In this document: piece after piece, positions 1-64,000 of the stretch
How positions within the stretch are numbered: the first letter of the stretch is position 1
Layout: the number at the start of each line of letters is the position of its first letter
Source: Lysobacteraceae bacterium
GTDB lineage: Bacteria; Pseudomonadota; Gammaproteobacteria; Xanthomonadales; BQJN01
Length of the DNA stretch: 64,000 bases
Assembly (NCBI GenBank): GCA_021604725.1
Contig: BQJN01000005.1
Span: forward strand, 1-64,000
Reading direction: 5' to 3'
Position numbers and translations under genes: made by a program
Notes under the pieces: generated by a model
The model's database searches: none
The model's input: the letters and a program-made list of their open reading frames with translations, nothing else
Told to the model about the DNA's origin: nothing

Positions 1-1
1 A

Positions 2-916
2 GTACTCAGGGGCAGCACCGGTCAATTCGCCTGGTGGCAAGCTGTGCTGGCGGTTGCTCTGACAGCTTTGTTGATGACGCCGGTTCATTTCCTGTATCCA
101 CAGCAGCACTTCATCACCGACTGGGAGCAAGACTGGACGGCGCCGGTCGCCACCTTGGATGCAGAAGCCTTGCTATCTCGTCAATCGCAAATGGTCGAGG
201 CCAGTCTGGAGGCCATTGTGGCATCAGATTCCGATCAAGTTGATATCTTCGCGCTGACATTCGCTGCCTATGGCTCTCAAGATCTGTTTGCCAACGAAGC
301 CGCACTGGCGGCACGACGCCTGACCGAGCATTTCAATGTGGATCAGGCTCGGACGCTGGCCTTGGTCAACAATGATCGAACGTTGGCGGAAAAGCCGCTG
401 GCTACCGGTACCAATCTGGTGCAGGCACTAGCAGGCCTGGGGGCAAAGGCGGACCGCAATGACCTGCTGTTTGTATACATAACCAGTCACGGCCATCCCG
501 ACAGTGCGCTCAACGTGGAGATGGCCAACCTGCCGTTGAACCCGTTGCGGCCGCTGGATTTGCAGCAAGCGCTAGCCAGCAGCGGTTTCACCTGGCGCGT
601 TGTGGTGGTCTCCTCCTGCTATTCGGGCGGTTTTGTTGAGCCGCTGGCCGACGACAACACGGTTATCATTACCGCCGCTCGGGCCGATCGCACCTCCTTC
701 GGTTGTACCGACGATGCCGAGCTTTCGTACTTTGGCGAGGCCTTTGTCGATCAGGCACTAGGTTCAACCCGGTCGCTGCGGGCTGCCTGGGAGATGGCCC
801 GCACCACCGTGACTGAACGAGAGCTCAGCGAAGGCTACGAACCGTCCGAACCACAGCTGCATATTGGTGCCGCCATCGCCGATTATTTGTCTGAGCACAC
901 AGCTATCGAGCCGTAA
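2..916 (+). CDS. C13-family (legumain/caspase-like) membrane peptidase, 5' end outside window
   Basis: The frame is open from the first bases of the window, so this is the C-terminal part of a longer protein; a GTG at 44 is only an internal in-frame start candidate. The visible part opens with a hydrophobic segment that looks like a last transmembrane helix, followed by a soluble domain. That domain carries a SHGHPD segment (His codon 488-490) after a hydrophobic beta strand, and SSCYSGG (Cys codon 617-619) after a second strand. This is the His/Cys dyad arrangement of peptidase family C13 and clan CD. Bacterial C13 proteins often have an N-terminal multi-helix membrane region, which fits the helix seen here. 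The cleaved substrate is unknown. The downstream gene converges on it from the other strand. Confidence 0.72.
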   Translation, partial: VLRGSTGQFAWWQAVLAVALTALLMTPVHFLYPQQHFITDWEQDWTAPVATLDAEALLSRQSQMVEASLEAIVASDSDQVDIFALTFAAYGSQDLFANEAALAARRLTEHFNVDQARTLALVNNDRTLAEKPLATGTNLVQALAGLGAKADRNDLLFVYITSHGHPDSALNVEMANLPLNPLRPLDLQQALASSGFTWRVVVVSSCYSGGFVEPLADDNTVIITAARADRTSFGCTDDAELSYFGEAFVDQALGSTRSLRAAWEMARTTVTERELSEGYEPSEPQLHIGAAIADYLSEHTAIEP

Positions 917-923
917 GCAGATG

Positions 924-1394
924 TCACTGGTATTTGCTGGCGGTGATGAAGGCACCAAAGGCCTCACACCAGACGATCGCGGTTGTGTACTGTGCAACAT
1001 CAATGCTCTGCGGTACCGGCACCTGGAAGTTTGAGAAGGTGCGGACCGGACCCACCTTGACCATGCGCTCTTTCAGGCGATGGAAGTCGTCAGCATCCTC
1101 GACCCAATCGGGCGACAAATACAGCTGGAAATCCGGCCCCGGCGTTAACTCGCCTATGAACGCGATGTCAGCGTCGTTGACCAGCAAAGTCCCTTCGCCC
1201 TTGTGCAGAAAATCGCTGCCGCGAAGGTCGGGTCGGACTTCAGCACTAAACCGCGCCTGGCCCATGCTTGTGCGCAATTGCTCGGCGCTCGCCGATGCCG
1301 GTGCGGTAAGTATCGGCAAAAAATAGACACCCAACGCAAATCCAAGCGCTAGTGCCAGGCCATGCGTAAACAGCATCAGAATGAATTTTTTCAT
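924..1394 (-). CDS. DM13 domain protein, membrane anchored
   Basis: This 156-residue protein has an N-terminal hydrophobic helix (about residues 4-32) that acts as a signal or anchor, then a single DM13 domain. The domain is recognised by GEGTLLV, the GELTPGPDFQLYLSP stretch, a VPVP turn and the closing VVWCEAF-like segment, here AIVWCEAFGAFI. DM13 domains are predicted to hold an exposed cysteine and to take part in electron transfer or redox chemistry; the bacterial role is not established. It is probably periplasmic and membrane tethered. It is transcribed alone, converging with the C13 peptidase gene. Confidence 0.75.
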   Translation of the reverse strand: MKKFILMLFTHGLALALGFALGVYFLPILTAPASASAEQLRTSMGQARFSAEVRPDLRGSDFLHKGEGTLLVNDADIAFIGELTPGPDFQLYLSPDWVEDADDFHRLKERMVKVGPVRTFSNFQVPVPQSIDVAQYTTAIVWCEAFGAFITASKYQ

Positions 1395-1441
1395 GATCTC
1401 AAGTCCCCAGTGTGCATCGTTTCAACCAAAGGGACCGAACC

Positions 1442-1543
1442 ATGAAACATTTGATCGCATTACTGCTGTTGATCAGCACTACACATGGGCCGGGCGAACC
1501 TGGTACCACCGGTCAATTCCCTGCACGCTGGTTCGTGCGTTAA
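1442..1543 (+). CDS. Possible 33-residue secreted or membrane peptide
   Basis: A short frame begins with ATG behind an AAAGGGA sequence 7 bases upstream. It encodes Met-Lys-His, an aliphatic run, then a Gly/Pro-rich tail, a layout like a tiny signal peptide or membrane peptide. It fills the gap between the divergent DM13 start and the end of hslU, stopping six bases before the hslU stop codon on the other strand. I do not recognise it. Its small size means chance occurrence cannot be excluded. Confidence 0.22.
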   Translation: MKHLIALLLLISTTHGPGEPGTTGQFPARWFVR

Positions 1544-1548
1544 AGCCG

Positions 1549-2892
1549 CTACAAGATGTAGCGACTCAAGTCTTCATCCTTGGACAACTCTTCGAGGTGC
1601 TCATCGACGTATTCGGCATCGATGGTGGCCGTTTGGCCCGAGCGATCGGGCGCGTCGAAGGAGATGCTGTCGAGCAATCGTTCCAGCACCGTATGCAGTC
1701 GACGCGCACCAATGTTCTCGGTGCGCTCATTGACCTCAAACGCCACCTCGGCCAGCCGCTTGACGCCTTCGGTAGTGAATTCCAGGTTGACCCCTTCGGT
1801 CGCCATCAAGGCAGTATATTGCTCGGTCAATGAGCAATTGGGTTCGGTGAGAATGCGTTCAAAGTCATCAGCCGTCAGCGCGCGTAGCTCAACGCGAATC
1901 GGAAACCGGCCTTGTAGCTCTGGAATCAGGTCGGACGGCTTGGTCATTTGAAATGCGCCGGAGGCCACGAACAGCATATGGTCGGTCTTGACCATGCCAT
2001 AGCGCGTGGTCACCGTGGACCCTTCCACCAATGGCAACAGGTCGCGTTGTACACCCTCGCGCGAAACATCAGCACCACCGTAGTCTGATCGACGCGCAAC
2101 CTTATCGATTTCATCGATAAATACGATGCCGTTTTGCTCGGCATTGTGCAGCGCCGCCTGCTTGATCTCTTCGTCGTTGACCAGGCGCGCCGCTTCGCTT
2201 TCTATCAGTTGCGGACGCGCGTTGGAGATCCGCAGTTTCTGCTTTTGAGTTTTGTTGTTGGACAGGTTCTTGAACATGCCCTGCAGCTGACTGGTCATTT
2301 CTTCCATGCCTGGTGGCGCCATGATTTCCACGCCGACCTGCGATTGAACTTCGATCTCAATTTCTCGGTCATCCAGCTCGCCGGCGCGGAGTTTTTGCCG
2401 TAAGCGGTTGCGCGTCGCTGAATCGGCACTGTCCTGTGCTGGCGCTTCCTCAAAAGGGCTGGACTTTGGCTGCGGCAACAAGGCGTCCAATATGCGGTCT
2501 TCGGCAGCATCTTCGGCTCGGCTTCGCACTTTAACCATGGCCTGCTCGCGGGTCATCTTGACGCAGACATCGACCAGGTCGCGGATAATCGATTCGACAT
2601 CTTTGCCGACGTAACCAACCTCGGTGAACTTGGTCGCCTCGACTTTAACGAAGGGTGCGTTGGCCAGTTGCGCCAGGCGTCTGGCGATTTCGGTTTTACC
2701 GACACCCGTCGGGCCGATCATCAGGATGTTTTTGGGCGTAATTTCGTTGCGTAGCTCGGTATCGACCTGCATGCGCCTCCAGCGGTTGCGCAAGGCGATG
2801 GCGACGGCACGTTTGGCGTCAGCCTGGCCGATAATGTGGTTGTCGAGCTCCTGCACAATTTCGCGCGGAGTCATCTGTGACATGTCTGCCAT
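1549..2892 (-). CDS. hslU: ATP-dependent protease ATPase subunit HslU
   Basis: HslU (ClpY) is the AAA+ unfoldase that feeds proteins into the HslV chamber in the cytoplasm. The 447-residue length is normal for the family. Walker A GPTGVGKT lies at residues 60-67, after the typical N-terminal [10 protein letters not shown] segment, and Walker B VFIDEID is in the middle. The variable I-domain lies between them, and the C-terminus ends in DLSRYIL, the kind of tail that inserts into HslV to activate it. The start chosen is the first Met; Met4 or Met7 would also fit. It lies 30 bases after hslV on the same strand, so the two are surely one operon. Confidence 0.97.
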
Positions 2893-2922
2893 TGTTGGAA
2901 ATCCCGTTGCGGTGGCGCTGAC

Positions 2923-3453
2923 TTACAGCTCTTCCACAGTCAGTTGATCGTTGGTGTAAATGCAAATTCGCGCCGCGATATGCAGCGCCTTCTCGGCCAC
3001 TTCTCGTGCCGAAAGGTCAGTGTTGTCCAGCAGCGCCATGGCGGCCGACTGGGCGAACGGCCCACCGGACCCAATCGCGATCAATCCTTGCTCCGGGTCG
3101 ATGACGTCGCCATTGCCAGAGATAATCAGTGATGTTTCCCTGTCCGCCACTGCCAGCAAGGCCTCCAATCGCGCAAAACTGCGTTGCGTCCGCCAGTCCT
3201 TGGCCAGCTCTACCGCGGCTCGCACCAAATGACCCTGGTGTTTTTCCAGTTTGCCTTCGAACAGCTCAAACAAAGTGAATGCATCGGCCGTAGCGCCGGC
3301 GAACCCGGCCAGCACCTGATCGCGATACAAGCGCCGGACCTTGCGCGCGTTGGCCTTCATCACCGTGTTGCCCAGTGACACTTGTCCATCTCCGGCGATG
3401 ACCACTTGGTCGCCACGTCGGACAGAGACGATGGTTGTTCCGCGATATTCCAT
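2923..3453 (-). CDS. hslV: ATP-dependent protease peptidase subunit HslV
   Basis: HslV is the proteasome-like threonine peptidase of the HslUV complex. The 176-residue protein has TTIVSV at residues 6-11; family members are processed so that the first Thr of this motif becomes the N-terminal nucleophile, implying a five-residue propeptide here. The conserved GDGQVSLG and the GSGG(P)FA segments are present. It is the first gene of the hslV-hslU operon. A heat-shock-like promoter lies just upstream. Confidence 0.97.
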
Positions 3454-3486
3454 GAGTTTTCAGGGCCTTGTTGCTCAGGCTAAAGG

Positions 3487-3515
3487 AAGTGGGGTCGGAT
3501 CGCTTCGACCGCAAG
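3487..3515 (-). promoter_or_regulatory. Candidate sigma-32 (heat-shock) promoter of hslVU
   Basis: Read on the minus strand there is CTTGCGG, 14 bases, then CCCCACTT, close to the sigma-32 pattern CTTGAAA-N11-16-CCCCATNT. The inferred start of transcription is about 25-30 bases before the hslV ATG. hslVU is a classical heat-shock operon, which supports the call, but the -35 element is only a partial match. Confidence 0.45.
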
Positions 3516-3654
3516 TTTGAAGCGAGCAATGACTATGGCCTACTCGCAATTCTGGCGTTGTTGAACCCGTCGCATGATAGCCTTGTTCAAGCGCTGAACA
3601 CCCGGTAACAGTCGGTTGCCACAATACCTGTCGCCAAATGGTAAACACCCTCAA

Positions 3655-4911
3655 ATGAAACCAATCATCTCTGAAGACCGACTTCGATTCCTGATCGCAC
3701 AAGTGCGTCAACGACTTTGGGTCAAGCCGCTGGTGGTTTGCCTGCTGTCGATCGCCGCGGCGTTTGTAGCGAAACTGGCTGATGGCACCACATTGGCCCA
3801 GTTCGTGCCGGCGATTGCCGAAGAGTCGATTGAAACGCTGCTGTCGATCATGGCGGCTAGCATGTTGGGGATCGCTGTGTTTGCCGTTGGGTCCATGGTT
3901 TCGGCTTATGCCTCTGCCGCCAGCACGGCAACCCCAAGATCATTCAGTCTGGTCGTAGCTGACGATGTTTCGCAAAACGCACTATCGACCTTTGTCGGCG
4001 CGTTCATATTCAGCATTGTCTCCATCACAGCGCTGAAGAACGACTACTTTCAAGCTGCTGGGCTGTTCATTCTGTTTACGCTGACCGCCTGCATTTTCGG
4101 TCTGGTAATCATCATGTTCTTGCGTTGGGTCGATCGCATTGCTCGACTTGGGCGACTGGGATCGACCATTGATGCGGTGGAAGAGGCGACAGCATCTGCC
4201 TTGAGACGTCGCCGCAACTCGCCAACACTGTGCGGCATTCCGTCAGGCCATACCGTGACTGACGATGCGGTGGCCATTTATGCGGACGCTGTGGGCTACA
4301 TTCAGCACGTCGACATAGCAGCCTTGCAGGCCTGGGCCAGTGACCAACAGTGCCGTCTGGTTGTTGAAGCGCTGCCAGGCACCTTCGCCAGCCCAGACCG
4401 GCCGCTGGCCCTGGTCGTTGATGGCAGCAGTGATCTGGACGCCAGCGGCGCCATCAGCGCTTTCGAGGTCGGTAGTGATCGATTATTCGATGATGACCCC
4501 AGACTGGGGTTGGTGGTGCTGTCGGAGATTGCCGCGCGCGCGCTGTCGCCAGCGGTCAATGACCCGGGAACGGCAATTGATATTATCGGCACCCTGGTCC
4601 GGCTGTTTTCGCATTGGGCCGAAGATCCGGAAACACCCGAGAATGCACCGAATTATGATCGAGTAGAGGTACCCGCGATGCGCGCTCGAGACATGTTTGA
4701 TGATGCCTTCACCGCCATCGCGCGAGACGGGGCTGCCTGCGTGGAAGTGGGGGTCAGGCTACAGAAGGCATTAACGGCGCTTGCGGCGATGGGCAATGCC
4801 GATATGCGGGAGGCGGCAAGCTACCACGCCGAGATGGCGATCAAACGCGCAGAGCAGGCCATCGCGCTTGCAGAAGATCTGCAGGCGGTTCGCGACGCGC
4901 GGTCATTGTGA
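3655..4911 (+). CDS. DUF2254 family membrane protein
   Basis: The N-terminal half holds several hydrophobic segments (roughly residues 25-45, 60-85, 110-135 and 140-160 of the protein). The C-terminal half is soluble and contains the pattern EIAARALSPAVNDPGTA, which is diagnostic of DUF2254. No biochemical function is known for the family. I chose ATG 3655 rather than the in-frame TTG 3616, because the extra 13 residues are uncharged and atypical; the 418-residue product is then of usual family length. It is divergent from hslVU and stands alone. Confidence 0.82.
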   Translation: MKPIISEDRLRFLIAQVRQRLWVKPLVVCLLSIAAAFVAKLADGTTLAQFVPAIAEESIETLLSIMAASMLGIAVFAVGSMVSAYASAASTATPRSFSLVVADDVSQNALSTFVGAFIFSIVSITALKNDYFQAAGLFILFTLTACIFGLVIIMFLRWVDRIARLGRLGSTIDAVEEATASALRRRRNSPTLCGIPSGHTVTDDAVAIYADAVGYIQHVDIAALQAWASDQQCRLVVEALPGTFASPDRPLALVVDGSSDLDASGAISAFEVGSDRLFDDDPRLGLVVLSEIAARALSPAVNDPGTAIDIIGTLVRLFSHWAEDPETPENAPNYDRVEVPAMRARDMFDDAFTAIARDGAACVEVGVRLQKALTALAAMGNADMREAASYHAEMAIKRAEQAIALAEDLQAVRDARSL

Positions 4912-5168
4912 ATCGGCCCGTTCTTGGGTCTTATCCCATTTCGTTCCGTTCGAAATGGAAATCGGCCGCGGCGATACGGAGGTTGCCACTATGCGCTCGG
5001 TCTTCTGGACTTCGCTCCGCTTCGCCAACCAGGCCAGGATAGCGAATTTCGATTGGACGGTTTGCCGAAGGCAAGAAGCCCGATCGCGATTCGCGGCCAT
5101 CCGTGGGTCGGCTAGTCCCTCTAGCCTCCTTTGACAGCTGTGCCTGCCCTGCATGACCAAGATCACTT
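4912..5168. other. Intergenic region with two perfect inverted repeats
   Basis: No convincing gene is present. Arms CCATTTCG (4936-4943) and CGAAATGG (4951-4958) form an 8-bp hairpin with a 7-base loop shortly after the DUF2254 stop. It lacks a T-run, so it is not a clear intrinsic terminator. A second pair, GGCTAG (5110-5115) and CTAGCC (5121-5126), lies before a TTGACA (5131-5136) that could be the -35 of an ampE promoter, although the -10 17 bases on (TGACCA) is poor. Confidence 0.4.
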
Positions 5169-6074
5169 GTGTTTGCGCCGGAAATACCGCACTTTGACGT
5201 TGTGTCACTACTGATCATCATTCTTGCTGTTTTTGCCAGCCATCGCGCTGCCGAATTGCCGCGGATGCGGCAACCTGGCTGGTTGCGCACACTAACCGGC
5301 TGGCTCTACGTGCAGCGCCAACGCTGGCCTCTGGCTGCCGGCATCGGTGCCTTGCTGGTGCTGTACGCACTGCCTCTCGGTGCAGTTTTTCTGCTACTAA
5401 ATTTCCTTTCCACCTTCTGGTACGGGTGGGCTGAGTTTTTGGTGTCCGTTGCCATTTTGATTTACTGCTGGGGCCCTCGCGATCTTGATCGAGATGTCGC
5501 CCATTGCCTCAAAGTCAATGAAGGTGATTTGGCAGAAGGCGCGCGCCTGCGCCTGATCGCTGGACATCCGGGGGCCGGCGAACAGCCGACCTCGCTGGTC
5601 GTGCTCGGTGCCGCATTGGAGCGTTGGTTTGGACCGATCCTGTGGTTCCTCGCCTTGGGGCCAATGGGTGCATTGCTCTATCGCATGACTCAGCAACTGG
5701 CCAATCGAGAAGAGCTGGGCGCGCGATTGTCGACCGATCAGGCGGAAACGGTTCAGTATTTGTTGTTCTTGCTCAACTTTCCGGTTGCCTGGGCCATGAC
5801 CCTATCATTGGCAGTGATCGGCCATTTCGATTCGGTGCTGGGCGCCGGCAGGCGGCATGTCGCCGAACACGGTACCGGATGGCTAAGCTGCCGCCTGGAT
5901 GTGCTGTATGTCACTGCTCGTCCGTCGCTGTTGGCTTCGCTTGAGACGGCCGGGAAAGACAGCGATCTGGAGTCGGCCGATGCGGTATCTATGGCCTTGG
6001 CCATGGCCTGGCGAATCCTGTTTCTGTGGCTGACCCTACTTGCGGTCTTCGTTTTGGCCGGCTGGCTGGCCTAG
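5169..6074 (+). CDS. ampE: AmpE-like inner membrane protein
   Basis: This protein resembles AmpE, the inner-membrane partner of the AmpD muropeptide amidase in beta-lactamase regulation, structurally related to CobD/CbiB. The WGPRDLDRDV stretch (about residues 101-110), the ERWFGPILWF segment and the C-terminal hydrophobic helix are typical. About four or five membrane helices can be seen. The listed start is a GTG giving 301 residues; an in-frame GTG at 5202 (VSLLII) would match AmpE proteins that begin directly with the first helix and may be the real one. No ampD or ampR gene is adjacent, so its link to peptidoglycan sensing rests on family alone. Confidence 0.72.
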   Translation: MFAPEIPHFDVVSLLIIILAVFASHRAAELPRMRQPGWLRTLTGWLYVQRQRWPLAAGIGALLVLYALPLGAVFLLLNFLSTFWYGWAEFLVSVAILIYCWGPRDLDRDVAHCLKVNEGDLAEGARLRLIAGHPGAGEQPTSLVVLGAALERWFGPILWFLALGPMGALLYRMTQQLANREELGARLSTDQAETVQYLLFLLNFPVAWAMTLSLAVIGHFDSVLGAGRRHVAEHGTGWLSCRLDVLYVTARPSLLASLETAGKDSDLESADAVSMALAMAWRILFLWLTLLAVFVLAGWLA

Positions 6075-6126
6075 GGCTTGACGGCTATGGAGGCCATTGC
6101 AACGCCACAGCCTGGCACGAACCGCT

Positions 6127-7029
6127 TCAAGCTTCTATGAACGCTTCTACGCTTTCTTTGAGGGCACCAAGATCATAGCCACCTTCCAATAGCGCAATCG
6201 GACCCGGAATGCTGAGCTCTGAACAGACTGCATGCAACTGGGCCGATAGCCAGCCATAGTCGTCTGTTTCAAGCCGTGTCATTGACAACGGGTCGCTGCG
6301 ATGGGCATCAAATCCAGCCGACACCAGCAACAGTTGTGGCCGAAAACCGAGCAAGGTAGGCAAAATCTCGCGCTCGAATCGTTGTCTGTACAGCGCTGAA
6401 TCAGTGCCGGCTGTCAGCGCGATATTGGTGATGTTGCCAACGCCGCGTTCGCTGGGATGACCAGTACCCGGGTACAGCGGCATTTGATGGCTGGAAATAA
6501 ACGCCACGCGTTTGTCGTTGGCGAAGACGTCTTGGGTGCCATTGCCGTGATGCACGTCGAAATCGAAGATGGCAACACGCTCAAGACCATGGTGGTCGGT
6601 AGCGTGTCTAGCGGCGATAGCAATGCTGTTGAGCAAGCAAAAGCCCATCGCCGTCTTTGGCGTTGCGTGGTGCCCAGGCGGACGAACGGCACAAAAAACA
6701 CTGCTAGCCTCGCCAGCAAGCACCGCATCAACTGCCGCTACCGCAGCACCGGCAGCGCGGCGTGTGGCGGTCCAGCTCTGCTCTCCAGCGTAGGTATCGT
6801 AATCGAGCTGTCGCGGGCACAGCGCAGTCGCTTCCAGTGTGTCCAGATAGGCGCGTGAATGGACGCGAGCACAGGCTTGCATGTCCACCCTCGGTGCCTG
6901 AATCAGCCGATGCCCACGTTGCTGTAGCCGCTGCAAAACCGGCGCCAGAACGGCCAGGCGGTCCGGCGACTCCGGCTGTCCCGGCCCGGCATCGTGTTTC
7001 TCACAATCGGCGTGACTGATCAGCAGCAT
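6127..7029 (-). CDS. Histone deacetylase-like (class II/AcuC/APAH family) hydrolase
   Basis: A zinc-dependent amidohydrolase of the arginase/deacetylase fold. The motifs RPPGHHA, FDFDVHHGNGTQ (zinc Asp and His), SSHQ.P.YPGTG and SAGFDAHR..DPL, and the final LEGGYD, are all present in the right order. Bacterial members act on acetylated polyamines, acetoin-related or protein substrates, so the exact substrate here is open. I start at ATG 7029 (MLLISHADC), because the longer frame overlaps the end of the upstream gene and adds residues absent from relatives. It follows the adenosyltransferase gene by only 10 bases, so they are probably cotranscribed. Confidence 0.85.
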   Translation of the reverse strand: MLLISHADCEKHDAGPGQPESPDRLAVLAPVLQRLQQRGHRLIQAPRVDMQACARVHSRAYLDTLEATALCPRQLDYDTYAGEQSWTATRRAAGAAVAAVDAVLAGEASSVFCAVRPPGHHATPKTAMGFCLLNSIAIAARHATDHHGLERVAIFDFDVHHGNGTQDVFANDKRVAFISSHQMPLYPGTGHPSERGVGNITNIALTAGTDSALYRQRFEREILPTLLGFRPQLLLVSAGFDAHRSDPLSMTRLETDDYGWLSAQLHAVCSELSIPGPIALLEGGYDLGALKESVEAFIEA

Positions 7030-7039
7030 ATTGCCAGCA

Positions 7040-7591
7040 CTATCGGCTACGTTGATGGTCCCACAGCACTTCGCTGCCGCCATCCGTGCGCGCAATCACT
7101 CGAGCAGCCACGAATAGCAAGTCGGACAAACGATTCAGGTAGCGGGCAGTGATTGCGCGAGCCTGTTGCTCACGGACCAAGGGTACGACCAGACGCTCGG
7201 CGCGACGGCAAATGGTTCTGGCCAGGTGGCAATGAGCGGCCGCCAGGCTGCCTCCGGGAAGGATGAAATCCTTGAGCATCGGCAAGTCGGCATTCATCGC
7301 ATCGAGCTGTTGTTCGAGTCGATCAATATAGCGGTCATGCACCAACTCCATTCCCGGCATGCAAAGTTCGCCGCCCAAGTCGAACAAATCATGCTGAATA
7401 TCAGTCAGCACCTCTGCCACATTTTTCGGGATAGGACAGGCCAATACCAGCCCGACCGCACTGTTGAGCTCATCGACCGTACCAAACGCCTCGACCCGCG
7501 CCGAATCCTTGTCGGTACGTGAGCCATCGCCCAGGCCGGTGGTTCCGTCGTCACCGGTACGTGTATAAATCTTTGAAAGTCGGTTTCCCAT
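7040..7591 (-). CDS. Cob(I)alamin adenosyltransferase, PduO type
   Basis: PduO-type ATP:corrinoid adenosyltransferase, which makes adenosylcobalamin from cob(I)alamin and ATP. The N-terminal KIYTRTGDDGTTGL motif (nucleotide binding), the VEAFGTVDELN segment, and the C-terminal RRAERLVV and YLNRLSDLLFVAAR helices are hallmarks. Length 183 residues is typical. It heads a two-gene unit with the deacetylase-like gene. No other cobalamin gene is in the window, so a salvage role serving B12-dependent enzymes elsewhere is likely. Confidence 0.92.
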   Translation of the reverse strand: MGNRLSKIYTRTGDDGTTGLGDGSRTDKDSARVEAFGTVDELNSAVGLVLACPIPKNVAEVLTDIQHDLFDLGGELCMPGMELVHDRYIDRLEQQLDAMNADLPMLKDFILPGGSLAAAHCHLARTICRRAERLVVPLVREQQARAITARYLNRLSDLLFVAARVIARTDGGSEVLWDHQRSR

Positions 7592-7636
7592 GTGCGCAGT
7601 ATAGGTCAGTTGTGCTTGAAGTCGGGCCGATTTGGT

Positions 7637-8410
7637 TCAGCCATGAATCAAAACGCTGCAACATGTGACCGCGCCCTCCGCCTTGGCCAGTTCGTCCGCT
7701 GCGACCGTCACGATGTTGCCGCCAATGTCTGCAATTCGCTGGTTGCTGGCAGGATGCTCTTTGGCTCGAAGCAGCACCCCATCCAGTTCGACGGTATTGG
7801 CACCGAAGGGCTCTTGCGGATCAACTTCAATATGCTGACCGGGCATTGAGCTGGACTCATACCAATCAGGGTTGCCGACAAAGACGCCGGGTGCAATTCT
7901 GGTCACCGCTGTCTTCAAATGCAGACAGTCGCGTAGAGCCACCCCTTTGACCTTGTAGCCAAACGGACCGGTCAATTCGGCCAGTTGTTCGATGGCGGCA
8001 TGGTTGCTGCGTGATGACAGGCCTACATAGATCGTTTTGTCATCGACCACGACGTCGCCGCCATCGATACAAGCCGCCGGCTGGTCGATGTGCTTGAGCG
8101 TCCGAAATTGTTGCAGAGCAGTGGCCATACTCGCGGTTTCGGGCTGGCGACTGACCGCGCCGGGCCGGGTGATGATCGCCACTTCTGGCAACACGATCGC
8201 AGTATCCTCAACAAAAACAGCATCGGGACAGTCGTCCAATTGCGGCAGCTTAAGAACCTGGCAACCGTTGTTAGTCAACGCGGTGACGTAATCAGCGTGT
8301 TGTCGGCGTGCACGCGCAAGGTCAATCGGCTGGCGATTGAGGTGAGTCAACTGGCAGTCAGCAATGGACTGGCTTATAGGTCGCACCAGGGCAATAATGG
8401 GCATGGTCAT
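7637..8410 (-). CDS. Dimethylarginine dimethylaminohydrolase (DDAH) family protein
   Basis: A guanidino-group-modifying enzyme of the pentein fold. Relatives convert methylated arginines to citrulline plus methylamines. The key residues are present: FVEDTA (Glu/Asp about 68-69), the LHLKTA His164 and a C-terminal T-C-C-S (Cys250 is the probable nucleophile). The 257-residue length matches bacterial DDAH. The first Met could also be Met3. It is transcribed away from the iron-uptake genes. Related arginine deiminase-like hydrolases are an alternative, but the length favours DDAH. Confidence 0.85.
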   Translation of the reverse strand: MTMPIIALVRPISQSIADCQLTHLNRQPIDLARARRQHADYVTALTNNGCQVLKLPQLDDCPDAVFVEDTAIVLPEVAIITRPGAVSRQPETASMATALQQFRTLKHIDQPAACIDGGDVVVDDKTIYVGLSSRSNHAAIEQLAELTGPFGYKVKGVALRDCLHLKTAVTRIAPGVFVGNPDWYESSSMPGQHIEVDPQEPFGANTVELDGVLLRAKEHPASNQRIADIGGNIVTVAADELAKAEGAVTCCSVLIHG

Positions 8411-8423
8411 CGCGCTATCTTGG

Positions 8424-8476
8424 CTGGAGATCGTCCATGATTATCCATCCGTGGCTGATTGGCCACCGTTTCAAAT
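8424..8476 (-). repeat. Decayed fragment of the structured repeat family (form A)
   Basis: On the minus strand this stretch reads as the right half of a form A element (compare 29680-29835 and 45165-45584): a TTTGAAAC stem remnant, then GCCACGGATGG and TCATGGACGA in the same order and spacing as in the intact copies. The paired arms are mutated, so it looks like an old, truncated copy. It lies between the DDAH gene and the Fur box. Confidence 0.55.
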
Positions 8477-8532
8477 AAACACTCGTAGCTGATCGAACAT
8501 GGCCGGTGACCAAGCAATCTGGACTTGTTTGT

Positions 8533-8551
8533 GCAAATAAGAATCATTATC
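8533..8551. promoter_or_regulatory. Fur box upstream of the iron transporter genes
   Basis: The right ten bases, AATCATTATC, match the Fur consensus exactly, and about 5 of the 9 left bases match. The site ends 36 bases before the ATG of the ferric-iron binding protein gene, a normal place for an iron-repressed promoter. Regulation by Fur is therefore expected but untested. Confidence 0.72.
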
Positions 8552-8586
8552 ATTAACATCTTCCTACCTTATTGAATCTGTGATCG

Positions 8587-9570
8587 ATGAAACTAATCTC
8601 CGCATTGGCATTGTTGAGTTTGACCCTACCGACGGCTGTTCTGGCAGCCGATGAACTGGTCGTATACTCCGAACGCAAGGATCACCTGATCCGACCGCTG
8701 CTCGAGCAGTACAGCGCACAAACTGGGGTTGAGGTCCGTTTTCTGACCGACAGCGCCGGAGTATTGATTGAGCGGATAGCCGCTGAAGGCACCAATACAC
8801 CCGCAGACCTGTTTCTGACTGTCGATGCTGGCAGCTTGTGGCAAGCCACCGAGCGCGGGCTGTTAGTCTCGGCAAGCGGCCCCAATCTACAGGCCAATAT
8901 TCCAGACCACCTAGCCGACCCGGAAGGTCGCTGGTATGGACTGTCGATGCGTGCCCGAACCGTTGTCTATTCCACTGAGCGCGTCGACCGCAATGAGTTG
9001 GGCAGCTATGCCGACCTTGCTGATGCCAAATGGCAAGGCCGCTTGTGTCTGAGGACGTCAAAGAAAGTCTACAACCAGTCGCTGGTTGCGATGTTGATAA
9101 ACGCCAACGGCGAACAAGCCACCGAACAAATGGTGCGTGGCTGGGTCGCCAATCTGGCTGCGCCACCGTTTTCCAACGACACCTCGTTGATTGAGGCGAT
9201 TGCCGCCGGACAGTGTGACGTCGGTATTGTCAACACCTACTACCTTGGTCGGCTATTGAAAGATGACCCGACGACTCCGGTGACAGTCCATTGGCCGCCG
9301 GCAACGCACATCAACATCTCCGGCGGTGGCGTTGTCGCCAACAGCGATCAAAAGGAGCAGGCTACAGCGCTCCTCGATTGGCTAGCCTCGGATCAGGCAC
9401 AAGCATTGTTCGCCGGACTAAACCTCGAATATCCCGCCGACCCGAATGCTGATCTGGACCCATTGGTGGAAGCGTGGGGTACTTTTGACGCTGATCAGGC
9501 GAACTTGAGTCACGCCGGTCGATTGCAGGCCGAAGCAGTTCGATTAATGGACCGTGCAGGCTATAGATAG
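8587..9570 (+). CDS. Ferric iron ABC transporter periplasmic binding protein (FbpA/FutA type)
   Basis: The protein has a cleavable signal peptide (Met-Lys followed by a hydrophobic run ending in VLA at about residue 20) and a mature domain starting DELVVYSERKDHLIRPLL, typical of Fe(III)-binding proteins of the FbpA/IdiA/FutA family. The later INTYYLGRLL-like region, here IVNTYYLG, contains the paired tyrosines that bind iron in relatives. Length 327 is normal. It follows a Fur box and precedes the permease by 21 bases. It would capture Fe3+ in the periplasm and deliver it to that permease. Confidence 0.9.
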   Translation: MKLISALALLSLTLPTAVLAADELVVYSERKDHLIRPLLEQYSAQTGVEVRFLTDSAGVLIERIAAEGTNTPADLFLTVDAGSLWQATERGLLVSASGPNLQANIPDHLADPEGRWYGLSMRARTVVYSTERVDRNELGSYADLADAKWQGRLCLRTSKKVYNQSLVAMLINANGEQATEQMVRGWVANLAAPPFSNDTSLIEAIAAGQCDVGIVNTYYLGRLLKDDPTTPVTVHWPPATHINISGGGVVANSDQKEQATALLDWLASDQAQALFAGLNLEYPADPNADLDPLVEAWGTFDADQANLSHAGRLQAEAVRLMDRAGYR

Positions 9571-9591
9571 CAGCATTTCTGGAGCGGTCTG

Positions 9592-11160
9592 TTGCTAAGA
9601 CCGCTCAATGCAAGCTTGTGGCTGGTGGTGGCCGTGGTGCTGGCACCGGCGCTTTGGCTGTCCGCCTCATGGCTGCAGCCGCAGTGGGATGTGCTGGCTC
9701 ATCTGGCCGAATACCGCCTGCCGAATGTCGCGTCGAATACGTTTTGGCTGGCGCTAAACGTGGCCGTTTTTACCGGCATTGTCGGCGTTGCCGCGGCCTG
9801 GCTAACCACGGCCTGTGAATTTCCCGGGCGCGCATTGTTTGAGAAACTGCTGGTCATGCCGCTGGCCATACCCGGCTATGTCATGGCGTTTGTCTTTCTT
9901 GGCATGCTGGAGTACTCAGGGCCGCTGCAGACAGCACTGCGAGACTGGTTCGATACGCGCGCCAACTTCTTCCCGTGGATGAACCACCCGATCACCGTCA
10001 GTGCCGTTTTCTCTCTGGTGTTGTATCCCTATGTCTATCTGTTGGCCAGAAGTGGTCTGCAACGCAGCGGGCGCCGCTGCATGGAAGTGGCTCGCAGCCT
10101 GGGCATGTCGCCCGGCAAAGCATTGATCAGGGTTGTTTTGCCGCTGTTGCGCCCGGCCATATTTGCTGGTGTTGCGCTGGCGGTTTTGGAATCAGTAGCC
10201 GATTTCGGAACCGTGGCTACATTCAACTACGACACGCTGGCCGTTGAGGTCTATCGCACCTGGTTTTCAATGTTCAATCTGGCGGCGGCAGCACAACTGG
10301 CCAGCGGTTTGCTATTGGTGATCGTGCTGTTATTGCTGCTGGAGCGAAACGCACGAGGTGCGCGGCGCTTTACCACCGATCAGGTGAGCGCTCACAGATT
10401 GCAGCTGTCGGCTGGCAAAAGCGCGCTTGCGATCGCCAGCTTGAGCACACTGTTGCTGTTGGCGCTGGTGATTCCACTGATTCAACTGTCGATCTGGACC
10501 ACGCAACACTGGCAGCGCTTGTTTGATCAGCGCTTTGTTGAATTGATTGGCAACACCTTGAGTCTGGCCACCATGGCTGCGGTATTGGTGGTCGCGGTCA
10601 GCTTGTTGCTGGTCTGCAACCGGCGAGCCAACGTGGCTGGTCTCGAGTTGGCCGGCAGTGGTTATGCGCTTCCCGGCACGGTACTGGCCACCGGCGTTAT
10701 GCTGGTATTGACCTACACCGATGGCCTGCTGGCCGAGTTCTCCGGTGCCACCCTCGGACTGGCCTCCAGCGTCCCGGCCCTGCTACTGGCCTATATGATT
10801 CGCTTTTTGCGCGTTGCGCTATCACCTTTGGATGCAGCGGCTCGAACCTTGGCGCCATCCGTGCTCGAATCTGCGCAGCTGCTTGAGCGCAGTCGCTGGC
10901 GCCGTTTTCGGCAAGTGCAGTGGCCGACCCTGTCGCCCGCGGTATTGGTCGCCGCGGCCATGGTCGCGGTTGAAGTGATCAAGGAGATGCCGGCCACCCT
11001 GATGCTGCGACCCTTTGGCTGGGACACGCTGGCCACGCACGTCTATGAATTGACCAGCGAAGGCCAATGGCAGTGGGCCGCCGGCCCAGGTCTACTGGTG
11101 GTCCTGTGTGGCGCTATTCCGGTATGGCTGCTGGTGCGAAAGGAGCGCGGTGCGGTATAG
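9592..11160 (+). CDS. Ferric iron ABC transporter permease (FbpB type)
   Basis: A 522-residue, two-lobed permease with about 12 hydrophobic segments, as in FbpB/AfuB in which two permease domains are fused. EAA-type loops are visible in each half (EVARSLGMSPGKALIRVVLPLLRPA near residues 164-185, and ESAQLLERSRWRRFRQVQWPTL in the second half). The start is TTG at 9592, chosen because GGAGCG lies 5 bases before it and the following residues lead straight into the first helix. The ATPase subunit gene expected with this pair is not next to it; the following gene is gcvT. Confidence 0.9.
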   Translation: MLRPLNASLWLVVAVVLAPALWLSASWLQPQWDVLAHLAEYRLPNVASNTFWLALNVAVFTGIVGVAAAWLTTACEFPGRALFEKLLVMPLAIPGYVMAFVFLGMLEYSGPLQTALRDWFDTRANFFPWMNHPITVSAVFSLVLYPYVYLLARSGLQRSGRRCMEVARSLGMSPGKALIRVVLPLLRPAIFAGVALAVLESVADFGTVATFNYDTLAVEVYRTWFSMFNLAAAAQLASGLLLVIVLLLLLERNARGARRFTTDQVSAHRLQLSAGKSALAIASLSTLLLLALVIPLIQLSIWTTQHWQRLFDQRFVELIGNTLSLATMAAVLVVAVSLLLVCNRRANVAGLELAGSGYALPGTVLATGVMLVLTYTDGLLAEFSGATLGLASSVPALLLAYMIRFLRVALSPLDAAARTLAPSVLESAQLLERSRWRRFRQVQWPTLSPAVLVAAAMVAVEVIKEMPATLMLRPFGWDTLATHVYELTSEGQWQWAAGPGLLVVLCGAIPVWLLVRKERGAV

Positions 11161-11210
11161 TCTCGGCCCCGCTTCAAAGCAGTCTCAAATTGATCTAACG
11201 GAAACAGCCC

Positions 11211-12293
11211 ATGGCCCAACGTACAGCCCTGTATCAAGTTCATGTCGACGCCGGCGCAAAAATGGTCGATTTTGGCGGATGGGACATGCCGCTAAACTAT
11301 GGCTCGCAAATCGACGAGCACCATATTGTGCGCAAAGATGCTGGTCAGTTTGACGTCTCGCATATGACCGTGGTCGATCTGCACGGTGCGCAAACACTGG
11401 ACTACTTGCGTCATCTGCTGGCCAACAACATTGACAAGCTAGCCAGCGTCGGCAAGGCAATGTACAGCTGCATGCTCAATGAGCAGGGCGGGGTGGTCGA
11501 TGATCTAATCGTCTATTACCTCGGCGATACCGATTGCCGCGTCGTGGTCAACGCTTCGACACGAGAAAAGGACCTGAAGTGGATGGGCACCCAAGCCGCC
11601 GGTTTCGATGTCGAGCTAACCGAGCGCGCAGACCTGGCCATGATCGCAGTGCAGGGACCGAATTCACGAGAAAAGTTCGCCGCAACACTAAGCGCCAGTG
11701 AGCGCGACCAGGCAATGGCCTTGGGCAAGTTCAGTGCTGCGGCCATCGGCGATTTGTTTGTAGCGCGGACCGGATACACTGGCGAAGACGGCTTCGAGAT
11801 CATGGTACCGGGCGATGCTGCGGCCAAGCTTTGGCGCAAACTCAACGAACAAGGCGTGGCCAACTGCGGACTCGGCGCGCGCGATACCTTGCGGCTTGAA
11901 GCGGGTATGAACCTGTACGGTCAAGACATGGATGAGGCCACCTCGCCTCTGATTTCTGGCCTGACCTGGACCATCGCCTGGGATCCGGACGATCGACACT
12001 TTGTCGGCCGTGATGTGCTGGAAAAGCAGAGGTCTGACGGTGTGGACAGTAAATTGGTTGGCCTGGTGCTGGAAGACCGCGGAGTCCTGCGACATGGTCA
12101 GAAAGTGATCACCGCCGATGGCGACGGTATAGTCACCAGCGGCAGCTTCTCGCCAACGTTGGGCAAGGCGATTGGCCTTGCCAGGGTTCCGAAAGGAGCG
12201 GCCGAATCGGCACACGTCGACATCCGCGGTCGACAGTTGGCGGTACGCTTCGTTCGGCCGCCGTTCGTGCGCGATGGCGAGGCGAAAATTTGA
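11211..12293 (+). CDS. gcvT: Glycine cleavage system T protein (aminomethyltransferase)
   Basis: GcvT transfers the methylene group from the lipoyl-bound aminomethyl intermediate to tetrahydrofolate, releasing ammonia. The N-terminal TALYQVHVDAGAKMVDFGGWDMPL is strongly conserved, as are the DVSHM segment, the GYTGEDGFEI motif and the GLGARDTLRLEAG segment. At 360 residues it has normal length. The start follows a GGAAA ribosome site. It begins the gcvT-gcvH-gcvPA run. I saw no glycine riboswitch in the 50 bases before it. Confidence 0.97.
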   Translation: MAQRTALYQVHVDAGAKMVDFGGWDMPLNYGSQIDEHHIVRKDAGQFDVSHMTVVDLHGAQTLDYLRHLLANNIDKLASVGKAMYSCMLNEQGGVVDDLIVYYLGDTDCRVVVNASTREKDLKWMGTQAAGFDVELTERADLAMIAVQGPNSREKFAATLSASERDQAMALGKFSAAAIGDLFVARTGYTGEDGFEIMVPGDAAAKLWRKLNEQGVANCGLGARDTLRLEAGMNLYGQDMDEATSPLISGLTWTIAWDPDDRHFVGRDVLEKQRSDGVDSKLVGLVLEDRGVLRHGQKVITADGDGIVTSGSFSPTLGKAIGLARVPKGAAESAHVDIRGRQLAVRFVRPPFVRDGEAKI

Positions 12294-12379
12294 TTCTCGG
12301 CAGGAAGGCTACATAGCGCCTGGGTTGGTGCTAGAATCGCCGCGTAATTTGTTCAAATTAGTGTCAGGTAGGACAAGCC

Positions 12380-12769
12380 ATGAGTGAAATCCCCAGCGAA
12401 CTGCGTTTTGCAGAAAGTCATGAATGGGCCCGTTTAAACGACGATGGCACGATAACCATCGGCATTTCCGATCACGCGCAGAGCCAACTGGGCGATCTGG
12501 TGTACGTGGAACTGCCGGAAGTCGGCGATGAGGCCACGGCTGGAGATGCCATTGCGGTGGTTGAATCTGTCAAAGCCGCATCCGACGTGTACAGCCCCAT
12601 TAGCGGCGAAATCGTTGCCGTCAACGACGACCTGGCCGACGCGCCGGAGCGAGTTAACGAATCGCCGTATGACGATGGCTGGCTGTACTCCGTCCAACCC
12701 GCCAGTGAAGGCGAGTACGATGCCATGATGGATTCGGATGCATACGCCGAATCGTTGGACGACGAATAA
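12380..12769 (+). CDS. gcvH: Glycine cleavage system H protein
   Basis: This small lipoyl carrier shuttles the aminomethyl group between the P and T proteins. Lys65 in VESVKAASD is the lipoylation site. The flanking [12 protein letters not shown] and the [10 protein letters not shown] motif are standard. The 129-residue length is usual. It lies 86 bases after gcvT; a TAGAAT sequence in the gap may be part of an internal promoter, but no good -35 accompanies it. Confidence 0.97.
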
Positions 12770-12853
12770 CGCGCCACCTTGACACACGCGCGCCCCACGG
12801 CGCGCTCGATACCGGCCCTTGAAACCCAAGGGCCTCAAAGCTTCGGACCTGCC

Positions 12854-14212
12854 ATGCCTTTCATTCCCCACACTGAAAATGACGTTCGCGAGATGCTCAA
12901 GACCATTGGTGTCGAGCGCATCAATGATCTGTTTGACGAGATTCCACAGTCGTTACGTGTGGGCAGCCTTGACGGCATTCCGGAGGGAATGACCGAGATG
13001 CAGGTGACCCGCCACATGCAGGCGCTGGCCGCCACTGATGGCACGCCACTGAATTTTGCCGGTTCCGGTGCTTATGAACACCACATTCCGGCGGCTGTAT
13101 GGGAAATCACCACGCGCGGCGAGTTCTACAGTGCCTATACGCCCTATCAGGCAGAAGCCAGTCAGGGAACGTTGCAGGTCATCTACGAATTCCAGACCAT
13201 GATGGCCAAGCTACTGGGCATGGAAGTATCCAACGCTTCCCTGTATGACGGTGCCACCAGCATGGCCGAAGCGATTTTGATGGCAGTGAGGGCCAACCGC
13301 AAAGACAAGACGCAACGCATTTTGGTACCCCGCTCAATTCATCCGACCTACCGCAAGGTGGTGCAGACCATCGTTTCAAGTCAGGGACTGACCCTGGAAG
13401 AAATCGACTACGATGGCGAAACCGGTACCATCAATCCGGACAGCGTCAAGGCGTGGAAGGACAAGGGATACGCGGCCTTGGTGATCCCACAGCCGAACTT
13501 CTTCGGCAACCTTGAACCAGTAGATGCCCTGACCAATGCTGCACACGAAGCAGGCGCCCTGGCCATTGCCGTGGTCAATCCACTGGCGATGTCGATACTC
13601 AAGCCTCCTGGCCAATGGGGCGACAACGGCGTCGATATTGCCTGCGGCGAAGGCCAACCTTTGGGGGTTCCACTGTCCTCTGGTGGCCCATACTACGGAT
13701 TGTTGTGCTGCAAGCAGGCGATCGTACGACAGATGCCCGGTCGCCTGGTCGGTCGCACCACGGATATGGATGGCAAGCCCGGGTTCGCTTTGACCTTGCA
13801 AGCCCGCGAGCAGCACATTAGACGCGGCAAGGCGACCTCGAATATTTGTACCAACCAGGGCTTGGCGGTGACAGCTTCGACCATCCATATGGCGTTGCTG
13901 GGTCCGGAGGGCCTGGAACGTGTGGCGCGCGCCTCGGTGGTCAACACTGCCAGGTTGATGGACCTTGTCGCGGGCATAGATGGCGTTACTGTGCTGTTTC
14001 GCAGTCCGCGGTTTCACGAATTCGTTGTTCAACTGCCGATACCGGCAGACAGCGTCATCGAGAAGATGGCCGCGGAGAAAATCGTCGCCGGCTATGGCAT
14101 CGGTCATCACTATCCGGAGCTGGGCAACGCCATGGCGGTATGCGCCACCGAAACGAAGACCGAAGACGACCTGGCGATGTACGTGGCTGCACTACAACGC
14201 GCCATCCAGTGA
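12854..14212 (+). CDS. gcvPA: Glycine dehydrogenase (decarboxylating) subunit 1, split P protein
   Basis: This is the first half of the two-subunit form of the PLP-dependent P protein. It begins [20 protein letters not shown], the usual GcvPA N-terminus, so I start at ATG 12854 rather than at the in-frame upstream TTG. Segments [14 protein letters not shown] and [13 protein letters not shown] are diagnostic. GcvPA pairs with GcvPB, which carries the PLP lysine. gcvPB does not follow and is absent from the window, so it must lie elsewhere if the system works. Confidence 0.95.
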
Positions 14213-14226
14213 CTGCGGTGCGCGCC

Positions 14227-14676
14227 ATGTCAGCCCGCTGTCGGTGGCTAGTCGCCGCCGTTGCGATGCTGGCCTTGAGCGCGTGTCAGGCCGAGCCCAC
14301 TGTGACTGTCGCCGGCCATACCTTTGTAGTTGAAATTGCTGACGACCCGAAAAGCCAACAGTTAGGCTTGATGTTTCGCGACGAGATGGCTGATGACCAT
14401 GGCATGGTCTTTATCTTCAAGCGCTCGCAACCGCGTTCATTCTGGATGAAGAACACCCGCATTCCCCTCGACATCCTGTATTTCGACGAACATCGACGGC
14501 TGGTCAGCATGCAAACCGATGTTCGACCGTGCCGCACTCAGCAGTGCCCAGGCTACCCCAGCCGCAAACCCGCCAAATATGTGCTCGAGATCAACGGGGG
14601 TCTGGCCGAACAGCTGGGCATCACTACCGGTGCCAAGATGACCTTCTCGTGGGAGGAAGGCGATAGCGAAAACTAA
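14227..14676 (+). CDS. DUF192 family lipoprotein
   Basis: A 149-residue protein with an N-terminal hydrophobic stretch ending in the lipobox LSAC, then a DUF192 domain. Visible family marks are GLMFRDEMADDHGMVFIF, the SFWMKNTRIPLDILYFD core and LEINGG near the end. The domain has no firmly known function. In-frame GTG codons at 14209 and 14218 lie within and after the gcvPA stop, so translation could be coupled; I chose the ATG because it gives a compact lipoprotein signal. Confidence 0.85.
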   Translation: MSARCRWLVAAVAMLALSACQAEPTVTVAGHTFVVEIADDPKSQQLGLMFRDEMADDHGMVFIFKRSQPRSFWMKNTRIPLDILYFDEHRRLVSMQTDVRPCRTQQCPGYPSRKPAKYVLEINGGLAEQLGITTGAKMTFSWEEGDSEN

Positions 14677-14721
14677 CCAAGCTCGCCGCGATGCATGGAC
14701 GTATTGCCCTTGCGGTGGGTC

Positions 14722-15291
14722 TTAAGCGAAGGAAGGGTGGCGAAAACAGCTGGTGACGTGGTCGTTAACCATACCGGTCGCTTGCATAAAGGCATAACAG
14801 ATGGTGCTTCCTACGAATCTGAACCCGCGTTTTTTCAAGGCTTTGCTCATCTGGTCGGATACGGCGGTCGATGCCGGCACCTCAGAGAGAGCCTTCCACT
14901 GATTGATTACCGGCTTGTGGTCGACAAACGACCAAAGCCATCGGCCAAACTGTTCGCCCGACGCATTCATCGATTGAATCACCTTGGCATTGTTTATGGT
15001 GGAACTGACTTTCAGTTTGTTGCGGACAATGCCGGCGTCAGCCATCAGGCGTTGATAGTCGTGATCAGAAAACGCAGCCACCGTCGCGATGTCAAAACCG
15101 GCGAAAGCTTGCCGATAGTTTTCGCGCTTGCGCAAGATGGTCAGCCAACTCAGGCCCGCCTGTGCCGCCTCCAGGGTCAACATTTCAAACAATGTTTGAT
15201 CATCGTAGACCGGGATACCCCATTCCTGGTCATGATAGGCCACATACTGCGCATCATCACCACACCAACTGCATCGCGTCACGCCTGTCAT
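14722..15291 (-). CDS. tag: DNA-3-methyladenine glycosylase I
   Basis: Tag removes 3-methyladenine from alkylated DNA in base excision repair. The protein starts MTGVTRCSWCG and continues YVAYHDQEWGIPVYDD, the classic N-terminus, and ends with HVTSCFRH. The conserved Cys and His residues at both ends form the zinc snap of Tag proteins. ATG 15291 is chosen over a longer frame from 15336 because relatives begin near here. It is the first of three alkylation-repair genes in the window, the others being near 54 kb. Confidence 0.95.
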   Translation of the reverse strand: MTGVTRCSWCGDDAQYVAYHDQEWGIPVYDDQTLFEMLTLEAAQAGLSWLTILRKRENYRQAFAGFDIATVAAFSDHDYQRLMADAGIVRNKLKVSSTINNAKVIQSMNASGEQFGRWLWSFVDHKPVINQWKALSEVPASTAVSDQMSKALKKRGFRFVGSTICYAFMQATGMVNDHVTSCFRHPSFA

Positions 15292-15383
15292 GCAACCACC
15301 CAATAGCCCTTGCCGAAGTTGCCAGATTGTAAGCAAATCGGTAAGTCATTGCGCTTGGAGTTTTCGTCTCGTTTGCTCCCCTT

Positions 15384-15420
15384 GCCATGCCAATGGCAGA
15401 ATGGTGGCAATGATTGGCAT
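15384..15420. promoter_or_regulatory. Cluster of TGGCA/TGCCA half-sites before rppH
   Basis: Within 37 bases there are two TGCCA and three TGGCA pentamers, which combine into nested inverted repeats: ATGCCAAT (15387-15394) with ATTGGCAT (15413-15420), TTGCCA (15383-15388) with TGGCAA (15405-15410), and TGCCA-A-TGGCA (15388-15398). It ends 14 bases before the rppH start codon. An operator for an unidentified regulator or an mRNA hairpin controlling rppH translation are both possible. Confidence 0.4.
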
Positions 15421-15434
15421 TTAGGCTATAGGAC

Positions 15435-15944
15435 TTGATTGACCCCGATGGATACAGACCTAACGTTGGCATAATCGTCGCCGGAAAACACGGCAAAGTA
15501 TTTTGGGCACGCCGAGTGAACCGAGATGGCTGGCAGTTTCCGCAGGGTGGAATGCGCTCGGATGAAACGCCGTTGGAAGCGATGTATCGCGAACTACGTG
15601 AAGAGGTCGGTCTTAAGCCGGAGCATATTGATGTGCTCGCGGAGACCCCTGGGTGGCTGAAGTATCGCCTGCCGAGGCGGTATCAACGCTCCGAGCAAAA
15701 GCCCTTGTGCATCGGCCAAAAACAAGTCTGGTTTTTGGTCAAACTTGTAACCGATGAATCCAAGGTTCGTCTCGACCTGACCGAAAAGCCGGAATTTGAT
15801 CGGTGGCGTTGGGTCGACTTCTGGTATCCGGTCAATCACGTGGTGCATTTCAAGCGCGGAGTGTACCGTCACGCACTACGTATACTCGAACCATTCGCGG
15901 CTGACCTTGGCCGCAGCAATAGCAAAGCTGTCGTAAACCAATAG
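15435..15944 (+). CDS. rppH: RNA pyrophosphohydrolase
   Basis: RppH removes pyrophosphate from the 5' end of triphosphorylated RNAs, triggering decay by RNase E. The Nudix box [23 protein letters not shown] spans residues 38-60 with all catalytic glutamates. The start is TTG at 15435: it gives [13 protein letters not shown], which aligns exactly with the RppH N-terminus, and no ATG does so. The 169-residue length is typical. It stands alone, divergent from tag. Confidence 0.95.
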
Positions 15945-15992
15945 CCTTGCGAGGACCTTCGGCGATTGGTCTTTTTGTGTTTGTGACTTGCT

Positions 15993-16010
15993 ACTTACTT
16001 ACTAGTAAGT
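15993..16010. promoter_or_regulatory. Operator of the TetR gene (ACTTACT-N4-AGTAAGT)
   Basis: A perfect inverted repeat with arms ACTTACT and AGTAAGT separated by TACT, ending 12 bases before the TetR start codon. The same arms and spacing recur at 16660-16677 before the next gene. Two copies flanking a TetR gene strongly suggest it is that regulator's binding site, for self-repression. Confidence 0.7.
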
Positions 16011-16022
16011 TAGGATAGCACC

Positions 16023-16634
16023 ATGAACGAACGAACAGACACCCGAGGCAAGATCGTTTCCCGCGCAACCGAACTATTGAAAGAGCGCGGTTACAACGGC
16101 TTTTCGTACAACGATATTTCCGGTCCGTTGGGTGTTCGCAACGCAGCAATCCATTATCACTTCGGTAGCAAGGCAGAACTTTGCACTGAACTGGTTGAGC
16201 AGTATCGCGAGCTGCTGCGCAGCCAGACCAGCCAGTTTATGGCCAGCGGCGGTAGCGCGACTGAGCAGATCGAGGGCTACTTCCGTTTCTGCATGCACGA
16301 GTGTCCAGACTGCAGCTCATTGTGCCCACTGGGTGCATTGGCTGTCGATTTCGAGCGCGCACCTGACGCCGTGAAAGAGCGTGCGAAGCTGCTGATTGAA
16401 GAGACGCACGCCTGGTTGACTCGTGTATTTGAGGTCGGCAAAGCGCAAGGTGAAATGAGCTTTCAGACCGAGCCGAGCCTGATGGCTCACATGCTGATGT
16501 CCACTGTACAGGGCTCGCGAACCTTGCAACGCATCTCCGGACACACTCGCCTTGAAGCAGTGATTGAAGGCTGGCGAGCGCAGATTTTTGGAACCACGGC
16601 CGCTGACAACAGCGCCGATACAGCGGCAGCTTGA
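16023..16634 (+). CDS. TetR/AcrR family transcriptional regulator
   Basis: The N-terminal domain has the TetR helix-turn-helix (ATELLKERGYNGFSYNDISGPLGVRNAAIHYHFGSKAEL, shown here only as a landmark around residues 18-56). The ligand domain has a cysteine-rich stretch, CMHECPDCSSLCPLGALA, of the type seen in AcuR/NemR-like subgroups that respond to electrophiles, so a thiol-based sensing role is a reasonable inference. At 203 residues it is normal. Identical 18-bp operators lie before this gene and before the membrane-protein gene downstream, implying control of both. Confidence 0.85.
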   Translation: MNERTDTRGKIVSRATELLKERGYNGFSYNDISGPLGVRNAAIHYHFGSKAELCTELVEQYRELLRSQTSQFMASGGSATEQIEGYFRFCMHECPDCSSLCPLGALAVDFERAPDAVKERAKLLIEETHAWLTRVFEVGKAQGEMSFQTEPSLMAHMLMSTVQGSRTLQRISGHTRLEAVIEGWRAQIFGTTAADNSADTAAA

Positions 16635-16659
16635 TAGTTGCCCTTTTTTTGACCGTTTA

Positions 16660-16677
16660 ACTTACTAACTAGTAAGT
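16660..16677. promoter_or_regulatory. Second copy of the TetR operator
   Basis: Arms ACTTACT and AGTAAGT with spacer AACT, the same 18-bp architecture as at 15993-16010. It ends 15 bases before the ATG of the small membrane protein gene, so that gene probably has its own promoter under the same regulator. Confidence 0.7.
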
Positions 16678-16692
16678 AACTTGGAGAGCACC

Positions 16693-17181
16693 ATGGCTAT
16701 GCCGCAACCGCTTCGAACACATTCTGAACCCTCAGTTCAGCCCACATCAACAGCTTCTGCACCGAGGCGAGCTCCAGCAGCCATCGTGCAGCTGCCAACA
16801 AAGGCAGTACCGCGACGCAAGTCACCCTGGTCCTATGCTGCGTTGGCACTGGCCGGTTTGGGCATCAGCGCGATCTACGCTTCGATGGCACCAAATGCGT
16901 TGGCCTTGCTAGAGCCGACCGTGGCCTTGGGTGGCCTGTTACTACTGGCTGCTGGCGCATTTTTCGGCAAGCCAGCCATCGCCGCTACACATCTGGCCGC
17001 AGGCTCCGTGCTTGTTTTGCTTACGGTGACCGCGATCGGCGGCAGCGCACTAGCAGTCGCCGCTTTGCTCCCCGCAATGGGCCATTGGTGGTATCAAGGC
17101 AGTGAGCAGGAAAGAAACGTGGTTGTGATTTTCGCTGGCGCGGTGCTTGGTCTATTGTTGGCCATAGCCATTGCAGCGTAA
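16693..17181 (+). CDS. Small integral membrane protein controlled with the TetR gene
   Basis: This 162-residue protein is not recognised. It starts with about 50 polar, Pro/Ser/Ala/Arg-rich residues, then has four hydrophobic segments (about residues 52-70, 77-95, 98-125 and 140-162) separated by very short loops, with a WWYQGSEQERN hydrophilic turn. ATG 16693 follows GGAGAG; an in-frame TTG lies four codons earlier. The shared operator with the upstream TetR gene is the only clue to its role: it may be a transporter-like or envelope protein induced by the TetR ligand. Confidence 0.7.
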   Translation: MAMPQPLRTHSEPSVQPTSTASAPRRAPAAIVQLPTKAVPRRKSPWSYAALALAGLGISAIYASMAPNALALLEPTVALGGLLLLAAGAFFGKPAIAATHLAAGSVLVLLTVTAIGGSALAVAALLPAMGHWWYQGSEQERNVVVIFAGAVLGLLLAIAIAA

Positions 17182-17193
17182 CCCGGTTAAAGA

Positions 17194-17220
17194 TACCCGG
17201 CTGAAGCTCTCAGCCGGGTA
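17194..17220. terminator. Hairpin between convergent genes, likely bidirectional terminator
   Basis: Arms TACCCGGCTGA and TCAGCCGGGTA form a perfect 11-bp stem with a 5-base loop, 12 bases after the membrane protein stop and 11 bases from the sppA stop. There is no T-run on either side, so termination by the hairpin alone would be weak. Confidence 0.5.
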
Positions 17221-17231
17221 GGTAGGTCAAT

Positions 17232-19073
17232 TCATCGACCGCCTAACTGGCACATACAGTGGGCGTACATGGTGTTGATCTTGTGATCAGCGAAAAGCAC
17301 TCGCAGCTCATCGATCACATCACGGGCCCCTGGCCACAGACTTAATCCGCCCAGATGCTGGTCGAGGCCAACACCGGCCAGCACCGATGCGGTCATGTCG
17401 AGCAAGAACCGTTCGAAAGAAGTCACTTCTCGCTCAATCCAGCGCAACTCATACTGCTCAATGTCCGCCAACTCCGCCGCCTTATTGACAGCATCGGCCA
17501 TCGTTCCAAGCTCATCGATCAAACCACGATCATAGGCCTGTTGGCCGCTCCAGACACGGCCGCGCGCGACTTCGTCAACCGCCTCAACGCTCATCTGCCG
17601 CGACTCGGCAACGCGAGTCAGGAACTGTTCGTAGCCGTTGTCGATCACCTGCTGAATGATTTTGCCTGCTTCTTCAGGGAGCTTGCGGTCAGCGCGAAAG
17701 GCCCCGGCCAGCGGCGTGGTGCCGATACCATCGGTGTGCACACCAATCTTTTCCAGCGTATCGGGGAAGGTCAGCATCAAGCCAAATATTCCAATCGATC
17801 CGGTGATCGTCGCTGGATTAGCGTAGATGGCATCGGCAGACATCGAGATCCAGTAGCCACCGGATGCCGCCACATCACCCATGGATACCACCACGGGTTT
17901 GCCTGCCGATCGGGTCAGTTCTACCTGGTGACGGATTTGTTCCGACGGAAACACTGCGCCGCCCGGACTGTTGACTCGGAGTACGACGGCTTTGACCTTG
18001 TCGTCGCGCCGAGCGCGTTCCAGCAACCGTGCGGTGCTTTCACCGCCGACCACACCGGCCGGCTGATCGCCGTAGACGATGGCGCCCTGAGCGACAACCA
18101 CCGCAATGCGGTTGCTGCTGTACTCACCGGGCCCGACCGCGCTGAGGTAGGTGTCGATGTCTATCTGTCTGAACGTTTCGCTTTTCGGTTCCGAAGCAAC
18201 ACCCATGTCCATCAGCGCTTTGCGCATCTGATCGCGTGTCATCAATTGATCGACCAAACCGGCATTTACCGCCAGCTTGGCCAGGTCACCACCGGCGTCG
18301 GCCAATTCCTGATCAAAGCGCTCAGCCAACATTTGCACACGGCCTTTTGGCAACTCTCGATGCGCTTCAACGTGGTCGGTAAAGGTGCTCCACAGGTCAC
18401 CCAGCCAATAGAGATTGGCCTCGCGTGACTGTTCCGACATTGAATCGCGGATGTAGGGTTCGGCCGCAGATTTATACTCACCGACCCTAAACAGGTGCAC
18501 GTCGACCCCCAGCATGTCGAGTCCGGACTTGTAGTAGTTGCGATAACGGTCGTAGCCTTCCAGGAATACCACGCCTTCAGGGTGCATCCAGACCTCATCG
18601 GCTATTGATGCCAGATAATATTGATGCTGGCCCATGCCATCGCTCATCGCGATAACAGGCTTGCCGCTGCCCTTGAACGCCTCAATGCTGGCTCCGATCT
18701 CCAGCAAACTGGCCAGGCCAACGCTCCAGATCGTATCCGGGTGCAGTACCAGATGACTGATGCGGTCGTCTTCACGGGCGCGATCGATGGCGCGAATAAC
18801 GTCACGCAACCGCGTTTCCGGCAACTCCCGGTCCAGCGCTCGATCCAGAGCAATATCCACCGGCTCGCGGGAATACTCGTCGACGATAATGCCGTTGGGT
18901 GCCAGAACCAGTGCCGTCTTTTCCTTCACGACAATGGACTGATCAGACATCATGGCCGCGAAGATGATCGCTACGATGAATAAAAACAGAAGGTTCAACA
19001 CCACGCGACGGGTGCCGTCGATGATGGTCCACAGGCCTTCAAACAAGCGGACAACGACATTTGAGGTACTCAT
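17232..19073 (-). CDS. sppA: Signal peptide peptidase SppA, 67K type
   Basis: SppA is an inner-membrane serine protease that degrades remnant signal peptides. The 613-residue protein has one N-terminal membrane helix (about residues 27-47) and two tandem SppA domains, as in the E. coli protein. Its catalytic dyad is split: the lysine lies in GEYKSAAEPYIRD in the first half, and the serine in GDVAASGGYWIS in the second. ATG 19073 (MSTSNVVVRLFEG) is preferred to the upstream in-frame start. It is divergent from the next gene. Confidence 0.95.
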   Translation of the reverse strand: MSTSNVVVRLFEGLWTIIDGTRRVVLNLLFLFIVAIIFAAMMSDQSIVVKEKTALVLAPNGIIVDEYSREPVDIALDRALDRELPETRLRDVIRAIDRAREDDRISHLVLHPDTIWSVGLASLLEIGASIEAFKGSGKPVIAMSDGMGQHQYYLASIADEVWMHPEGVVFLEGYDRYRNYYKSGLDMLGVDVHLFRVGEYKSAAEPYIRDSMSEQSREANLYWLGDLWSTFTDHVEAHRELPKGRVQMLAERFDQELADAGGDLAKLAVNAGLVDQLMTRDQMRKALMDMGVASEPKSETFRQIDIDTYLSAVGPGEYSSNRIAVVVAQGAIVYGDQPAGVVGGESTARLLERARRDDKVKAVVLRVNSPGGAVFPSEQIRHQVELTRSAGKPVVVSMGDVAASGGYWISMSADAIYANPATITGSIGIFGLMLTFPDTLEKIGVHTDGIGTTPLAGAFRADRKLPEEAGKIIQQVIDNGYEQFLTRVAESRQMSVEAVDEVARGRVWSGQQAYDRGLIDELGTMADAVNKAAELADIEQYELRWIEREVTSFERFLLDMTASVLAGVGLDQHLGGLSLWPGARDVIDELRVLFADHKINTMYAHCMCQLGGR

Positions 19074-19235
19074 CCGTAAAAGTCTATCCCGGCTGGCCGA
19101 TGACAACAATCGGGAAGAAGTAACGAATTGCAGCGCCTATATTGAAAGCGCAGATCGCTTCTACCAGGCAATCACGCTACCCTGCAGTCATTGCAGTCGC
19201 CCGAATTTCTCCTACAGCGGAACTAGATCTGAGCC

Positions 19236-20018
19236 ATGACACAACGAATCATCGAATTGAATGAAGGTTTCTGGAACATTCGCGGGTCGTTCAAGATCGG
19301 CGGTTTGATTGACGTCGGCACTCAGGCCTCCCTGGTCCGTCTGCAATCGGGGCATTTCGTGTTGCTCGACACCTGCGCCCTGGACCGCAAGACCATTGAC
19401 AAAATCAATGCGCTGACCGACAACGGCCGACTGCTACAGGCGATCATTAACCTGCATCCATTCCATACCTTGCACGTGAACGATGCGCACAAGCTGTTTC
19501 CAAACGCAAAGCTATATGGAACGGCGCGCCATCATCAGAAACTGGACGGTCTGCCCTGGGAGAGTCAGCTAACCGAATCGAGCGAACTGCATCAGATGTT
19601 TGCCGATGACCTGGATTTTTCGGTGCCCTCAGGTGTTGAGTTCATCTCGGACAACGAGAACGTGCATTTCGCCTCGGTCCTGGCCTGGCATCCAAATTCT
19701 CGAACCATTCACGTCGACGACACCTTGATGTATATCCGATTCCCATTGCCGCTTCGCATCATTGGCCATCGTGACACGGTGCGGTTCCACCCAACGCTCA
19801 GCAAAGTCCTGTTACCACAAACAGGCGCGGCGGAGTCCTTTGCCGAGTGGGCAACTGGCTTGGCTACACAATGGGCCGATGCGGAGAACCTGTGTGCCGC
19901 CCACGTCACCTCTTTGCTCGGTAGCAATAACCGCGGCGCGCCGATCGCTGAACGAATTCTGTCCGCGTTGGACGGTGTCCGATCAACACTTGCCAGCCAC
20001 GAAAACGGTCTGAGCTGA
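19236..20018 (+). CDS. Metallo-beta-lactamase-fold-like protein of unknown function
   Basis: The 260-residue protein looks like an MBL-fold hydrolase in outline: an N-terminal GGLIDVGTQASLVRLQ, a LLDTCALD turn, and a strand ending in INLHPFHTLHV at residues 70-80, where active relatives have HxHxDH. A later AWHPNSRTIHVDDT resembles the fifth motif. The aspartate of the first motif is missing, so the metal site is altered and catalysis is doubtful. I can name no substrate. It is divergent from sppA and lies 140 bases before the transglycosylase gene. Confidence 0.6.
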   Translation: MTQRIIELNEGFWNIRGSFKIGGLIDVGTQASLVRLQSGHFVLLDTCALDRKTIDKINALTDNGRLLQAIINLHPFHTLHVNDAHKLFPNAKLYGTARHHQKLDGLPWESQLTESSELHQMFADDLDFSVPSGVEFISDNENVHFASVLAWHPNSRTIHVDDTLMYIRFPLPLRIIGHRDTVRFHPTLSKVLLPQTGAAESFAEWATGLATQWADAENLCAAHVTSLLGSNNRGAPIAERILSALDGVRSTLASHENGLS

Positions 20019-20157
20019 ACCTTGAACCAACAAACCGACGCGGCGAATGCGGCCCCGCATGGTCGAATTTGCGGGAAATGGGCGGCTTTTGCAGCTAAAC
20101 TACGTAAAACTGATCGTGTGATAAGCACATTATGCGGCCTCACGAGCCGCCCGAGAT

Positions 20158-20781
20158 ATGTCGTCGCCAACTAACACCACAGCACTGATCCTCATCATCG
20201 TCGCGATGTGCGTCGCTGCGCCCAGTGCCAGCGGTCAGATTTATAAATTTGTTGATGAGAACGGCATCATCAACTACACCGGCACCAAGCCGAATCGAGA
20301 TGACTATGTGGTGGTGGCCTGTCAGCTCTGCCGCAAGAGCAGGGCAGCCGATTATCGACGCGTACCGCTGGACACCGAGCGTTTTGCCGCCGAGGTCAAT
20401 CAAGCCGCACGAACTCATAATCTGGATGCGGCTCTGCTCAGGGCGGTGATCCACGTTGAGTCATGGTTTGACCCTGCGGCTGTGTCTCGAGTTGGCGCGC
20501 AAGGCTTGATGCAGTTAATGCCGGACACGGGCAAGCAGTACGGCATACGAAATCCTTTTGATGCCGCCGAGAACATTGCGGTCGGAAGCCAACACCTTAA
20601 AGAATTGATCGACCAGTACGGCGGCGATGAACGCCTGGCCCTGGCTGCTTACAACGCCGGAGCCGGTGCGGTTCGAAAGTACAAGGGTGTGCCGCCTTAT
20701 CGCGAGACCCGAGACTACATCGACCGGGTATCCATATTGCGCGACCGCTACGCTTCCGCCCGAGGCCAGGGCGCGCCGTGA
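20158..20781 (+). CDS. Lytic transglycosylase with DUF4124-like N-terminus
   Basis: A 207-residue exported protein: signal peptide (residues 1-26), then a short DUF4124-like strand region (QIYKFVDENGIINYTGTKP), then an SLT domain. The catalytic Glu is in VIHVESWFDP, followed by GLMQLMPDTG and AAYNAGAGAV, the three SLT motifs. It would cleave peptidoglycan glycan strands in the periplasm with formation of 1,6-anhydro ends. Its stop overlaps the GTG start of the LysR gene by four bases (GTGA), so the two are translationally coupled. Confidence 0.9.
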   Translation: MSSPTNTTALILIIVAMCVAAPSASGQIYKFVDENGIINYTGTKPNRDDYVVVACQLCRKSRAADYRRVPLDTERFAAEVNQAARTHNLDAALLRAVIHVESWFDPAAVSRVGAQGLMQLMPDTGKQYGIRNPFDAAENIAVGSQHLKELIDQYGGDERLALAAYNAGAGAVRKYKGVPPYRETRDYIDRVSILRDRYASARGQGAP

Positions 20782-21686
20782 ACCGGCGACTACCCAGCCT
20801 GTCTTTGCTTCGAGCTTTCGAACGCGCTGCCCATCATTCGTCGGTCAAACTTGCTGCCAATGATTTGTACGTCACACCTGGGGCAGTTTCTCAAAAGATC
20901 AAACAACTGGAACAAGAGCTTGGCATTCCGCTATTTCGACGCGAAGGCCGCTCGATCCGACTGACCGCCGCAGGCAAGGGATATTACCGTGACGTGGCCA
21001 GAGCCTTTGCTCGCCTTGAGACCGGGACGCAACGGCTGCAGGATCAGTTTGGCGCCCAGGTGTTGCGGCTGCATCTGCTGCCATTTTTTGCCTCGGCGAT
21101 CCTGATCCCGCGCTTGCCGGCGTTTCAGGCCGCGCACCCTGACATCGAAGTACGTATCGAATCCTCGTTCGGGCTCACCGGCGAGCACCCCGAAGGCGCT
21201 GACCTGTCGGTTATTCTCGGCAACGGCGACTGGCCGGGTCTTAAGTCCAACCGTTTGCTCGACATTCACCTACAGCCGGTCGCCTGCCCTGAAATTGCCG
21301 CCACCATTCGACCTGATCACCCCGAAGATATAAACCAACACACCATTGTTCGGTTCACCTCGAGACTGGATGCCTGGGAGCAATGGACCCGCCAAAGTGC
21401 ACTGGATTTCGCTCCGCAGGGGCAATTCGGAGTCGACAGCATGTTCTCAGCGCTAACAGCTGCTGAACAGGGCTTGGGTGTGGCCATGGCGGTGCGCCCG
21501 GTGACCGATGAGAAGATCCAGCAATCCAGTTTGCAGTATGTGCTCAATCACTCCGTACCGGCTATTGACTCCTACTATCTTGTCTACCGCGCGTCCGATG
21601 CGGTGCGTCCGGGCGTGGCTATTTTCAGGGATTGGTTGATGGAGCAGTTCGTGGCGGAAAACCTAACTTTGCCGAGTGGCGAATAA
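20778..21686 (+). CDS. LysR family regulator, GcvA-like
   Basis: A 302-residue LysR-type protein: helix-turn-helix at about residues 20-45 (SSVKLAANDLYVTPGAVSQKIKQLE), then the effector-binding domain. RLPSLSLLRAFERAAHHSSVKLAA near the N-terminus is typical of the GcvA/AmpR-like branch. The GTG start is imposed by the 4-base overlap with the transglycosylase gene. Its target is unknown; the transglycosylase upstream and the candidate small RNA just downstream are the obvious possibilities. Confidence 0.88.
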   Translation: MNRRLPSLSLLRAFERAAHHSSVKLAANDLYVTPGAVSQKIKQLEQELGIPLFRREGRSIRLTAAGKGYYRDVARAFARLETGTQRLQDQFGAQVLRLHLLPFFASAILIPRLPAFQAAHPDIEVRIESSFGLTGEHPEGADLSVILGNGDWPGLKSNRLLDIHLQPVACPEIAATIRPDHPEDINQHTIVRFTSRLDAWEQWTRQSALDFAPQGQFGVDSMFSALTAAEQGLGVAMAVRPVTDEKIQQSSLQYVLNHSVPAIDSYYLVYRASDAVRPGVAIFRDWLMEQFVAENLTLPSGE

Positions 21687-21785
21687 TAGATATTGCCTGA
21701 GCACCGTTCGTCGCTCTAAAATAACCGCTCATCGCGTAAAGACTGTAACAATTAGTTAAACTAAACTGTCGCGCGAATTTATCGA

Positions 21786-21814
21786 TTGTGCCCGTTGCGG
21801 CTTATCCGTAATCT
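21786..21814 (+). promoter_or_regulatory. Candidate sigma-70 promoter for the small RNA
   Basis: TTGTGC (21786-21791) and TAATCT (21809-21814) are 17 bases apart. The region lies after the LysR stop and leads to a transcript ending in a strong terminator. A perfect 13-base palindrome, TTAGTT-A-AACTAA, lies upstream at 21752-21764, where an activator could bind. Confidence 0.4.
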
Positions 21815-21820
21815 AGTACT

Positions 21821-22009
21821 CATCTTGAAGTTACGGTTCTTTTCCGGCTTGCTTCACTGATAAGCGGTTTCCGACTTTGCCCCTCATCGTTGGTCCTCCC
21901 TCCCGCTTCGAAGCAAGAGATGCGTTGTCCCCCCGACGCGGACTGAACTATTCAAGATGCCAATCAAGCGCGCCTGGCATCCCCTCTTTAGCCAGGCGCG
22001 CTTTTTTTT
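21821..22009 (+). ncRNA. Candidate small RNA with C-rich loops
   Basis: No reading frame occupies the stretch between the LysR gene and queF, yet it has a plausible promoter and a very strong intrinsic terminator. The predicted RNA of about 190 nt carries three C-rich unpaired segments: TCCTCCCTCCC (21894-21904), the CCCCCC loop of a GCGTT/GACGC hairpin (21922-21939), and CCCC in the terminator loop. C-rich loops that pair with G-rich ribosome sites are known from Xanthomonas sRNA sX13; kinship with it is inference from this architecture, not from alignment. The 5' end is estimated from the promoter. Confidence 0.45.
21966..22009 (+). terminator. Strong intrinsic terminator (plus strand)
   Basis: A perfect 13-bp stem, AAGCGCGCCTGGC with GCCAGGCGCGCTT, has a 12-base loop and is followed at once by a run of eight T (22002-22009). 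It has a T-tract only on the plus strand, so it chiefly ends rightward transcripts, although the stem lies just past the queF stop and may also slow transcription on the minus strand. Confidence 0.88.
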
Positions 22010-22061
22010 GTGCTCAACAAAGCCCTGGCGAACACTGCACAGTCGGCTAACCCCGGTCGAT

Positions 22062-22883
22062 TTATTGTCGCCACTGCACAGTATTGCTCGGGGCGTCCTC
22101 GAAATTGCTGCGAAATGGATTGATATCGATGCCTCCGCGACGACTGAATCGGGCATAGACCGTTAACTGGTCCGGATCGCACTGCCGCATTACATCATCA
22201 AAAATTTGTTCGACGCATTGTTCATGGAAACCGGCGTGCTGACGGTAGGAAACCAGATAACGCAACAAGTCGGGTAGATCGATCACCACGCCGCTGTATC
22301 GCAACAAGACACTGGCCCAATCCGGTTGACCGGTCACTGGACAAACACTGCGAAAAGCATCGGTCCAAACACTGCATACCGAATCATCCTTGCTCGGGCT
22401 GCAATGCAGCAGAGATTTGTCAATGTGATAGATCTCGCAAGGCACATCCAGATCATCAAGACACTGTCCGGGCCAACGCCGACGCGCCCAGGCTTGATCC
22501 CTGTCGACCATGCTCACCTGAACCGGCGCACCTGCGGTAGCTGAAAGGTCGCGCTGCATATTGGCCAGCAACACCTCATCGCTGCATCGCAAGGTGTTGA
22601 AGCTGCCGAGGTACAACTTCATCGATTTGGATTCGATCAGGCAGGCTGAGCTCGACGGCACGCGAATTTCGGCACAAGCCACCCTGGGCTGACCATTGAG
22701 GTTTAGCCAGGACAGTTCCCAGGCATTCCAGATATCTACGCCCTTGTTGCTTTCCTGTTGCGACAACACGAGACGTGCATCAGCTCGCGGGATGCCGTGC
22801 AGCACCTCCGGTGCGTAGGTCGTCGGGTAGTCCACTTGACGACCCAGGGGATTGTTGGCAGTGGCTAGGGATTGATCAGTCAT
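22062..22883 (-). CDS. queF: NADPH-dependent 7-cyano-7-deazaguanine reductase
   Basis: QueF reduces preQ0 to preQ1 in queuosine biosynthesis. The protein is the long, two-domain form (273 residues). ESKSMKLYLGSFNTLR in the first half is the QueF substrate motif, and the cysteine in SVCPVTGQPDWASV in the second half is the nucleophile that forms the thioimide with preQ0. It is a single gene, divergent from the SRPBCC gene with a 45-base gap. Confidence 0.96.
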   Translation of the reverse strand: MTDQSLATANNPLGRQVDYPTTYAPEVLHGIPRADARLVLSQQESNKGVDIWNAWELSWLNLNGQPRVACAEIRVPSSSACLIESKSMKLYLGSFNTLRCSDEVLLANMQRDLSATAGAPVQVSMVDRDQAWARRRWPGQCLDDLDVPCEIYHIDKSLLHCSPSKDDSVCSVWTDAFRSVCPVTGQPDWASVLLRYSGVVIDLPDLLRYLVSYRQHAGFHEQCVEQIFDDVMRQCDPDQLTVYARFSRRGGIDINPFRSNFEDAPSNTVQWRQ

Positions 22884-22928
22884 TTATCGTATGGTTGGTG
22901 GCACGCCACATTTACGGAGCGCGGAACA

Positions 22929-24056
22929 ATGAGAACTATCCTAAAGTGGCTGTTGTTGGCATCAGTTGTCTTGCTTGCTGTGGGATTATTCCTGCCATCA
23001 CAGGTGCGTGTCGAGCGCAGCATCATAATCGATGCGCCCACCAACGTCGTTTTCGACATGGTAAACGGCTTTACTCGATTCCATGAGTGGTCACCGTGGC
23101 ACGCCATGGACCCGCAGACCCAATACCAGCTAGAAGGCCCGACCTCGGGCGTAGGTGCAACATTGATCTGGTCCAGCGAAGTGACTGGCAGCGGCAGGCA
23201 AACCGTGGTCGAGGTGGAGGCCAACCGTGTTGTCGAGGTATCCCTGCTTTTTGATGGTGAAGCGCCGGCAACGGCGACCTATTTGCTGGTGCCACGAGAT
23301 TCCGGCACCGAATTGACCTGGGTCTTTGAAACCACCTTCGGCTACGACCTGTTTGCCCGCTACTTTGGTTTGCTGTTTGACCGCTTGATTGGTGCCGATT
23401 ACGAGAATGGCCTGGCCAATCTGAAGGTACTGTTGGAGCGAGAGGTGCCCGATCTGCCCCCGGACGAGCAGCCGGCCGGGGTGGACAAACCAAGTGATGG
23501 TTCATCGCCAGCCCCAGCGGCGGACAGCGGCGCAGTTCCAGCTGATGCTCACCACACAGGCGTTGTTTCCGACATCGACATGGAGGTGACCGAAGTCGAA
23601 CCGATCAGCATCGCCATGGCCAGTGGTATCGCCACCGTGAACTCCGAGGATGTGGCGGTGGAGCTGAGCCGTGCCTATCAAAAAATCGCCACCCATTTAC
23701 TTTCACAAGGGCTGAAAATGGGCTCGCCACCGGTGAGTATTACGCGCGGCTGGATCCGTTCCGGTGAGTACTCCTTTGACGCGGGTGTGCCGGTCAATCC
23801 GGATCGAATGAAGCCCTCTTCCGAGGTCAAGCTGGGCAGCACACCTGGTGGCCGGGTTTTGAAAGCCACTCATGTCGGTTCCTATGAATCACTGTCGGAG
23901 ACCTACCAGGCCATGTTCAATTACATGTCTGACCAAGGCCTTATTGCCGGCGAGTTCGCCTGGGAAGCCTATGTCGACGACCCGGCCAGTACGCCGGTCG
24001 ATCAGCTACAAACCATCATCTACTATCAACTTGCACAGGAAGCGGCTGCACCATGA
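22929..24056 (+). CDS. Fusion of SRPBCC and GyrI-like ligand-binding domains, membrane anchored
   Basis: The 375-residue protein has one N-terminal hydrophobic helix (residues 5-22), then an SRPBCC/polyketide-cyclase-like domain (about 28-165, beginning VERSIIIDAPTNVVFDMVNGF), a Pro/Asp/Ala-rich linker (about 175-215), and a GyrI/AraC effector-binding domain (about 220-375). Both domains bind small hydrophobic ligands in relatives. I start at ATG 22929 behind GGAGCG, since the longer frame adds nothing conserved. Its stop overlaps the start of the HlyD-like gene by four bases, so it belongs to the export operon and may sense or hand over the exported compound. Confidence 0.8.
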   Translation: MRTILKWLLLASVVLLAVGLFLPSQVRVERSIIIDAPTNVVFDMVNGFTRFHEWSPWHAMDPQTQYQLEGPTSGVGATLIWSSEVTGSGRQTVVEVEANRVVEVSLLFDGEAPATATYLLVPRDSGTELTWVFETTFGYDLFARYFGLLFDRLIGADYENGLANLKVLLEREVPDLPPDEQPAGVDKPSDGSSPAPAADSGAVPADAHHTGVVSDIDMEVTEVEPISIAMASGIATVNSEDVAVELSRAYQKIATHLLSQGLKMGSPPVSITRGWIRSGEYSFDAGVPVNPDRMKPSSEVKLGSTPGGRVLKATHVGSYESLSETYQAMFNYMSDQGLIAGEFAWEAYVDDPASTPVDQLQTIIYYQLAQEAAAP

Positions 24057-25015
24057 TGACAACGCTTCGCATCGGCCTGCTCACCCTGGTCGCAATATTG
24101 ACCGGTTGTCAGCCCTCTTCACCCGAACCTCCCGTGCCCGTGTTCGGCACACTGGAACGCGATCGCGTCGAGTTGCGAGCTCACCATGCCGAACGCATCG
24201 TTTCGATCGAGGCCAAAGAAGGGCAGCAAGTGATCAAGGACCAGGTGATTTTGCGCCAGGACGACCGTTCGTTACGGGCGCAATGGGCGGTGCTCAACGC
24301 GCAGAAGCAGGCCGCTCAGGCACGCCTGCAGTTGTTGATCAATGGACCCCGCGAGCAGGAGTTGGCTCGCGCCGAAGCGCAACTGGATGCCGCGGCAAGC
24401 GCCAGCGAGGAGGCCAAACGACAGTTGGACCGCGTCAAAGCTCTGGCGGACAAAAATCTGGGTTCCGAATCCAACGAAGACTTGCTGAAGAATCGTTACG
24501 ACCAATCGGTGGCGGCCTTGCGCAGTGCTGAGCAGACCGTATCGGAATTGCGCGAAGGCAGTCGTCAGGAGCAGATCGAGGAGGCGGCAGCGCAAGTGGC
24601 GCAGATCGATGCCAGCATTGCTGAGCTGTCCGTGGCCCTGGACAAACTGATCGTTCGCGCACCAAGCGATGGTTTGCTGGAGCGTCTACCCAGCAAACTG
24701 GGCAGTGACACTCTGCCTGGTGCGGTGGTGGCGATCATGCTCACTGGCGAGCAACCTTACGCACGCATTCACGTGCCCGAGCCGCGTATGGCGCAATTCT
24801 CGGTCGGTCAAAACGTATCGGTACGGGCTGATGGCTTTGAGCAAACCTTCAATGGACGCGTTCGTTACCTCAGCGCGGAAGCTGACTTCACACCTTGGTT
24901 GGCCTTGAACAAGGATGATCGAGAACGACTGAGTTTTGTTGCCGAGATCGATCTTGTCGATGCATCAGCCAAAAGCCTGCCAACCGGTATTCCGCTACAG
25001 GTCACCAACCCTTGA
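24053..25015 (+). CDS. HlyD/RND-type periplasmic adaptor lipoprotein
   Basis: A 320-residue membrane fusion protein with a lipoprotein signal (hydrophobic run ending LTGCQ, Cys near residue 22). It has a barrel-sandwich/lipoyl half (about 40-70), a long alpha-helical hairpin rich in Ala/Glu/Gln/Arg (about 75-190), and a beta-barrel region after RAPSDGLLERL. It would bridge the inner-membrane ABC exporter to an outer-membrane channel. It is overlapped by the genes on both sides (ATGA upstream, TTGA downstream). No outer-membrane protein gene is present here. Confidence 0.85.
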   Translation: MMTTLRIGLLTLVAILTGCQPSSPEPPVPVFGTLERDRVELRAHHAERIVSIEAKEGQQVIKDQVILRQDDRSLRAQWAVLNAQKQAAQARLQLLINGPREQELARAEAQLDAAASASEEAKRQLDRVKALADKNLGSESNEDLLKNRYDQSVAALRSAEQTVSELREGSRQEQIEEAAAQVAQIDASIAELSVALDKLIVRAPSDGLLERLPSKLGSDTLPGAVVAIMLTGEQPYARIHVPEPRMAQFSVGQNVSVRADGFEQTFNGRVRYLSAEADFTPWLALNKDDRERLSFVAEIDLVDASAKSLPTGIPLQVTNP

Positions 25016-25929
25016 GCACTAGCGCCGTCAGCGCCTCCGGACTGTACCGCAACTTCGGCGACCTGGTGGCCGTTGATAACGTCAGTCTGGATATTGAACA
25101 GGGCACGATTTTCGGTTTCGTTGGCCCCAACGGATCTGGCAAGTCAACGACCATTCGCATGCTTTGTGGGCTGCTGACACCCAGCGCCGGAACAGCAACG
25201 GTACTGGGTCATTCCTTGCCAAAAGAAGCAGAACATCTGCGTCGCCGAGTGGGCTATATGACGCAGGCCTTTTCCCTGTATCGAGATCTCTCGGTCGAAG
25301 AAAACCTGGACTTCGTCGGCCAGATCTACTCGATGCCTCGCAACAAGCGCAAGGATCGCCGTGACCACTGGATGGGACGACTCGACCTTGAACGTTACCG
25401 ACACCATCTGGCCGGTCGCTTGAGCGGGGGCCAGCGGCAATGGCTTGCCCTGGCCGCCTGTTTGTTACATCGCCCTGAAGTGCTGATACTTGATGAGCCG
25501 ACCAGCCAGGTTGATCCAAAGACGCGCCGAGATTTCTGGAGGATTCTGTTTGAGCTGGCCGACGATGGCGTCACCATCTTGGTGTCTACACATTTCATGG
25601 ACGAAGCCGAGCGCTGCCATCGCCTGGGCATTTTGGATCACGGTCGGCTGGTAACCGAAGGGCGACCCCAAGCCTTGATGCAAGACTTGCCGGTGGATGT
25701 CTTTCGGGTTTCCGGACCCGGTCTGCGCGATATTGAAGCTCTTCTTCTGCAGAACACAGCTGTGCGTTCAGTGGTGCAGATCGGCGACGCCCTTCGTGTA
25801 CTGACCGACCAGGGAACTGATCCGTCAACCATTGCAACGCTCGCCGACAAAGGTACCCATGTAGAGCGTGTCGATGCCAACCTTGAAGATGTCTTTGTAG
25901 TCGCCACAGCCGATGAGGTCACCGCGTGA
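25012..25929 (+). CDS. ABC transporter ATP-binding protein (ABC-2 exporter)
   Basis: A 305-residue ATPase with Walker A GPNGSGKST, Q-loop, signature LSGGQRQWLALA, Walker B VLILDEPTSQVDP and the H-loop STHFMDEAERC. The C-terminal 80 residues are the extra domain found in DrrA/YhiH-like drug-export ATPases. The start is TTG at 25012, overlapping the stop of the adaptor gene; no better in-frame codon precedes the first conserved strand. It powers the permease encoded next. Confidence 0.92.
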   Translation: MSTSAVSASGLYRNFGDLVAVDNVSLDIEQGTIFGFVGPNGSGKSTTIRMLCGLLTPSAGTATVLGHSLPKEAEHLRRRVGYMTQAFSLYRDLSVEENLDFVGQIYSMPRNKRKDRRDHWMGRLDLERYRHHLAGRLSGGQRQWLALAACLLHRPEVLILDEPTSQVDPKTRRDFWRILFELADDGVTILVSTHFMDEAERCHRLGILDHGRLVTEGRPQALMQDLPVDVFRVSGPGLRDIEALLLQNTAVRSVVQIGDALRVLTDQGTDPSTIATLADKGTHVERVDANLEDVFVVATADEVTA

Positions 25930-27011
25930 TCCGCTCATTGGCTCGCATATGGGCCATCATGCGCAAAGAGCTGCGCCAGTTGGCTCGCGACCGCCTCACC
26001 TTTGGCATGGTGGTGGGAATCCCGGCGCTGCAGCTGTTGATGTTTGGCTATGCCATAAACATGGATGTACGCGACCTGTCGGCTGGTGTCGTCGACCATG
26101 CCAGGACCTCCATCTCACGGCAAATCGTTGCCGACATTGACCATTCACAGGTGGTCAATATCATCGCCCAATACAGCAGCGTCGCACAGTTGGAGCGAGC
26201 CATAGGCAGCGATTTGATCGATGTCGGCATTGTCGTTCCGGGTGACCTGGAAGTGCGCCTGGCTGATCGGTCGCGCCCGGCGATTCAGCTATTGCTGGAC
26301 GACAGCGACCCGGTCATCGGCAATTCGGCCAATGCCTTGACCGCGTACAGTGTCGGCCCTGATGATGCCGCGCCAGTGATTCAGTCGATGGGGTTATACA
26401 ACCCTGAGCGCAAGTCCGCCATCAACATCGTACCGGGCCTGATTGGCGTCATTCTTACCTTGACCATGGTGCTGTTTACTGCGGTGGCGGTGGTTCGAGA
26501 GCGGGAACGCGGCAATCTGGAAATGCTGATCACCACACCAGTGCAATCCTGGGAGTTGATGGTCGGCAAAGTGATTCCTTACATTGGTATCGGCCTGATA
26601 CAAACGACTTTGGTCCTGGCGCTGGGCATGTGGCTTTTCGATATGCCGATTCGCGGGTCATTGCTTGATGTCTATTTGACCGCACTGGCATTTATCGGCG
26701 CCAGCCTTACGCTGGGCCTGGTCATTTCAACAGCCGCCGAGAATCAGTTTCAGGCCATGCAGATGACGATATTCATTCTTTTGCCTTCCATTTTGTTGTC
26801 CGGATTCATGTTCCCATTCGCTGGTATGCCCCGGCTAGCGCAATGGATCGCAGAGCTATTGCCAATGACTCACTTTGTGCGACTGATTCGTGGCATCGTG
26901 GTGCGTGGTAGCCCTTTGGCCGATGGCATCCACGAACTTTATGCTCTACTGGCTTTCTCGGCAGTGATGCTGACCATCGCTGCGTTGCGTTTTAAAAAGT
27001 CTTTGGACTAA
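25926..27011 (+). CDS. ABC-2 type transporter permease
   Basis: This 361-residue permease has one N-terminal helix, a large periplasmic domain (about residues 45-165), then five or six helices, with the PGLIGVILTLTMVLFTAVAVVRERERGNLEMLITTPV region typical of the YhhJ/YbhS/R family. The GTG start overlaps the ATPase stop by four bases. With the adaptor and ATPase it forms a tripartite exporter that in relatives moves drugs, dyes or lipids; the true substrate is unknown. Confidence 0.9.
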   Translation: MIRSLARIWAIMRKELRQLARDRLTFGMVVGIPALQLLMFGYAINMDVRDLSAGVVDHARTSISRQIVADIDHSQVVNIIAQYSSVAQLERAIGSDLIDVGIVVPGDLEVRLADRSRPAIQLLLDDSDPVIGNSANALTAYSVGPDDAAPVIQSMGLYNPERKSAINIVPGLIGVILTLTMVLFTAVAVVRERERGNLEMLITTPVQSWELMVGKVIPYIGIGLIQTTLVLALGMWLFDMPIRGSLLDVYLTALAFIGASLTLGLVISTAAENQFQAMQMTIFILLPSILLSGFMFPFAGMPRLAQWIAELLPMTHFVRLIRGIVVRGSPLADGIHELYALLAFSAVMLTIAALRFKKSLD

Positions 27012-27061
27012 AGAGGCTCGTTTTTTTGAGGCCCTGACCGACAACAGGGTATGCTGCCGTC

Positions 27062-28870
27062 ATGTCAGATCACGCCAATTCTCTGAGCTTGCTTCGCGAT
27101 ATCTTCGGATACGATGCGTTTCGCGGCGAACAGCAACGCATTATCGACACCGTGGTATCAGGCCAGCACGCCCTGGTGGTCATGCCAACCGGTGGAGGCA
27201 AGTCGCTTTGCTACCAGCTTCCGGCGTTGCTACGCGACGGCGTCGGATTGGTGATCTCGCCGTTGATCGCGTTGATGCAAGATCAGGTCGCCCAATTGCA
27301 GCAGGTTGGAGTACGTGCCATGTGCCTGCACTCCGGCTTGAGTCGCGAGGAACGTGATCGGGTGTTTTGGACCCTTTCGGCGGGCGAGCTGGATTTGCTC
27401 TATTGCGCTCCCGAACGCCTGTTGGGGGGCGATTTCATCTCGCAAATCGATGCCGACAAACTGGCCTTGATCGCCATCGATGAGGCGCACTGCGTGTCGC
27501 GTTGGGGTCACGACTTTCGACCAGAGTATTTGCGGTTGGGTGTATTAGCCGAGCACTTTCCCAATGTGCCTCGACTGGCATTGACGGCAACCGCCGACAG
27601 TGCCACACGTGATGAAATCGCTCTGCAACTGAAGATGGAGCAGGCCGAACGATTCGTCGCCAGTTTTGACCGCCCGAATATCACCTACCGCGTGCATGAA
27701 AAGACCCAGGCGCGGCAACAACTGACGCAACTGCTGAAGACCGAGCATGCCGGCGACAGTGGCATTGTTTACCGTCTGTCGCGCGCTGATGTCGACAAAA
27801 CAGCGATGTGGCTGGCTACCGCAGGCTTCGCCGCATTGCCCTACCATGCCGGCATGAGTGCCGGGGACCGAGCCCGCAATCAGGCCAGGTTCAGTAGCGA
27901 AGACGGTATTGTTATGGTCGCGACCATTGCCTTCGGCATGGGCATAGACAAACCCGACGTTCGATTTGTCGCCCACGTTGATCTGCCGGACAGCATCGAA
28001 TCGTACTATCAGGAAACCGGACGAGCCGGGCGTGATGGCCTGCCCGCAACCGCCTGGATGGCCTACGGGCTCGGTGATGTGGTCAGGCGGCGGTCGATGC
28101 TGGAGCAATCTGCCACCGATGATCAACGCAAAACCATAGAGCGCCGCAAGCTCGACTCGATGCTTGGTTTTTGCGAGCTGACCGGCTGTCGCCGCCAGGC
28201 GCTGTTGGCCTACTTCGGACAAACACTGGATGAGCCGTGTGGCAATTGCGACAACTGCCTGAACCCGCCGCAAACCTGGGACGCGACGGAAGCTTCACAA
28301 AAACTGCTATCGACTATTTATCGCACCGGCCAGCGCTTTGGTGCCAATTACGTGTTTGATGTTTTGGTCGGCAGCAGCAATGAGCGCATTATTTCACTGG
28401 GCCATGACCGCTTGCCGGTGCATGGCATCGGCGAAGATCTAAGCAAGTCGCAATGGCGTACCTTATTGCGACAGCTGGTGGCGCGCGATTTTGTTGCGGT
28501 TGATCATCATGGCGGCTTGCGGCTAACCGACGCCTGCCGCCCGTTGTTGCGTGGCGACTGTCAGTTTCAGGTCCGAAAGCTGCGCAAACCATCGAAAGCG
28601 ACCAGCAAGAGCAAGGCAACCACTTTGGTGTCGCCAGAAAATCAGGCGCTGTTCGAGGTGCTGCGAGATACGCGGGCGATGCTCGCCAACGAGCAAGGCG
28701 TTCCGGCGTACGTTGTATTCGCTGATTCGACCCTGGCGGCGATGGCCGAACACCAACCTACCGACCATGACGCCTTTGCTGACTTATCAGGCGTCGGACA
28801 GGTCAAACTGGAGCGCTATGCAGACACCTTTATTGAGGTCATTGCAGATTTTGCTCGCGAACGATTGTAA
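27062..28870 (+). CDS. recQ: ATP-dependent DNA helicase RecQ
   Basis: RecQ unwinds DNA 3' to 5' in recombination and fork repair. The 602-residue protein has motif I PTGGGKSLCYQ, the aromatic-rich IDEAHCVSRWGHDFRPEY, motif V/VI MVATIAFGMGIDKPDVR and YYQETGRAGRDG, the four-cysteine zinc module ending EPCGNCDNC, a winged-helix region and a C-terminal HRDC domain (about 525-600). It starts 51 bases after the exporter genes and may share their transcript. Confidence 0.96.
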   Translation: MSDHANSLSLLRDIFGYDAFRGEQQRIIDTVVSGQHALVVMPTGGGKSLCYQLPALLRDGVGLVISPLIALMQDQVAQLQQVGVRAMCLHSGLSREERDRVFWTLSAGELDLLYCAPERLLGGDFISQIDADKLALIAIDEAHCVSRWGHDFRPEYLRLGVLAEHFPNVPRLALTATADSATRDEIALQLKMEQAERFVASFDRPNITYRVHEKTQARQQLTQLLKTEHAGDSGIVYRLSRADVDKTAMWLATAGFAALPYHAGMSAGDRARNQARFSSEDGIVMVATIAFGMGIDKPDVRFVAHVDLPDSIESYYQETGRAGRDGLPATAWMAYGLGDVVRRRSMLEQSATDDQRKTIERRKLDSMLGFCELTGCRRQALLAYFGQTLDEPCGNCDNCLNPPQTWDATEASQKLLSTIYRTGQRFGANYVFDVLVGSSNERIISLGHDRLPVHGIGEDLSKSQWRTLLRQLVARDFVAVDHHGGLRLTDACRPLLRGDCQFQVRKLRKPSKATSKSKATTLVSPENQALFEVLRDTRAMLANEQGVPAYVVFADSTLAAMAEHQPTDHDAFADLSGVGQVKLERYADTFIEVIADFARERL

Positions 28871-28906
28871 GCTTGCGATCCTGAAAGCACCGACCTGATC
28901 AACGCC

Positions 28907-29500
28907 ATGCAAGTTTCGATACTTAAGAACAAACTGATTGTCGCCGAAAATGTCTTTGACCAGAATGCGTACGGCATTGTCGCCGGTGAAATAGACAAGC
29001 TGCGCCCAAAGATCGAGCCCACCTACCACGGCACCGATGTCATCTTGTATCGCGCTGTGCTCGACAACCTGTTTCCAGATCGAAAGATGAGTTTTATCCT
29101 GCAGGCCTTGCCGGAAATACTGTACGGATCTGCCGTATTGGAACAGGTTGAGCAGCTACATGACCTGTCTTATACCTTGATGAACAAGCATCACAAGTTC
29201 ACCACCACATTGACTGAAATGCGCGGCGACACCGACTATCGGACCCACACCGATACTGGCGACGGTGAAAACTGGACCGGCATTTTCATGTCATGGATCT
29301 GGTACTTCAACCCACACCCTGAGAAGTTCTCGGGTGGCGACCTGGAGGTTCCGGAGTTGGACCTGGTAATTGAACCACAGGATAACCGCCTGGTTTTGCT
29401 GCCCGCGTATCTCAAGCACCGCATCGGCCGGCCGGTTTTCAGCAACCCCGAAGAAAAGTACTACCGGACAACGATCAATGGATTCCTGACCCTCCGATAA
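28907..29500 (+). CDS. 2-oxoglutarate/Fe(II)-dependent oxygenase
   Basis: A 197-residue single-domain dioxygenase of the prolyl-4-hydroxylase-like group. The iron triad is His114 and Asp116 (in THTDTG) with His171 (in YLKHRI), and Arg187 (YYRTT) is placed to hold 2-oxoglutarate. The substrate is unknown. It starts 36 bases after recQ on the same strand. The structured repeat region follows it. Confidence 0.83.
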   Translation: MQVSILKNKLIVAENVFDQNAYGIVAGEIDKLRPKIEPTYHGTDVILYRAVLDNLFPDRKMSFILQALPEILYGSAVLEQVEQLHDLSYTLMNKHHKFTTTLTEMRGDTDYRTHTDTGDGENWTGIFMSWIWYFNPHPEKFSGGDLEVPELDLVIEPQDNRLVLLPAYLKHRIGRPVFSNPEEKYYRTTINGFLTLR

Positions 29501-29543
29501 GCTTCGGATCCAGCGCAAAACTATTTGCTGCACGGACGCATGC

Positions 29544-29863
29544 CTTTTCTGCGTGTGGAGGCTATCGCGAAACTACAGCCTCGCGCGATACAGGGATGTA
29601 TCGCCATTTCGGTGGGTTTTAACCCTTTGAAATGTAAGGGTTTCGAAAACCACGCTTTCGGAATCCGTGGTGTTGCTAGTCTAGAGGTCGTCCACGATTA
29701 GCCATCCGTGGCTAACGCGGACACGGGTTTCAAGGAGCGCGGTCATTGAAACCCTTCATTTTCAACAAGTTGGAAAATGCTGGCACTTCCGTGTGCCAGG
29801 GCGAGCGCGTCAAAAGACCTATCCGTGGACGCGCTCTAGTCCAGGACGGACTATTGCAACACC
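29544..29863 (+). repeat. Structured repeat form B, interrupted by a form A copy
   Basis: This is a 5'-to-3' series of hairpins: GAGGCT/AGCCTC (29558-29582), GCGATACA/TGTATCGC with a GGGA loop (29585-29604), CATTTC/GAAATG enclosing GGGTT/AACCC (29605-29634), and GGGTTTCGAA/TTCGGAATCC with loop AACCACGCT (29638-29666; 10 pairs, two of them G.U). GGTGTTGC at 29669-29676 pairs with GCAACACC at 29856-29863 and closes the element. Form A (29680-29835) sits inside that last pairing. The uninterrupted relative lies at 55512-55672. No gene is present between 29500 and 30083. Confidence 0.8.
29680..29835 (-). repeat. Structured repeat form A, inserted copy with CTAG direct repeats
   Basis: This 156-bp element is the inverted equivalent of the tandem units at 45165-45584. 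On the plus strand it shows TTAGCCA/TGGCTAA with loop TCCG (29698-29715), GGGTTTCAA/TTGAAACCC with a 12-base loop (29725-29754), CATTTTC/GAAAATG-type pairing, TGGCAC/GTGCCA (29781-29798) and GAGCGCGTC/GACGCGCTC (29803-29836). The tetranucleotide CTAG flanks it at 29676-29679 and 29836-29839, and the sequence left after removing it matches the empty site at 55.6 kb. This indicates insertion, probably with a 4-bp target duplication. Confidence 0.75.
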
Positions 29864-29885
29864 CTCTGGGGTTTTTTGCCTTTTC

Positions 29886-29899
29886 TTGATTTCGATCAA
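29886..29899. promoter_or_regulatory. FNR/ANR binding site of the cbb3 oxidase operon
   Basis: TTGAT-TTCG-ATCAA is a perfect FNR-family palindrome. It lies 184 bases before the chosen ccoN start. cbb3 oxidases are classical FNR/ANR targets induced at low oxygen, so this is very probably the operon's main control site. Confidence 0.88.
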
Positions 29900-30082
29900 G
29901 CATTCACTAGGGACTAGCCCTCAGTCTTAGCGCTCGCCACCGCGCCGCTTCGTTTCAATATCGATTTGTTTCACCCCTTGGCAGGTGATACAACTACTGC
30001 CCATGCCGGCTTGGCCTGGGCAGGGGGGACCTTCTCCAAAGGCGCGCTGGTTGCACAAACCATAAGCGAGTTATTGAGCCGA

Positions 30083-31501
30083 ATGAACACAATGTACAAC
30101 GATCGAGTGGTCAGACAGTTCGTCTATGTGACCATTCTATGGGGCGTCGTGGGTATGGCGATTGGCGTGTTCATCGCCGCACAGCTAGCCTGGCCCGCGC
30201 TGAACTTCGACCTGCCATGGTTGACCTATTCTCGCCTAAGACCGCTGCATACCAACGCGGTAATTTTCGGCTTTGGCGGCAGTGGGCTTTTCGCCACGTC
30301 CTACTACATCGTGCAGCGAACCTGTCATGTCCGGCTATTCAGTGGCAAGCTGGCGGCTTTTACGTTTTGGGGTTGGACGGCGATCATTATCTCGGCAGCC
30401 ATTACCCTGCCCATGGGTATTACTCAGAGCAAGGAGTACGCGGAACTTGAGTGGCCGATCGACCTGCTGATTACTGTCGTTTGGGTCGCCTACGGCATCG
30501 TTTTTTTCGGCACCATTGTCAAACGCAAAGTCCAGCACATTTATGTTGCCAACTGGTTCTTTGCCGCCTATATCATCACCATCGCGGTGTTGCATATCGT
30601 CAATAACCTGGCGATTCCGGTTTCGCTAACCAAATCCTATGTCATCTATTCAGGTACCGTCGACGCGATGGTGCAGTGGTGGTATGGCCATAACGCAGTC
30701 GGGTTTTTCCTGACCGCGGGCTTCCTCGGCATGATGTATTACTTCGTACCGCGCCAGGCTAATCGACCGGTTTATAGTTACCGACTGTCTATCGTCCACT
30801 TCTGGGCTCTGATCGCCATTTACATGTGGGCAGGCCCTCACCATCTGCACTACACAGCGCTGCCGGATTGGGCGCAATCGTTGGGCATGGTATTTAGTCT
30901 GATTCTGTTGGCGCCGTCCTGGGGTGGCATGATCAACGGCATGATGACCCTGTCCGGGGCCTGGCATAAGTTGCGCACTGATCCTGTGCTCAAGTTCATG
31001 ATCGTTTCCTTGTCTTTCTATGGCATGTCGACCTTTGAAGGCCCAATGATGTCGATCAAGACGGTCAATGCGCTATCTCATTACACCGACTGGACTATTG
31101 GCCACGTCCACTCCGGTGCATTGGGTTGGGTCGCCTTCATTACCATCGGTTGCGTGTACTCACTGATTCCGCGGCTTTGGAACGTCAAGGCCATGTACAG
31201 CACACGTCTGATTGACCTGCATTTTTGGGTGTCGACCATCGGTGTGGTGCTGTATATCGCTTCAATGTGGATCGCCGGCGTCATGCAGGGCCTGATGTGG
31301 CGCGACACACAAGACGATGGAACGCTGACTTATACGTTTATCGAGAGTATCGCTGCAACACAGCCGTATTACATGATCCGCGTGCTAGGTGGATTGCTGT
31401 TCCTGGCCGGCATGGCGATCATGGTCTACAACGTGGTGCGAACGTTGTCCGGTACCGAGGCCAGTGATACCGCAGTGCTTGAGCCAGCCAAGGGTACGTA
31501 A
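30083..31501 (+). CDS. ccoN: cbb3-type cytochrome c oxidase subunit I
   Basis: CcoN is the catalytic haem-copper subunit of the high-affinity terminal oxidase. I start at ATG 30083 ([13 protein letters not shown]), which matches the family N-terminus and gives 472 residues; the frame can be extended to a TTG at 29966 but the added residues are unlike CcoN. Twelve membrane helices can be followed. Conserved haem and copper ligands lie in [41 protein letters not shown] and the [18 protein letters not shown] block. It begins an operon with ccoO, ccoQ and ccoP. Confidence 0.97.
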
Positions 31502-31505
31502 ATCC

Positions 31506-32117
31506 ATGATTAAGCATACAAAACTGGAAAAGAACATCGGCCTGATGGGTGTCTTGATTGCCGTGGCGATCAGCTTTGGCGGCCTGGCAGAGATCGTCCC
31601 TCTACTGCTGGATGCGTCAGTCACCGAGCCAGCGCCAGGGGTCAAACCCTATCCCGCCCTGCAACTGGCCGGTCGCGATATTTATGTTCGAGAAGGCTGC
31701 TACGGCTGTCATTCGCAGATGATTCGACCGCTGCGTGCTGAAACAGAACGCTATGGCCATTATTCCATTGCCGGTGAGTTTGTTTATGACCACCCGTTCC
31801 AATGGGGCTCGAAGCGTACCGGACCTGACTTGGCCCGTGTCGGTGGTCGTTACAGCGATGAATGGCATCGGGTGCATATGATCGACCCCCGCAGTGTCGT
31901 TCCTGAGTCGAACATGCCTGGTTATCCCTGGCTGGAAAGCAACGTTGTAGACCCCGACCAGGTCGTTGCGTCGATGCGAGCGTTACAGGTTCTAGGCCAC
32001 CCCTATACCGATGAGGAAATAGAAGGGGCGCGCGACGCGGTGGTAGGCAAGACTGAGCTTGACGCCATGGTCGCCTACCTGCAGGGCTTGGGCACTGCGC
32101 TGAAAGAGCGAGGTTAG
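31506..32117 (+). CDS. ccoO: cbb3-type cytochrome c oxidase subunit II
   Basis: CcoO is the membrane-anchored monohaem cytochrome c of the oxidase. The 203-residue protein has an N-terminal helix (about residues 12-32) and one haem motif CYGCH followed by [18 protein letters not shown], characteristic of CcoO; MPGYPWL supplies the distal Met. ATG 31506 lies 4 bases after the ccoN stop. Only the family start [10 protein letters not shown] is conserved, so the longer overlapping frame is not used. Confidence 0.97.
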
Positions 32118-32121
32118 ATTG

Positions 32122-32283
32122 ATGGATTGGGGTGCAGTCAGTGGCGTCATTACCGCCATACTTCTGATCGCTTTTATCGGCATCGTCATTTGGGCATGGT
32201 CCAGTAAGCGCAAAGAACAGTTCGAGGCCATGGCACGTATGCCGCTGGAGGCCGATTCCGCTGCCGAGGAGAAGCAATCATGA
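32122..32283 (+). CDS. ccoQ: cbb3-type cytochrome c oxidase subunit CcoQ
   Basis: This 53-residue protein has one hydrophobic helix (about residues 7-28), then a basic patch SSKRKEQFEAMARMPLEAD and an acidic tail, the standard CcoQ layout. CcoQ stabilises the assembled oxidase. It starts 4 bases after the ccoO stop and its own stop overlaps the ccoP ATG (ATGA), which fixes its identity by position. Confidence 0.93.
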   Translation: MDWGAVSGVITAILLIAFIGIVIWAWSSKRKEQFEAMARMPLEADSAAEEKQS

Positions 32284-33167
32284 GCGTCGCCGTTAGCCTG
32301 TTTATCACTGCCATGGTGGTGTTAATGATTGTCGGCTCTGTTTGGATGTTGCTGGCCACCAGTCGCGAACAACCTGGTCAGCCCACCGGCAACACACCCA
32401 AGGACCATACTTGGGATGGCGATCTGCAAGAGTTGAACAACCCTCTACCCCGGTGGTGGTTATGGCTGTTTATTCTGACCATCGTGTTCAGCATTGCCTA
32501 CCTGATTGCCTACCCCGGGTTTGGCAGCTACAAGGGCATGCTGGGTTGGACTCAGCAGTCGCAGTACCAACAACAGGTGGACGCCGCCAATGAAAAGCTT
32601 GAGGCACTGTACGGTCAGTTCGAAGGACGGTCGGTGGCTGAATTGAGTACAGACAGCGAGGCCCTGCGGGTAGGCGGCAGCTTGTTCGCGCAGCACTGTG
32701 CAGCTTGCCACGGCTCAGACGCCAAAGGCGCCAGGGGTTTTCCCAACCTGACCGACAACGAGTGGCAATGGGGCGGTTCGGACGATCAGATCCTGGCATC
32801 GATAATCAACGGTCGACAAGCCGCAATGCCGCCCTGGGGCACCGTTTTGGGCGACCGTGGTGTGACCGAGGCAGTGATTTACGTGCAGCAATTGTCCGGT
32901 GGCAAGGTAGATGCAGGGCTGGCAGCGGCAGGCAAGAAACACTACGACATGTTGTGTATTAGCTGTCATGGCGCAGACGGTACCGGCAACGCTGTGCTGG
33001 GCGCGCCCGATTTGACCAATACGATCTGGTTGTATGGCGGCGACTTTGATTCGCTGACCGAATCTTTGGTTTTGGGTCGCAACGGTGCGATGCCTGCCTA
33101 TGGCGAGTTGATTGGCGAGGACAAGGCGCGGATACTGGCCGCTTACGTCCGTTCGCTAAGCCACTAA
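32280..33167 (+). CDS. ccoP: cbb3-type cytochrome c oxidase subunit III
   Basis: CcoP is the dihaem cytochrome c that passes electrons to CcoO. The 295 residues include an N-terminal helix, a second helix near residues 60-80 (WWLWLFILTIVFSIAYLIAYPGFG) and two haem motifs, CAACH and CISCH, each followed by a Met ligand segment (QAAMPPWG, NGAMPAYG). This is the normal length and order. It is translationally coupled to ccoQ. Confidence 0.97.
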   Translation: MSVAVSLFITAMVVLMIVGSVWMLLATSREQPGQPTGNTPKDHTWDGDLQELNNPLPRWWLWLFILTIVFSIAYLIAYPGFGSYKGMLGWTQQSQYQQQVDAANEKLEALYGQFEGRSVAELSTDSEALRVGGSLFAQHCAACHGSDAKGARGFPNLTDNEWQWGGSDDQILASIINGRQAAMPPWGTVLGDRGVTEAVIYVQQLSGGKVDAGLAAAGKKHYDMLCISCHGADGTGNAVLGAPDLTNTIWLYGGDFDSLTESLVLGRNGAMPAYGELIGEDKARILAAYVRSLSH

Positions 33168-33168
33168 C

Positions 33169-33444
33169 ATGATCGAACCGGTCATAGACCATCCGCCACG
33201 GCCGCTGGCTCAACGCCTGGGAGCCATCATCTGGCCATCGTTTTTTTCCGCGTGTGTCGGCACCATGGTCTTGTTTGCCTTGGTAGATCCGGTTGAGCTG
33301 GCGCAAATCAGCTGGCCGCAGATGGACATATCTCCAGTGATGGGCTACAGCATTGGATTCTTCGGTTTGTGGGCAATGAGTGCATCAGCCTGTACGTTTT
33401 GCTGGTTGTTGTTGCGGCCGCCGTCGCGATTTAATTCATCGTAA
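33169..33444 (+). CDS. Small two-helix membrane protein inside the cbb3 cluster
   Basis: This 91-residue protein starts one base after the ccoP stop. It has two hydrophobic segments (about residues 19-40 and 56-83) with a cysteine in the first (SACVGTM) and two in the second (SACTFCWLLL). I do not recognise a named family. Its position between the oxidase subunits and the assembly genes ccoG-ccoH-ccoI-ccoS suggests a role in oxidase assembly or stability. A 133-base gap follows. Confidence 0.7.
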   Translation: MIEPVIDHPPRPLAQRLGAIIWPSFFSACVGTMVLFALVDPVELAQISWPQMDISPVMGYSIGFFGLWAMSASACTFCWLLLRPPSRFNSS

Positions 33445-33577
33445 TCAATGACTATCAGCGGTCCAGGTACGGCCACGCCATGTCGGTGACGTTTCGTGGT
33501 CAGTGTTCTGCATCCATTCAGCAAACAGGGGCCAGTGGATACACTGCCACCCATATTTATTTGACGGTCATGGCAAA

Positions 33578-34948
33578 GTGAGTGAAGAGAAAGGCCAATC
33601 GCTGTACAAGGCGCACGCCAAAATCTACCCCCGTGAGACCAAAGGTCGCTTCCAGTTTCTGCGAAAGCTTGCAGTGTTCGTTTTGCTGGGCTTGTTTTAT
33701 GTTTCGCCGTGGCTGCAATGGGCCGGCCGACAGGCTGTCTTGTTCGACCTTCCGGCGCGCAGGTTTCATGTCTTCGGACTGACCTTCTGGCCACAGGATT
33801 TTATCCTGTTGGCGTTGCTGCTGATAATCGCCGCAGTATCGCTGTTTTTCTTCACTGCCCTGGCGGGTAGGCTTTTTTGCGGCTATGCGTGTCCGCAAAC
33901 GGTATGGACTGAAGTGTTCATCTGGATCGAACAACGCATTGAAGGCAATCGCAACAAGCGAATTCGCCTCGACAAATCACCATGGAGCTGGAACAAGCTA
34001 TGGCGCAAAGCGCTGAAACACTCAATTTGGGTGCTGCTGGCCTTGTGGACAGGCTTCACGTTTGTTGGCTTTTTTTCGCCTATTCGCGAACTGGCGATGC
34101 GGATATTTGAGCTATCGCTAGGTGGCTGGGAGTGGTTCTGGTGGTTGTTTTACTCCTTTGCCACATGGGGTAATGCCGGCTTCCTGCGTGAACAGGTCTG
34201 TCTGTACATGTGTCCGTACGCAAGATTCCAAAGCGCCATGTTCGATCGAGATACCTTGGTTATCACCTACGATGCGCAACGTGGCGAAAAGCGCGGGGCA
34301 CGCAAACGCGGCGCTGATCCGACGGCGATCGGCTTGGGCGATTGCATCGATTGTCAGCAATGCGTTCAAGTATGCCCAACCGGCATCGATATTCGAGACG
34401 GACTGCAATACGAGTGCATCGCTTGCGCCGCTTGTGTCGATATCTGTGACGACGTTATGGACAAGATGCAATACCCCAAAGGGCTGATTCGCTACACCAC
34501 CGAGAACGCCATGAACAACAAGTCGGTGCGTGTTCTGCGTCCTCGAACATTGATTTACTCCGTGTTGTGGTTGGCCCTGTTGACCACCTTTGCCTGGGCG
34601 GTAACCAACCGAACCATGTTGTCCTTCGATGTACTTCGCGATCGCAACGCGCTTTATCGCCAGGTCGACCAGCGGGTGGAGAATATCTATCAGCTTAAAA
34701 TCACCAACAAGTCAGAGCTGCCGGTGCCATTGACGATTCGACTGGACGGACTGGATGGGGCAAGCGTTCAGACTCGTCCTGAATCGGTCGTTGCCATCAA
34801 TGGTGAGGTCACCACGGTAGTAACCTCGGTCAGTATGAGTCTGCAGTCGGCGCCGCGTGGCGGGGTACCGATGCAAGTGGTGTTGGAAACCGACACTGGC
34901 GAAACGGTGGTGCATGAATCTCGCTTTTTCGGTCCAATAGAGCGGTGA
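33578..34948 (+). CDS. ccoG: Cytochrome c oxidase accessory protein CcoG (FixG/RdxA)
   Basis: CcoG is a membrane ferredoxin-like protein that helps reduce copper during cbb3 biogenesis. The 456 residues contain several helices, GRLFCGYACPQTVWTE, two 4Fe-4S clusters (CIDCQQCVQVCPTGID and CIACAACVDICDDV), and a C-terminal Ig-like domain. The start is GTG 33578 (VSEEKGQSLYKAHAKIYPRE), matching the family; the longer frame from 33503 adds an unlike segment. Its end overlaps the next start (GTGA). Confidence 0.93.
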   Translation: MSEEKGQSLYKAHAKIYPRETKGRFQFLRKLAVFVLLGLFYVSPWLQWAGRQAVLFDLPARRFHVFGLTFWPQDFILLALLLIIAAVSLFFFTALAGRLFCGYACPQTVWTEVFIWIEQRIEGNRNKRIRLDKSPWSWNKLWRKALKHSIWVLLALWTGFTFVGFFSPIRELAMRIFELSLGGWEWFWWLFYSFATWGNAGFLREQVCLYMCPYARFQSAMFDRDTLVITYDAQRGEKRGARKRGADPTAIGLGDCIDCQQCVQVCPTGIDIRDGLQYECIACAACVDICDDVMDKMQYPKGLIRYTTENAMNNKSVRVLRPRTLIYSVLWLALLTTFAWAVTNRTMLSFDVLRDRNALYRQVDQRVENIYQLKITNKSELPVPLTIRLDGLDGASVQTRPESVVAINGEVTTVVTSVSMSLQSAPRGGVPMQVVLETDTGETVVHESRFFGPIER

Positions 34949-35427
34949 GCGAGTCCAACAAAATGCCGTTATGGGTGATCGCACCAGTGATTGCCGTTTT
35001 CTTTGCTGGCTTTGCGACCTTGTGGATCGCGGTGGTCAATGCACCAACAGAGTTGGACGATCCTTACCAACAGCGTGGCGATGTCAGCAACGCTCGATTC
35101 GAAGCTGACATCAAGGCTGCTGAATTGGGTATTTCCGGTCTCCTTCAATTTGGCACGAGCTCTTGCGTGCTAAACCTCGAATCGGCGCCGTCTACCGCAG
35201 CCATTGTTGTTGAAGCCAGACACGCAACACGTAGCGAACTTGACTGGTCTGTACAACTGCAAGCATCAGGTGACGGACAGTGGCTCGGACAATGCGGCAA
35301 CTATCAGGCCGGTCGCTATTATTTGCGGGTTGAGCCTGAGCAGCCGCTTTGGCGCCTGCTTGGCGTTTGGGACGGCGCTTCGCAGGTTGGTCTGGCGCCG
35401 AGGTCGCTGCATTCTGAATCGCCTTAG
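34945..35427 (+). CDS. ccoH: FixH-family protein
   Basis: A 160-residue protein with an N-terminal membrane helix (about residues 9-32) followed by a FixH domain, recognised by the VNAPTELDDPYQQRG turn after the helix and a beta-rich C-terminal part. FixH/CcoH is needed for cbb3 assembly. The GTG start overlaps the ccoG stop by four bases, and ccoI follows by 5 bases. Confidence 0.88.
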   Translation: MSESNKMPLWVIAPVIAVFFAGFATLWIAVVNAPTELDDPYQQRGDVSNARFEADIKAAELGISGLLQFGTSSCVLNLESAPSTAAIVVEARHATRSELDWSVQLQASGDGQWLGQCGNYQAGRYYLRVEPEQPLWRLLGVWDGASQVGLAPRSLHSESP

Positions 35428-35432
35428 ACCCG

Positions 35433-37838
35433 ATGCAGACTGAACGCTGCTTTCACTGTGCCGAGCCTAACCCGGTTCAGGCCCCCTCGATGCAGATCAA
35501 TGGCGAACTTCAGTTCTTCTGTTGCCATGGCTGCATGGCCGTGGCCAGCTTTATCGATGCCAGCGGGTTACAGTCTTTCTACGATTTGCGAACCGATTCA
35601 CCCCATCGCGCGGGGTTTGCCGATGCCGCGAAGTTTGATCTGTCAGCATTTGATCGACCATCATTTCAAAAAGTCTTCGTCGATGCCGACAGCGAAACTG
35701 GCGTTTCTACGGCCCGGTTAACGATTGATGGCGTCAACTGTGGCGCCTGCTCCTGGCTGATCCGAAAATCCTTGTTGGCGATTTCAGGTGTAGAACAGGT
35801 CGACGTCAACCCGGCGACGGGCTGGGCTACTGTGGAGTTCAAGCACTCTGAGGTCCTGCTAAGCCACATCGTCGATCAGATTGCCAGACTCGGCTACCAG
35901 CCATCGCCGGCCAACGATGACGAACAGACCAGCCGATGGCTCAAGTTGCGACGCAATAGCCTGGCGCGCCTGGCGGTAGCCGGCTTTGGCATGATGCAAG
36001 TGATGACCTATGCGGTTGCCATGTACGCCGGCGCGTTTACTGGGATCGATCAGGACACTCGCTACTTCCTGCGCCTGGTCAGTCTGTTGGTGACCACGCC
36101 AGTGGTTTTCTATAGCGCCGCTCCTTTTTTTGCGCAGGCTACAAGTGCGCTTCGACATCGTGCCATGTCGATGGACGTGCCGGTAGCGTTGGCCATTGCA
36201 CTGGCCTACCTGACCAGTGTGGTAAACACTTTTAGCCGAAGCGGTGAGGTGTACTTCGATTCGATCGTCATGTTTGTATTTTTGTTGTCGATGGCGCGCT
36301 TTTTGGTGGGTGGTATTAACCAGCGTTCGCGTACCGATGGGCTGTCCATCGACAGTTTGACCCCAAGCCTGGCGCGGCGCTTCGAATCCGACAGCGTAGT
36401 GGCTGTTGGCGTCGATGAGCTACAGGTGGACGATCGGGTGCTCGTGGGCAGCGGTGAATTGGTGCCTGTCGATGGTGTTCTGGCCGAGGGCTCAGGTAAA
36501 GCGCAATTGCAGCAGGCCTGGCTCAGCGGTGAGTCGCGGGTGGTTACGGTCGGTCCGTCGGAACCTGTTCTGGCCGGTTCAAGAAATGTTGGTGGTCCGC
36601 TAGACCTTGTCGTAACCGCGGTCGGAGAGCAGCGATCAGTCAGCCAGATTAGATCGCTTTATCAGCGTGCTTTGGGTAAACGTCCGCCCTCGATCAAGCA
36701 GGCCGATCGCCTGGCCAGCTGGTTTGTTGCCATCGTGTTGATCCTGGCGGTCGCGGGTGGTTTGGCCTGGACCGTGGCGGCCGATTACCAGAAGGGAGTG
36801 GAAATTGCGCTTGCGGTGTTAATCGTCAGCTGCCCATGCGCGCTGTCATTGGCCACGCCAGCGGTTTTGGCCGCCGCATCAGGCGGCTTGATTCGCCATG
36901 GCATCCTGTTGGCGGACGGTGCTGCAATTGAAAACTTGAAGCGTGTCGACAAGATCGTGTTCGACAAGACTGGCTCTCTAACACGTGGCCAGCTTTCGCT
37001 AAAGGCGATTCATACCGCTCCTGACGGGTGTTCCGGCTGGTTGAAGACCGTGGTCGCCAGCCTGGAACAACGATCAAACCATCCTATCGCTACCGCTCTT
37101 CGCGGCTTGGCCGAACCTGTTGCGGTAGATCAATGGCAGGACTATCCAGGCGACGGCTTAAGTGGGGTCATCGCCGGTCATCGCTATTGGCTTGGGCGTC
37201 ATAAATTTGTCTCTACTCAAGCCCCAGAAACCGACCTCAGCTGGGCGCCGCGAGGCGACGATGCGGTGTGGATTGGCGATGATCAAGGCGTACTAGGATG
37301 CATCGAGTTGACCGATGCACCGCGGGCAGGGTGTCGCCAGGTTGTCGATTACTTTGCATCTAAAGGTAGCGAAATTTGCTTACTTAGTGGCGATAGTGAA
37401 GCCATCGTCGATGATTTCGCAGATTTGATTGGAATCGATGAACACTATGCCAGGCAGTCGCCACAAGACAAACTGGAGAAAATTTCCAGCTGGCAAAATA
37501 CCCAACGCCTGCTGTTTGTCGGTGACGGCGTAAACGATGCTCCGGCAATGGCTCAGGCCGATGTCAGTGTGGCCCTCGGCAGTGGCTCGGCAATGGCCAA
37601 GTCCGGTGCCGATATTGTGCTTTTAAGTGACCGCCTGGACGATCTGCTTGTTCTGGACCGGGCTGCTCAACGGGCCAGGGCGCTGATACGTCAAAATCTT
37701 TGGTGGGCCGGTGGCTACAACCTGGTGATCATTCCTGTCACTTTGGCTGGTATGGTGCCTCCATGGTTAGCCGCTGTTGGCATGTCTGTCAGCTCGCTTG
37801 CCGTCGTGCTAAGTAGTTTGCGAGGCCGAAGAATCTGA
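35433..37838 (+). CDS. ccoI: Copper-transporting P-type ATPase CcoI/FixI
   Basis: CcoI is a slow Cu(I) exporting P1B ATPase that supplies copper for the binuclear centre of the oxidase. The 801 residues begin with a cysteine-rich section (FHCAEPN and CCHGCMAVA), then an HMA-like domain with GVNCGACSWL. The membrane CPC motif (SCPCALSLATP), the phosphorylation site DKTGSLT and GDGVNDAPA follow in order. It lies between ccoH and ccoS. Confidence 0.97.
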   Translation: MQTERCFHCAEPNPVQAPSMQINGELQFFCCHGCMAVASFIDASGLQSFYDLRTDSPHRAGFADAAKFDLSAFDRPSFQKVFVDADSETGVSTARLTIDGVNCGACSWLIRKSLLAISGVEQVDVNPATGWATVEFKHSEVLLSHIVDQIARLGYQPSPANDDEQTSRWLKLRRNSLARLAVAGFGMMQVMTYAVAMYAGAFTGIDQDTRYFLRLVSLLVTTPVVFYSAAPFFAQATSALRHRAMSMDVPVALAIALAYLTSVVNTFSRSGEVYFDSIVMFVFLLSMARFLVGGINQRSRTDGLSIDSLTPSLARRFESDSVVAVGVDELQVDDRVLVGSGELVPVDGVLAEGSGKAQLQQAWLSGESRVVTVGPSEPVLAGSRNVGGPLDLVVTAVGEQRSVSQIRSLYQRALGKRPPSIKQADRLASWFVAIVLILAVAGGLAWTVAADYQKGVEIALAVLIVSCPCALSLATPAVLAAASGGLIRHGILLADGAAIENLKRVDKIVFDKTGSLTRGQLSLKAIHTAPDGCSGWLKTVVASLEQRSNHPIATALRGLAEPVAVDQWQDYPGDGLSGVIAGHRYWLGRHKFVSTQAPETDLSWAPRGDDAVWIGDDQGVLGCIELTDAPRAGCRQVVDYFASKGSEICLLSGDSEAIVDDFADLIGIDEHYARQSPQDKLEKISSWQNTQRLLFVGDGVNDAPAMAQADVSVALGSGSAMAKSGADIVLLSDRLDDLLVLDRAAQRARALIRQNLWWAGGYNLVIIPVTLAGMVPPWLAAVGMSVSSLAVVLSSLRGRRI

Positions 37839-37839
37839 T

Positions 37840-37986
37840 ATGCAAAGCATTTACTTGCTAATACCTTTGAGTGTGATCCTTGTGGTTGTTGCCGTAGCGG
37901 CTTTTTTCTGGGCGGTTCGCTCCGGCCAATTCGATGATCTTGACTCGCCCGCTCTGGATATTCTGGACAAGGACGACGATGATTGA
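37840..37986 (+). CDS. ccoS: cbb3-type oxidase assembly protein CcoS
   Basis: A 48-residue protein with one helix (about residues 3-24) ending FFWAVRSGQFDDLDSPA, the signature of CcoS, and a C-terminal run of Asp. It starts one base after the ccoI stop and overlaps the start of the next gene by 8 bases. CcoS is needed for cofactor insertion into the oxidase. Confidence 0.95.
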   Translation: MQSIYLLIPLSVILVVVAVAAFFWAVRSGQFDDLDSPALDILDKDDDD

Positions 37987-38662
37987 TAATGGGTGGTTGG
38001 CACCCTTTTTGGTTGGCTTTTTCGGTAGCACCCATTGTTTGACCATGTGTGGAGGGATCGCCGCTGGTTTGGGATCGGCCACATCGAGCAAGCGATCACG
38101 ATTGCCCTATCTGCTGCTGTTTCAATTTGGCCGTGTCGCCAGCTACGCGGTTGCCGGTTTCCTCATTGGCGCCTTTGCCTGGTCGGTTGCGGCGATCAGC
38201 GCAATGCCTGCCTGGCTGCCGCGGCTGTTGGTCGGTGTTTTCATGATTCTGTGCGGTGTCTGGTTGGCTGTTCGCAGAGGACCGATGCAATGGCTGGGTC
38301 ATTGGGGCGCGAGCCTGTGGGCTCGGCTAGGTCCACTGGCGCAGAAACTATTGCCCGCTGACCGGTGGTGGAAGGCATCTGTTCTCGGCGTCCTTTGGGG
38401 CTGGCTTCCTTGTGGCCTGGTCTATTCGATGCTGACTGGGGCAGCAGGCAAGGTCAACCCCATTGACGGCGCGGTTTGGATGGCCATGTTTGGCTTGGGG
38501 ACAATGCCAGCGATGACGGCTATGGCCTGGGGTGGCAGCTGGCTCGAGTCCCTCAGAGGCTCCGCGGCGTTACGTTGGATAGCCGCTGCTGCCGTAGTTG
38601 CTATGGGCGTTTGGACTATCGTGTATTCGGGCGTGCTTCCAAGTCCCGGTCACCATCATTGA
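37979..38662 (+). CDS. Sulfite exporter TauE/SafE-like (DsbD_2/CcoH-associated) membrane protein
   Basis: This 227-residue protein has about six helices and the GSTHCLTMCGGIAAGLG motif near the N-terminus, which marks the branch of TauE/SafE-like proteins found in cbb3 assembly clusters. The later WGWLPCGLVYSML segment contains another conserved Cys. A role in copper handling or thiol transfer during oxidase assembly is likely from context. The ATG overlaps the ccoS end. The C-terminus carries a short His run. It is the last gene of the cluster and lies directly before dnaA. Confidence 0.85.
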   Translation: MIDNGWLAPFLVGFFGSTHCLTMCGGIAAGLGSATSSKRSRLPYLLLFQFGRVASYAVAGFLIGAFAWSVAAISAMPAWLPRLLVGVFMILCGVWLAVRRGPMQWLGHWGASLWARLGPLAQKLLPADRWWKASVLGVLWGWLPCGLVYSMLTGAAGKVNPIDGAVWMAMFGLGTMPAMTAMAWGGSWLESLRGSAALRWIAAAAVVAMGVWTIVYSGVLPSPGHHH

Positions 38663-38701
38663 GTCGCTCTTTTCAATCTACCCTAAATCGCCATCATTGC
38701 C

Positions 38702-38710
38702 TGTGGATAA
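38702..38710 (-). promoter_or_regulatory. DnaA box before dnaA
   Basis: TGTGGATAA, the complement of the consensus TTATCCACA, lies 103 bases before the dnaA start. It could mediate DnaA autoregulation or be part of the origin. No other perfect box is in the 150-base gap. Confidence 0.7.
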
Positions 38711-38812
38711 CTAGCTGAATCGTAGGTAGACTGGACCGCTTCGCTCTGTTCTTTGCTCCGCCTCGTCAGGCCGAGCAAGTGCGGGCATGACTTTGCGGTG
38801 ATTTGATCGACG

Positions 38813-40114
38813 ATGAACCCAGAATCCTGGAACAATGTGCTGGATCGTCTGGCGGCGGAAATTGGCGAGCAGGATCTCAATACCTGGATTCGCCCCTTGC
38901 AGCCGAAGCGAGCCGGTTCAGCGGTAGTCTTGCTGGCACCGAACGGGTTTGTCCTCGATAGGGTGCAAAGTGACTATTTTGATCGCCTGCGCGAACTGAG
39001 TCTGCACTTCGATCCAAGTTCAGAATCGGTTCGGCTCGAGGTCGGTGATTCGGCCAGCTTCGATTCCAGTCCCGCAGCGGCCGCGAAAACCGAACCGAGC
39101 TACCTGGACGCGCGATACACTTTCGACAATTTCGTCGCCGGTTCTTCCAACCAACTGGGCCGAGCCGCAGCCATGCAAGTGGCGGCCAACCCCGGTGGGG
39201 CATATAACCCGCTGCTTTTATATGGCGGAACGGGCCTGGGCAAGACGCACCTTTTGCATGCTATCGGCAATGAAGTGGTGCGCGCTCGACCGACGGCCCG
39301 TGTTGTCTATCTACATAGTGAGCAGTTTGTCAGCGACATGATCCGCTGTTTGCGCCACAACACCATCGAACAATTCAAGAATCGCTATCGCAGCGTCGAT
39401 ACCTTGTTGATTGATGACATTCAGTTCTTTGCCGGCAAAGAACGTACGCAAGAAGAATTTTTCCATACCTTCAATACATTACTCGGTCTCAAACAACAGA
39501 TCGTTCTCACCTGCGATCGCTATCCGAAAGAAGTAGAAGGCATAGAAGCGCGCTTGAAGTCGCGGTTTGGCTGGGGTCTTAATGTCCCAATCGAGCCACC
39601 TGATTTTGAGACTCGCGTCAATATTTTGCTGTCCAAGGCTCAGGAAAAGGGTGTTGAGTTGGCTGAAGATGTTGCTTATTTCATCGCCAAGCCACTGCGG
39701 TCCAATGTGCGTGAACTAGAGGGTGCACTGCACTCTTTGGCGGCAAATGCCAATTTTCGACAGCGTGAGATCACGATCGATTTCGCCAGAGAAACGCTGC
39801 GCGATCTACTGACCGTGCACAAGCGCCTGGTTACCGTGACCAATATTCAAAAGACAGTAGCCGATTACTACAAACTGCGAATTAGTGACCTGTTGTCGAA
39901 AAAAAGGAATCGTTCAATTGCGCGGCCACGTCAAATGGCGATGGCGCTAGCCAAAGAGTTGACCGACCATAGTCTGCCGGAAATTGGTGAGCACTTCGGC
40001 GGTCGTGATCACACCACGGTGTTGCACGCGTGCCGAAAAATTAAGGAATTGGTGGAGACTGACGCCCGAATTCGCGATGATCGGAAAAAATTGATGCGGT
40101 CATTGACGGCGTAG
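38813..40114 (+). CDS. dnaA: Chromosomal replication initiator protein DnaA
   Basis: DnaA binds DnaA boxes and opens oriC. The 433 residues comprise domain I ([24 protein letters not shown]), a short linker, the AAA+ domain from [14 protein letters not shown] with Walker [12 protein letters not shown] and Walker B LLIDDIQF, and the C-terminal DNA-binding domain with [15 protein letters not shown]. It is followed by a candidate origin and dnaN. Confidence 0.98.
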
Positions 40115-40343
40115 AAATGGCGTGGATGAAACGTGTATGGTTGACCTCAATGCCTGTGGATAAACTGTCGACAACTGTCAGAGACCTAGTTATCCACATT
40201 TGGTCAACAGGAATCGATGCACATTACGCACATCGAAAATGACTTTAAGTTTATGTTTTTATTGAGAAAAAATTAGATTTCCCGATATTAACAGGCCTTA
40301 CTACTACTAGTTTTATTAAATATAGATCAGGAATAATAGGACA
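40115..40343. other. Candidate replication origin (oriC) between dnaA and dnaN
   Basis: This 229-base gap carries two perfect DnaA boxes in opposite orientation, TGTGGATAA (40155-40163) and TTATCCACA (40190-40198). To their right lies an A/T-rich stretch (about 40248-40330, with runs such as TTTTTATTG and GAAAAAATTAG), clearly richer in A/T than the surrounding DNA and suited to unwinding. Boxes plus an A/T-rich element beside dnaA is the expected origin architecture. A third box lies before dnaA at 38702. Confidence 0.72.
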
Positions 40344-41444
40344 ATGAAATTCAGCATCCAGAGAGAGGTTTTGCTGCGTCCGTTGAGCCAAGTCGTTGGT
40401 GTCGTCGAACGTAGGCAGACATTGCCGGTATTGGCAAACTTGTTAGTTGTCGCCCGTGAAGGTGAGCTACGCCTGACTGGGACTGATCTGGAAGTTGAGT
40501 TGGTTGCCTCAACAGAGCTGGAAATCGAACAGGAAGGTGAGGTCACAATACCTGCTCGAAAATGGCTCGACATCTGTAGAGCGCTGCCCGATGGCACAAC
40601 CATCAACATGAGTTTGGCTGAAAGCAAAATGACATTGCGAGGGGGTAGCAGTCGATTTACCTTGTCGACTTTGCCAGCATCGGAATTTCCCACCATTGAT
40701 GATGTTGAAACCAATGATCAGGTTCAGATTGAACCAAAGAGTCTAAAGCAGGCGATTGAACATACAGCGTTCGCTATGGCGCAACAGGACGTTCGCTATT
40801 ATCTCAATGGTATGTTGCTCGAGCTAAGGGCTGATGGGGTGCGGTGTGTTGCCACCGATGGCCACCGCTTGGCTATCAGTGAAGTAGAGGCTTCAATTGA
40901 AATCGATGATATGCGTCAAATCATTGTGCCAAGGAAGGGTATTGTTGAGCTGCAACGCCTGCTCGATTCGGGCGACGAATTTGTCACTGTACGCATCGGT
41001 CGCAATCATGTTCGAGTGATACTGGGTAGCAGTGTATTTACATCCAAACTAATTGACGGCCGCTTTCCTGACTATGAATCAGTGATACCTATTGGGGCGG
41101 ATCTCAACGTTGATGTCGATCGTGTTGGTTTGTTGGAGGCACTGAATCGGGCCGCCATTTTATCCAATGAAAAGTACCGTGGCGTAAAGTTTGAGTTGAA
41201 GCCAGGTAGTTTGCGTATCGTCGCTCACAACCCCGAGCAGGAAGAGGCGGTCGAAGACTTGCAGGTTGAACACTCGGTCAGTGATTTAGCGGTAGGCTTT
41301 AACGTGGGCTACGTGCAGGACGCTCTGGGGTCTTTAGACGGTGATGAGGTGAGACTACGCTTCAAGGACTCGAACTCCAGTTGCCTAATCAGTGAAGTTG
41401 AACACACCAAGACACGACACGTGGTCATGCCGCTAAGGCTATAG
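40344..41444 (+). CDS. dnaN: DNA polymerase III beta subunit (sliding clamp)
   Basis: DnaN dimerises into the ring clamp that tethers polymerase III to DNA. The 366-residue length is standard. The protein begins MKFSIQREVLLRPLSQVVGVVERRQTLPVLANLL, and ATDGHRLA and the C-terminal RHVVMPLRL are conserved. It follows the origin-like gap; recF comes 90 bases later. Confidence 0.98.
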   Translation: MKFSIQREVLLRPLSQVVGVVERRQTLPVLANLLVVAREGELRLTGTDLEVELVASTELEIEQEGEVTIPARKWLDICRALPDGTTINMSLAESKMTLRGGSSRFTLSTLPASEFPTIDDVETNDQVQIEPKSLKQAIEHTAFAMAQQDVRYYLNGMLLELRADGVRCVATDGHRLAISEVEASIEIDDMRQIIVPRKGIVELQRLLDSGDEFVTVRIGRNHVRVILGSSVFTSKLIDGRFPDYESVIPIGADLNVDVDRVGLLEALNRAAILSNEKYRGVKFELKPGSLRIVAHNPEQEEAVEDLQVEHSVSDLAVGFNVGYVQDALGSLDGDEVRLRFKDSNSSCLISEVEHTKTRHVVMPLRL

Positions 41445-41453
41445 ATTCGGTAT

Positions 41454-41480
41454 TTGGGCGTGCGACTGGCGAACGCCCAA
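41454..41480. other. Hairpin in the dnaN-recF gap
   Basis: Arms TTGGGCGT (41454-41461) and ACGCCCAA (41473-41480) pair perfectly over an 11-base loop, 10 bases after the dnaN stop and 55 bases before recF. No T-run follows, so it may be an RNA processing or attenuating hairpin that sets dnaN and recF levels apart rather than a full terminator. Confidence 0.5.
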
Positions 41481-41534
41481 TGGTCAGGAACAACGTTGCC
41501 GTGGTCGTCTATTTGAGTTTCGCGGTCGTCAATA

Positions 41535-42605
41535 ATGTTCGTTAGTCGTCTGGACATCGTCGGTCTTCGCAATCTTGACGTAACTGAACTGCCGTTATCG
41601 CCCGGCCTGAATCTATTTCAGGGTGCCAACGGCGCTGGCAAGACAACAGTCGTAGAAGCATTGTTCATGCTTGGCCATGGACGTAGCTTTCGCGCCAGAA
41701 ACCACACCGACCTGGTGGCCTACAATCGGAAACAGGCGACCATTTTCTGTCAACTGCAAGCCGACCACCGTACGCATCAACTGGGTTTGCAGAGGGATGC
41801 GTCTGGCACCGTAGTAAAGATTGACGGCGAATCAGCTTCGCTGGCAGATGCTGGCCGTCTATTGCCTCTGCGTCTATTTGAGCCCAATAGTCACGAACTT
41901 ATTGATGGAGCGGCGGGTGGTCGTCGCCAGTTTCTGGACTGGGGCGTGTTCCACGTGGAACATTCGTTTCTGGCGGGTTGGCGCAGGTATCAGGCGGCGG
42001 TTCGGCACAGAAATGCGCAGCTTAGGAAGGGCGCTTCGGATAGGGAGCTATCTGCATTCGAACCCGAATTAGCGCGGTTGGCATCACAGATAACGGAACA
42101 AAGGCGCAACTACATTGAACAGTTGGTGCCAGTTTTCGCATCGGTAGTTGAGGGGCTAACGTCCAAGCTGGATGTGAACCTCAAGTTTTATCAAGGTTGG
42201 GGCGAGGGTCAGTCATTGGCGGATCGTCTGGCTCAGGGACGTGTTGAAGATAGAAATCGCGGCCACATGATATCTGGCGCACATCGTGCCGACCTTAAGG
42301 TAATCGATGAACATGGTACCGTCGTGCGCCGCTATTCGCGGGGACAAACCAAAGTAGTCGCTCTGGCCCTGGTGTTGGCGCAACTTCAGTTGCACACCAC
42401 ATTGACTGGAAAGAAGGCAGTGCTGTGCCTCGATGACGTTGCGGCCGAATTGGACGGTCTGCACCAGCAACGTTTGTTTTCCTGGTTAGACAATGAAAGA
42501 CCGCAAGTTTTCGCAACCAGTGTCAACCGCCCAGAGCAACTAGACGCGTGGACTGGTGAGGTCGCAGTGTTCCACGTGGAACACGGAAAAATTCGCGCTG
42601 CGTGA
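41535..42605 (+). CDS. recF: DNA replication and repair protein RecF
   Basis: RecF loads RecA at gaps with RecO and RecR. The 356-residue protein has Walker A GANGAGKTT near residue 32, an RQFLDWGVFHVE segment, the signature-like YSRGQTKVVALAL, and Walker B LCLDDVAAELD. It lies between dnaN and gyrB as in most gammaproteobacteria. Confidence 0.96.
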   Translation: MFVSRLDIVGLRNLDVTELPLSPGLNLFQGANGAGKTTVVEALFMLGHGRSFRARNHTDLVAYNRKQATIFCQLQADHRTHQLGLQRDASGTVVKIDGESASLADAGRLLPLRLFEPNSHELIDGAAGGRRQFLDWGVFHVEHSFLAGWRRYQAAVRHRNAQLRKGASDRELSAFEPELARLASQITEQRRNYIEQLVPVFASVVEGLTSKLDVNLKFYQGWGEGQSLADRLAQGRVEDRNRGHMISGAHRADLKVIDEHGTVVRRYSRGQTKVVALALVLAQLQLHTTLTGKKAVLCLDDVAAELDGLHQQRLFSWLDNERPQVFATSVNRPEQLDAWTGEVAVFHVEHGKIRAA

Positions 42606-42627
42606 TACAATACTCAATTGCTATTAA

Positions 42628-45096
<2,469 letters not shown>

Positions 45097-45120
45097 CAAC
45101 ATAAGTTATTGATTTTAAAC

Positions 45121-45146
45121 AAAAAGGCCGGTTCACCGGCCTTTTT
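45121..45146 (+). terminator. Intrinsic terminator of gyrB
   Basis: AAAAGGCCGG and CCGGCCTTTT form a 10-bp stem around TTCA, with a T-run on the plus strand and an A-run on the other side, so it can end transcripts in both directions. It lies 25 bases after the gyrB stop. Confidence 0.9.
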
Positions 45147-45164
45147 CTTGGGCCTAGGCGCTAA

Positions 45165-45584
45165 ATTGGCCAGCCATTTTCAAGCCATTGAGAATGAAGG
45201 GTTTCAATGACCGCGTTACTTGAAGGCCGTGTCCACGTTCACCATGCATGGCTAATCGTGGACGACCACTAAATAGAGCGCGTCAACAGTTTACTTTTTT
45301 GGGCCAGCTCTACCGGTCCACGGATGGGCCGGCATTTTCAAGTTATTGGAAATGAAGACCTTTCATAACCACGCTTCTGAAAGTTCGTGTCCGCGTTGGC
45401 CACGGATGGCTAATCGTGGAGGACCATTAAATAGAGCGCGTCCACAGTTTACTTTTTTGGGCCAGCTCTACCGGTCCACGGATGGGCCGGCATTTTCAAG
45501 TTATTGGAAATGAAGAACTTTCATAACCACGCTTCTGAAAGTTCGTGTCCGCGTTGGCCATGGATGGCCAATCGTGGACGACCT
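45165..45584 (+). repeat. Tandem array of three form A structured repeats, period 158 bp
   Basis: CATTTTCA recurs at 45175, 45333 and 45491, and AGAGCGCG at 45275 and 45433, giving a period of 158. Unit 1 lacks its left part; units 2 and 3 are nearly identical. Each has a variable stem around a loop read TAACCACGCTTC in units 2 and 3 (stem GAACTTTCA/TGAAAGTTC in unit 3, 45515-45544), a CATTTTC pairing with GGAAATG (units 2 and 3) or TGAGAATG (unit 1), and TTGGCCA/TGGCYAA around a 4-base loop. The array fills the gap between gyrB and gmhB and touches the last codons of gmhB. No other gene is in this 489-base gap. Confidence 0.85.
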
Positions 45585-46133
45585 TCAAATAGGGTAACGC
45601 GCCAGCAATGTTTCGGCCGCAGAAGCCAGATCGCGATGTAGCGTCACGCCGTCAACGTCGGTGAGAAACCCGAGCGATGTTGAACCGCGGCCAGTTTTCA
45701 CCAGGATGGCTCTCAACCCGCACTGACTGGCACTGACAATGTCTTCCTGACCATCACCGATGATCGTCACGGTGTCTCGCTCCACGCGGTAGCGTTCTAT
45801 CAGATCCTCAAACAGGTCCGCTTTACTTTGAATCTCAGTCTTGGAGCGGCGAGCGACTTTAGGTGCAAAAACCACCGCGTCAATTTTACCCCCGGCCTCT
45901 TGCACGGCACCCAACATGGCCTCATCGATCGCATGAAGTGTTTCTACGTTTAGCGCCTTGCGACCCAGGCCACCTTGATTGGTGGCGATCACCACGGCAA
46001 ACCCCCCTTGTGACAGTTTGGCGATCGCTTCGACGCTACCAGGGATCGGCTTCCAATCCTTGATCGCGCGCAAGCCGCCATCTACGACCTCGTTGACGAC
46101 GCCGTCACGCCCCAGTATAACCAGGCCCCTCAT
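45585..46133 (-). CDS. GmhB-like HAD protein, probably inactive phosphatase
   Basis: By length (182), fold and position next to glyS this is the D-glycero-D-manno-heptose 1,7-bisphosphate phosphatase GmhB. However, the nucleophile motif LDRDG is LGRDG here (Gly8, codon GGG, for Asp). The CxH...CxC zinc loop and the RKP lysine motif that follow the YCPH segment in relatives are gone (VVFAPKVARRSKTE instead). The TNQGGLGR and GDGQEDI motifs remain. It therefore seems to be a degenerate enzyme, or one given a new binding role. It overlaps glyS by 4 bases. Confidence 0.78.
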   Translation of the reverse strand: MRGLVILGRDGVVNEVVDGGLRAIKDWKPIPGSVEAIAKLSQGGFAVVIATNQGGLGRKALNVETLHAIDEAMLGAVQEAGGKIDAVVFAPKVARRSKTEIQSKADLFEDLIERYRVERDTVTIIGDGQEDIVSASQCGLRAILVKTGRGSTSLGFLTDVDGVTLHRDLASAAETLLARYPI

Positions 46134-48211
46134 CGTGCAATCTGGCCGACGTCAGCCACTTTCAGGAACAAGTTCTGCAGCCTTTGCAGTAGCGCCATTC
46201 GGTTGGCGCGGACCGCAACATCATCGGCCATCACCAGAACTTGATCAAAAAAGATATCAACGGGTTCGCCCAGACCGGCCAGGGCCGATAGCGCCGCCTC
46301 GTAATTGCGCTGATCAGCAAGAGCATCGGCTGAACTGGACACGGCCTCGAGGGCTTCGGCCAGCGCTTTCTCCGCATCCTCCGTGAGCAGATCTTCTGAC
46401 AAATTGCCCACATCTGCATCGAACTTGCGCAAAATGTTGGTAATTCGCTTGTTTGCGGCGCACAAATTATCAGCCGCCGGGAGCCGCAAGAAAGCGGCGA
46501 CCGCTTCACTGCGTGCCACAAAATCGTTGAGCTCCGAGGGTCGAACAGCTAACACCGAGTTGAAAACCTCTGAATCGATACCTCGCTCGGACAGGTAGCC
46601 ACGAAGACGTTCAAATATAAAGTCGCCAACTTCGCTGACAATAGCCGCATGATCGATGCCATTTATCGAAATGTTGCCAACAGCCTTGCTCAATGCCTGG
46701 TCCAAATCAAAGCGGTCACCCCCTTCGATCGCCGTCCGAATAAGCCCTAATGCGGCGCGGCGCAGGGCGTATGGATCGCGAGTTCCGGACGGCTTCATGC
46801 CCACCGCGAAAATACCGCACAGCGAATCGAGTCGCTCAGCCACCGCCAAACAGCGACCAACACCACTGGTGGCAATTGCGTCGCCGGCGAATGAGGGCAA
46901 GTACTGCTCGCGCAGCGCCAATGCGATTTGCTCGTCTATGCCTTCGGCAGTGGCATAGTAAGCGCCCATGATGCCTTGCAGCTCTGGGAATTCACCGACC
47001 ATCTGGGTCAACAAATCACACTTGCCCAACTCAGCCGCGCGGATTGCCTTGTCGGCATCGGCGCCAAAATCGTTGGCAAGTTCTGCGCACAATCTAGAGA
47101 CACGCTGACTCTTGTCCTTGAGCGTACCCAACTTTTTCTGATAGACCATACTGGCCAGGGCCGGCAGGTGGTCGGATAGCGGCGTTTTAAGATCAACGTC
47201 AAAGAAAAACTTGGCATCGGCCAAGCGCGGACGAATAACCCGCTCGTAGCCGCGCCTAATCTCATTGGCATCTTTGCTTTCAATATTGGCAACCCCAATA
47301 AAATCTGCACGCAATGCACCCTCGGCATCGCGTAACGCAAAGAATCGCTGATGAACCTCCATCGAAGAAATCAAGGCTTCCTCGGGCACTTCCAGAAAGG
47401 CTTGATCAAAGCTGCCACTAATCGCTACCGGCCACTCAACCAGACAAGCCACTTCGGTTAGCAACTCATCACTCAATTGAGCAGTCGCTCCCATGTCGTC
47501 GGCAATTACTGCAATCTGGGATTCAATCTTTTCGCGTCGCTTGGTAGTAGATGCGATGACAAAGGCTTGTTCCAGGGCGGATTCATAAGCGTCGGCCGAC
47601 TCTATTTGAATCGGCTCCGGATGGTGAAAGCGATGACCCTGCGAGCTCGCGCCAAACGGCCGACCGAACAATTCGCCGGAGATCGCTTGATCACCATGCA
47701 TGGCGATGACCCAATGCACAGGCCGAACAAATCGATGCTCGTAGTTTCCCCAACGCATGAGCTTGGGAACGGGCAGTTTGGCGGTCACCTCGCTGATCAT
47801 GGCAGGCAACAATGAAGCCAGGCTTTGACCAACAATGCTCTGTACGAAGCCGAGCCGCTGCCCCTTGTCCGTCTCAACCCGCTGCAGCTGCGAAACGTCA
47901 CTGGCTCCGACCGATCGAGCAAAGCCGATCGCCGCAGGTTTTGGCTTGCCATCTGCATCGAACGCGGCGGCTACTGGCGGACCGAGCTTTTGTTCCTTAC
48001 GGTCGGCCTGACGCTCAGCTACATTGCTTATTCGAACGGCCAGGCGACGCGGCGTTTCAAAAGACTCTACGCTTGCGTCATCATCAACCAGGTCAGCGCT
48101 GCGCAAGGCAGCGAACAGGCCATCGGTCAATGCACGCGACAGCGAAAGCAAGGCCTTGGGCGGCAACTCTTCAGTGCCAATTTCGACCAATAAAGACGCC
48201 CGATCGCTCAT
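46130..48211 (-). CDS. glyS: Glycyl-tRNA synthetase beta subunit
   Basis: GlyS is the tRNA-binding subunit of the alpha2beta2 bacterial glycyl-tRNA synthetase. The 693-residue protein starts [21 protein letters not shown] and has the FETPRRLAV and [20 protein letters not shown] blocks and the C-terminal [11 protein letters not shown] segment. The ATG overlaps the glyQ stop by four bases, as is usual. Confidence 0.97.
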
Positions 48212-49089
48212 GCTGCGTCCTCCTCGATGCCGACATAATGGACGGCCACGGCTCTGGCCATTTCTCTCACTCGCAGGATGTACCGTTGCCGCTCGGTCAC
48301 AGATATGGCGTTTCGGGCATCCAGCAAGTTGAATGCATGCGAGGCTTTCAGAACATACTCATAGGCAGGCAAGGCCAGCTTCTTTTCCAGCAAGCTATGA
48401 CACTGCGCTTCGAATTGGTCAAAGTGGCCAAATAGCATCTGCGTATCGGCAAGCTCGTAGTTGAACGTCGACATCTCGACTTCATTGCGATGGAAAACGT
48501 CGCCGTAGCTGATTCTTTCGTCGCCGTGGGTGGCCCACACCAGGTCATACACGTTATCGACATCCATCAAATACATGGCGATGCGCTCCAGACCGTAGGT
48601 GATTTCACCGGTAACCGGTTTGCAATCAAGGCCGCCGGCCTGCTGGAAGTAAGTAAACTGCGTGACCTCCATGCCGTTGAGCCAAACTTCCCAACCCAGG
48701 CCCCAGGCACCCAAGGTTGGCGACTCCCAGTTATCTTCGACAAATCGAATGTCATGGACCAGCGGGTCGATACCCAGACTTTTCAGTGAATCCAGATACA
48801 GTTCCTGGATATTCTCTGGTGAAGGTTTCAGCACCACCTGAAACTGATAGTAGTGCTGCAGACGGTTCGGGTTTTCGCCGTAGCGGCCATCACCCGGTCG
48901 CCGACAGGGCTGCACATAGGCGCTGCGCCAGCTGTCAGGCCCGAGAGCTCGCAGAAACGTGGCCGGGTGAAAGGTGCCGGCACCTACTTCAAGGTCTATG
49001 GGCTGCACAATGGCGCAACCTTGATTGGCCCAGTAGCGCTGAAGGGTCAGGATCAAATCCTGAAACGTATTTATCTGTGTCGCTTCCAT
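48208..49089 (-). CDS. glyQ: Glycyl-tRNA synthetase alpha subunit
   Basis: GlyQ is the catalytic subunit that activates glycine. The sequence has [21 protein letters not shown] near the start, the [42 protein letters not shown] block and [22 protein letters not shown] 49089 is used; an in-frame TTG seven codons upstream is less likely. The 293-residue length is typical. It overlaps glyS. Confidence 0.97.
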
Positions 49090-49292
49090 CGAAAATTCTT
49101 GAACTTGCAAGGCGGCCGGATAGTTTACCTAGCAGGGGGCTGAAATACACGGCAAGTCGCCGATTGAAGCGGTCAATTGTCAACAAATGGCTGCAAACAG
49201 GGCTCGGTATCCACCAAGATGGCTAGCAATTGGCGATTAATTGGTCTGGAAAACGCTACAATCGATGTCATGTCGACCATGAGCCCCAAGCA

Positions 49293-51128
49293 ATGAGCAC
49301 CAAGGCCAAACAACGCGACCCTGTTTCCAATGCTGTGCGGTCAGCCGCTGGCGCCGTTCGCTTCAACGGTCGTCTGAATCTTGCAGACACGCTCAAAGGC
49401 CTCGTTCAGGATGGTTTAATCACGGAAAAAGAAGGCCTGGCCGTTCGCGCTCAGGTATCTGGCGAGAACCGTGTTGATATCCATCCAATGGTGCTGATCG
49501 CCAATCAAAAGCTGACCAACCATCAGAGCAACAAACCGCTGACACTGGAAATCCTGACTCAGTGGTTAAGCACGCGTTCTGGTCTGCCCTATTTAAAAAT
49601 CGACGTGATGAAGATTGATGTGGCGCGCGTCACTGACGTCATTTCGCACGCCTATGCCTCTCGCTATCGAATTTTGCCGATCAGCGTCAGCTCAGAACAG
49701 GTCCAGTTTGCGACCAGTGAGCCGTTTGCCACCGATTGGATCGACGACCTGAAACATATCCTCAGGCGCGATATTGACCTCTGCGTTGCCAGCCCAGTCG
49801 ACATCAATCGCTATTTGATGGAGTTCTACGGCGTCAATCGTTCGGTGAAAAAAGCCAGCGATGCGAAAATGACGGCTGAGGGCGATGCTGTCATCAATTT
49901 TGAGCAGCTGTTGAACCTGGGAGAGGCCGGCAAGCTAGGTGCTGACGATCACCACATCGTGCATATCGTGGACTGGTTGTTGCAGTTTGCCTTTGAGCAG
50001 CGCGCATCGGATATCCACCTTGAACCGCGGCGCGAAATGTCCAATATCCGTTTTCGCATCGATGGCCACTTGCACACGGTGTACAAAATACCGACGCCAG
50101 TGATGGCTGCGGTGACTAGCCGCATCAAGATCCTGGGGCGCATGGATGTGGCAGAAAAGCGTCGACCTCAGGATGGTCGCATCAAGACACGCACGCCAAT
50201 TGGTCAGGAAGTAGAGCTGCGCCTGTCAACCATGCCTACCGCGTTTGGTGAAAAGTGCGTGATGCGCATTTTCGATCCGGAAGTGGTGGCCAAGGACTTT
50301 GGCTACCTCGGTTTCAGTCAACGCGAAACCGAAATTTGGCGCCACATGATCGAACGCCCGCACGGTATCGTTTTGGTCACTGGCCCCACCGGATCGGGCA
50401 AGACCACCACGCTTTACTCAACGCTGAAGTATCTGGCTCGACCGGATCTGAACTTGTGCACCATTGAAGATCCGATCGAAATGGTCTCCGGCGACTTCAA
50501 CCAAATGCAAGTCCACCACGCCATCGGCCTCGATTTCGCCGCCGGTGTGCGCACGCTGATGAGACAGGACCCGGACATCATCATGGTTGGAGAGATTCGC
50601 GACCTGGAGACGGCGCAAATGGCGATTCAAGCGTCACTCACCGGTCATCTGGTGCTGTCGACCTTGCACACCAATGACGCGCCCTCGGCCCTGGTTCGGT
50701 TATTGAACATCGGTGTTCCGCACTATTTGCTGCAAGGCACGCTGGCCGGCATCACCGCGCAACGACTGGTTAGAACACTGTGTCCGCACTGCCGCAAACC
50801 GACCGATACCGATACCGATGAATGGGAGTCGCTGGTCCATCCATGGACGGCAAAGCCTCCAAAGCAGGTGATGAAGGGCGTTGGCTGCGTGGAGTGTCGC
50901 AAGACCGGCTTCCTGGGTCGAACCGGCATCTACGAGATGCTGCCATTTGATCAAAAAATGCGCGACGCTGTACGCGCCGACTCCGGCATCAGCGAGCTAC
51001 AGAAAGTTGCCCGGGAAGAGGGCATGCGACCACTGCGCCTGGGTGCCGCTGAATTGGTGGGCAAAGGAAAAAGTACCATTGCCGAGGTGTCCAAGGTGTT
51101 GCCGCCGGAGTACAGCACTTCGACATGA
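49293..51128 (+). CDS. GspE/PulE/PilB-type secretion ATPase
   Basis: A hexameric AAA+-like motor of the type II secretion/type IV pilus family. The 611-residue protein has the N-terminal GspE domain, Walker A GPTGSGKTTT, Asp box and Walker B MVGEIRDLETA, the His box LSTLHTNDAPSALVRL, and a four-cysteine zinc site (CPHCRK and CVECRKTGFLGRTGIYEML). ATG 49293 is chosen, since the sequence upstream is not conserved. No other secretion or pilus gene is close by, so its partner complex lies elsewhere. Its stop overlaps the next start by four bases. Confidence 0.88.
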   Translation: MSTKAKQRDPVSNAVRSAAGAVRFNGRLNLADTLKGLVQDGLITEKEGLAVRAQVSGENRVDIHPMVLIANQKLTNHQSNKPLTLEILTQWLSTRSGLPYLKIDVMKIDVARVTDVISHAYASRYRILPISVSSEQVQFATSEPFATDWIDDLKHILRRDIDLCVASPVDINRYLMEFYGVNRSVKKASDAKMTAEGDAVINFEQLLNLGEAGKLGADDHHIVHIVDWLLQFAFEQRASDIHLEPRREMSNIRFRIDGHLHTVYKIPTPVMAAVTSRIKILGRMDVAEKRRPQDGRIKTRTPIGQEVELRLSTMPTAFGEKCVMRIFDPEVVAKDFGYLGFSQRETEIWRHMIERPHGIVLVTGPTGSGKTTTLYSTLKYLARPDLNLCTIEDPIEMVSGDFNQMQVHHAIGLDFAAGVRTLMRQDPDIIMVGEIRDLETAQMAIQASLTGHLVLSTLHTNDAPSALVRLLNIGVPHYLLQGTLAGITAQRLVRTLCPHCRKPTDTDTDEWESLVHPWTAKPPKQVMKGVGCVECRKTGFLGRTGIYEMLPFDQKMRDAVRADSGISELQKVAREEGMRPLRLGAAELVGKGKSTIAEVSKVLPPEYSTST

Positions 51129-51847
51129 CACAGGTTCTATTAATCCAAACCGGCAACACCTTGCCGAGCATTGCCGAGAAGGAAGAGGATTTTGACCTTT
51201 GGTTCAAACGCAGCATGGCACCCGCTGTGCTCGACGTTCGACAAGTCCACAATCAACAGGCTTTGCCCGATCCGGGCCAGGTTACCGCAGCGGTCGTTAC
51301 CGGTTCTCCGGCGATGGTCAGCCATCGACATCCATGGTCTGAACAAACAGCGGCATGGATACGAGAATTCGTGCCCTTGGGTCGACCATTGCTGGGGGTC
51401 TGTTATGGGCACCAACTCATAGCCCACGCACTGGGCGGCATGGTTGGACCCAACCCGCATGGTCGCGGCATTGGTACCGTTGGCGTCACGTTTGAATCAA
51501 CGGCAAGCGGTGATGCGCTGTTCGGCGGCTTGGTTGGTGCTACCGTGAATGCACAAATCAGTCACGTTGAAGCTGTTCTAGAGCGGCCACCAGGCGCTGT
51601 GGCAATTGGTCGATGCGATCATGATCCCAATCACGTGTTGCAGTTTGGGCCGTGTACATGGGGCGTACAGTTTCACCCAGAGTTTACAGAATCGATCACT
51701 CGTGGCTACGTACAAGGACGGATCCAGGCACTGCAAGCTGAAGGTATCGATACTGACGCCGTTATGGCTAGTATCGTAGACACGCCGGTCGCAGCGGCGT
51801 TATTGAGCAAATTTATTGAGATTGTGGGAATCAGAAATGCCGCATAG
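51125..51847 (+). CDS. GMP synthase-like class I glutamine amidotransferase
   Basis: A 240-residue stand-alone GATase1 domain. Cys93 in GVCYGHQLIAHALGG, and His184 and Glu186 in VQFHPEF, form the catalytic triad. Such proteins in bacteria hydrolyse glutamine or gamma-glutamyl compounds; the acceptor is unknown here. It is coupled to the GspE-like gene upstream by ATGA and overlaps the M14 peptidase start by 11 bases, an odd mix of partners. Confidence 0.87.
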   Translation: MTQVLLIQTGNTLPSIAEKEEDFDLWFKRSMAPAVLDVRQVHNQQALPDPGQVTAAVVTGSPAMVSHRHPWSEQTAAWIREFVPLGRPLLGVCYGHQLIAHALGGMVGPNPHGRGIGTVGVTFESTASGDALFGGLVGATVNAQISHVEAVLERPPGAVAIGRCDHDPNHVLQFGPCTWGVQFHPEFTESITRGYVQGRIQALQAEGIDTDAVMASIVDTPVAAALLSKFIEIVGIRNAA

Positions 51848-53453
51848 TCAGTTGTTAACAAGCCTGGTTCTGGCATTTTTCCTGAACCAAACCGCTCTGG
51901 CAGAGACCGTCGTCGAGATCCATCCCAGCGATTTGCAGCAGGTAAGGCAAATGCTGCAGGCAAACCCGCTGACAACGACAACGGACCGCGGCAACATTGT
52001 ACTGATGCGGCTTGATGATTCGCAGCGTCAGCTGCTGCAACAAAGCGCTATCAATTTTCGTGTAAATACCGATGAAACCCTGGCCTTCAATGCCGACCTG
52101 GCCGTTCGTGGCGTTGGTACCATTCCCGGCTATGCCTGCTATCGAACGGTAGAACAAACATACGCTGATCTGGCCGATCTGGCTGCTGCCAATCCGACGC
52201 TGGCGAGCTGGCATGACATTGGCGATAGTTGGGAAAAAGCTCAAGGCCTGGGTGGTCATGACGTTATGGCGCTGACCATTTCCGCCAACAGTGGCACATT
52301 GGGTGGAAAAGCGCCGCTGGTCATCATCGCGGCGATGCATGCACGGGAATTGGTTACGGCGGAGACTGCAACTCGTTTCGCCGAACACCTGATCAACAAC
52401 TATGGATCAGATCCGGATATCACCTGGATCCTGGACCACCGCATCATTCACATCGTTCCACAGCTCAATCCCGATGGTCGGTTGGACGTCGAACAAGGCG
52501 ATCTGTGGCGGCGCAAGAACGCCGATGTCGACTGGTGTCCGACCGATGACTTTGGTGTGGATCTGAATCGAAACTCTAGTTTTGCCTTTGGTGGCGGTGG
52601 GTCATCGGGATTCTCTTGCGATCCAACGTTTCGCGGACCCTCGGCGGCTTCGGAACCCGAAATTGCTGCCATCGAAGCGGCAATGGTCAATTGGTTTGAA
52701 GACCAAAGAGGCACGTCAATTAACGACCCGGCGCCGGCCGATACCGAAGGCGTATTCATTTCCTTGCATTCATATGGACAACTGGTTCTGTTTGCCTGGG
52801 AATTCGACGATATGCCTGCTCCGAACAAGACAGAGATGGAAACCCTGGCCCGGAAATTCGGTTACTACAACGACTATCAGGCCTGCCAGGATTGCCTGTA
52901 CTCGGCAGCTGGCACGACGCCTGATCAGGCCTATGGTGAATATGGTGTTGCTGCGTACACATTCGAATTGGGAACCAGCTTTCATCAAAGTTGCAACGCG
53001 TTCGAAAACACCATCTATCCCGACAACCTGGAGGCCCTGGTGTATGCAGCGAAGGCCGCGCGACGTCCCTATCAGGAACCACAAGGCCCAGAGGCTTATA
53101 GTGTTGCCATTGAAAAGCCACTCGGTGAAGCGATGGCTACATTGACTGCGGTAGTTGACGACACCCGTTTCGACAGCAATGGCTGGGGCAACGAACCCGT
53201 GCAGACGATCGCCAGTGTGGTCTACAGTATCGATGTTGCGCCCTGGATGGCTGCCGGTACTGCGATGCAGCCGGTTGATGGCACTTTCGACAATTCTGTT
53301 GAAGCCGTGACAGCGAGTATAGACACCAGTGCGTTGGCCTATGGTGACCATCTGGTCTACGTCGCCGCCACTGACAGCAATGGCAATACCGGTGTGCCGA
53401 CGGCCGTGTTCCTGCATGTCGATGATGTGTTTTTCTTGGGCAACTTCGACTAA
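51837..53453 (+). CDS. Secreted M14 zinc carboxypeptidase
   Basis: A 538-residue exported protein. The signal peptide (about residues 1-22, ending ALA) is followed by a pro-like region, then an M14 carboxypeptidase domain with AAMHARELVTAET (zinc His and Glu), the IVPQLNPDGRL segment, DLNRNSSFAFGG, and a late YTFELGTSFHQ with the catalytic Glu. The C-terminal 120 residues resemble a beta-sandwich, and the protein ends FFLGNFD. It probably digests peptides outside the cell. ATG 51837 lies inside the upstream gene's end. Confidence 0.87.
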   Translation: MPHSQLLTSLVLAFFLNQTALAETVVEIHPSDLQQVRQMLQANPLTTTTDRGNIVLMRLDDSQRQLLQQSAINFRVNTDETLAFNADLAVRGVGTIPGYACYRTVEQTYADLADLAAANPTLASWHDIGDSWEKAQGLGGHDVMALTISANSGTLGGKAPLVIIAAMHARELVTAETATRFAEHLINNYGSDPDITWILDHRIIHIVPQLNPDGRLDVEQGDLWRRKNADVDWCPTDDFGVDLNRNSSFAFGGGGSSGFSCDPTFRGPSAASEPEIAAIEAAMVNWFEDQRGTSINDPAPADTEGVFISLHSYGQLVLFAWEFDDMPAPNKTEMETLARKFGYYNDYQACQDCLYSAAGTTPDQAYGEYGVAAYTFELGTSFHQSCNAFENTIYPDNLEALVYAAKAARRPYQEPQGPEAYSVAIEKPLGEAMATLTAVVDDTRFDSNGWGNEPVQTIASVVYSIDVAPWMAAGTAMQPVDGTFDNSVEAVTASIDTSALAYGDHLVYVAATDSNGNTGVPTAVFLHVDDVFFLGNFD

Positions 53454-53548
53454 GAGCAACTCGAAATCGGCAGTGGCGTGGCTGGCTTCGCCTATCGCTG
53501 TCCATATTTGACTAGTATGCTGCGGTGGTGAACGTAGACTTCATCACC

Positions 53549-54961
53549 ATGGAACAAGCCACTAACAGCAGCAACTTTGCCGCGCTCGATCCCGAGGTGT
53601 TGGAGCAGGCGCGCGTGTCGCGCGATCGTCGTTTCGATGGTCGATTCTACGTCGCTGTACTCACCACGGGCATTTATTGCAGGCCGATTTGTCCGGCGCG
53701 CATGCCGCGCCGGGAAAACGTGCGCCTATTCGCATCAGCCGCCGGCGCAGCCGCTGCCGGCTACCGGCCCTGCCGTCGTTGTCGGCCGGAGTATGCGCCG
53801 GGTACCGATGCGCCGTCGACCGAGTTGGTTGGACGGGCGATGGCGCGCATTGAATCGGGTTGGTTAGACCATGAATCGCCATCCGAGCTGGCGGGCCATT
53901 TCGGCATCAGTCGCCGTCACCTCGACCGACTATTCCAGGAGGTGGTCGGCGCGACTCCAAACGATGTCGCACGAACCAGGCGTTTGCATGCGGCTCGCCG
54001 ATTATTGGATGTCGACGGCTTGACCTTGAGTGAAATCGCTCTCGCCGCCGGCTTCCCGTCCTACCGCACCTTTGACCGAGAACTACGCCAGGTCTATGGG
54101 CTATCGCCCGGTCAACTTCGCAAGGACCCACGACCGCAAGCCAGGTCTGCGGTGAACAAGCTGCAGATTCGTCTGACCCAGCCCTATGATTGGGTTCACT
54201 GGCTCGGCTTTATGCGTAGTCGATCGATCGAAGGCATCGAGCAGGTCGATGGCGACAGTTACCAACGGACCACTGAACAGGGATTTCTAAAGATCAACCG
54301 CATCAACATGACCGTCGTTAGCGTCGAATTTACCAATCATGAAGGTGCGTTGGCCGAAGATTACCAACAGGTGAAAAAGCTGTTGGACGCTGACGCGCCA
54401 GTTGCAACTATCGAAGCGCGACTGGTAGACGCTGGACTGGGTATAGTTGCCAGGCAACCCGGCCTTCGAGTCCCTGGTTGTTGGGACCGGTTTGAGTTGG
54501 CCGTTCGCGCCATTGTTGGCCAACAGGTGTCCGTGGCTGGTGCTCGCACCGTACTCGGAAGAATCGTTCGTCGTTTTGGCACCGAGCGCAGCGACGGCAA
54601 GTACAACTTCCCGTCACCAGAGCAGCTGGCCCAAGCCGAAACCATCGACCTCAACATGCCGCGTTCACGCGCCAATAGCTTGATTGCACTGAGTCGCCAG
54701 GTCGCTGAAGGTGACCTGGATCTGAGCGGAGACATCGAAGCTGTCAAGCAACAGTTACTGGACCTGCCTGGTATCGGTCCGTGGACGGTCGGTTACATCG
54801 CCATGCGCGCCTTGGGTGATCCGGATGCCATGCCCCACAACGATCTGGCGCTGGTCAATGCCTGGAAAACCTTAAGCGATCAACCGCTAATGGAAGCGGC
54901 GAAGCAATGGCAGCCCTGGCGTGCCTATGCCGCAATGCACCTTTGGAGTCATCAATCATGA
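53549..54961 (+). CDS. Ada-type regulator fused to AlkA 3-methyladenine DNA glycosylase
   Basis: The 470-residue protein contains an Ada-like zinc-binding N-domain (GIYCRPICPARMPRRENV and YRPCRRCRPEY; four cysteines, one of them the methyl-phosphotriester acceptor in Ada), an AraC-type HTH (about residues 90-180), then an AlkA domain with a LPGIGPWTVGYIAMRALGDPDAMPHNDLAL helix-hairpin-helix and catalytic Asp. It has no Ada methyltransferase domain; that activity is the next gene. ATG 53549 is used, and a GTG at 53525 is possible. It likely senses alkylation and activates its own operon. Confidence 0.9.
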   Translation: MEQATNSSNFAALDPEVLEQARVSRDRRFDGRFYVAVLTTGIYCRPICPARMPRRENVRLFASAAGAAAAGYRPCRRCRPEYAPGTDAPSTELVGRAMARIESGWLDHESPSELAGHFGISRRHLDRLFQEVVGATPNDVARTRRLHAARRLLDVDGLTLSEIALAAGFPSYRTFDRELRQVYGLSPGQLRKDPRPQARSAVNKLQIRLTQPYDWVHWLGFMRSRSIEGIEQVDGDSYQRTTEQGFLKINRINMTVVSVEFTNHEGALAEDYQQVKKLLDADAPVATIEARLVDAGLGIVARQPGLRVPGCWDRFELAVRAIVGQQVSVAGARTVLGRIVRRFGTERSDGKYNFPSPEQLAQAETIDLNMPRSRANSLIALSRQVAEGDLDLSGDIEAVKQQLLDLPGIGPWTVGYIAMRALGDPDAMPHNDLALVNAWKTLSDQPLMEAAKQWQPWRAYAAMHLWSHQS

Positions 54962-55479
54962 ATTATTGTTATCACCTATCACCGCTGGGCCCGTTGCTGT
55001 TGGTCGGCGATGCTTCGGGGTTGTGGAAAATTGGCTTTCCCGAAGGCAAGGGAAAAGTCGAGCCGAGCGCGGATTGGGTTGAGTCAACATCAGGCCTGGA
55101 AACGGCACGGCAACAACTTGACGAATACTTCGCTGGCGATCGACAGGTCTTTGACTTGAAACTAAAGCCACAAGGTACGAATTTTCAGTTGCAAGTATTG
55201 GCTGCGCTGCAGACCATCCCGTTTGGCAACACAGCCAGTTACGCCGAAGTGGCCGAAAAAATCGGCCGCCCCAAAGCGGTCCGAGCGGTCGGTGCCGCCA
55301 ATGGCCGAAATCCGTTACCCATTGTCATCCCCTGTCATCGCGTGATCGGTGCCAATGGTTCACTCACCGGTTTCGGCGGCGGTATGGCGGCCAAGTCTTA
55401 TCTGTTAAGTTTGGAAGGCGCGCTGCCAGCAACGACGAACCGAGATCTATTTGAGCAAGCCAACAATACAGACAGCTGA
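54958..55479 (+). CDS. ogt: Methylated-DNA--protein-cysteine methyltransferase
   Basis: Removes methyl groups from O6-methylguanine. The 173-residue protein has NPLPIVIPCHRVIG with the acceptor Cys, and GLTGF-like SLTGFGGGMAAK following it. The ATG overlaps the stop of the Ada/AlkA gene by four bases, so the two alkylation-repair activities are made together. The ogt name is a convenience; the protein could equally be the C-half of a split Ada. Confidence 0.93.
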   Translation: MNYCYHLSPLGPLLLVGDASGLWKIGFPEGKGKVEPSADWVESTSGLETARQQLDEYFAGDRQVFDLKLKPQGTNFQLQVLAALQTIPFGNTASYAEVAEKIGRPKAVRAVGAANGRNPLPIVIPCHRVIGANGSLTGFGGGMAAKSYLLSLEGALPATTNRDLFEQANNTDS

Positions 55480-55511
55480 AAGTGGATTGGTCATTGCCAT
55501 GCAGGTCGAGT

Positions 55512-55672
55512 CTTTTGCCGCCTGTGAGGCTGTTGCGAAACTGCAGCCGTCTCGATACACGGACGTATCGCAGATTTCGATGGGCCCTAAGCCATTGAAA
55601 TGTAAGGAACCCGATAACCACGCTTCTCGGGTTCCGTGGTGTTGCTAGACCAGGACCGACGATTGCAACACC
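55512..55672 (+). repeat. Structured repeat form B, uninterrupted copy
   Basis: It mirrors 29544-29863 without the insertion. GGCTG/CAGCC (55528-55548) keeps the GCGAAACT loop. CGATAC/GTATCG (55553-55570) and ATTTC/GAAAT (55574-55601) follow. GGAACCCGA/TCGGGTTCC is a perfect 9-bp stem around TAACCACGCTTC (55606-55635), and GGTGTTGC (55638-55645) closes with GCAACACC (55665-55672). Two stem pairs of the fourth hairpin are fully exchanged against the 29.6-kb copy. It lies 33 bases after ogt. Nothing else is visible between 55479 and 55813. Confidence 0.82.
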
Positions 55673-55812
55673 TTGCTATGCAGAACAAGCGGCCAAATCG
55701 AGGTTTCGATGAAAACCATGGTCCCTCAATTGATGCCTGCTCGCCGGCAATTCGATTCCGCCTTCCGTGGCAGAATCCTCATCGCGTTGGACGGTCGAGT
55801 CAACTACCCACC

Positions 55813-58425
55813 TTAGCGAGTCGTTGTTCCAAACCCATCAGCGAATAGTTGATCAATTGCACCGGCCAACTGCACCGCATAAGCACCCCGGCCGCGCGTG
55901 AACAGTGCCAAGGTGGTGGCACCGCGATCGATCGCCATATCCCAGATCATCACCGACGGCAGTCCAGCAGTGAACTTTTGCCAGACCGGTTCGGTTGCTG
56001 AAACATCATTTGTGAAGTACAGGCCCCAATCGGTGCCAGCGAAGACTTGGCCCGGCATGTTCGGGTTAACCATCACCGAGTTGGCGGGAATATCGGGAAG
56101 ATTGCCTGATTTGTTGCGCCAGGTGAAAGTGGTGCAAAACGCATCGTCACACTCGACCTCGTAGATGTGGCCTGGTGTGGTCGGTGTATTTGCATCGAAG
56201 CCACCGACGGCCGCATAGAAAACATCGGTTCGTGTGCCGTGGGAAACGACATCCATGATCGGTCGGTTTGGTAGGTCAAGGTTGCCATCGGTCAGGTCGA
56301 CCCAAGTGGCAGAATTCGCGACGCCTTGACCCATACCGAAGCCGACCTGAACGTTGCCGTCGTTGGTTCCTGCAATCGCAATGCTCGGGTCCGGGATAGC
56401 GTGACTGAGCTGGTTGATGTAAGAGCGGTCCGCCAAAACGCCTTTGCTTAGATCCGGGCTGTTTGGATACCAGGATGAGCCATTCAAGCCACCAGTGATA
56501 GTCTCGAATACTCGGTTGGTAGCTGCCAACATCTGATCGCAGGTGGCGTTCGGGCAATCGTGCTTATGGATCTCAAAAGCGAACAGGAATGGCAACACGC
56601 TATCGCTTTCCCACGGCCAATTTGATCCATTGTAGGGGCCGAAGGGGCCGTTGGTGCTGACCGCCATGTTGCCGCGCTGCGATTCTACATACCAACGGTT
56701 GCCTTGCTTGGGCTCGATTCGCGCATAGATGCCGTCACCGCCAAATACGTGGGTCCAGCCCACCGCCGAACGCTCGCCTTGGAAGGTGGCCACTGATGAG
56801 CCATTGTCCTGGGCACCGCCTGCAGCTGCGCCATCATGTCGGAAGGCGAACTCCTGACTGATGTCACCAGAGTAGAACTCGATGGTAGATAGCGACTCGG
56901 TCAATTGGGTGAACTCGACTTGCGTTGCAGAAGGGGCGTCGGCGTTGTCCGAGTAGTAAATTCCGCCATCGCTACCAATCAAGATTCGGGATGGATCGCC
57001 ATCAACGTAAGCTCGAGAATGGTGGTCAACGTGGACGAAATCCCCAGTGCCCGGTCCGCCAGCATAGCCGCAGGTGACATTGGTGAAGGTATCGCCGCCA
57101 TTGTCAGAGCGAAAAAGATCAACCGTCGACATGTAAACCGTGTCCGAATCGAGCGGGTCGACCGACAGGCCCTGGTCGTACCAATTCTGCCCCCAATCAC
57201 CGAAGCAACCCAACAGATCGCTTGCCGTGGCGCGTTGTTGCCAGGTAACGCCGCCATCGGTTGTGCGCCAAACACCTAGCAAACCGCGCGTGCTCGGTGA
57301 GGCCACTTCGGCGTAGATAACGTCGTTGTCGGACGGCGCCATGGCGATATCTATCCGGCCCAGCGGGTTGTTTGGAAAGCCAACGCCGCCGCCGGTGCCA
57401 CCTGGCCAACCGTTATCCGACCGACTTGATAGCGAGAAATCCATTGGGCAGCCACTGACTGGCAATGTGCCATAGTAGATGCCGTTGGCACCGCTCTCAG
57501 TTAGATCGGGTTGCACCGTTGTGTTGTGGCCGCGAGTACCAATCGCGACAACAAGCTCAGTATGCGTCGTGCGATCGATGGCCAGCAAACCAGTGGTGTC
57601 TTGACGTTGATCACTAAATCCATTGGTGTAGCAGGGGCCATCCCAGTTCTGGCCGGCATCGTATGAAAGGTACAAGCCTGTCTTGGTGCCGACGATCACA
57701 TTGTCTGAGTCACGCGGGTCAACCACCACCTTGCCGATGGCTTGATACTGTGGGAAATTGCCGGCCGGTTGGTCGTAGACGGCATTGAACACATCCTCGC
57801 CCAGAATCTCCCAGCTGGCACCGCCGTTTGTGGTCTTGAGCAGGCCAGCACTACCGAACGAGAAGCTGCCGTAACGCAGGTCGCCGGTGCCGGCATAAAG
57901 AATATTCGGATCAGCCGGGTCCATGGTCATGTCGCCGATGGCGATGCTGTTTAGGGATGGGTCGTCGGTGGTTGGAAACCAGGTCGTATTGCTGTCGCAA
58001 CAGTTCGTCGTTTTCCAAACGCCGCCACCATCGCTGCCGAAATAGGCAACTGAATCATCGCTTGGATCGCTGATGATCACATTGACGCGGCCGCCATAGT
58101 TGCTTGACCCACTCTCCAGCGGCTTCGGACCCAATGACACGAAACGGTCATCAGGCAGGATGCCGTCAAAGCCCAAGCCTTTTGCGGCACGCTCAACAAC
58201 ACCGGCAGGCAAGCCCCGCTCGATGGCTTGATCCTGCAGACGAGCCGCTGCAATCCAGCGTCCGTCGAACTGAAATGTTGGGTAGGTCAAGCGAACGGCC
58301 CAGTCATCACCATCGGCTGGCGATTTTCCAGGCTTGCGTGGCGTCTCGGCTTCCGGCCACATTGCGATAGTGCCGGCCAGGACCAAAACGGCGGCACATA
58401 GCCGCCAGTAAATTGAACTACCCAT
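55813..58425 (-). CDS. Secreted BNR/VPS10-like beta-propeller protein
   Basis: An 870-residue exported protein: N-terminal signal (YWRLCAAVLVLAGTIAM), then many degenerate propeller blades, each with a pattern such as GVWKTTNCCDSNTTW, GLLKTTNGGASW, GLYLSYDAGQNW, VWRTTDGGVTW and LFRSDNGGDTF, which are Asp-box (BNR) motifs. Relatives include sialidase-like and sortilin-like proteins; no catalytic residues can be assigned. The C-terminus is QLFADGFGTTTR, a variant of the DGFE tail found on other exported proteins of Lysobacterales. It is divergent from the subtilase gene, which may be coregulated. Confidence 0.82.
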   Translation of the reverse strand: MGSSIYWRLCAAVLVLAGTIAMWPEAETPRKPGKSPADGDDWAVRLTYPTFQFDGRWIAAARLQDQAIERGLPAGVVERAAKGLGFDGILPDDRFVSLGPKPLESGSSNYGGRVNVIISDPSDDSVAYFGSDGGGVWKTTNCCDSNTTWFPTTDDPSLNSIAIGDMTMDPADPNILYAGTGDLRYGSFSFGSAGLLKTTNGGASWEILGEDVFNAVYDQPAGNFPQYQAIGKVVVDPRDSDNVIVGTKTGLYLSYDAGQNWDGPCYTNGFSDQRQDTTGLLAIDRTTHTELVVAIGTRGHNTTVQPDLTESGANGIYYGTLPVSGCPMDFSLSSRSDNGWPGGTGGGVGFPNNPLGRIDIAMAPSDNDVIYAEVASPSTRGLLGVWRTTDGGVTWQQRATASDLLGCFGDWGQNWYDQGLSVDPLDSDTVYMSTVDLFRSDNGGDTFTNVTCGYAGGPGTGDFVHVDHHSRAYVDGDPSRILIGSDGGIYYSDNADAPSATQVEFTQLTESLSTIEFYSGDISQEFAFRHDGAAAGGAQDNGSSVATFQGERSAVGWTHVFGGDGIYARIEPKQGNRWYVESQRGNMAVSTNGPFGPYNGSNWPWESDSVLPFLFAFEIHKHDCPNATCDQMLAATNRVFETITGGLNGSSWYPNSPDLSKGVLADRSYINQLSHAIPDPSIAIAGTNDGNVQVGFGMGQGVANSATWVDLTDGNLDLPNRPIMDVVSHGTRTDVFYAAVGGFDANTPTTPGHIYEVECDDAFCTTFTWRNKSGNLPDIPANSVMVNPNMPGQVFAGTDWGLYFTNDVSATEPVWQKFTAGLPSVMIWDMAIDRGATTLALFTRGRGAYAVQLAGAIDQLFADGFGTTTR

Positions 58426-58598
58426 TCGATTCTCCCACGGAGTTAGTGTTTTTCGATCAGCGCAGCAGTGTGCCACGAATGGTGTGATGAAATGGTGAAA
58501 AAGTATTCAAGCTAACAAGACTGCTTCTGCCGTCCGCTCGCAGCACCGGAATGTCTGCTACGATGCGCGATCGATTACCATCAACAAAGAGGGATGTC

Positions 58599-60020
58599 AT
58601 GACATTCAAAGGCATGGGTATTGTTGTTGCGCTGCTGGCTAGCTGGGGAGTCAATGCCGCTACCGAACAAGTAAGAGAACTTAACGGCACACTTTATGAA
58701 AAGCAGCGGGGCCAATGGATTCAAGTCGAATCCAGTGGTGATCGCTACGCTGTTGATTCTCGCGTCATCACCGTGAAATTTAAGCAAACGGCCGCTCGCA
58801 GCTCGCAATCTCAGCTGCATACCGCGATGAGAGGCTTCCCGATTCGCGAAGCGATTACCGGGTTCATCGATGTCGAACTGGCTCCGGATGACGATCCATT
58901 GGCTGCAGTTGAGCGTTACCTTGCCAGTGGTCTGGTTGAAGTGGCTGAGCCAAACACTTTTGGTGTGTACCATGCACTACCCGATGATCCCGACTACGGA
59001 ACACAGTGGTACCTGCCTCAAGTGCGCGCCGAGGTACCTTGGGATTTTGCCACCGGTGATCCGAGTGTGGTGGTCGCGGTGCTCGATTCGGGCACCGAGT
59101 TCACGCACGAGGACCTGGGGCTCGGTGCCGATGCGTACCAAAACGTGTGGCTTAACCCAGGCGAAGATGCCTGGAGTGATCCGGATGATCCCACCACAGG
59201 CAATGGTATCGACGATGACGGCAATGGTTATGTCGACGACTGGAAAGGCTATGACTTTGACAGTGACAACAACGATGGTAGCGGCTCGTTTTTCCACGGT
59301 ACCGCGGTGGCCGGCGTGGTGTCGGCAAAGTCCAACAATGGGATAGGTATCGCCAGTGTTGCTGGTGGCTGGAATGGCCCGGGAGCCAAAGTGATGATTG
59401 GTGGCGTTGGTGAATCTGGGCCGAATGGCTCGGTTCTCGATGACGCCATTCTTTATGCGGCCGAGAACGGTGCCAACATTGTGCAGATGAGCTTGGGGGT
59501 TGGCACCAGCGCTGCCATTGATGCGGCCTTGCAAATGGCCTACGACACTTACGGTGTTTTGATTGTCTGCTCCTCCGGAAACAACGGCGACGATCAGGTT
59601 GGATATCCATCCTCTGATGAGCACGTGATTTCAGTTGGAGCAACCAGCCAATCGGATGCTCGAGCGAGCTTTTCTGAGCATGGACCCGGGGTTGAACTAT
59701 CAGGTCCCGGCACCTCGATTTTCACCTTGGACCTGTTCAATAGCTACGGTTCAACCAGTGGCACATCATTCTCCGCGCCTCTGGTTTCCTCTGTGGCAGC
59801 GCTGCTTTGGTCGTACGAACCGAGCTTGACCAATGTCGAGCTTCGGCAGTTGTTGCGAGACACCGCAGCCAGAACCGGGGGTTACGACTATAACTGGAAC
59901 AAGGCGATGCCCGGTCACTCTTATGAACTGGGCTACGGCCGTGTTGATGCCTACCGAGCACTGTTTGCGCTGCTGCCCGACGTACTACAGGACAACGGGT
60001 TCGAGATACCAGGCAACTAA
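58599..60020 (+). CDS. Subtilisin-like serine peptidase (S8)
   Basis: A 473-residue secreted protease. It has a signal peptide (about residues 1-20) and an I9-type propeptide (about 25-120). The catalytic triad is Asp163 (VAVLDSGTEFTHEDL), His233 (FFHGTAVAGVV) and Ser390 (GTSFSAP). A Ca-binding-like acidic insert (DDDGNGYVDD, about 205-214) lies between Asp and His. The C-terminus is DVLQDNGFEIPGN. ATG 58599 follows AGAGGG. It probably degrades extracellular protein together with the M14 peptidase. Confidence 0.93.
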   Translation: MTFKGMGIVVALLASWGVNAATEQVRELNGTLYEKQRGQWIQVESSGDRYAVDSRVITVKFKQTAARSSQSQLHTAMRGFPIREAITGFIDVELAPDDDPLAAVERYLASGLVEVAEPNTFGVYHALPDDPDYGTQWYLPQVRAEVPWDFATGDPSVVVAVLDSGTEFTHEDLGLGADAYQNVWLNPGEDAWSDPDDPTTGNGIDDDGNGYVDDWKGYDFDSDNNDGSGSFFHGTAVAGVVSAKSNNGIGIASVAGGWNGPGAKVMIGGVGESGPNGSVLDDAILYAAENGANIVQMSLGVGTSAAIDAALQMAYDTYGVLIVCSSGNNGDDQVGYPSSDEHVISVGATSQSDARASFSEHGPGVELSGPGTSIFTLDLFNSYGSTSGTSFSAPLVSSVAALLWSYEPSLTNVELRQLLRDTAARTGGYDYNWNKAMPGHSYELGYGRVDAYRALFALLPDVLQDNGFEIPGN

Positions 60021-60076
60021 TCAAGTTCGGGTTTGGCGCCTGCGTTGAACAGGCGCCCGGCTCAGACACTGTTCGG

Positions 60077-60766
60077 TCAAACCAGATACCAGTACACCAC
60101 CAGGAAATGGCAAATCGTGCCGCCCAGGACGAAAAGATGGAACAGGGCGTGGTTATAAGGCAGGGCCTTGATGCTGTAGAGGATGGCACCGAAGGTGTAG
60201 GAGATGCCTCCGCCGAAAAGAAGATACAGCCCGGGCGTGGACAGGTTTTGCACCAACGGTTCAATGGCGAACACGATCAACCAGCCCATAAACACATACA
60301 TGGCGGTGGACAGCCGATCGAAATGTCCGGTGTAGAACAGTCTCAACACCACACCAACGGTGGCCATGGCCCAGGAAATACCGAAGATCCACCAACCAGT
60401 CGCACCTTTGAGCGCCAATAAGGAAAACGGCGTGTAGGTGCCAGCAATCAATAGATATATCGTGGCGTGATCAACAATGCGCAGACGCGTCCTTTTGGTG
60501 GCGTCACGTTGGCTGTGGTAGGCGGTGGAAGCAGCATACAAGGCGACCATGCTCAGGCCAAAGACGCCGGCACTAATCAGCACTGTGATATCGCCCGAGG
60601 GCCAGGCTTTTATCAACAGCAGCACCAAGCCGAGCAAACTCAAACCCAGGCCCAAGGCGTGCGAGGCAATATTCAACCGCTCCTCAACCGCCGGGTAAAA
60701 ATGGGCAGCAGCGCGGACGCGATCGCTTGGATCACGGTTCAAGGCGGGGTTACTCGAGCTTGTCAT
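60077..60766 (-). CDS. Hemolysin III (TrhA/YqfA) family membrane protein
   Basis: A 229-residue protein with seven helices. Signatures are EERLNIASHALGLGLSLLG near the start, the STAYHSQ (His), DHATIYLLIAGTYTPF and HALFHLFVLGGTICHF segments, all members of the PAQR-related group with metal-binding histidines. Function in bacteria is not settled (membrane energetics and homeostasis have been suggested). Its start overlaps the end of the TonB-domain gene by 17 bases, so they form an operon. Confidence 0.88.
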   Translation of the reverse strand: MTSSSNPALNRDPSDRVRAAAHFYPAVEERLNIASHALGLGLSLLGLVLLLIKAWPSGDITVLISAGVFGLSMVALYAASTAYHSQRDATKRTRLRIVDHATIYLLIAGTYTPFSLLALKGATGWWIFGISWAMATVGVVLRLFYTGHFDRLSTAMYVFMGWLIVFAIEPLVQNLSTPGLYLLFGGGISYTFGAILYSIKALPYNHALFHLFVLGGTICHFLVVYWYLV

Positions 60767-61181
60767 CGTCCTTTATTACCGGATCTTCACAGGGCGCTTC
60801 GGCTTCGAGATTGACCTTTTCATCGGTGATGCGGGCCAGCATGAACGTGACGACCTGGGTGGTATACACCGGTTCCTTTTCGGCATTCGTTTCCGACGGC
60901 ATGAACTTCCACTTCTTTACCGCTCTTTCAGCGGCCTTGCCGAACTTGGCAGGCGTTGGGTGCTCAACCAGAATCCGGGTCTCGTCGACCGAACCGTCGC
61001 TGTCAATGACAAACCCGATCCGAGCGCAACCCTGGATACCGCGCTTGGCAGCCAGCCTGGGATACTCGGGTGCAACCCTTTTGGCGTGCACCCAATGGCT
61101 TCTCAATTGCGTACCATGGAGTGCCAGCAAGTCATCACTATTGCCTGCACCAAGTGAAAGCGCGATCAATAATTCGATCAT
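60750..61181 (-). CDS. Small periplasmic protein with TonB C-terminal domain
   Basis: This 143-residue protein has a short N-terminal signal (MIELLIALSLGAG), then a TonB C-terminal fold: RVAPEYPRLAAKRGIQGCARIGFVIDSDGSVDETRILVEHP, with AERAVKKWKF. It lacks the N-terminal membrane anchor and the Pro-rich span of true TonB, so it is a partial or specialised relative. ATG 61181 follows GGAAACG. It is followed by trhA. Confidence 0.72.
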   Translation of the reverse strand: MIELLIALSLGAGNSDDLLALHGTQLRSHWVHAKRVAPEYPRLAAKRGIQGCARIGFVIDSDGSVDETRILVEHPTPAKFGKAAERAVKKWKFMPSETNAEKEPVYTTQVVTFMLARITDEKVNLEAEAPCEDPVIKDDDKLE

Positions 61182-61206
61182 TTCGTTTCCTTGTATAAGC
61201 GGAACG

Positions 61207-63246
61207 TTAAAGCTGCAGCGCCAATAGCGTTCCTTGCCGAATCGCCCGTTTGGCATCCAATTCGGCGGCTACATCGACGCCACCGATCAAGTGGGTTTCA
61301 ACGTCAGACCCTTCAATCGCCGCAAAGTCATCCGCCAGCTGACGGGCTGGCAATTGGCCCGCGCAGACGATGACGTGATCGGCCTCGATCAACTGAGGCT
61401 CACCGTCGACTTCGATGTGCAAGCCAGCGTCATCAATCTTTGTGTATTGCGCGCCGCTGACCATATCGACCTGACCCTGGCGCAAGGCCAGACGGTGAAT
61501 CCAGCCAGTGGTTTTTCCCAGACCGCCGCCAGGCTTGGATTTCTTGCGCTGCAGCAAGGTTAGCCTGCGAGCAGGTTTTGCTGGCGCAGCTTCTGTCAGG
61601 CCCCCTCGGTCATCACCGTCCAGGTCAATGCCCCACTGCTTGGCGAACTGTTCGATTGTTGGCGGTTGAACGTCGTTTCGTTCGTGCAGCAAGAACTCGG
61701 CGACATCAAAGCCAATGCCGCCGGCACCGATAATGGCCACGCGCTCGCCAACTTTGGCCTTGCCACGCAAAACGTCGATGTAACTCAACACCTTGGCGTG
61801 CTCGATCCCCGGCAAGGTTAGCTGCCTTGGATTGACCCCTGTGGCGAAAACAACACCGTCAAACCCGCCCGCGACCAGTGAGCCGGCGTCGACCTCCGTT
61901 GATAGCTCAAGATTAACGCCGGTCTGCTGCAGTCGACTGCGGTAGTAGCGCAGCGTCTCGTAGAATTCTTCTTTGCCGGGGATCTGCTTGGCCATGTTGA
62001 ATTGACCACCGATCTCGTTGGCACGATCAAACAGAGTGACTTGATGACCACGTTCCGCTGCGGTGACCGCGCAGGCCAGTCCAGCAGGACCTGCTCCCAC
62101 CACGGCAATGTTGCGAGGCGTTTTGGTGGGTTGTTGTACGAGTTCCGTTTCATGGCAGGCAAACGGGTTGACCAGGCAGGTGGCCCGTTTTGCCTTGAAG
62201 GTGTGATCGAGACAGGCCTGGTTGCAAGCGATGCAGGTGTTGATGTCCTGGCTGCGCCCGGCTTTGGCCTTGGCGACAAAGTCTGCATCTGCGAGGAAGG
62301 GCCGGGCCATGGACACCATGTCGGCGTGGCCGTCGGCCAGCACTTTCTCGGCTACCTCGGGCGTGTTGATACGGTTGGTGGTGACCAGCGGAATGGAGAC
62401 TTCCTTCTTCATTCGCGCCGTGACCCAGGTGAAGCCGGCTCTGGGGACCATGGTCGCAATGGTTGGAATTCTCGCCTCGTGCCAGCCAATGCCGGTATTG
62501 ATAATGCTGGCACCATCGGCTTCAACCCACTTGGCCAGTTTCACCACCTCATCCCAGCTGGAACCGCCTTCAACCAGGTCAAGCATGGACAGCCGAAAGA
62601 TGATGATGAAGTCATCGCCGACCGCGGCCCGTGTGCGTTGCACGATCTGCCTGGCCAGTCGGCATCTGTTGGCGTAGTCGCCGCCCCATTCATCGGTTCG
62701 CTTGTTGGTGCGAGCGGCGATGAACTGATTGATGAAATAGCCTTCGGAGCCCATGATCTCGACGCCGTCGTAGCCGGCGTCTTGTGCCAAACGTGCGCAA
62801 CGGACAAAGCCCTTGATCTGTCGCTCCACACCGCCGCTACTAAGTTCGCTGGGCGTAAACGGTGAGATCGGGGATTTCAGTTTGCTGGGGGCGACCGCAA
62901 ACGGGTGGTAGGCATAGCGACCGGCATGCAGAATCTGCATGCAAATCTTGCCGCCTTCGTCGTGCACCGCGTCTGTGACCAAACGATGCCGCTTGACTTG
63001 CCAGCGGCCGACCAGGTTTGAGGCAAACGGGGCCAGCTCACCGCGCAAGGTCGGAGCGATGCCACCGGTGACGATAAGGCCAACGCCACCACGCGCTCGA
63101 GCGCCGAGAAAGGCCGCCAGCTTGGGGTAGTTGCTGGCGCGATCTTCCAGCCCCGTATGCATCGAGCCCATCAGAACCCGATTGGCAATTTCGGTGTGCG
63201 GCAGCTTTAGTGGTGCCAGCAGCTTGGGATACGTCTGTTCAGTCAT
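61207..63246 (-). CDS. fadH: NADPH-dependent 2,4-dienoyl-CoA reductase
   Basis: FadH reduces 2,4-dienoyl-CoA in degradation of unsaturated fatty acids. The 679 residues form an OYE-like FMN barrel (residues 1-340; GGIAPT, ILHAGRYAYHPFAVAPS, DGVEIMGSEGYFINQFI), a Cys cluster for 4Fe-4S (CIACNQACLDHTFKAKRATC and Cys after NPFA), and a C-terminal FAD/NADPH part (VVGAGPAGLACAVTAAERGH, VIIGAGGIGFD-like VAIIGAGGIGFDVAE). It is complete. Confidence 0.96.
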   Translation of the reverse strand: MTEQTYPKLLAPLKLPHTEIANRVLMGSMHTGLEDRASNYPKLAAFLGARARGGVGLIVTGGIAPTLRGELAPFASNLVGRWQVKRHRLVTDAVHDEGGKICMQILHAGRYAYHPFAVAPSKLKSPISPFTPSELSSGGVERQIKGFVRCARLAQDAGYDGVEIMGSEGYFINQFIAARTNKRTDEWGGDYANRCRLARQIVQRTRAAVGDDFIIIFRLSMLDLVEGGSSWDEVVKLAKWVEADGASIINTGIGWHEARIPTIATMVPRAGFTWVTARMKKEVSIPLVTTNRINTPEVAEKVLADGHADMVSMARPFLADADFVAKAKAGRSQDINTCIACNQACLDHTFKAKRATCLVNPFACHETELVQQPTKTPRNIAVVGAGPAGLACAVTAAERGHQVTLFDRANEIGGQFNMAKQIPGKEEFYETLRYYRSRLQQTGVNLELSTEVDAGSLVAGGFDGVVFATGVNPRQLTLPGIEHAKVLSYIDVLRGKAKVGERVAIIGAGGIGFDVAEFLLHERNDVQPPTIEQFAKQWGIDLDGDDRGGLTEAAPAKPARRLTLLQRKKSKPGGGLGKTTGWIHRLALRQGQVDMVSGAQYTKIDDAGLHIEVDGEPQLIEADHVIVCAGQLPARQLADDFAAIEGSDVETHLIGGVDVAAELDAKRAIRQGTLLALQL

Positions 63247-63309
63247 GTACCATTACCCTTCCATACGGTGGCGTATTGTTGCGCAAACACGGTAACGGAA
63301 GCAAACGAA

Positions 63310-64000
63310 ATGAAAATTGGAATCGCTCTCGGTGGTGGCGGTGCACGCGGCTACGCCCATATTGGCGTATTGAGAGAGCTGGCTGATGCCGGCATCTATC
63401 CGGACGTCGTTGCCGGAACGAGTATCGGAGCGATGGTCGGAGCGGCTTATGCTGCCGACCGGCTCGATCGATTCGAGCAGGCCTGGAACGAGGTGTCGGT
63501 GAAGGATCTGCCGGGACTGCTCACACCGCGTTGGCCACGCGATGGCCTGTTCAGCGCTAACCGCGGGATGACCTTGCTTGATGAGGTATTGGGCGTGAAG
63601 CGCTTCGATCAACTGCGGCGTCCGCTGGCCACGGTGGCGGTCGATCTGATGTCAGGCCAACGGGTGGTGCATACCGAAGGCGACATCATTCCGGCGGTAC
63701 GAGCCAGCATCGCGATTCCGGTGGTATTCAGCCCAGTGGCAAATGACGATCAGATACTGGTCGACGGCGGCGTGTTGGAACCATTGCCGATCACCGCCTG
63801 CCGTCAGTTGGGGGCTGATTTTGTCATTGGCGTGAGTCTGTTTTCCGATTTCAGGCGGCCACCGCGACCGTCATACGAACTGGAAGATTCTTTGAAGAGC
63901 TATGCCAATTCTCCCCTTCTAGACTGGTTGGGTAGATTCAAAGGTCGGTCGCATACCCGCCTGGGCATGCTCGAAACCCTGTCAGCGACATTGTCATTGT
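63310..64000 (+). CDS. Patatin-like phospholipase (RssA-like), truncated at window edge
   Basis: The frame runs off the right edge. The N-terminus MKIGIALGGGGARGYAHIGVL contains the oxyanion-hole glycine run, Ser38 in GTSIG is the nucleophile and Asp152 in VDGG completes the dyad. It is an RssA/YchK-type cytoplasmic serine hydrolase of the patatin family. It is divergent from fadH with a 63-base gap; shared lipid metabolism is a reasonable but untested link. Confidence 0.88.
   Translation, partial: MKIGIALGGGGARGYAHIGVLRELADAGIYPDVVAGTSIGAMVGAAYAADRLDRFEQAWNEVSVKDLPGLLTPRWPRDGLFSANRGMTLLDEVLGVKRFDQLRRPLATVAVDLMSGQRVVHTEGDIIPAVRASIAIPVVFSPVANDDQILVDGGVLEPLPITACRQLGADFVIGVSLFSDFRRPPRPSYELEDSLKSYANSPLLDWLGRFKGRSHTRLGMLETLSATLSL

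Follow-up and report, generated by a model that had tools for sequence, protein, structure and literature searches.

We found that the structured intergenic repeats of a Lysobacteraceae bacterium are MITEs of two families, A and B, which are non-autonomous and are recognised by their terminal inverted repeats, 4-bp duplications, nesting, multiple copies and lack of an ORF. Both families carry the same series of hairpins on one strand, and two of the hairpin loops match the binding site of CsrA/RsmA. Both the mobile nature of the repeats and the match to the CsrA/RsmA site had been missed in the original prediction, which was made from a single stretch of 64,000 nt (the window) and described a family of folded repeats with covarying stems and one conserved loop. 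Judging from sequence, we consider it probable that the MITEs bear a conserved RNA module which binds CsrA/RsmA, and that each expressed copy would act as a dispersed decoy or tag. MITEs are known and CsrA-binding RNAs are known; the new part would be their combination.

All copies and stems named in the original prediction were located in the window (Table 1). Forms A and B are both present at 29.6 kb, as had been described, with the correction that A lies inverted inside B, whose H5 is thereby split; in other B copies H5 is found without interruption as TAGTCC-AGGAC-GGACTA. Where three A units had been proposed at 45 kb, two are complete and stand in tandem, while the first is merely a degenerate unit. 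In the B element at 55.6 kb, H5 and the right end (CACCTTG) are partly decayed. No ORF of ≥100 aa was identified within the window copies. The fold of a single A unit lies 5 SD (DNA parameters) to 6 SD (RNA parameters) below dinucleotide shuffles.

Table 1. Elements of families A and B in the window and their parts (CM, covariance model R1; TIR, terminal inverted repeat).
Feature	Position	Strand	Description
B element with nested inverted A inside	29558..29866	+	TIR GAGGCTATCGCG ... TTGCAACACCCTC; CM match 29584-29697, 78.2 bits
B sequence proper at 29.6 kb	29558-29682 + 29838-29866	+	either side of nested A
B hairpin H1	29558..29582	+	left terminal repeat paired with internal complement, GAGGCTAT..ACAGCCTC; pairs counted across B copies
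B hairpin H2	29585..29604	+	GCGATAC-AGGGAT-GTATCGC, CsrA-type loop; AUACAGGGAUGU fits SELEX consensus RUACARGGAUGU (PMC7652899)
B hairpin H3	29605..29634	+	CATTTC...GAAATG; covariation
B hairpin H4 (main hairpin of the original prediction)	29638..29666	+	loop CCACGC; covariation
B hairpin H5	29670..29863	+	right terminal repeat GTGTTGC..GCAACAC; split by nested A
A element inserted in B	29683..29837	-	H2 subtype CTGGCAC-ACGGAA-GTGCCAG; CM match 29691-29800 minus, 102.5 bits
AGTC on both flanks of nested A	29678-29681 and 29838-29841		read in sequence
CsrA-type loops of nested A	29703 and 29786	-	hairpin scan
Degenerate left-truncated A unit, first in tandem array	45159..45270	+	CM match 45159-45262, 43.7 bits
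Complete A unit	45275..45428	+	101.2 bits; CsrA-type loops 45319 (H2), 45401 (H5)
Spacer AAAT, 4 bp, between tandem A units	45429..45432	+	ARYT-like target duplication
Complete A unit	45433..45586	+	107.5 bits; CsrA-type loops 45477 (H2), 45559 (H5)
Second B element	55526..55675	+	stem type GGAACCC/GGGTTCC; H2 loop ACACGGACGU at 55558

The original prediction depended on further copies being found in this or related genomes, and both kinds exist. In the host genome, a 4.68-Mb draft of 210 contigs that is about 90% complete, a covariance model of the shared core built from 31 sequences (R1) finds at least 150 copies, all with E<1e-10, and BLAST yielded at least 41 B and at least 51 A matches. 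A elements are 154 bp long and end in AGAGCGCGTCCAC...GTGGACGACCTCT, B elements measure about 150 bp and end in GAGGCTGTCGCGAAA...TTGCAACACCCTC. Terminal inverted repeats, which define a MITE, are present at both ends (AGAGSKCGTCCAC in A, GAGGSTGTYGCRA in B), and the termini of the two families are unrelated to each other. Of the solo elements, 23 of 51 A (6.1 with permuted flanks) and 11 of 32 B (0.7 with permuted flanks) lie between exact direct repeats of 4 bp; this excess is confined to 4 bp and absent at neighbouring lengths. Tandem arrays of A share one 4-bp spacer, and 15 of 17 arrays are arranged head-to-tail.

With their length of about 150 bp, the absence of an ORF, inverted repeats, 4-bp duplications, multiple copies and intergenic location, A and B resemble other bacterial MITEs. 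Some MITEs are mobilised by IS5-group transposases, with 4-bp YTAR duplications (ISfinder). CTAG, TTAA or TTAG flank several related elements in other genomes, whereas in the host genome A prefers ARYT targets and B uses mixed 4-mers. As dispersed palindromic intergenic repeats, A and B are also similar to REP, BIME and REPIN sequences. REP and REPIN, however, have a GTAG-type foot, while the conserved ends here are AGAG/CTCT and GAGG/CCTC; the original prediction could not match the repeats to REP, and indeed no GTAG/GGAG-type foot is present beside the hairpin. Terminal repeats together with 4-bp duplications argue for a DDE-type transposase and against a REP-associated tyrosine transposase. 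Regarding an autonomous partner with B ends, lone B ends were checked at 16 places of the roughly 90% complete draft and no transposase was found between paired ends. Instead of an autonomous transposon sharing B ends, these places yielded only B copies with internal deletions and matches due to chance. An internally deleted B of about 85 bp (L294:2107-2190) has kept H1, H2 and H5 and lost H3 and H4, and paired B ends at L295:403-487 show the same spacing.

The hairpin series shared by A and B comprises H2, H3 (CATTTTC/GAAAATG), H4, a 12-bp stem with a YCRCRY-type loop, and H5. "C" elements from two related genera of the order have the same core inside CTAGCAGSSTGTYGAAAAA ends, and elsewhere the core lies between CAGGCTGTTGAAAAA, GGAASCTCTGATT or B-like and C-like ends; GGAASCTCTGATT...-type ends in other genomes occur alongside YTAR-like duplications. 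Since the same core is found under several terminal types, either the core moves between terminal types or the ends are swapped around it. We know of no MITEs with a conserved covarying internal RNA core kept through an exchange of terminal repeats. Of the genomes of the order, 17 out of 250 gave R1 matches. For the Gammaproteobacteria as a whole this was the case in 59 out of 369, mostly with multiple copies, and for a phylum sample in 45 out of 399, the majority of these outside the Gammaproteobacteria. Among the carriers with a name are Thiorhodococcus drewsii AZ1 (Chromatiales) and draft genomes of Lysobacterales. Pattern searches of genome contigs yielded 15 matches with H2-based DNA and none with H4 core DNA, and no elements were found in the viral contigs, plasmids and phages searched. 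The elements at the JAPULC loci L125, L126, L131, L132 and L135 form a divergent subfamily, in which H3 is much longer and the left hairpin varies between copies yet is always palindromic.

The stems covary strongly. Of 37 pairs, 34 changed on both sides in the alignment across genomes and 27 in that from the host genome. The cross-genome covariation score is 0.572, compared with 0.170 for column shuffles and at most 0.164 for slid partners. Covariation above chance, on which the original prediction rested, was found in three alignments, with none of 500 column shuffles reaching the observed score. Copies were located in the first extraction by their H2 and H5 stems and H4 was left unused; H4 covaries as strongly as the two stems used for finding copies. 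In the main stem the copies at 29.6 and 55.6 kb differ exactly as first described, by two fully compensatory and two G.U-to-Watson-Crick changes, and 36 B copies divide along the same line.

Regarding the strand, G.U combinations outnumber A.C combinations across genomes (85 vs 36 cells, p=1e-5, the cells being non-independent), among distinct pair-column types in the host genome (66 vs 37, and 18 vs 4 for the common ones) and among its shared variants (26 vs 9). In 127 of 143 copies the better fold is that of the plus strand. A role as double-stranded DNA alone would give equal numbers of G.T and A.C; as G.T prevails, one strand folds, and this is the strand whose loops read ANGGAN. Correction of quasi-palindromes was rejected as the source of the covariation because it alone gives neither the asymmetry of G.U over A.C nor the loop pattern. 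A strand-specific conserved fold is thus well supported, and the function as folded RNA that had been proposed at the outset is supported: the fold likely acts at the level of RNA and less likely at that of single-stranded DNA. The latter is nevertheless the basis of the main rival explanation, namely that during transposition or replication one strand of the MITE forms the hairpins as single-stranded DNA, which would serve as folded ends or as a recognised hairpin, and that the resemblance to CsrA sites is a coincidence. The termini and 4-bp duplications are those of an ordinary double-strand cut-and-paste transposon, for which internal hairpins are unnecessary, and the core was retained while termini were exchanged; we therefore regard this explanation as unlikely, although it too predicts the covariation and the excess of G.T over A.C, and is in line with the random orientation to genes, with a constraint seen in the spreading lineage (see below) and with the position of the terminal repeats within H1 and H5. 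Also against it, we know of no DNA mechanism that requires A-N-G-G-A-N loops in which the free positions are just the two of CsrA sites.

The conservation of the loops follows this pattern closely. Among 62 H2 hairpins from other genomes, with 17 different stems of 5 bp, 61 have A at loop position 1 and all 62 have GGA at positions 3–5, with the caveat that 15 loci came from a pattern fixing CANGGATG and that R1 itself contains GGA; positions 2 and 6 are occupied by all four bases. Most R1 matches score far above threshold, so the loss of GGA alone would not hide such copies. H5 carries either an ANGGAN hexaloop or an AGGAN pentaloop, with GGA in most cases. More than one hairpin therefore presents an ANGGAN hexaloop directly on its stem, as expected of the sequence of a CsrA/RsmA-binding RNA. 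The high-affinity site of RsmE is an ANGGAX hexaloop directly on a stem, and AGGAX pentaloops were found in SL3 and SL4 of RsmZ (PMC4005645). For CsrA, SELEX gave the consensus RUACARGGAUGU with AC/GU pairing under a six-base loop (PMC7652899), which AUACAGGGAUGU in H2 of B matches exactly. The same study noted that very stable stems may disfavour CsrA binding (PMC7652899), and the stems of the elements are long, which counts against binding.

In the window we counted 11 CsrA-type hairpins, compared to 0.6 in dinucleotide shuffles, and 8 of the 11 are located inside elements. A CsrA-type hairpin at 14694-14701 on the plus strand (GCGATGC-ATGGAC-GTATTGC) has a stem of 7 bp if G.T pairs are counted and overlaps the ATG of an ORF at 14695-15306 (203 aa, without Pfam match); it is similar to H2 of B and may be either a remnant or a site at which CsrA acts directly. 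A C-ANGGAN-G hairpin with the loop ACGGAA and a 9-bp stem lies on the minus strand at 55762-55769, about 90 bp past the B element at 55.6 kb and outside the elements found by the model.

The loop AACCACGCT stressed by the original prediction is conserved as stated, but two other loops are conserved as well. In H4 the hexaloop is NCRCRN with A-T closing pairs (e.g. 29650-29655), and its conservation comes close to that of the GGA loops. We know of no role in CsrA binding for the conserved H4 loop, which counts against the CsrA reading. The elements could instead be mobile structured RNAs with another partner, for example a transposase or another protein bound via H4, and the GGA loops would then serve a different role. 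The H4 hexaloop, almost as conserved as the GGA loops and without the character of a CsrA site, speaks for such a partner; yet the two further loops fit the CsrA consensus in every main subfamily and the host has a canonical CsrA, which makes this explanation quite improbable.

Rfam gave no match at gathering threshold over the elements, neither in the window nor in 20 loci including related copies. The nearest relevant family is RF01731 TwoAYGGAY (clan CL00106, together with PrrB/RsmZ), with best scores of 25.2 bits in the genome and 21.4 bits in the window (cut-off 43 bits, E about 0.3-1). TwoAYGGAY was proposed as a CsrA binder by Gardner and Eldai (PMC4333381). It has two stable hairpins with AYGGAY loops, comparable to H2 and H5 with ANGGAN or AGGAN here, but in its model the two GGA hairpins are adjacent, without H3 and H4 between them, and a transposable-element nature is absent from its descriptions in the literature examined. 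The sRNAs CsrB/CsrC and RsmX/Y/Z likewise contain several GGA-loop hairpins fitting the CsrA/RsmE consensus and act as CsrA decoys, as by analogy the elements would; they are however single-locus sRNA genes, whereas the sites described here lie on transposable copies, at least 150 in number, with terminal inverted repeats. An open-access search, with most subscription journals outside it, returned no literature that joins MITEs or REPs with CsrA or describes the element family. TAACTGA repeats of Beggiatoaceae were rejected as a precedent, being different repeats for which their own authors judged CsrA targeting unlikely, and for an IS200-derived sRNA CsrA was merely suggested as a candidate.

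The host encodes one detected intact csrA, the product of which is 80% identical to E. coli CsrA; the adjoining ORF, as read from the sequence, we take to be alaS-like. An A element (L121:196-304, minus strand) is located about 1.15 kb downstream of this sole detected csrA (L121:1450-1656, minus strand). By our tally csrA is not enriched among element carriers (52 of 59, compared with 313 of 369 overall), which counts against the CsrA reading. No csrA was detected in the carriers G371 (L217; 95% complete) and G485 of the same genus (55% complete). The one copy read from these carriers retains the GGA loops.

Based on our own codon-usage gene predictions, 101 elements or arrays were placed between called genes. 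The neighbours are convergent in 42 cases, co-directional in 45 and divergent in 14. The enrichment between convergent over divergent genes would suit a cis-acting RNA maintained by the host in 3' regions for stability, termination or insulation of the neighbours, as proposed for REP/BIME, and so would the strong hairpins and the C-type H5, which is similar to an intrinsic terminator. Between co-directional genes, however, no orientation bias exists (22 sense vs 23 antisense), which counts against a host function, and termination needs no conservation of loops. The mutations of resident copies point in the same direction. Variants shared by several copies kept pairing in 43 cases and broke it in 27, whereas private variants kept it in 41 and broke it in 91 (Fisher p=4.5e-5); private mutations are not depleted at the A and GGA loop positions either (6 observed and 4.7 expected in A elements, 4 and 5.8 in B elements). 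As resident copies spare neither loops nor pairs, we consider maintenance by the host rather unlikely. Shared variants keep pairs while private ones break pairs and hit loops, so the constraint appears to act in the spreading lineage and not in resident copies, which favours a role at the level of the element. A general benefit of each copy for the host is unsupported, the power of these tests being modest, and the first beneficiary is probably the element itself.

According to the mechanism we favour, transposases recognising the terminal inverted repeats would move the elements, each insertion duplicating 4 bp, and thereby spread a one-stranded module of H2 with its C-ANGGAN-G hexaloop, H3, H4, and H5, whose loop is either an ANGGAN hexaloop or an AGGAN pentaloop. 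The element RNA would fold in a sense read-through transcript, and one CsrA/RsmA dimer could reach, and presumably bridge, both H2 and H5. An expressed copy may then be a decoy for CsrA, or mark the message upstream with a CsrA tag, with a possible effect on the host or on transposition. As a point against this mechanism, we noticed neither a promoter nor a terminator belonging to the element. More tentatively, and with some doubt on our part, a CsrA-binding cassette may be passed between MITEs of different termini and kept since binding aids the spread of the element, constituting a phylum-wide selfish class that exploits Csr/Rsm. The benefit for spreading might lie in relief of repression of the transposase message, or in stabilising or silencing the read-through RNA, and hundreds of CsrA decoy sites would be scattered incidentally in the host genome.

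In many Proteobacteria the balance between CsrA/RsmA and its RNA sites sets decisions on central metabolism, motility and biofilm. If the elements indeed bind CsrA, a transposon with near-optimal CsrA sites, present in 100-300 doses per genome, would shift this balance, and each insertion would rewire regulation. This would provide a new reason for the conservation of a MITE interior, and possibly a mobile-DNA origin of CsrB/RsmZ-type sRNAs and TwoAYGGAY RNAs.
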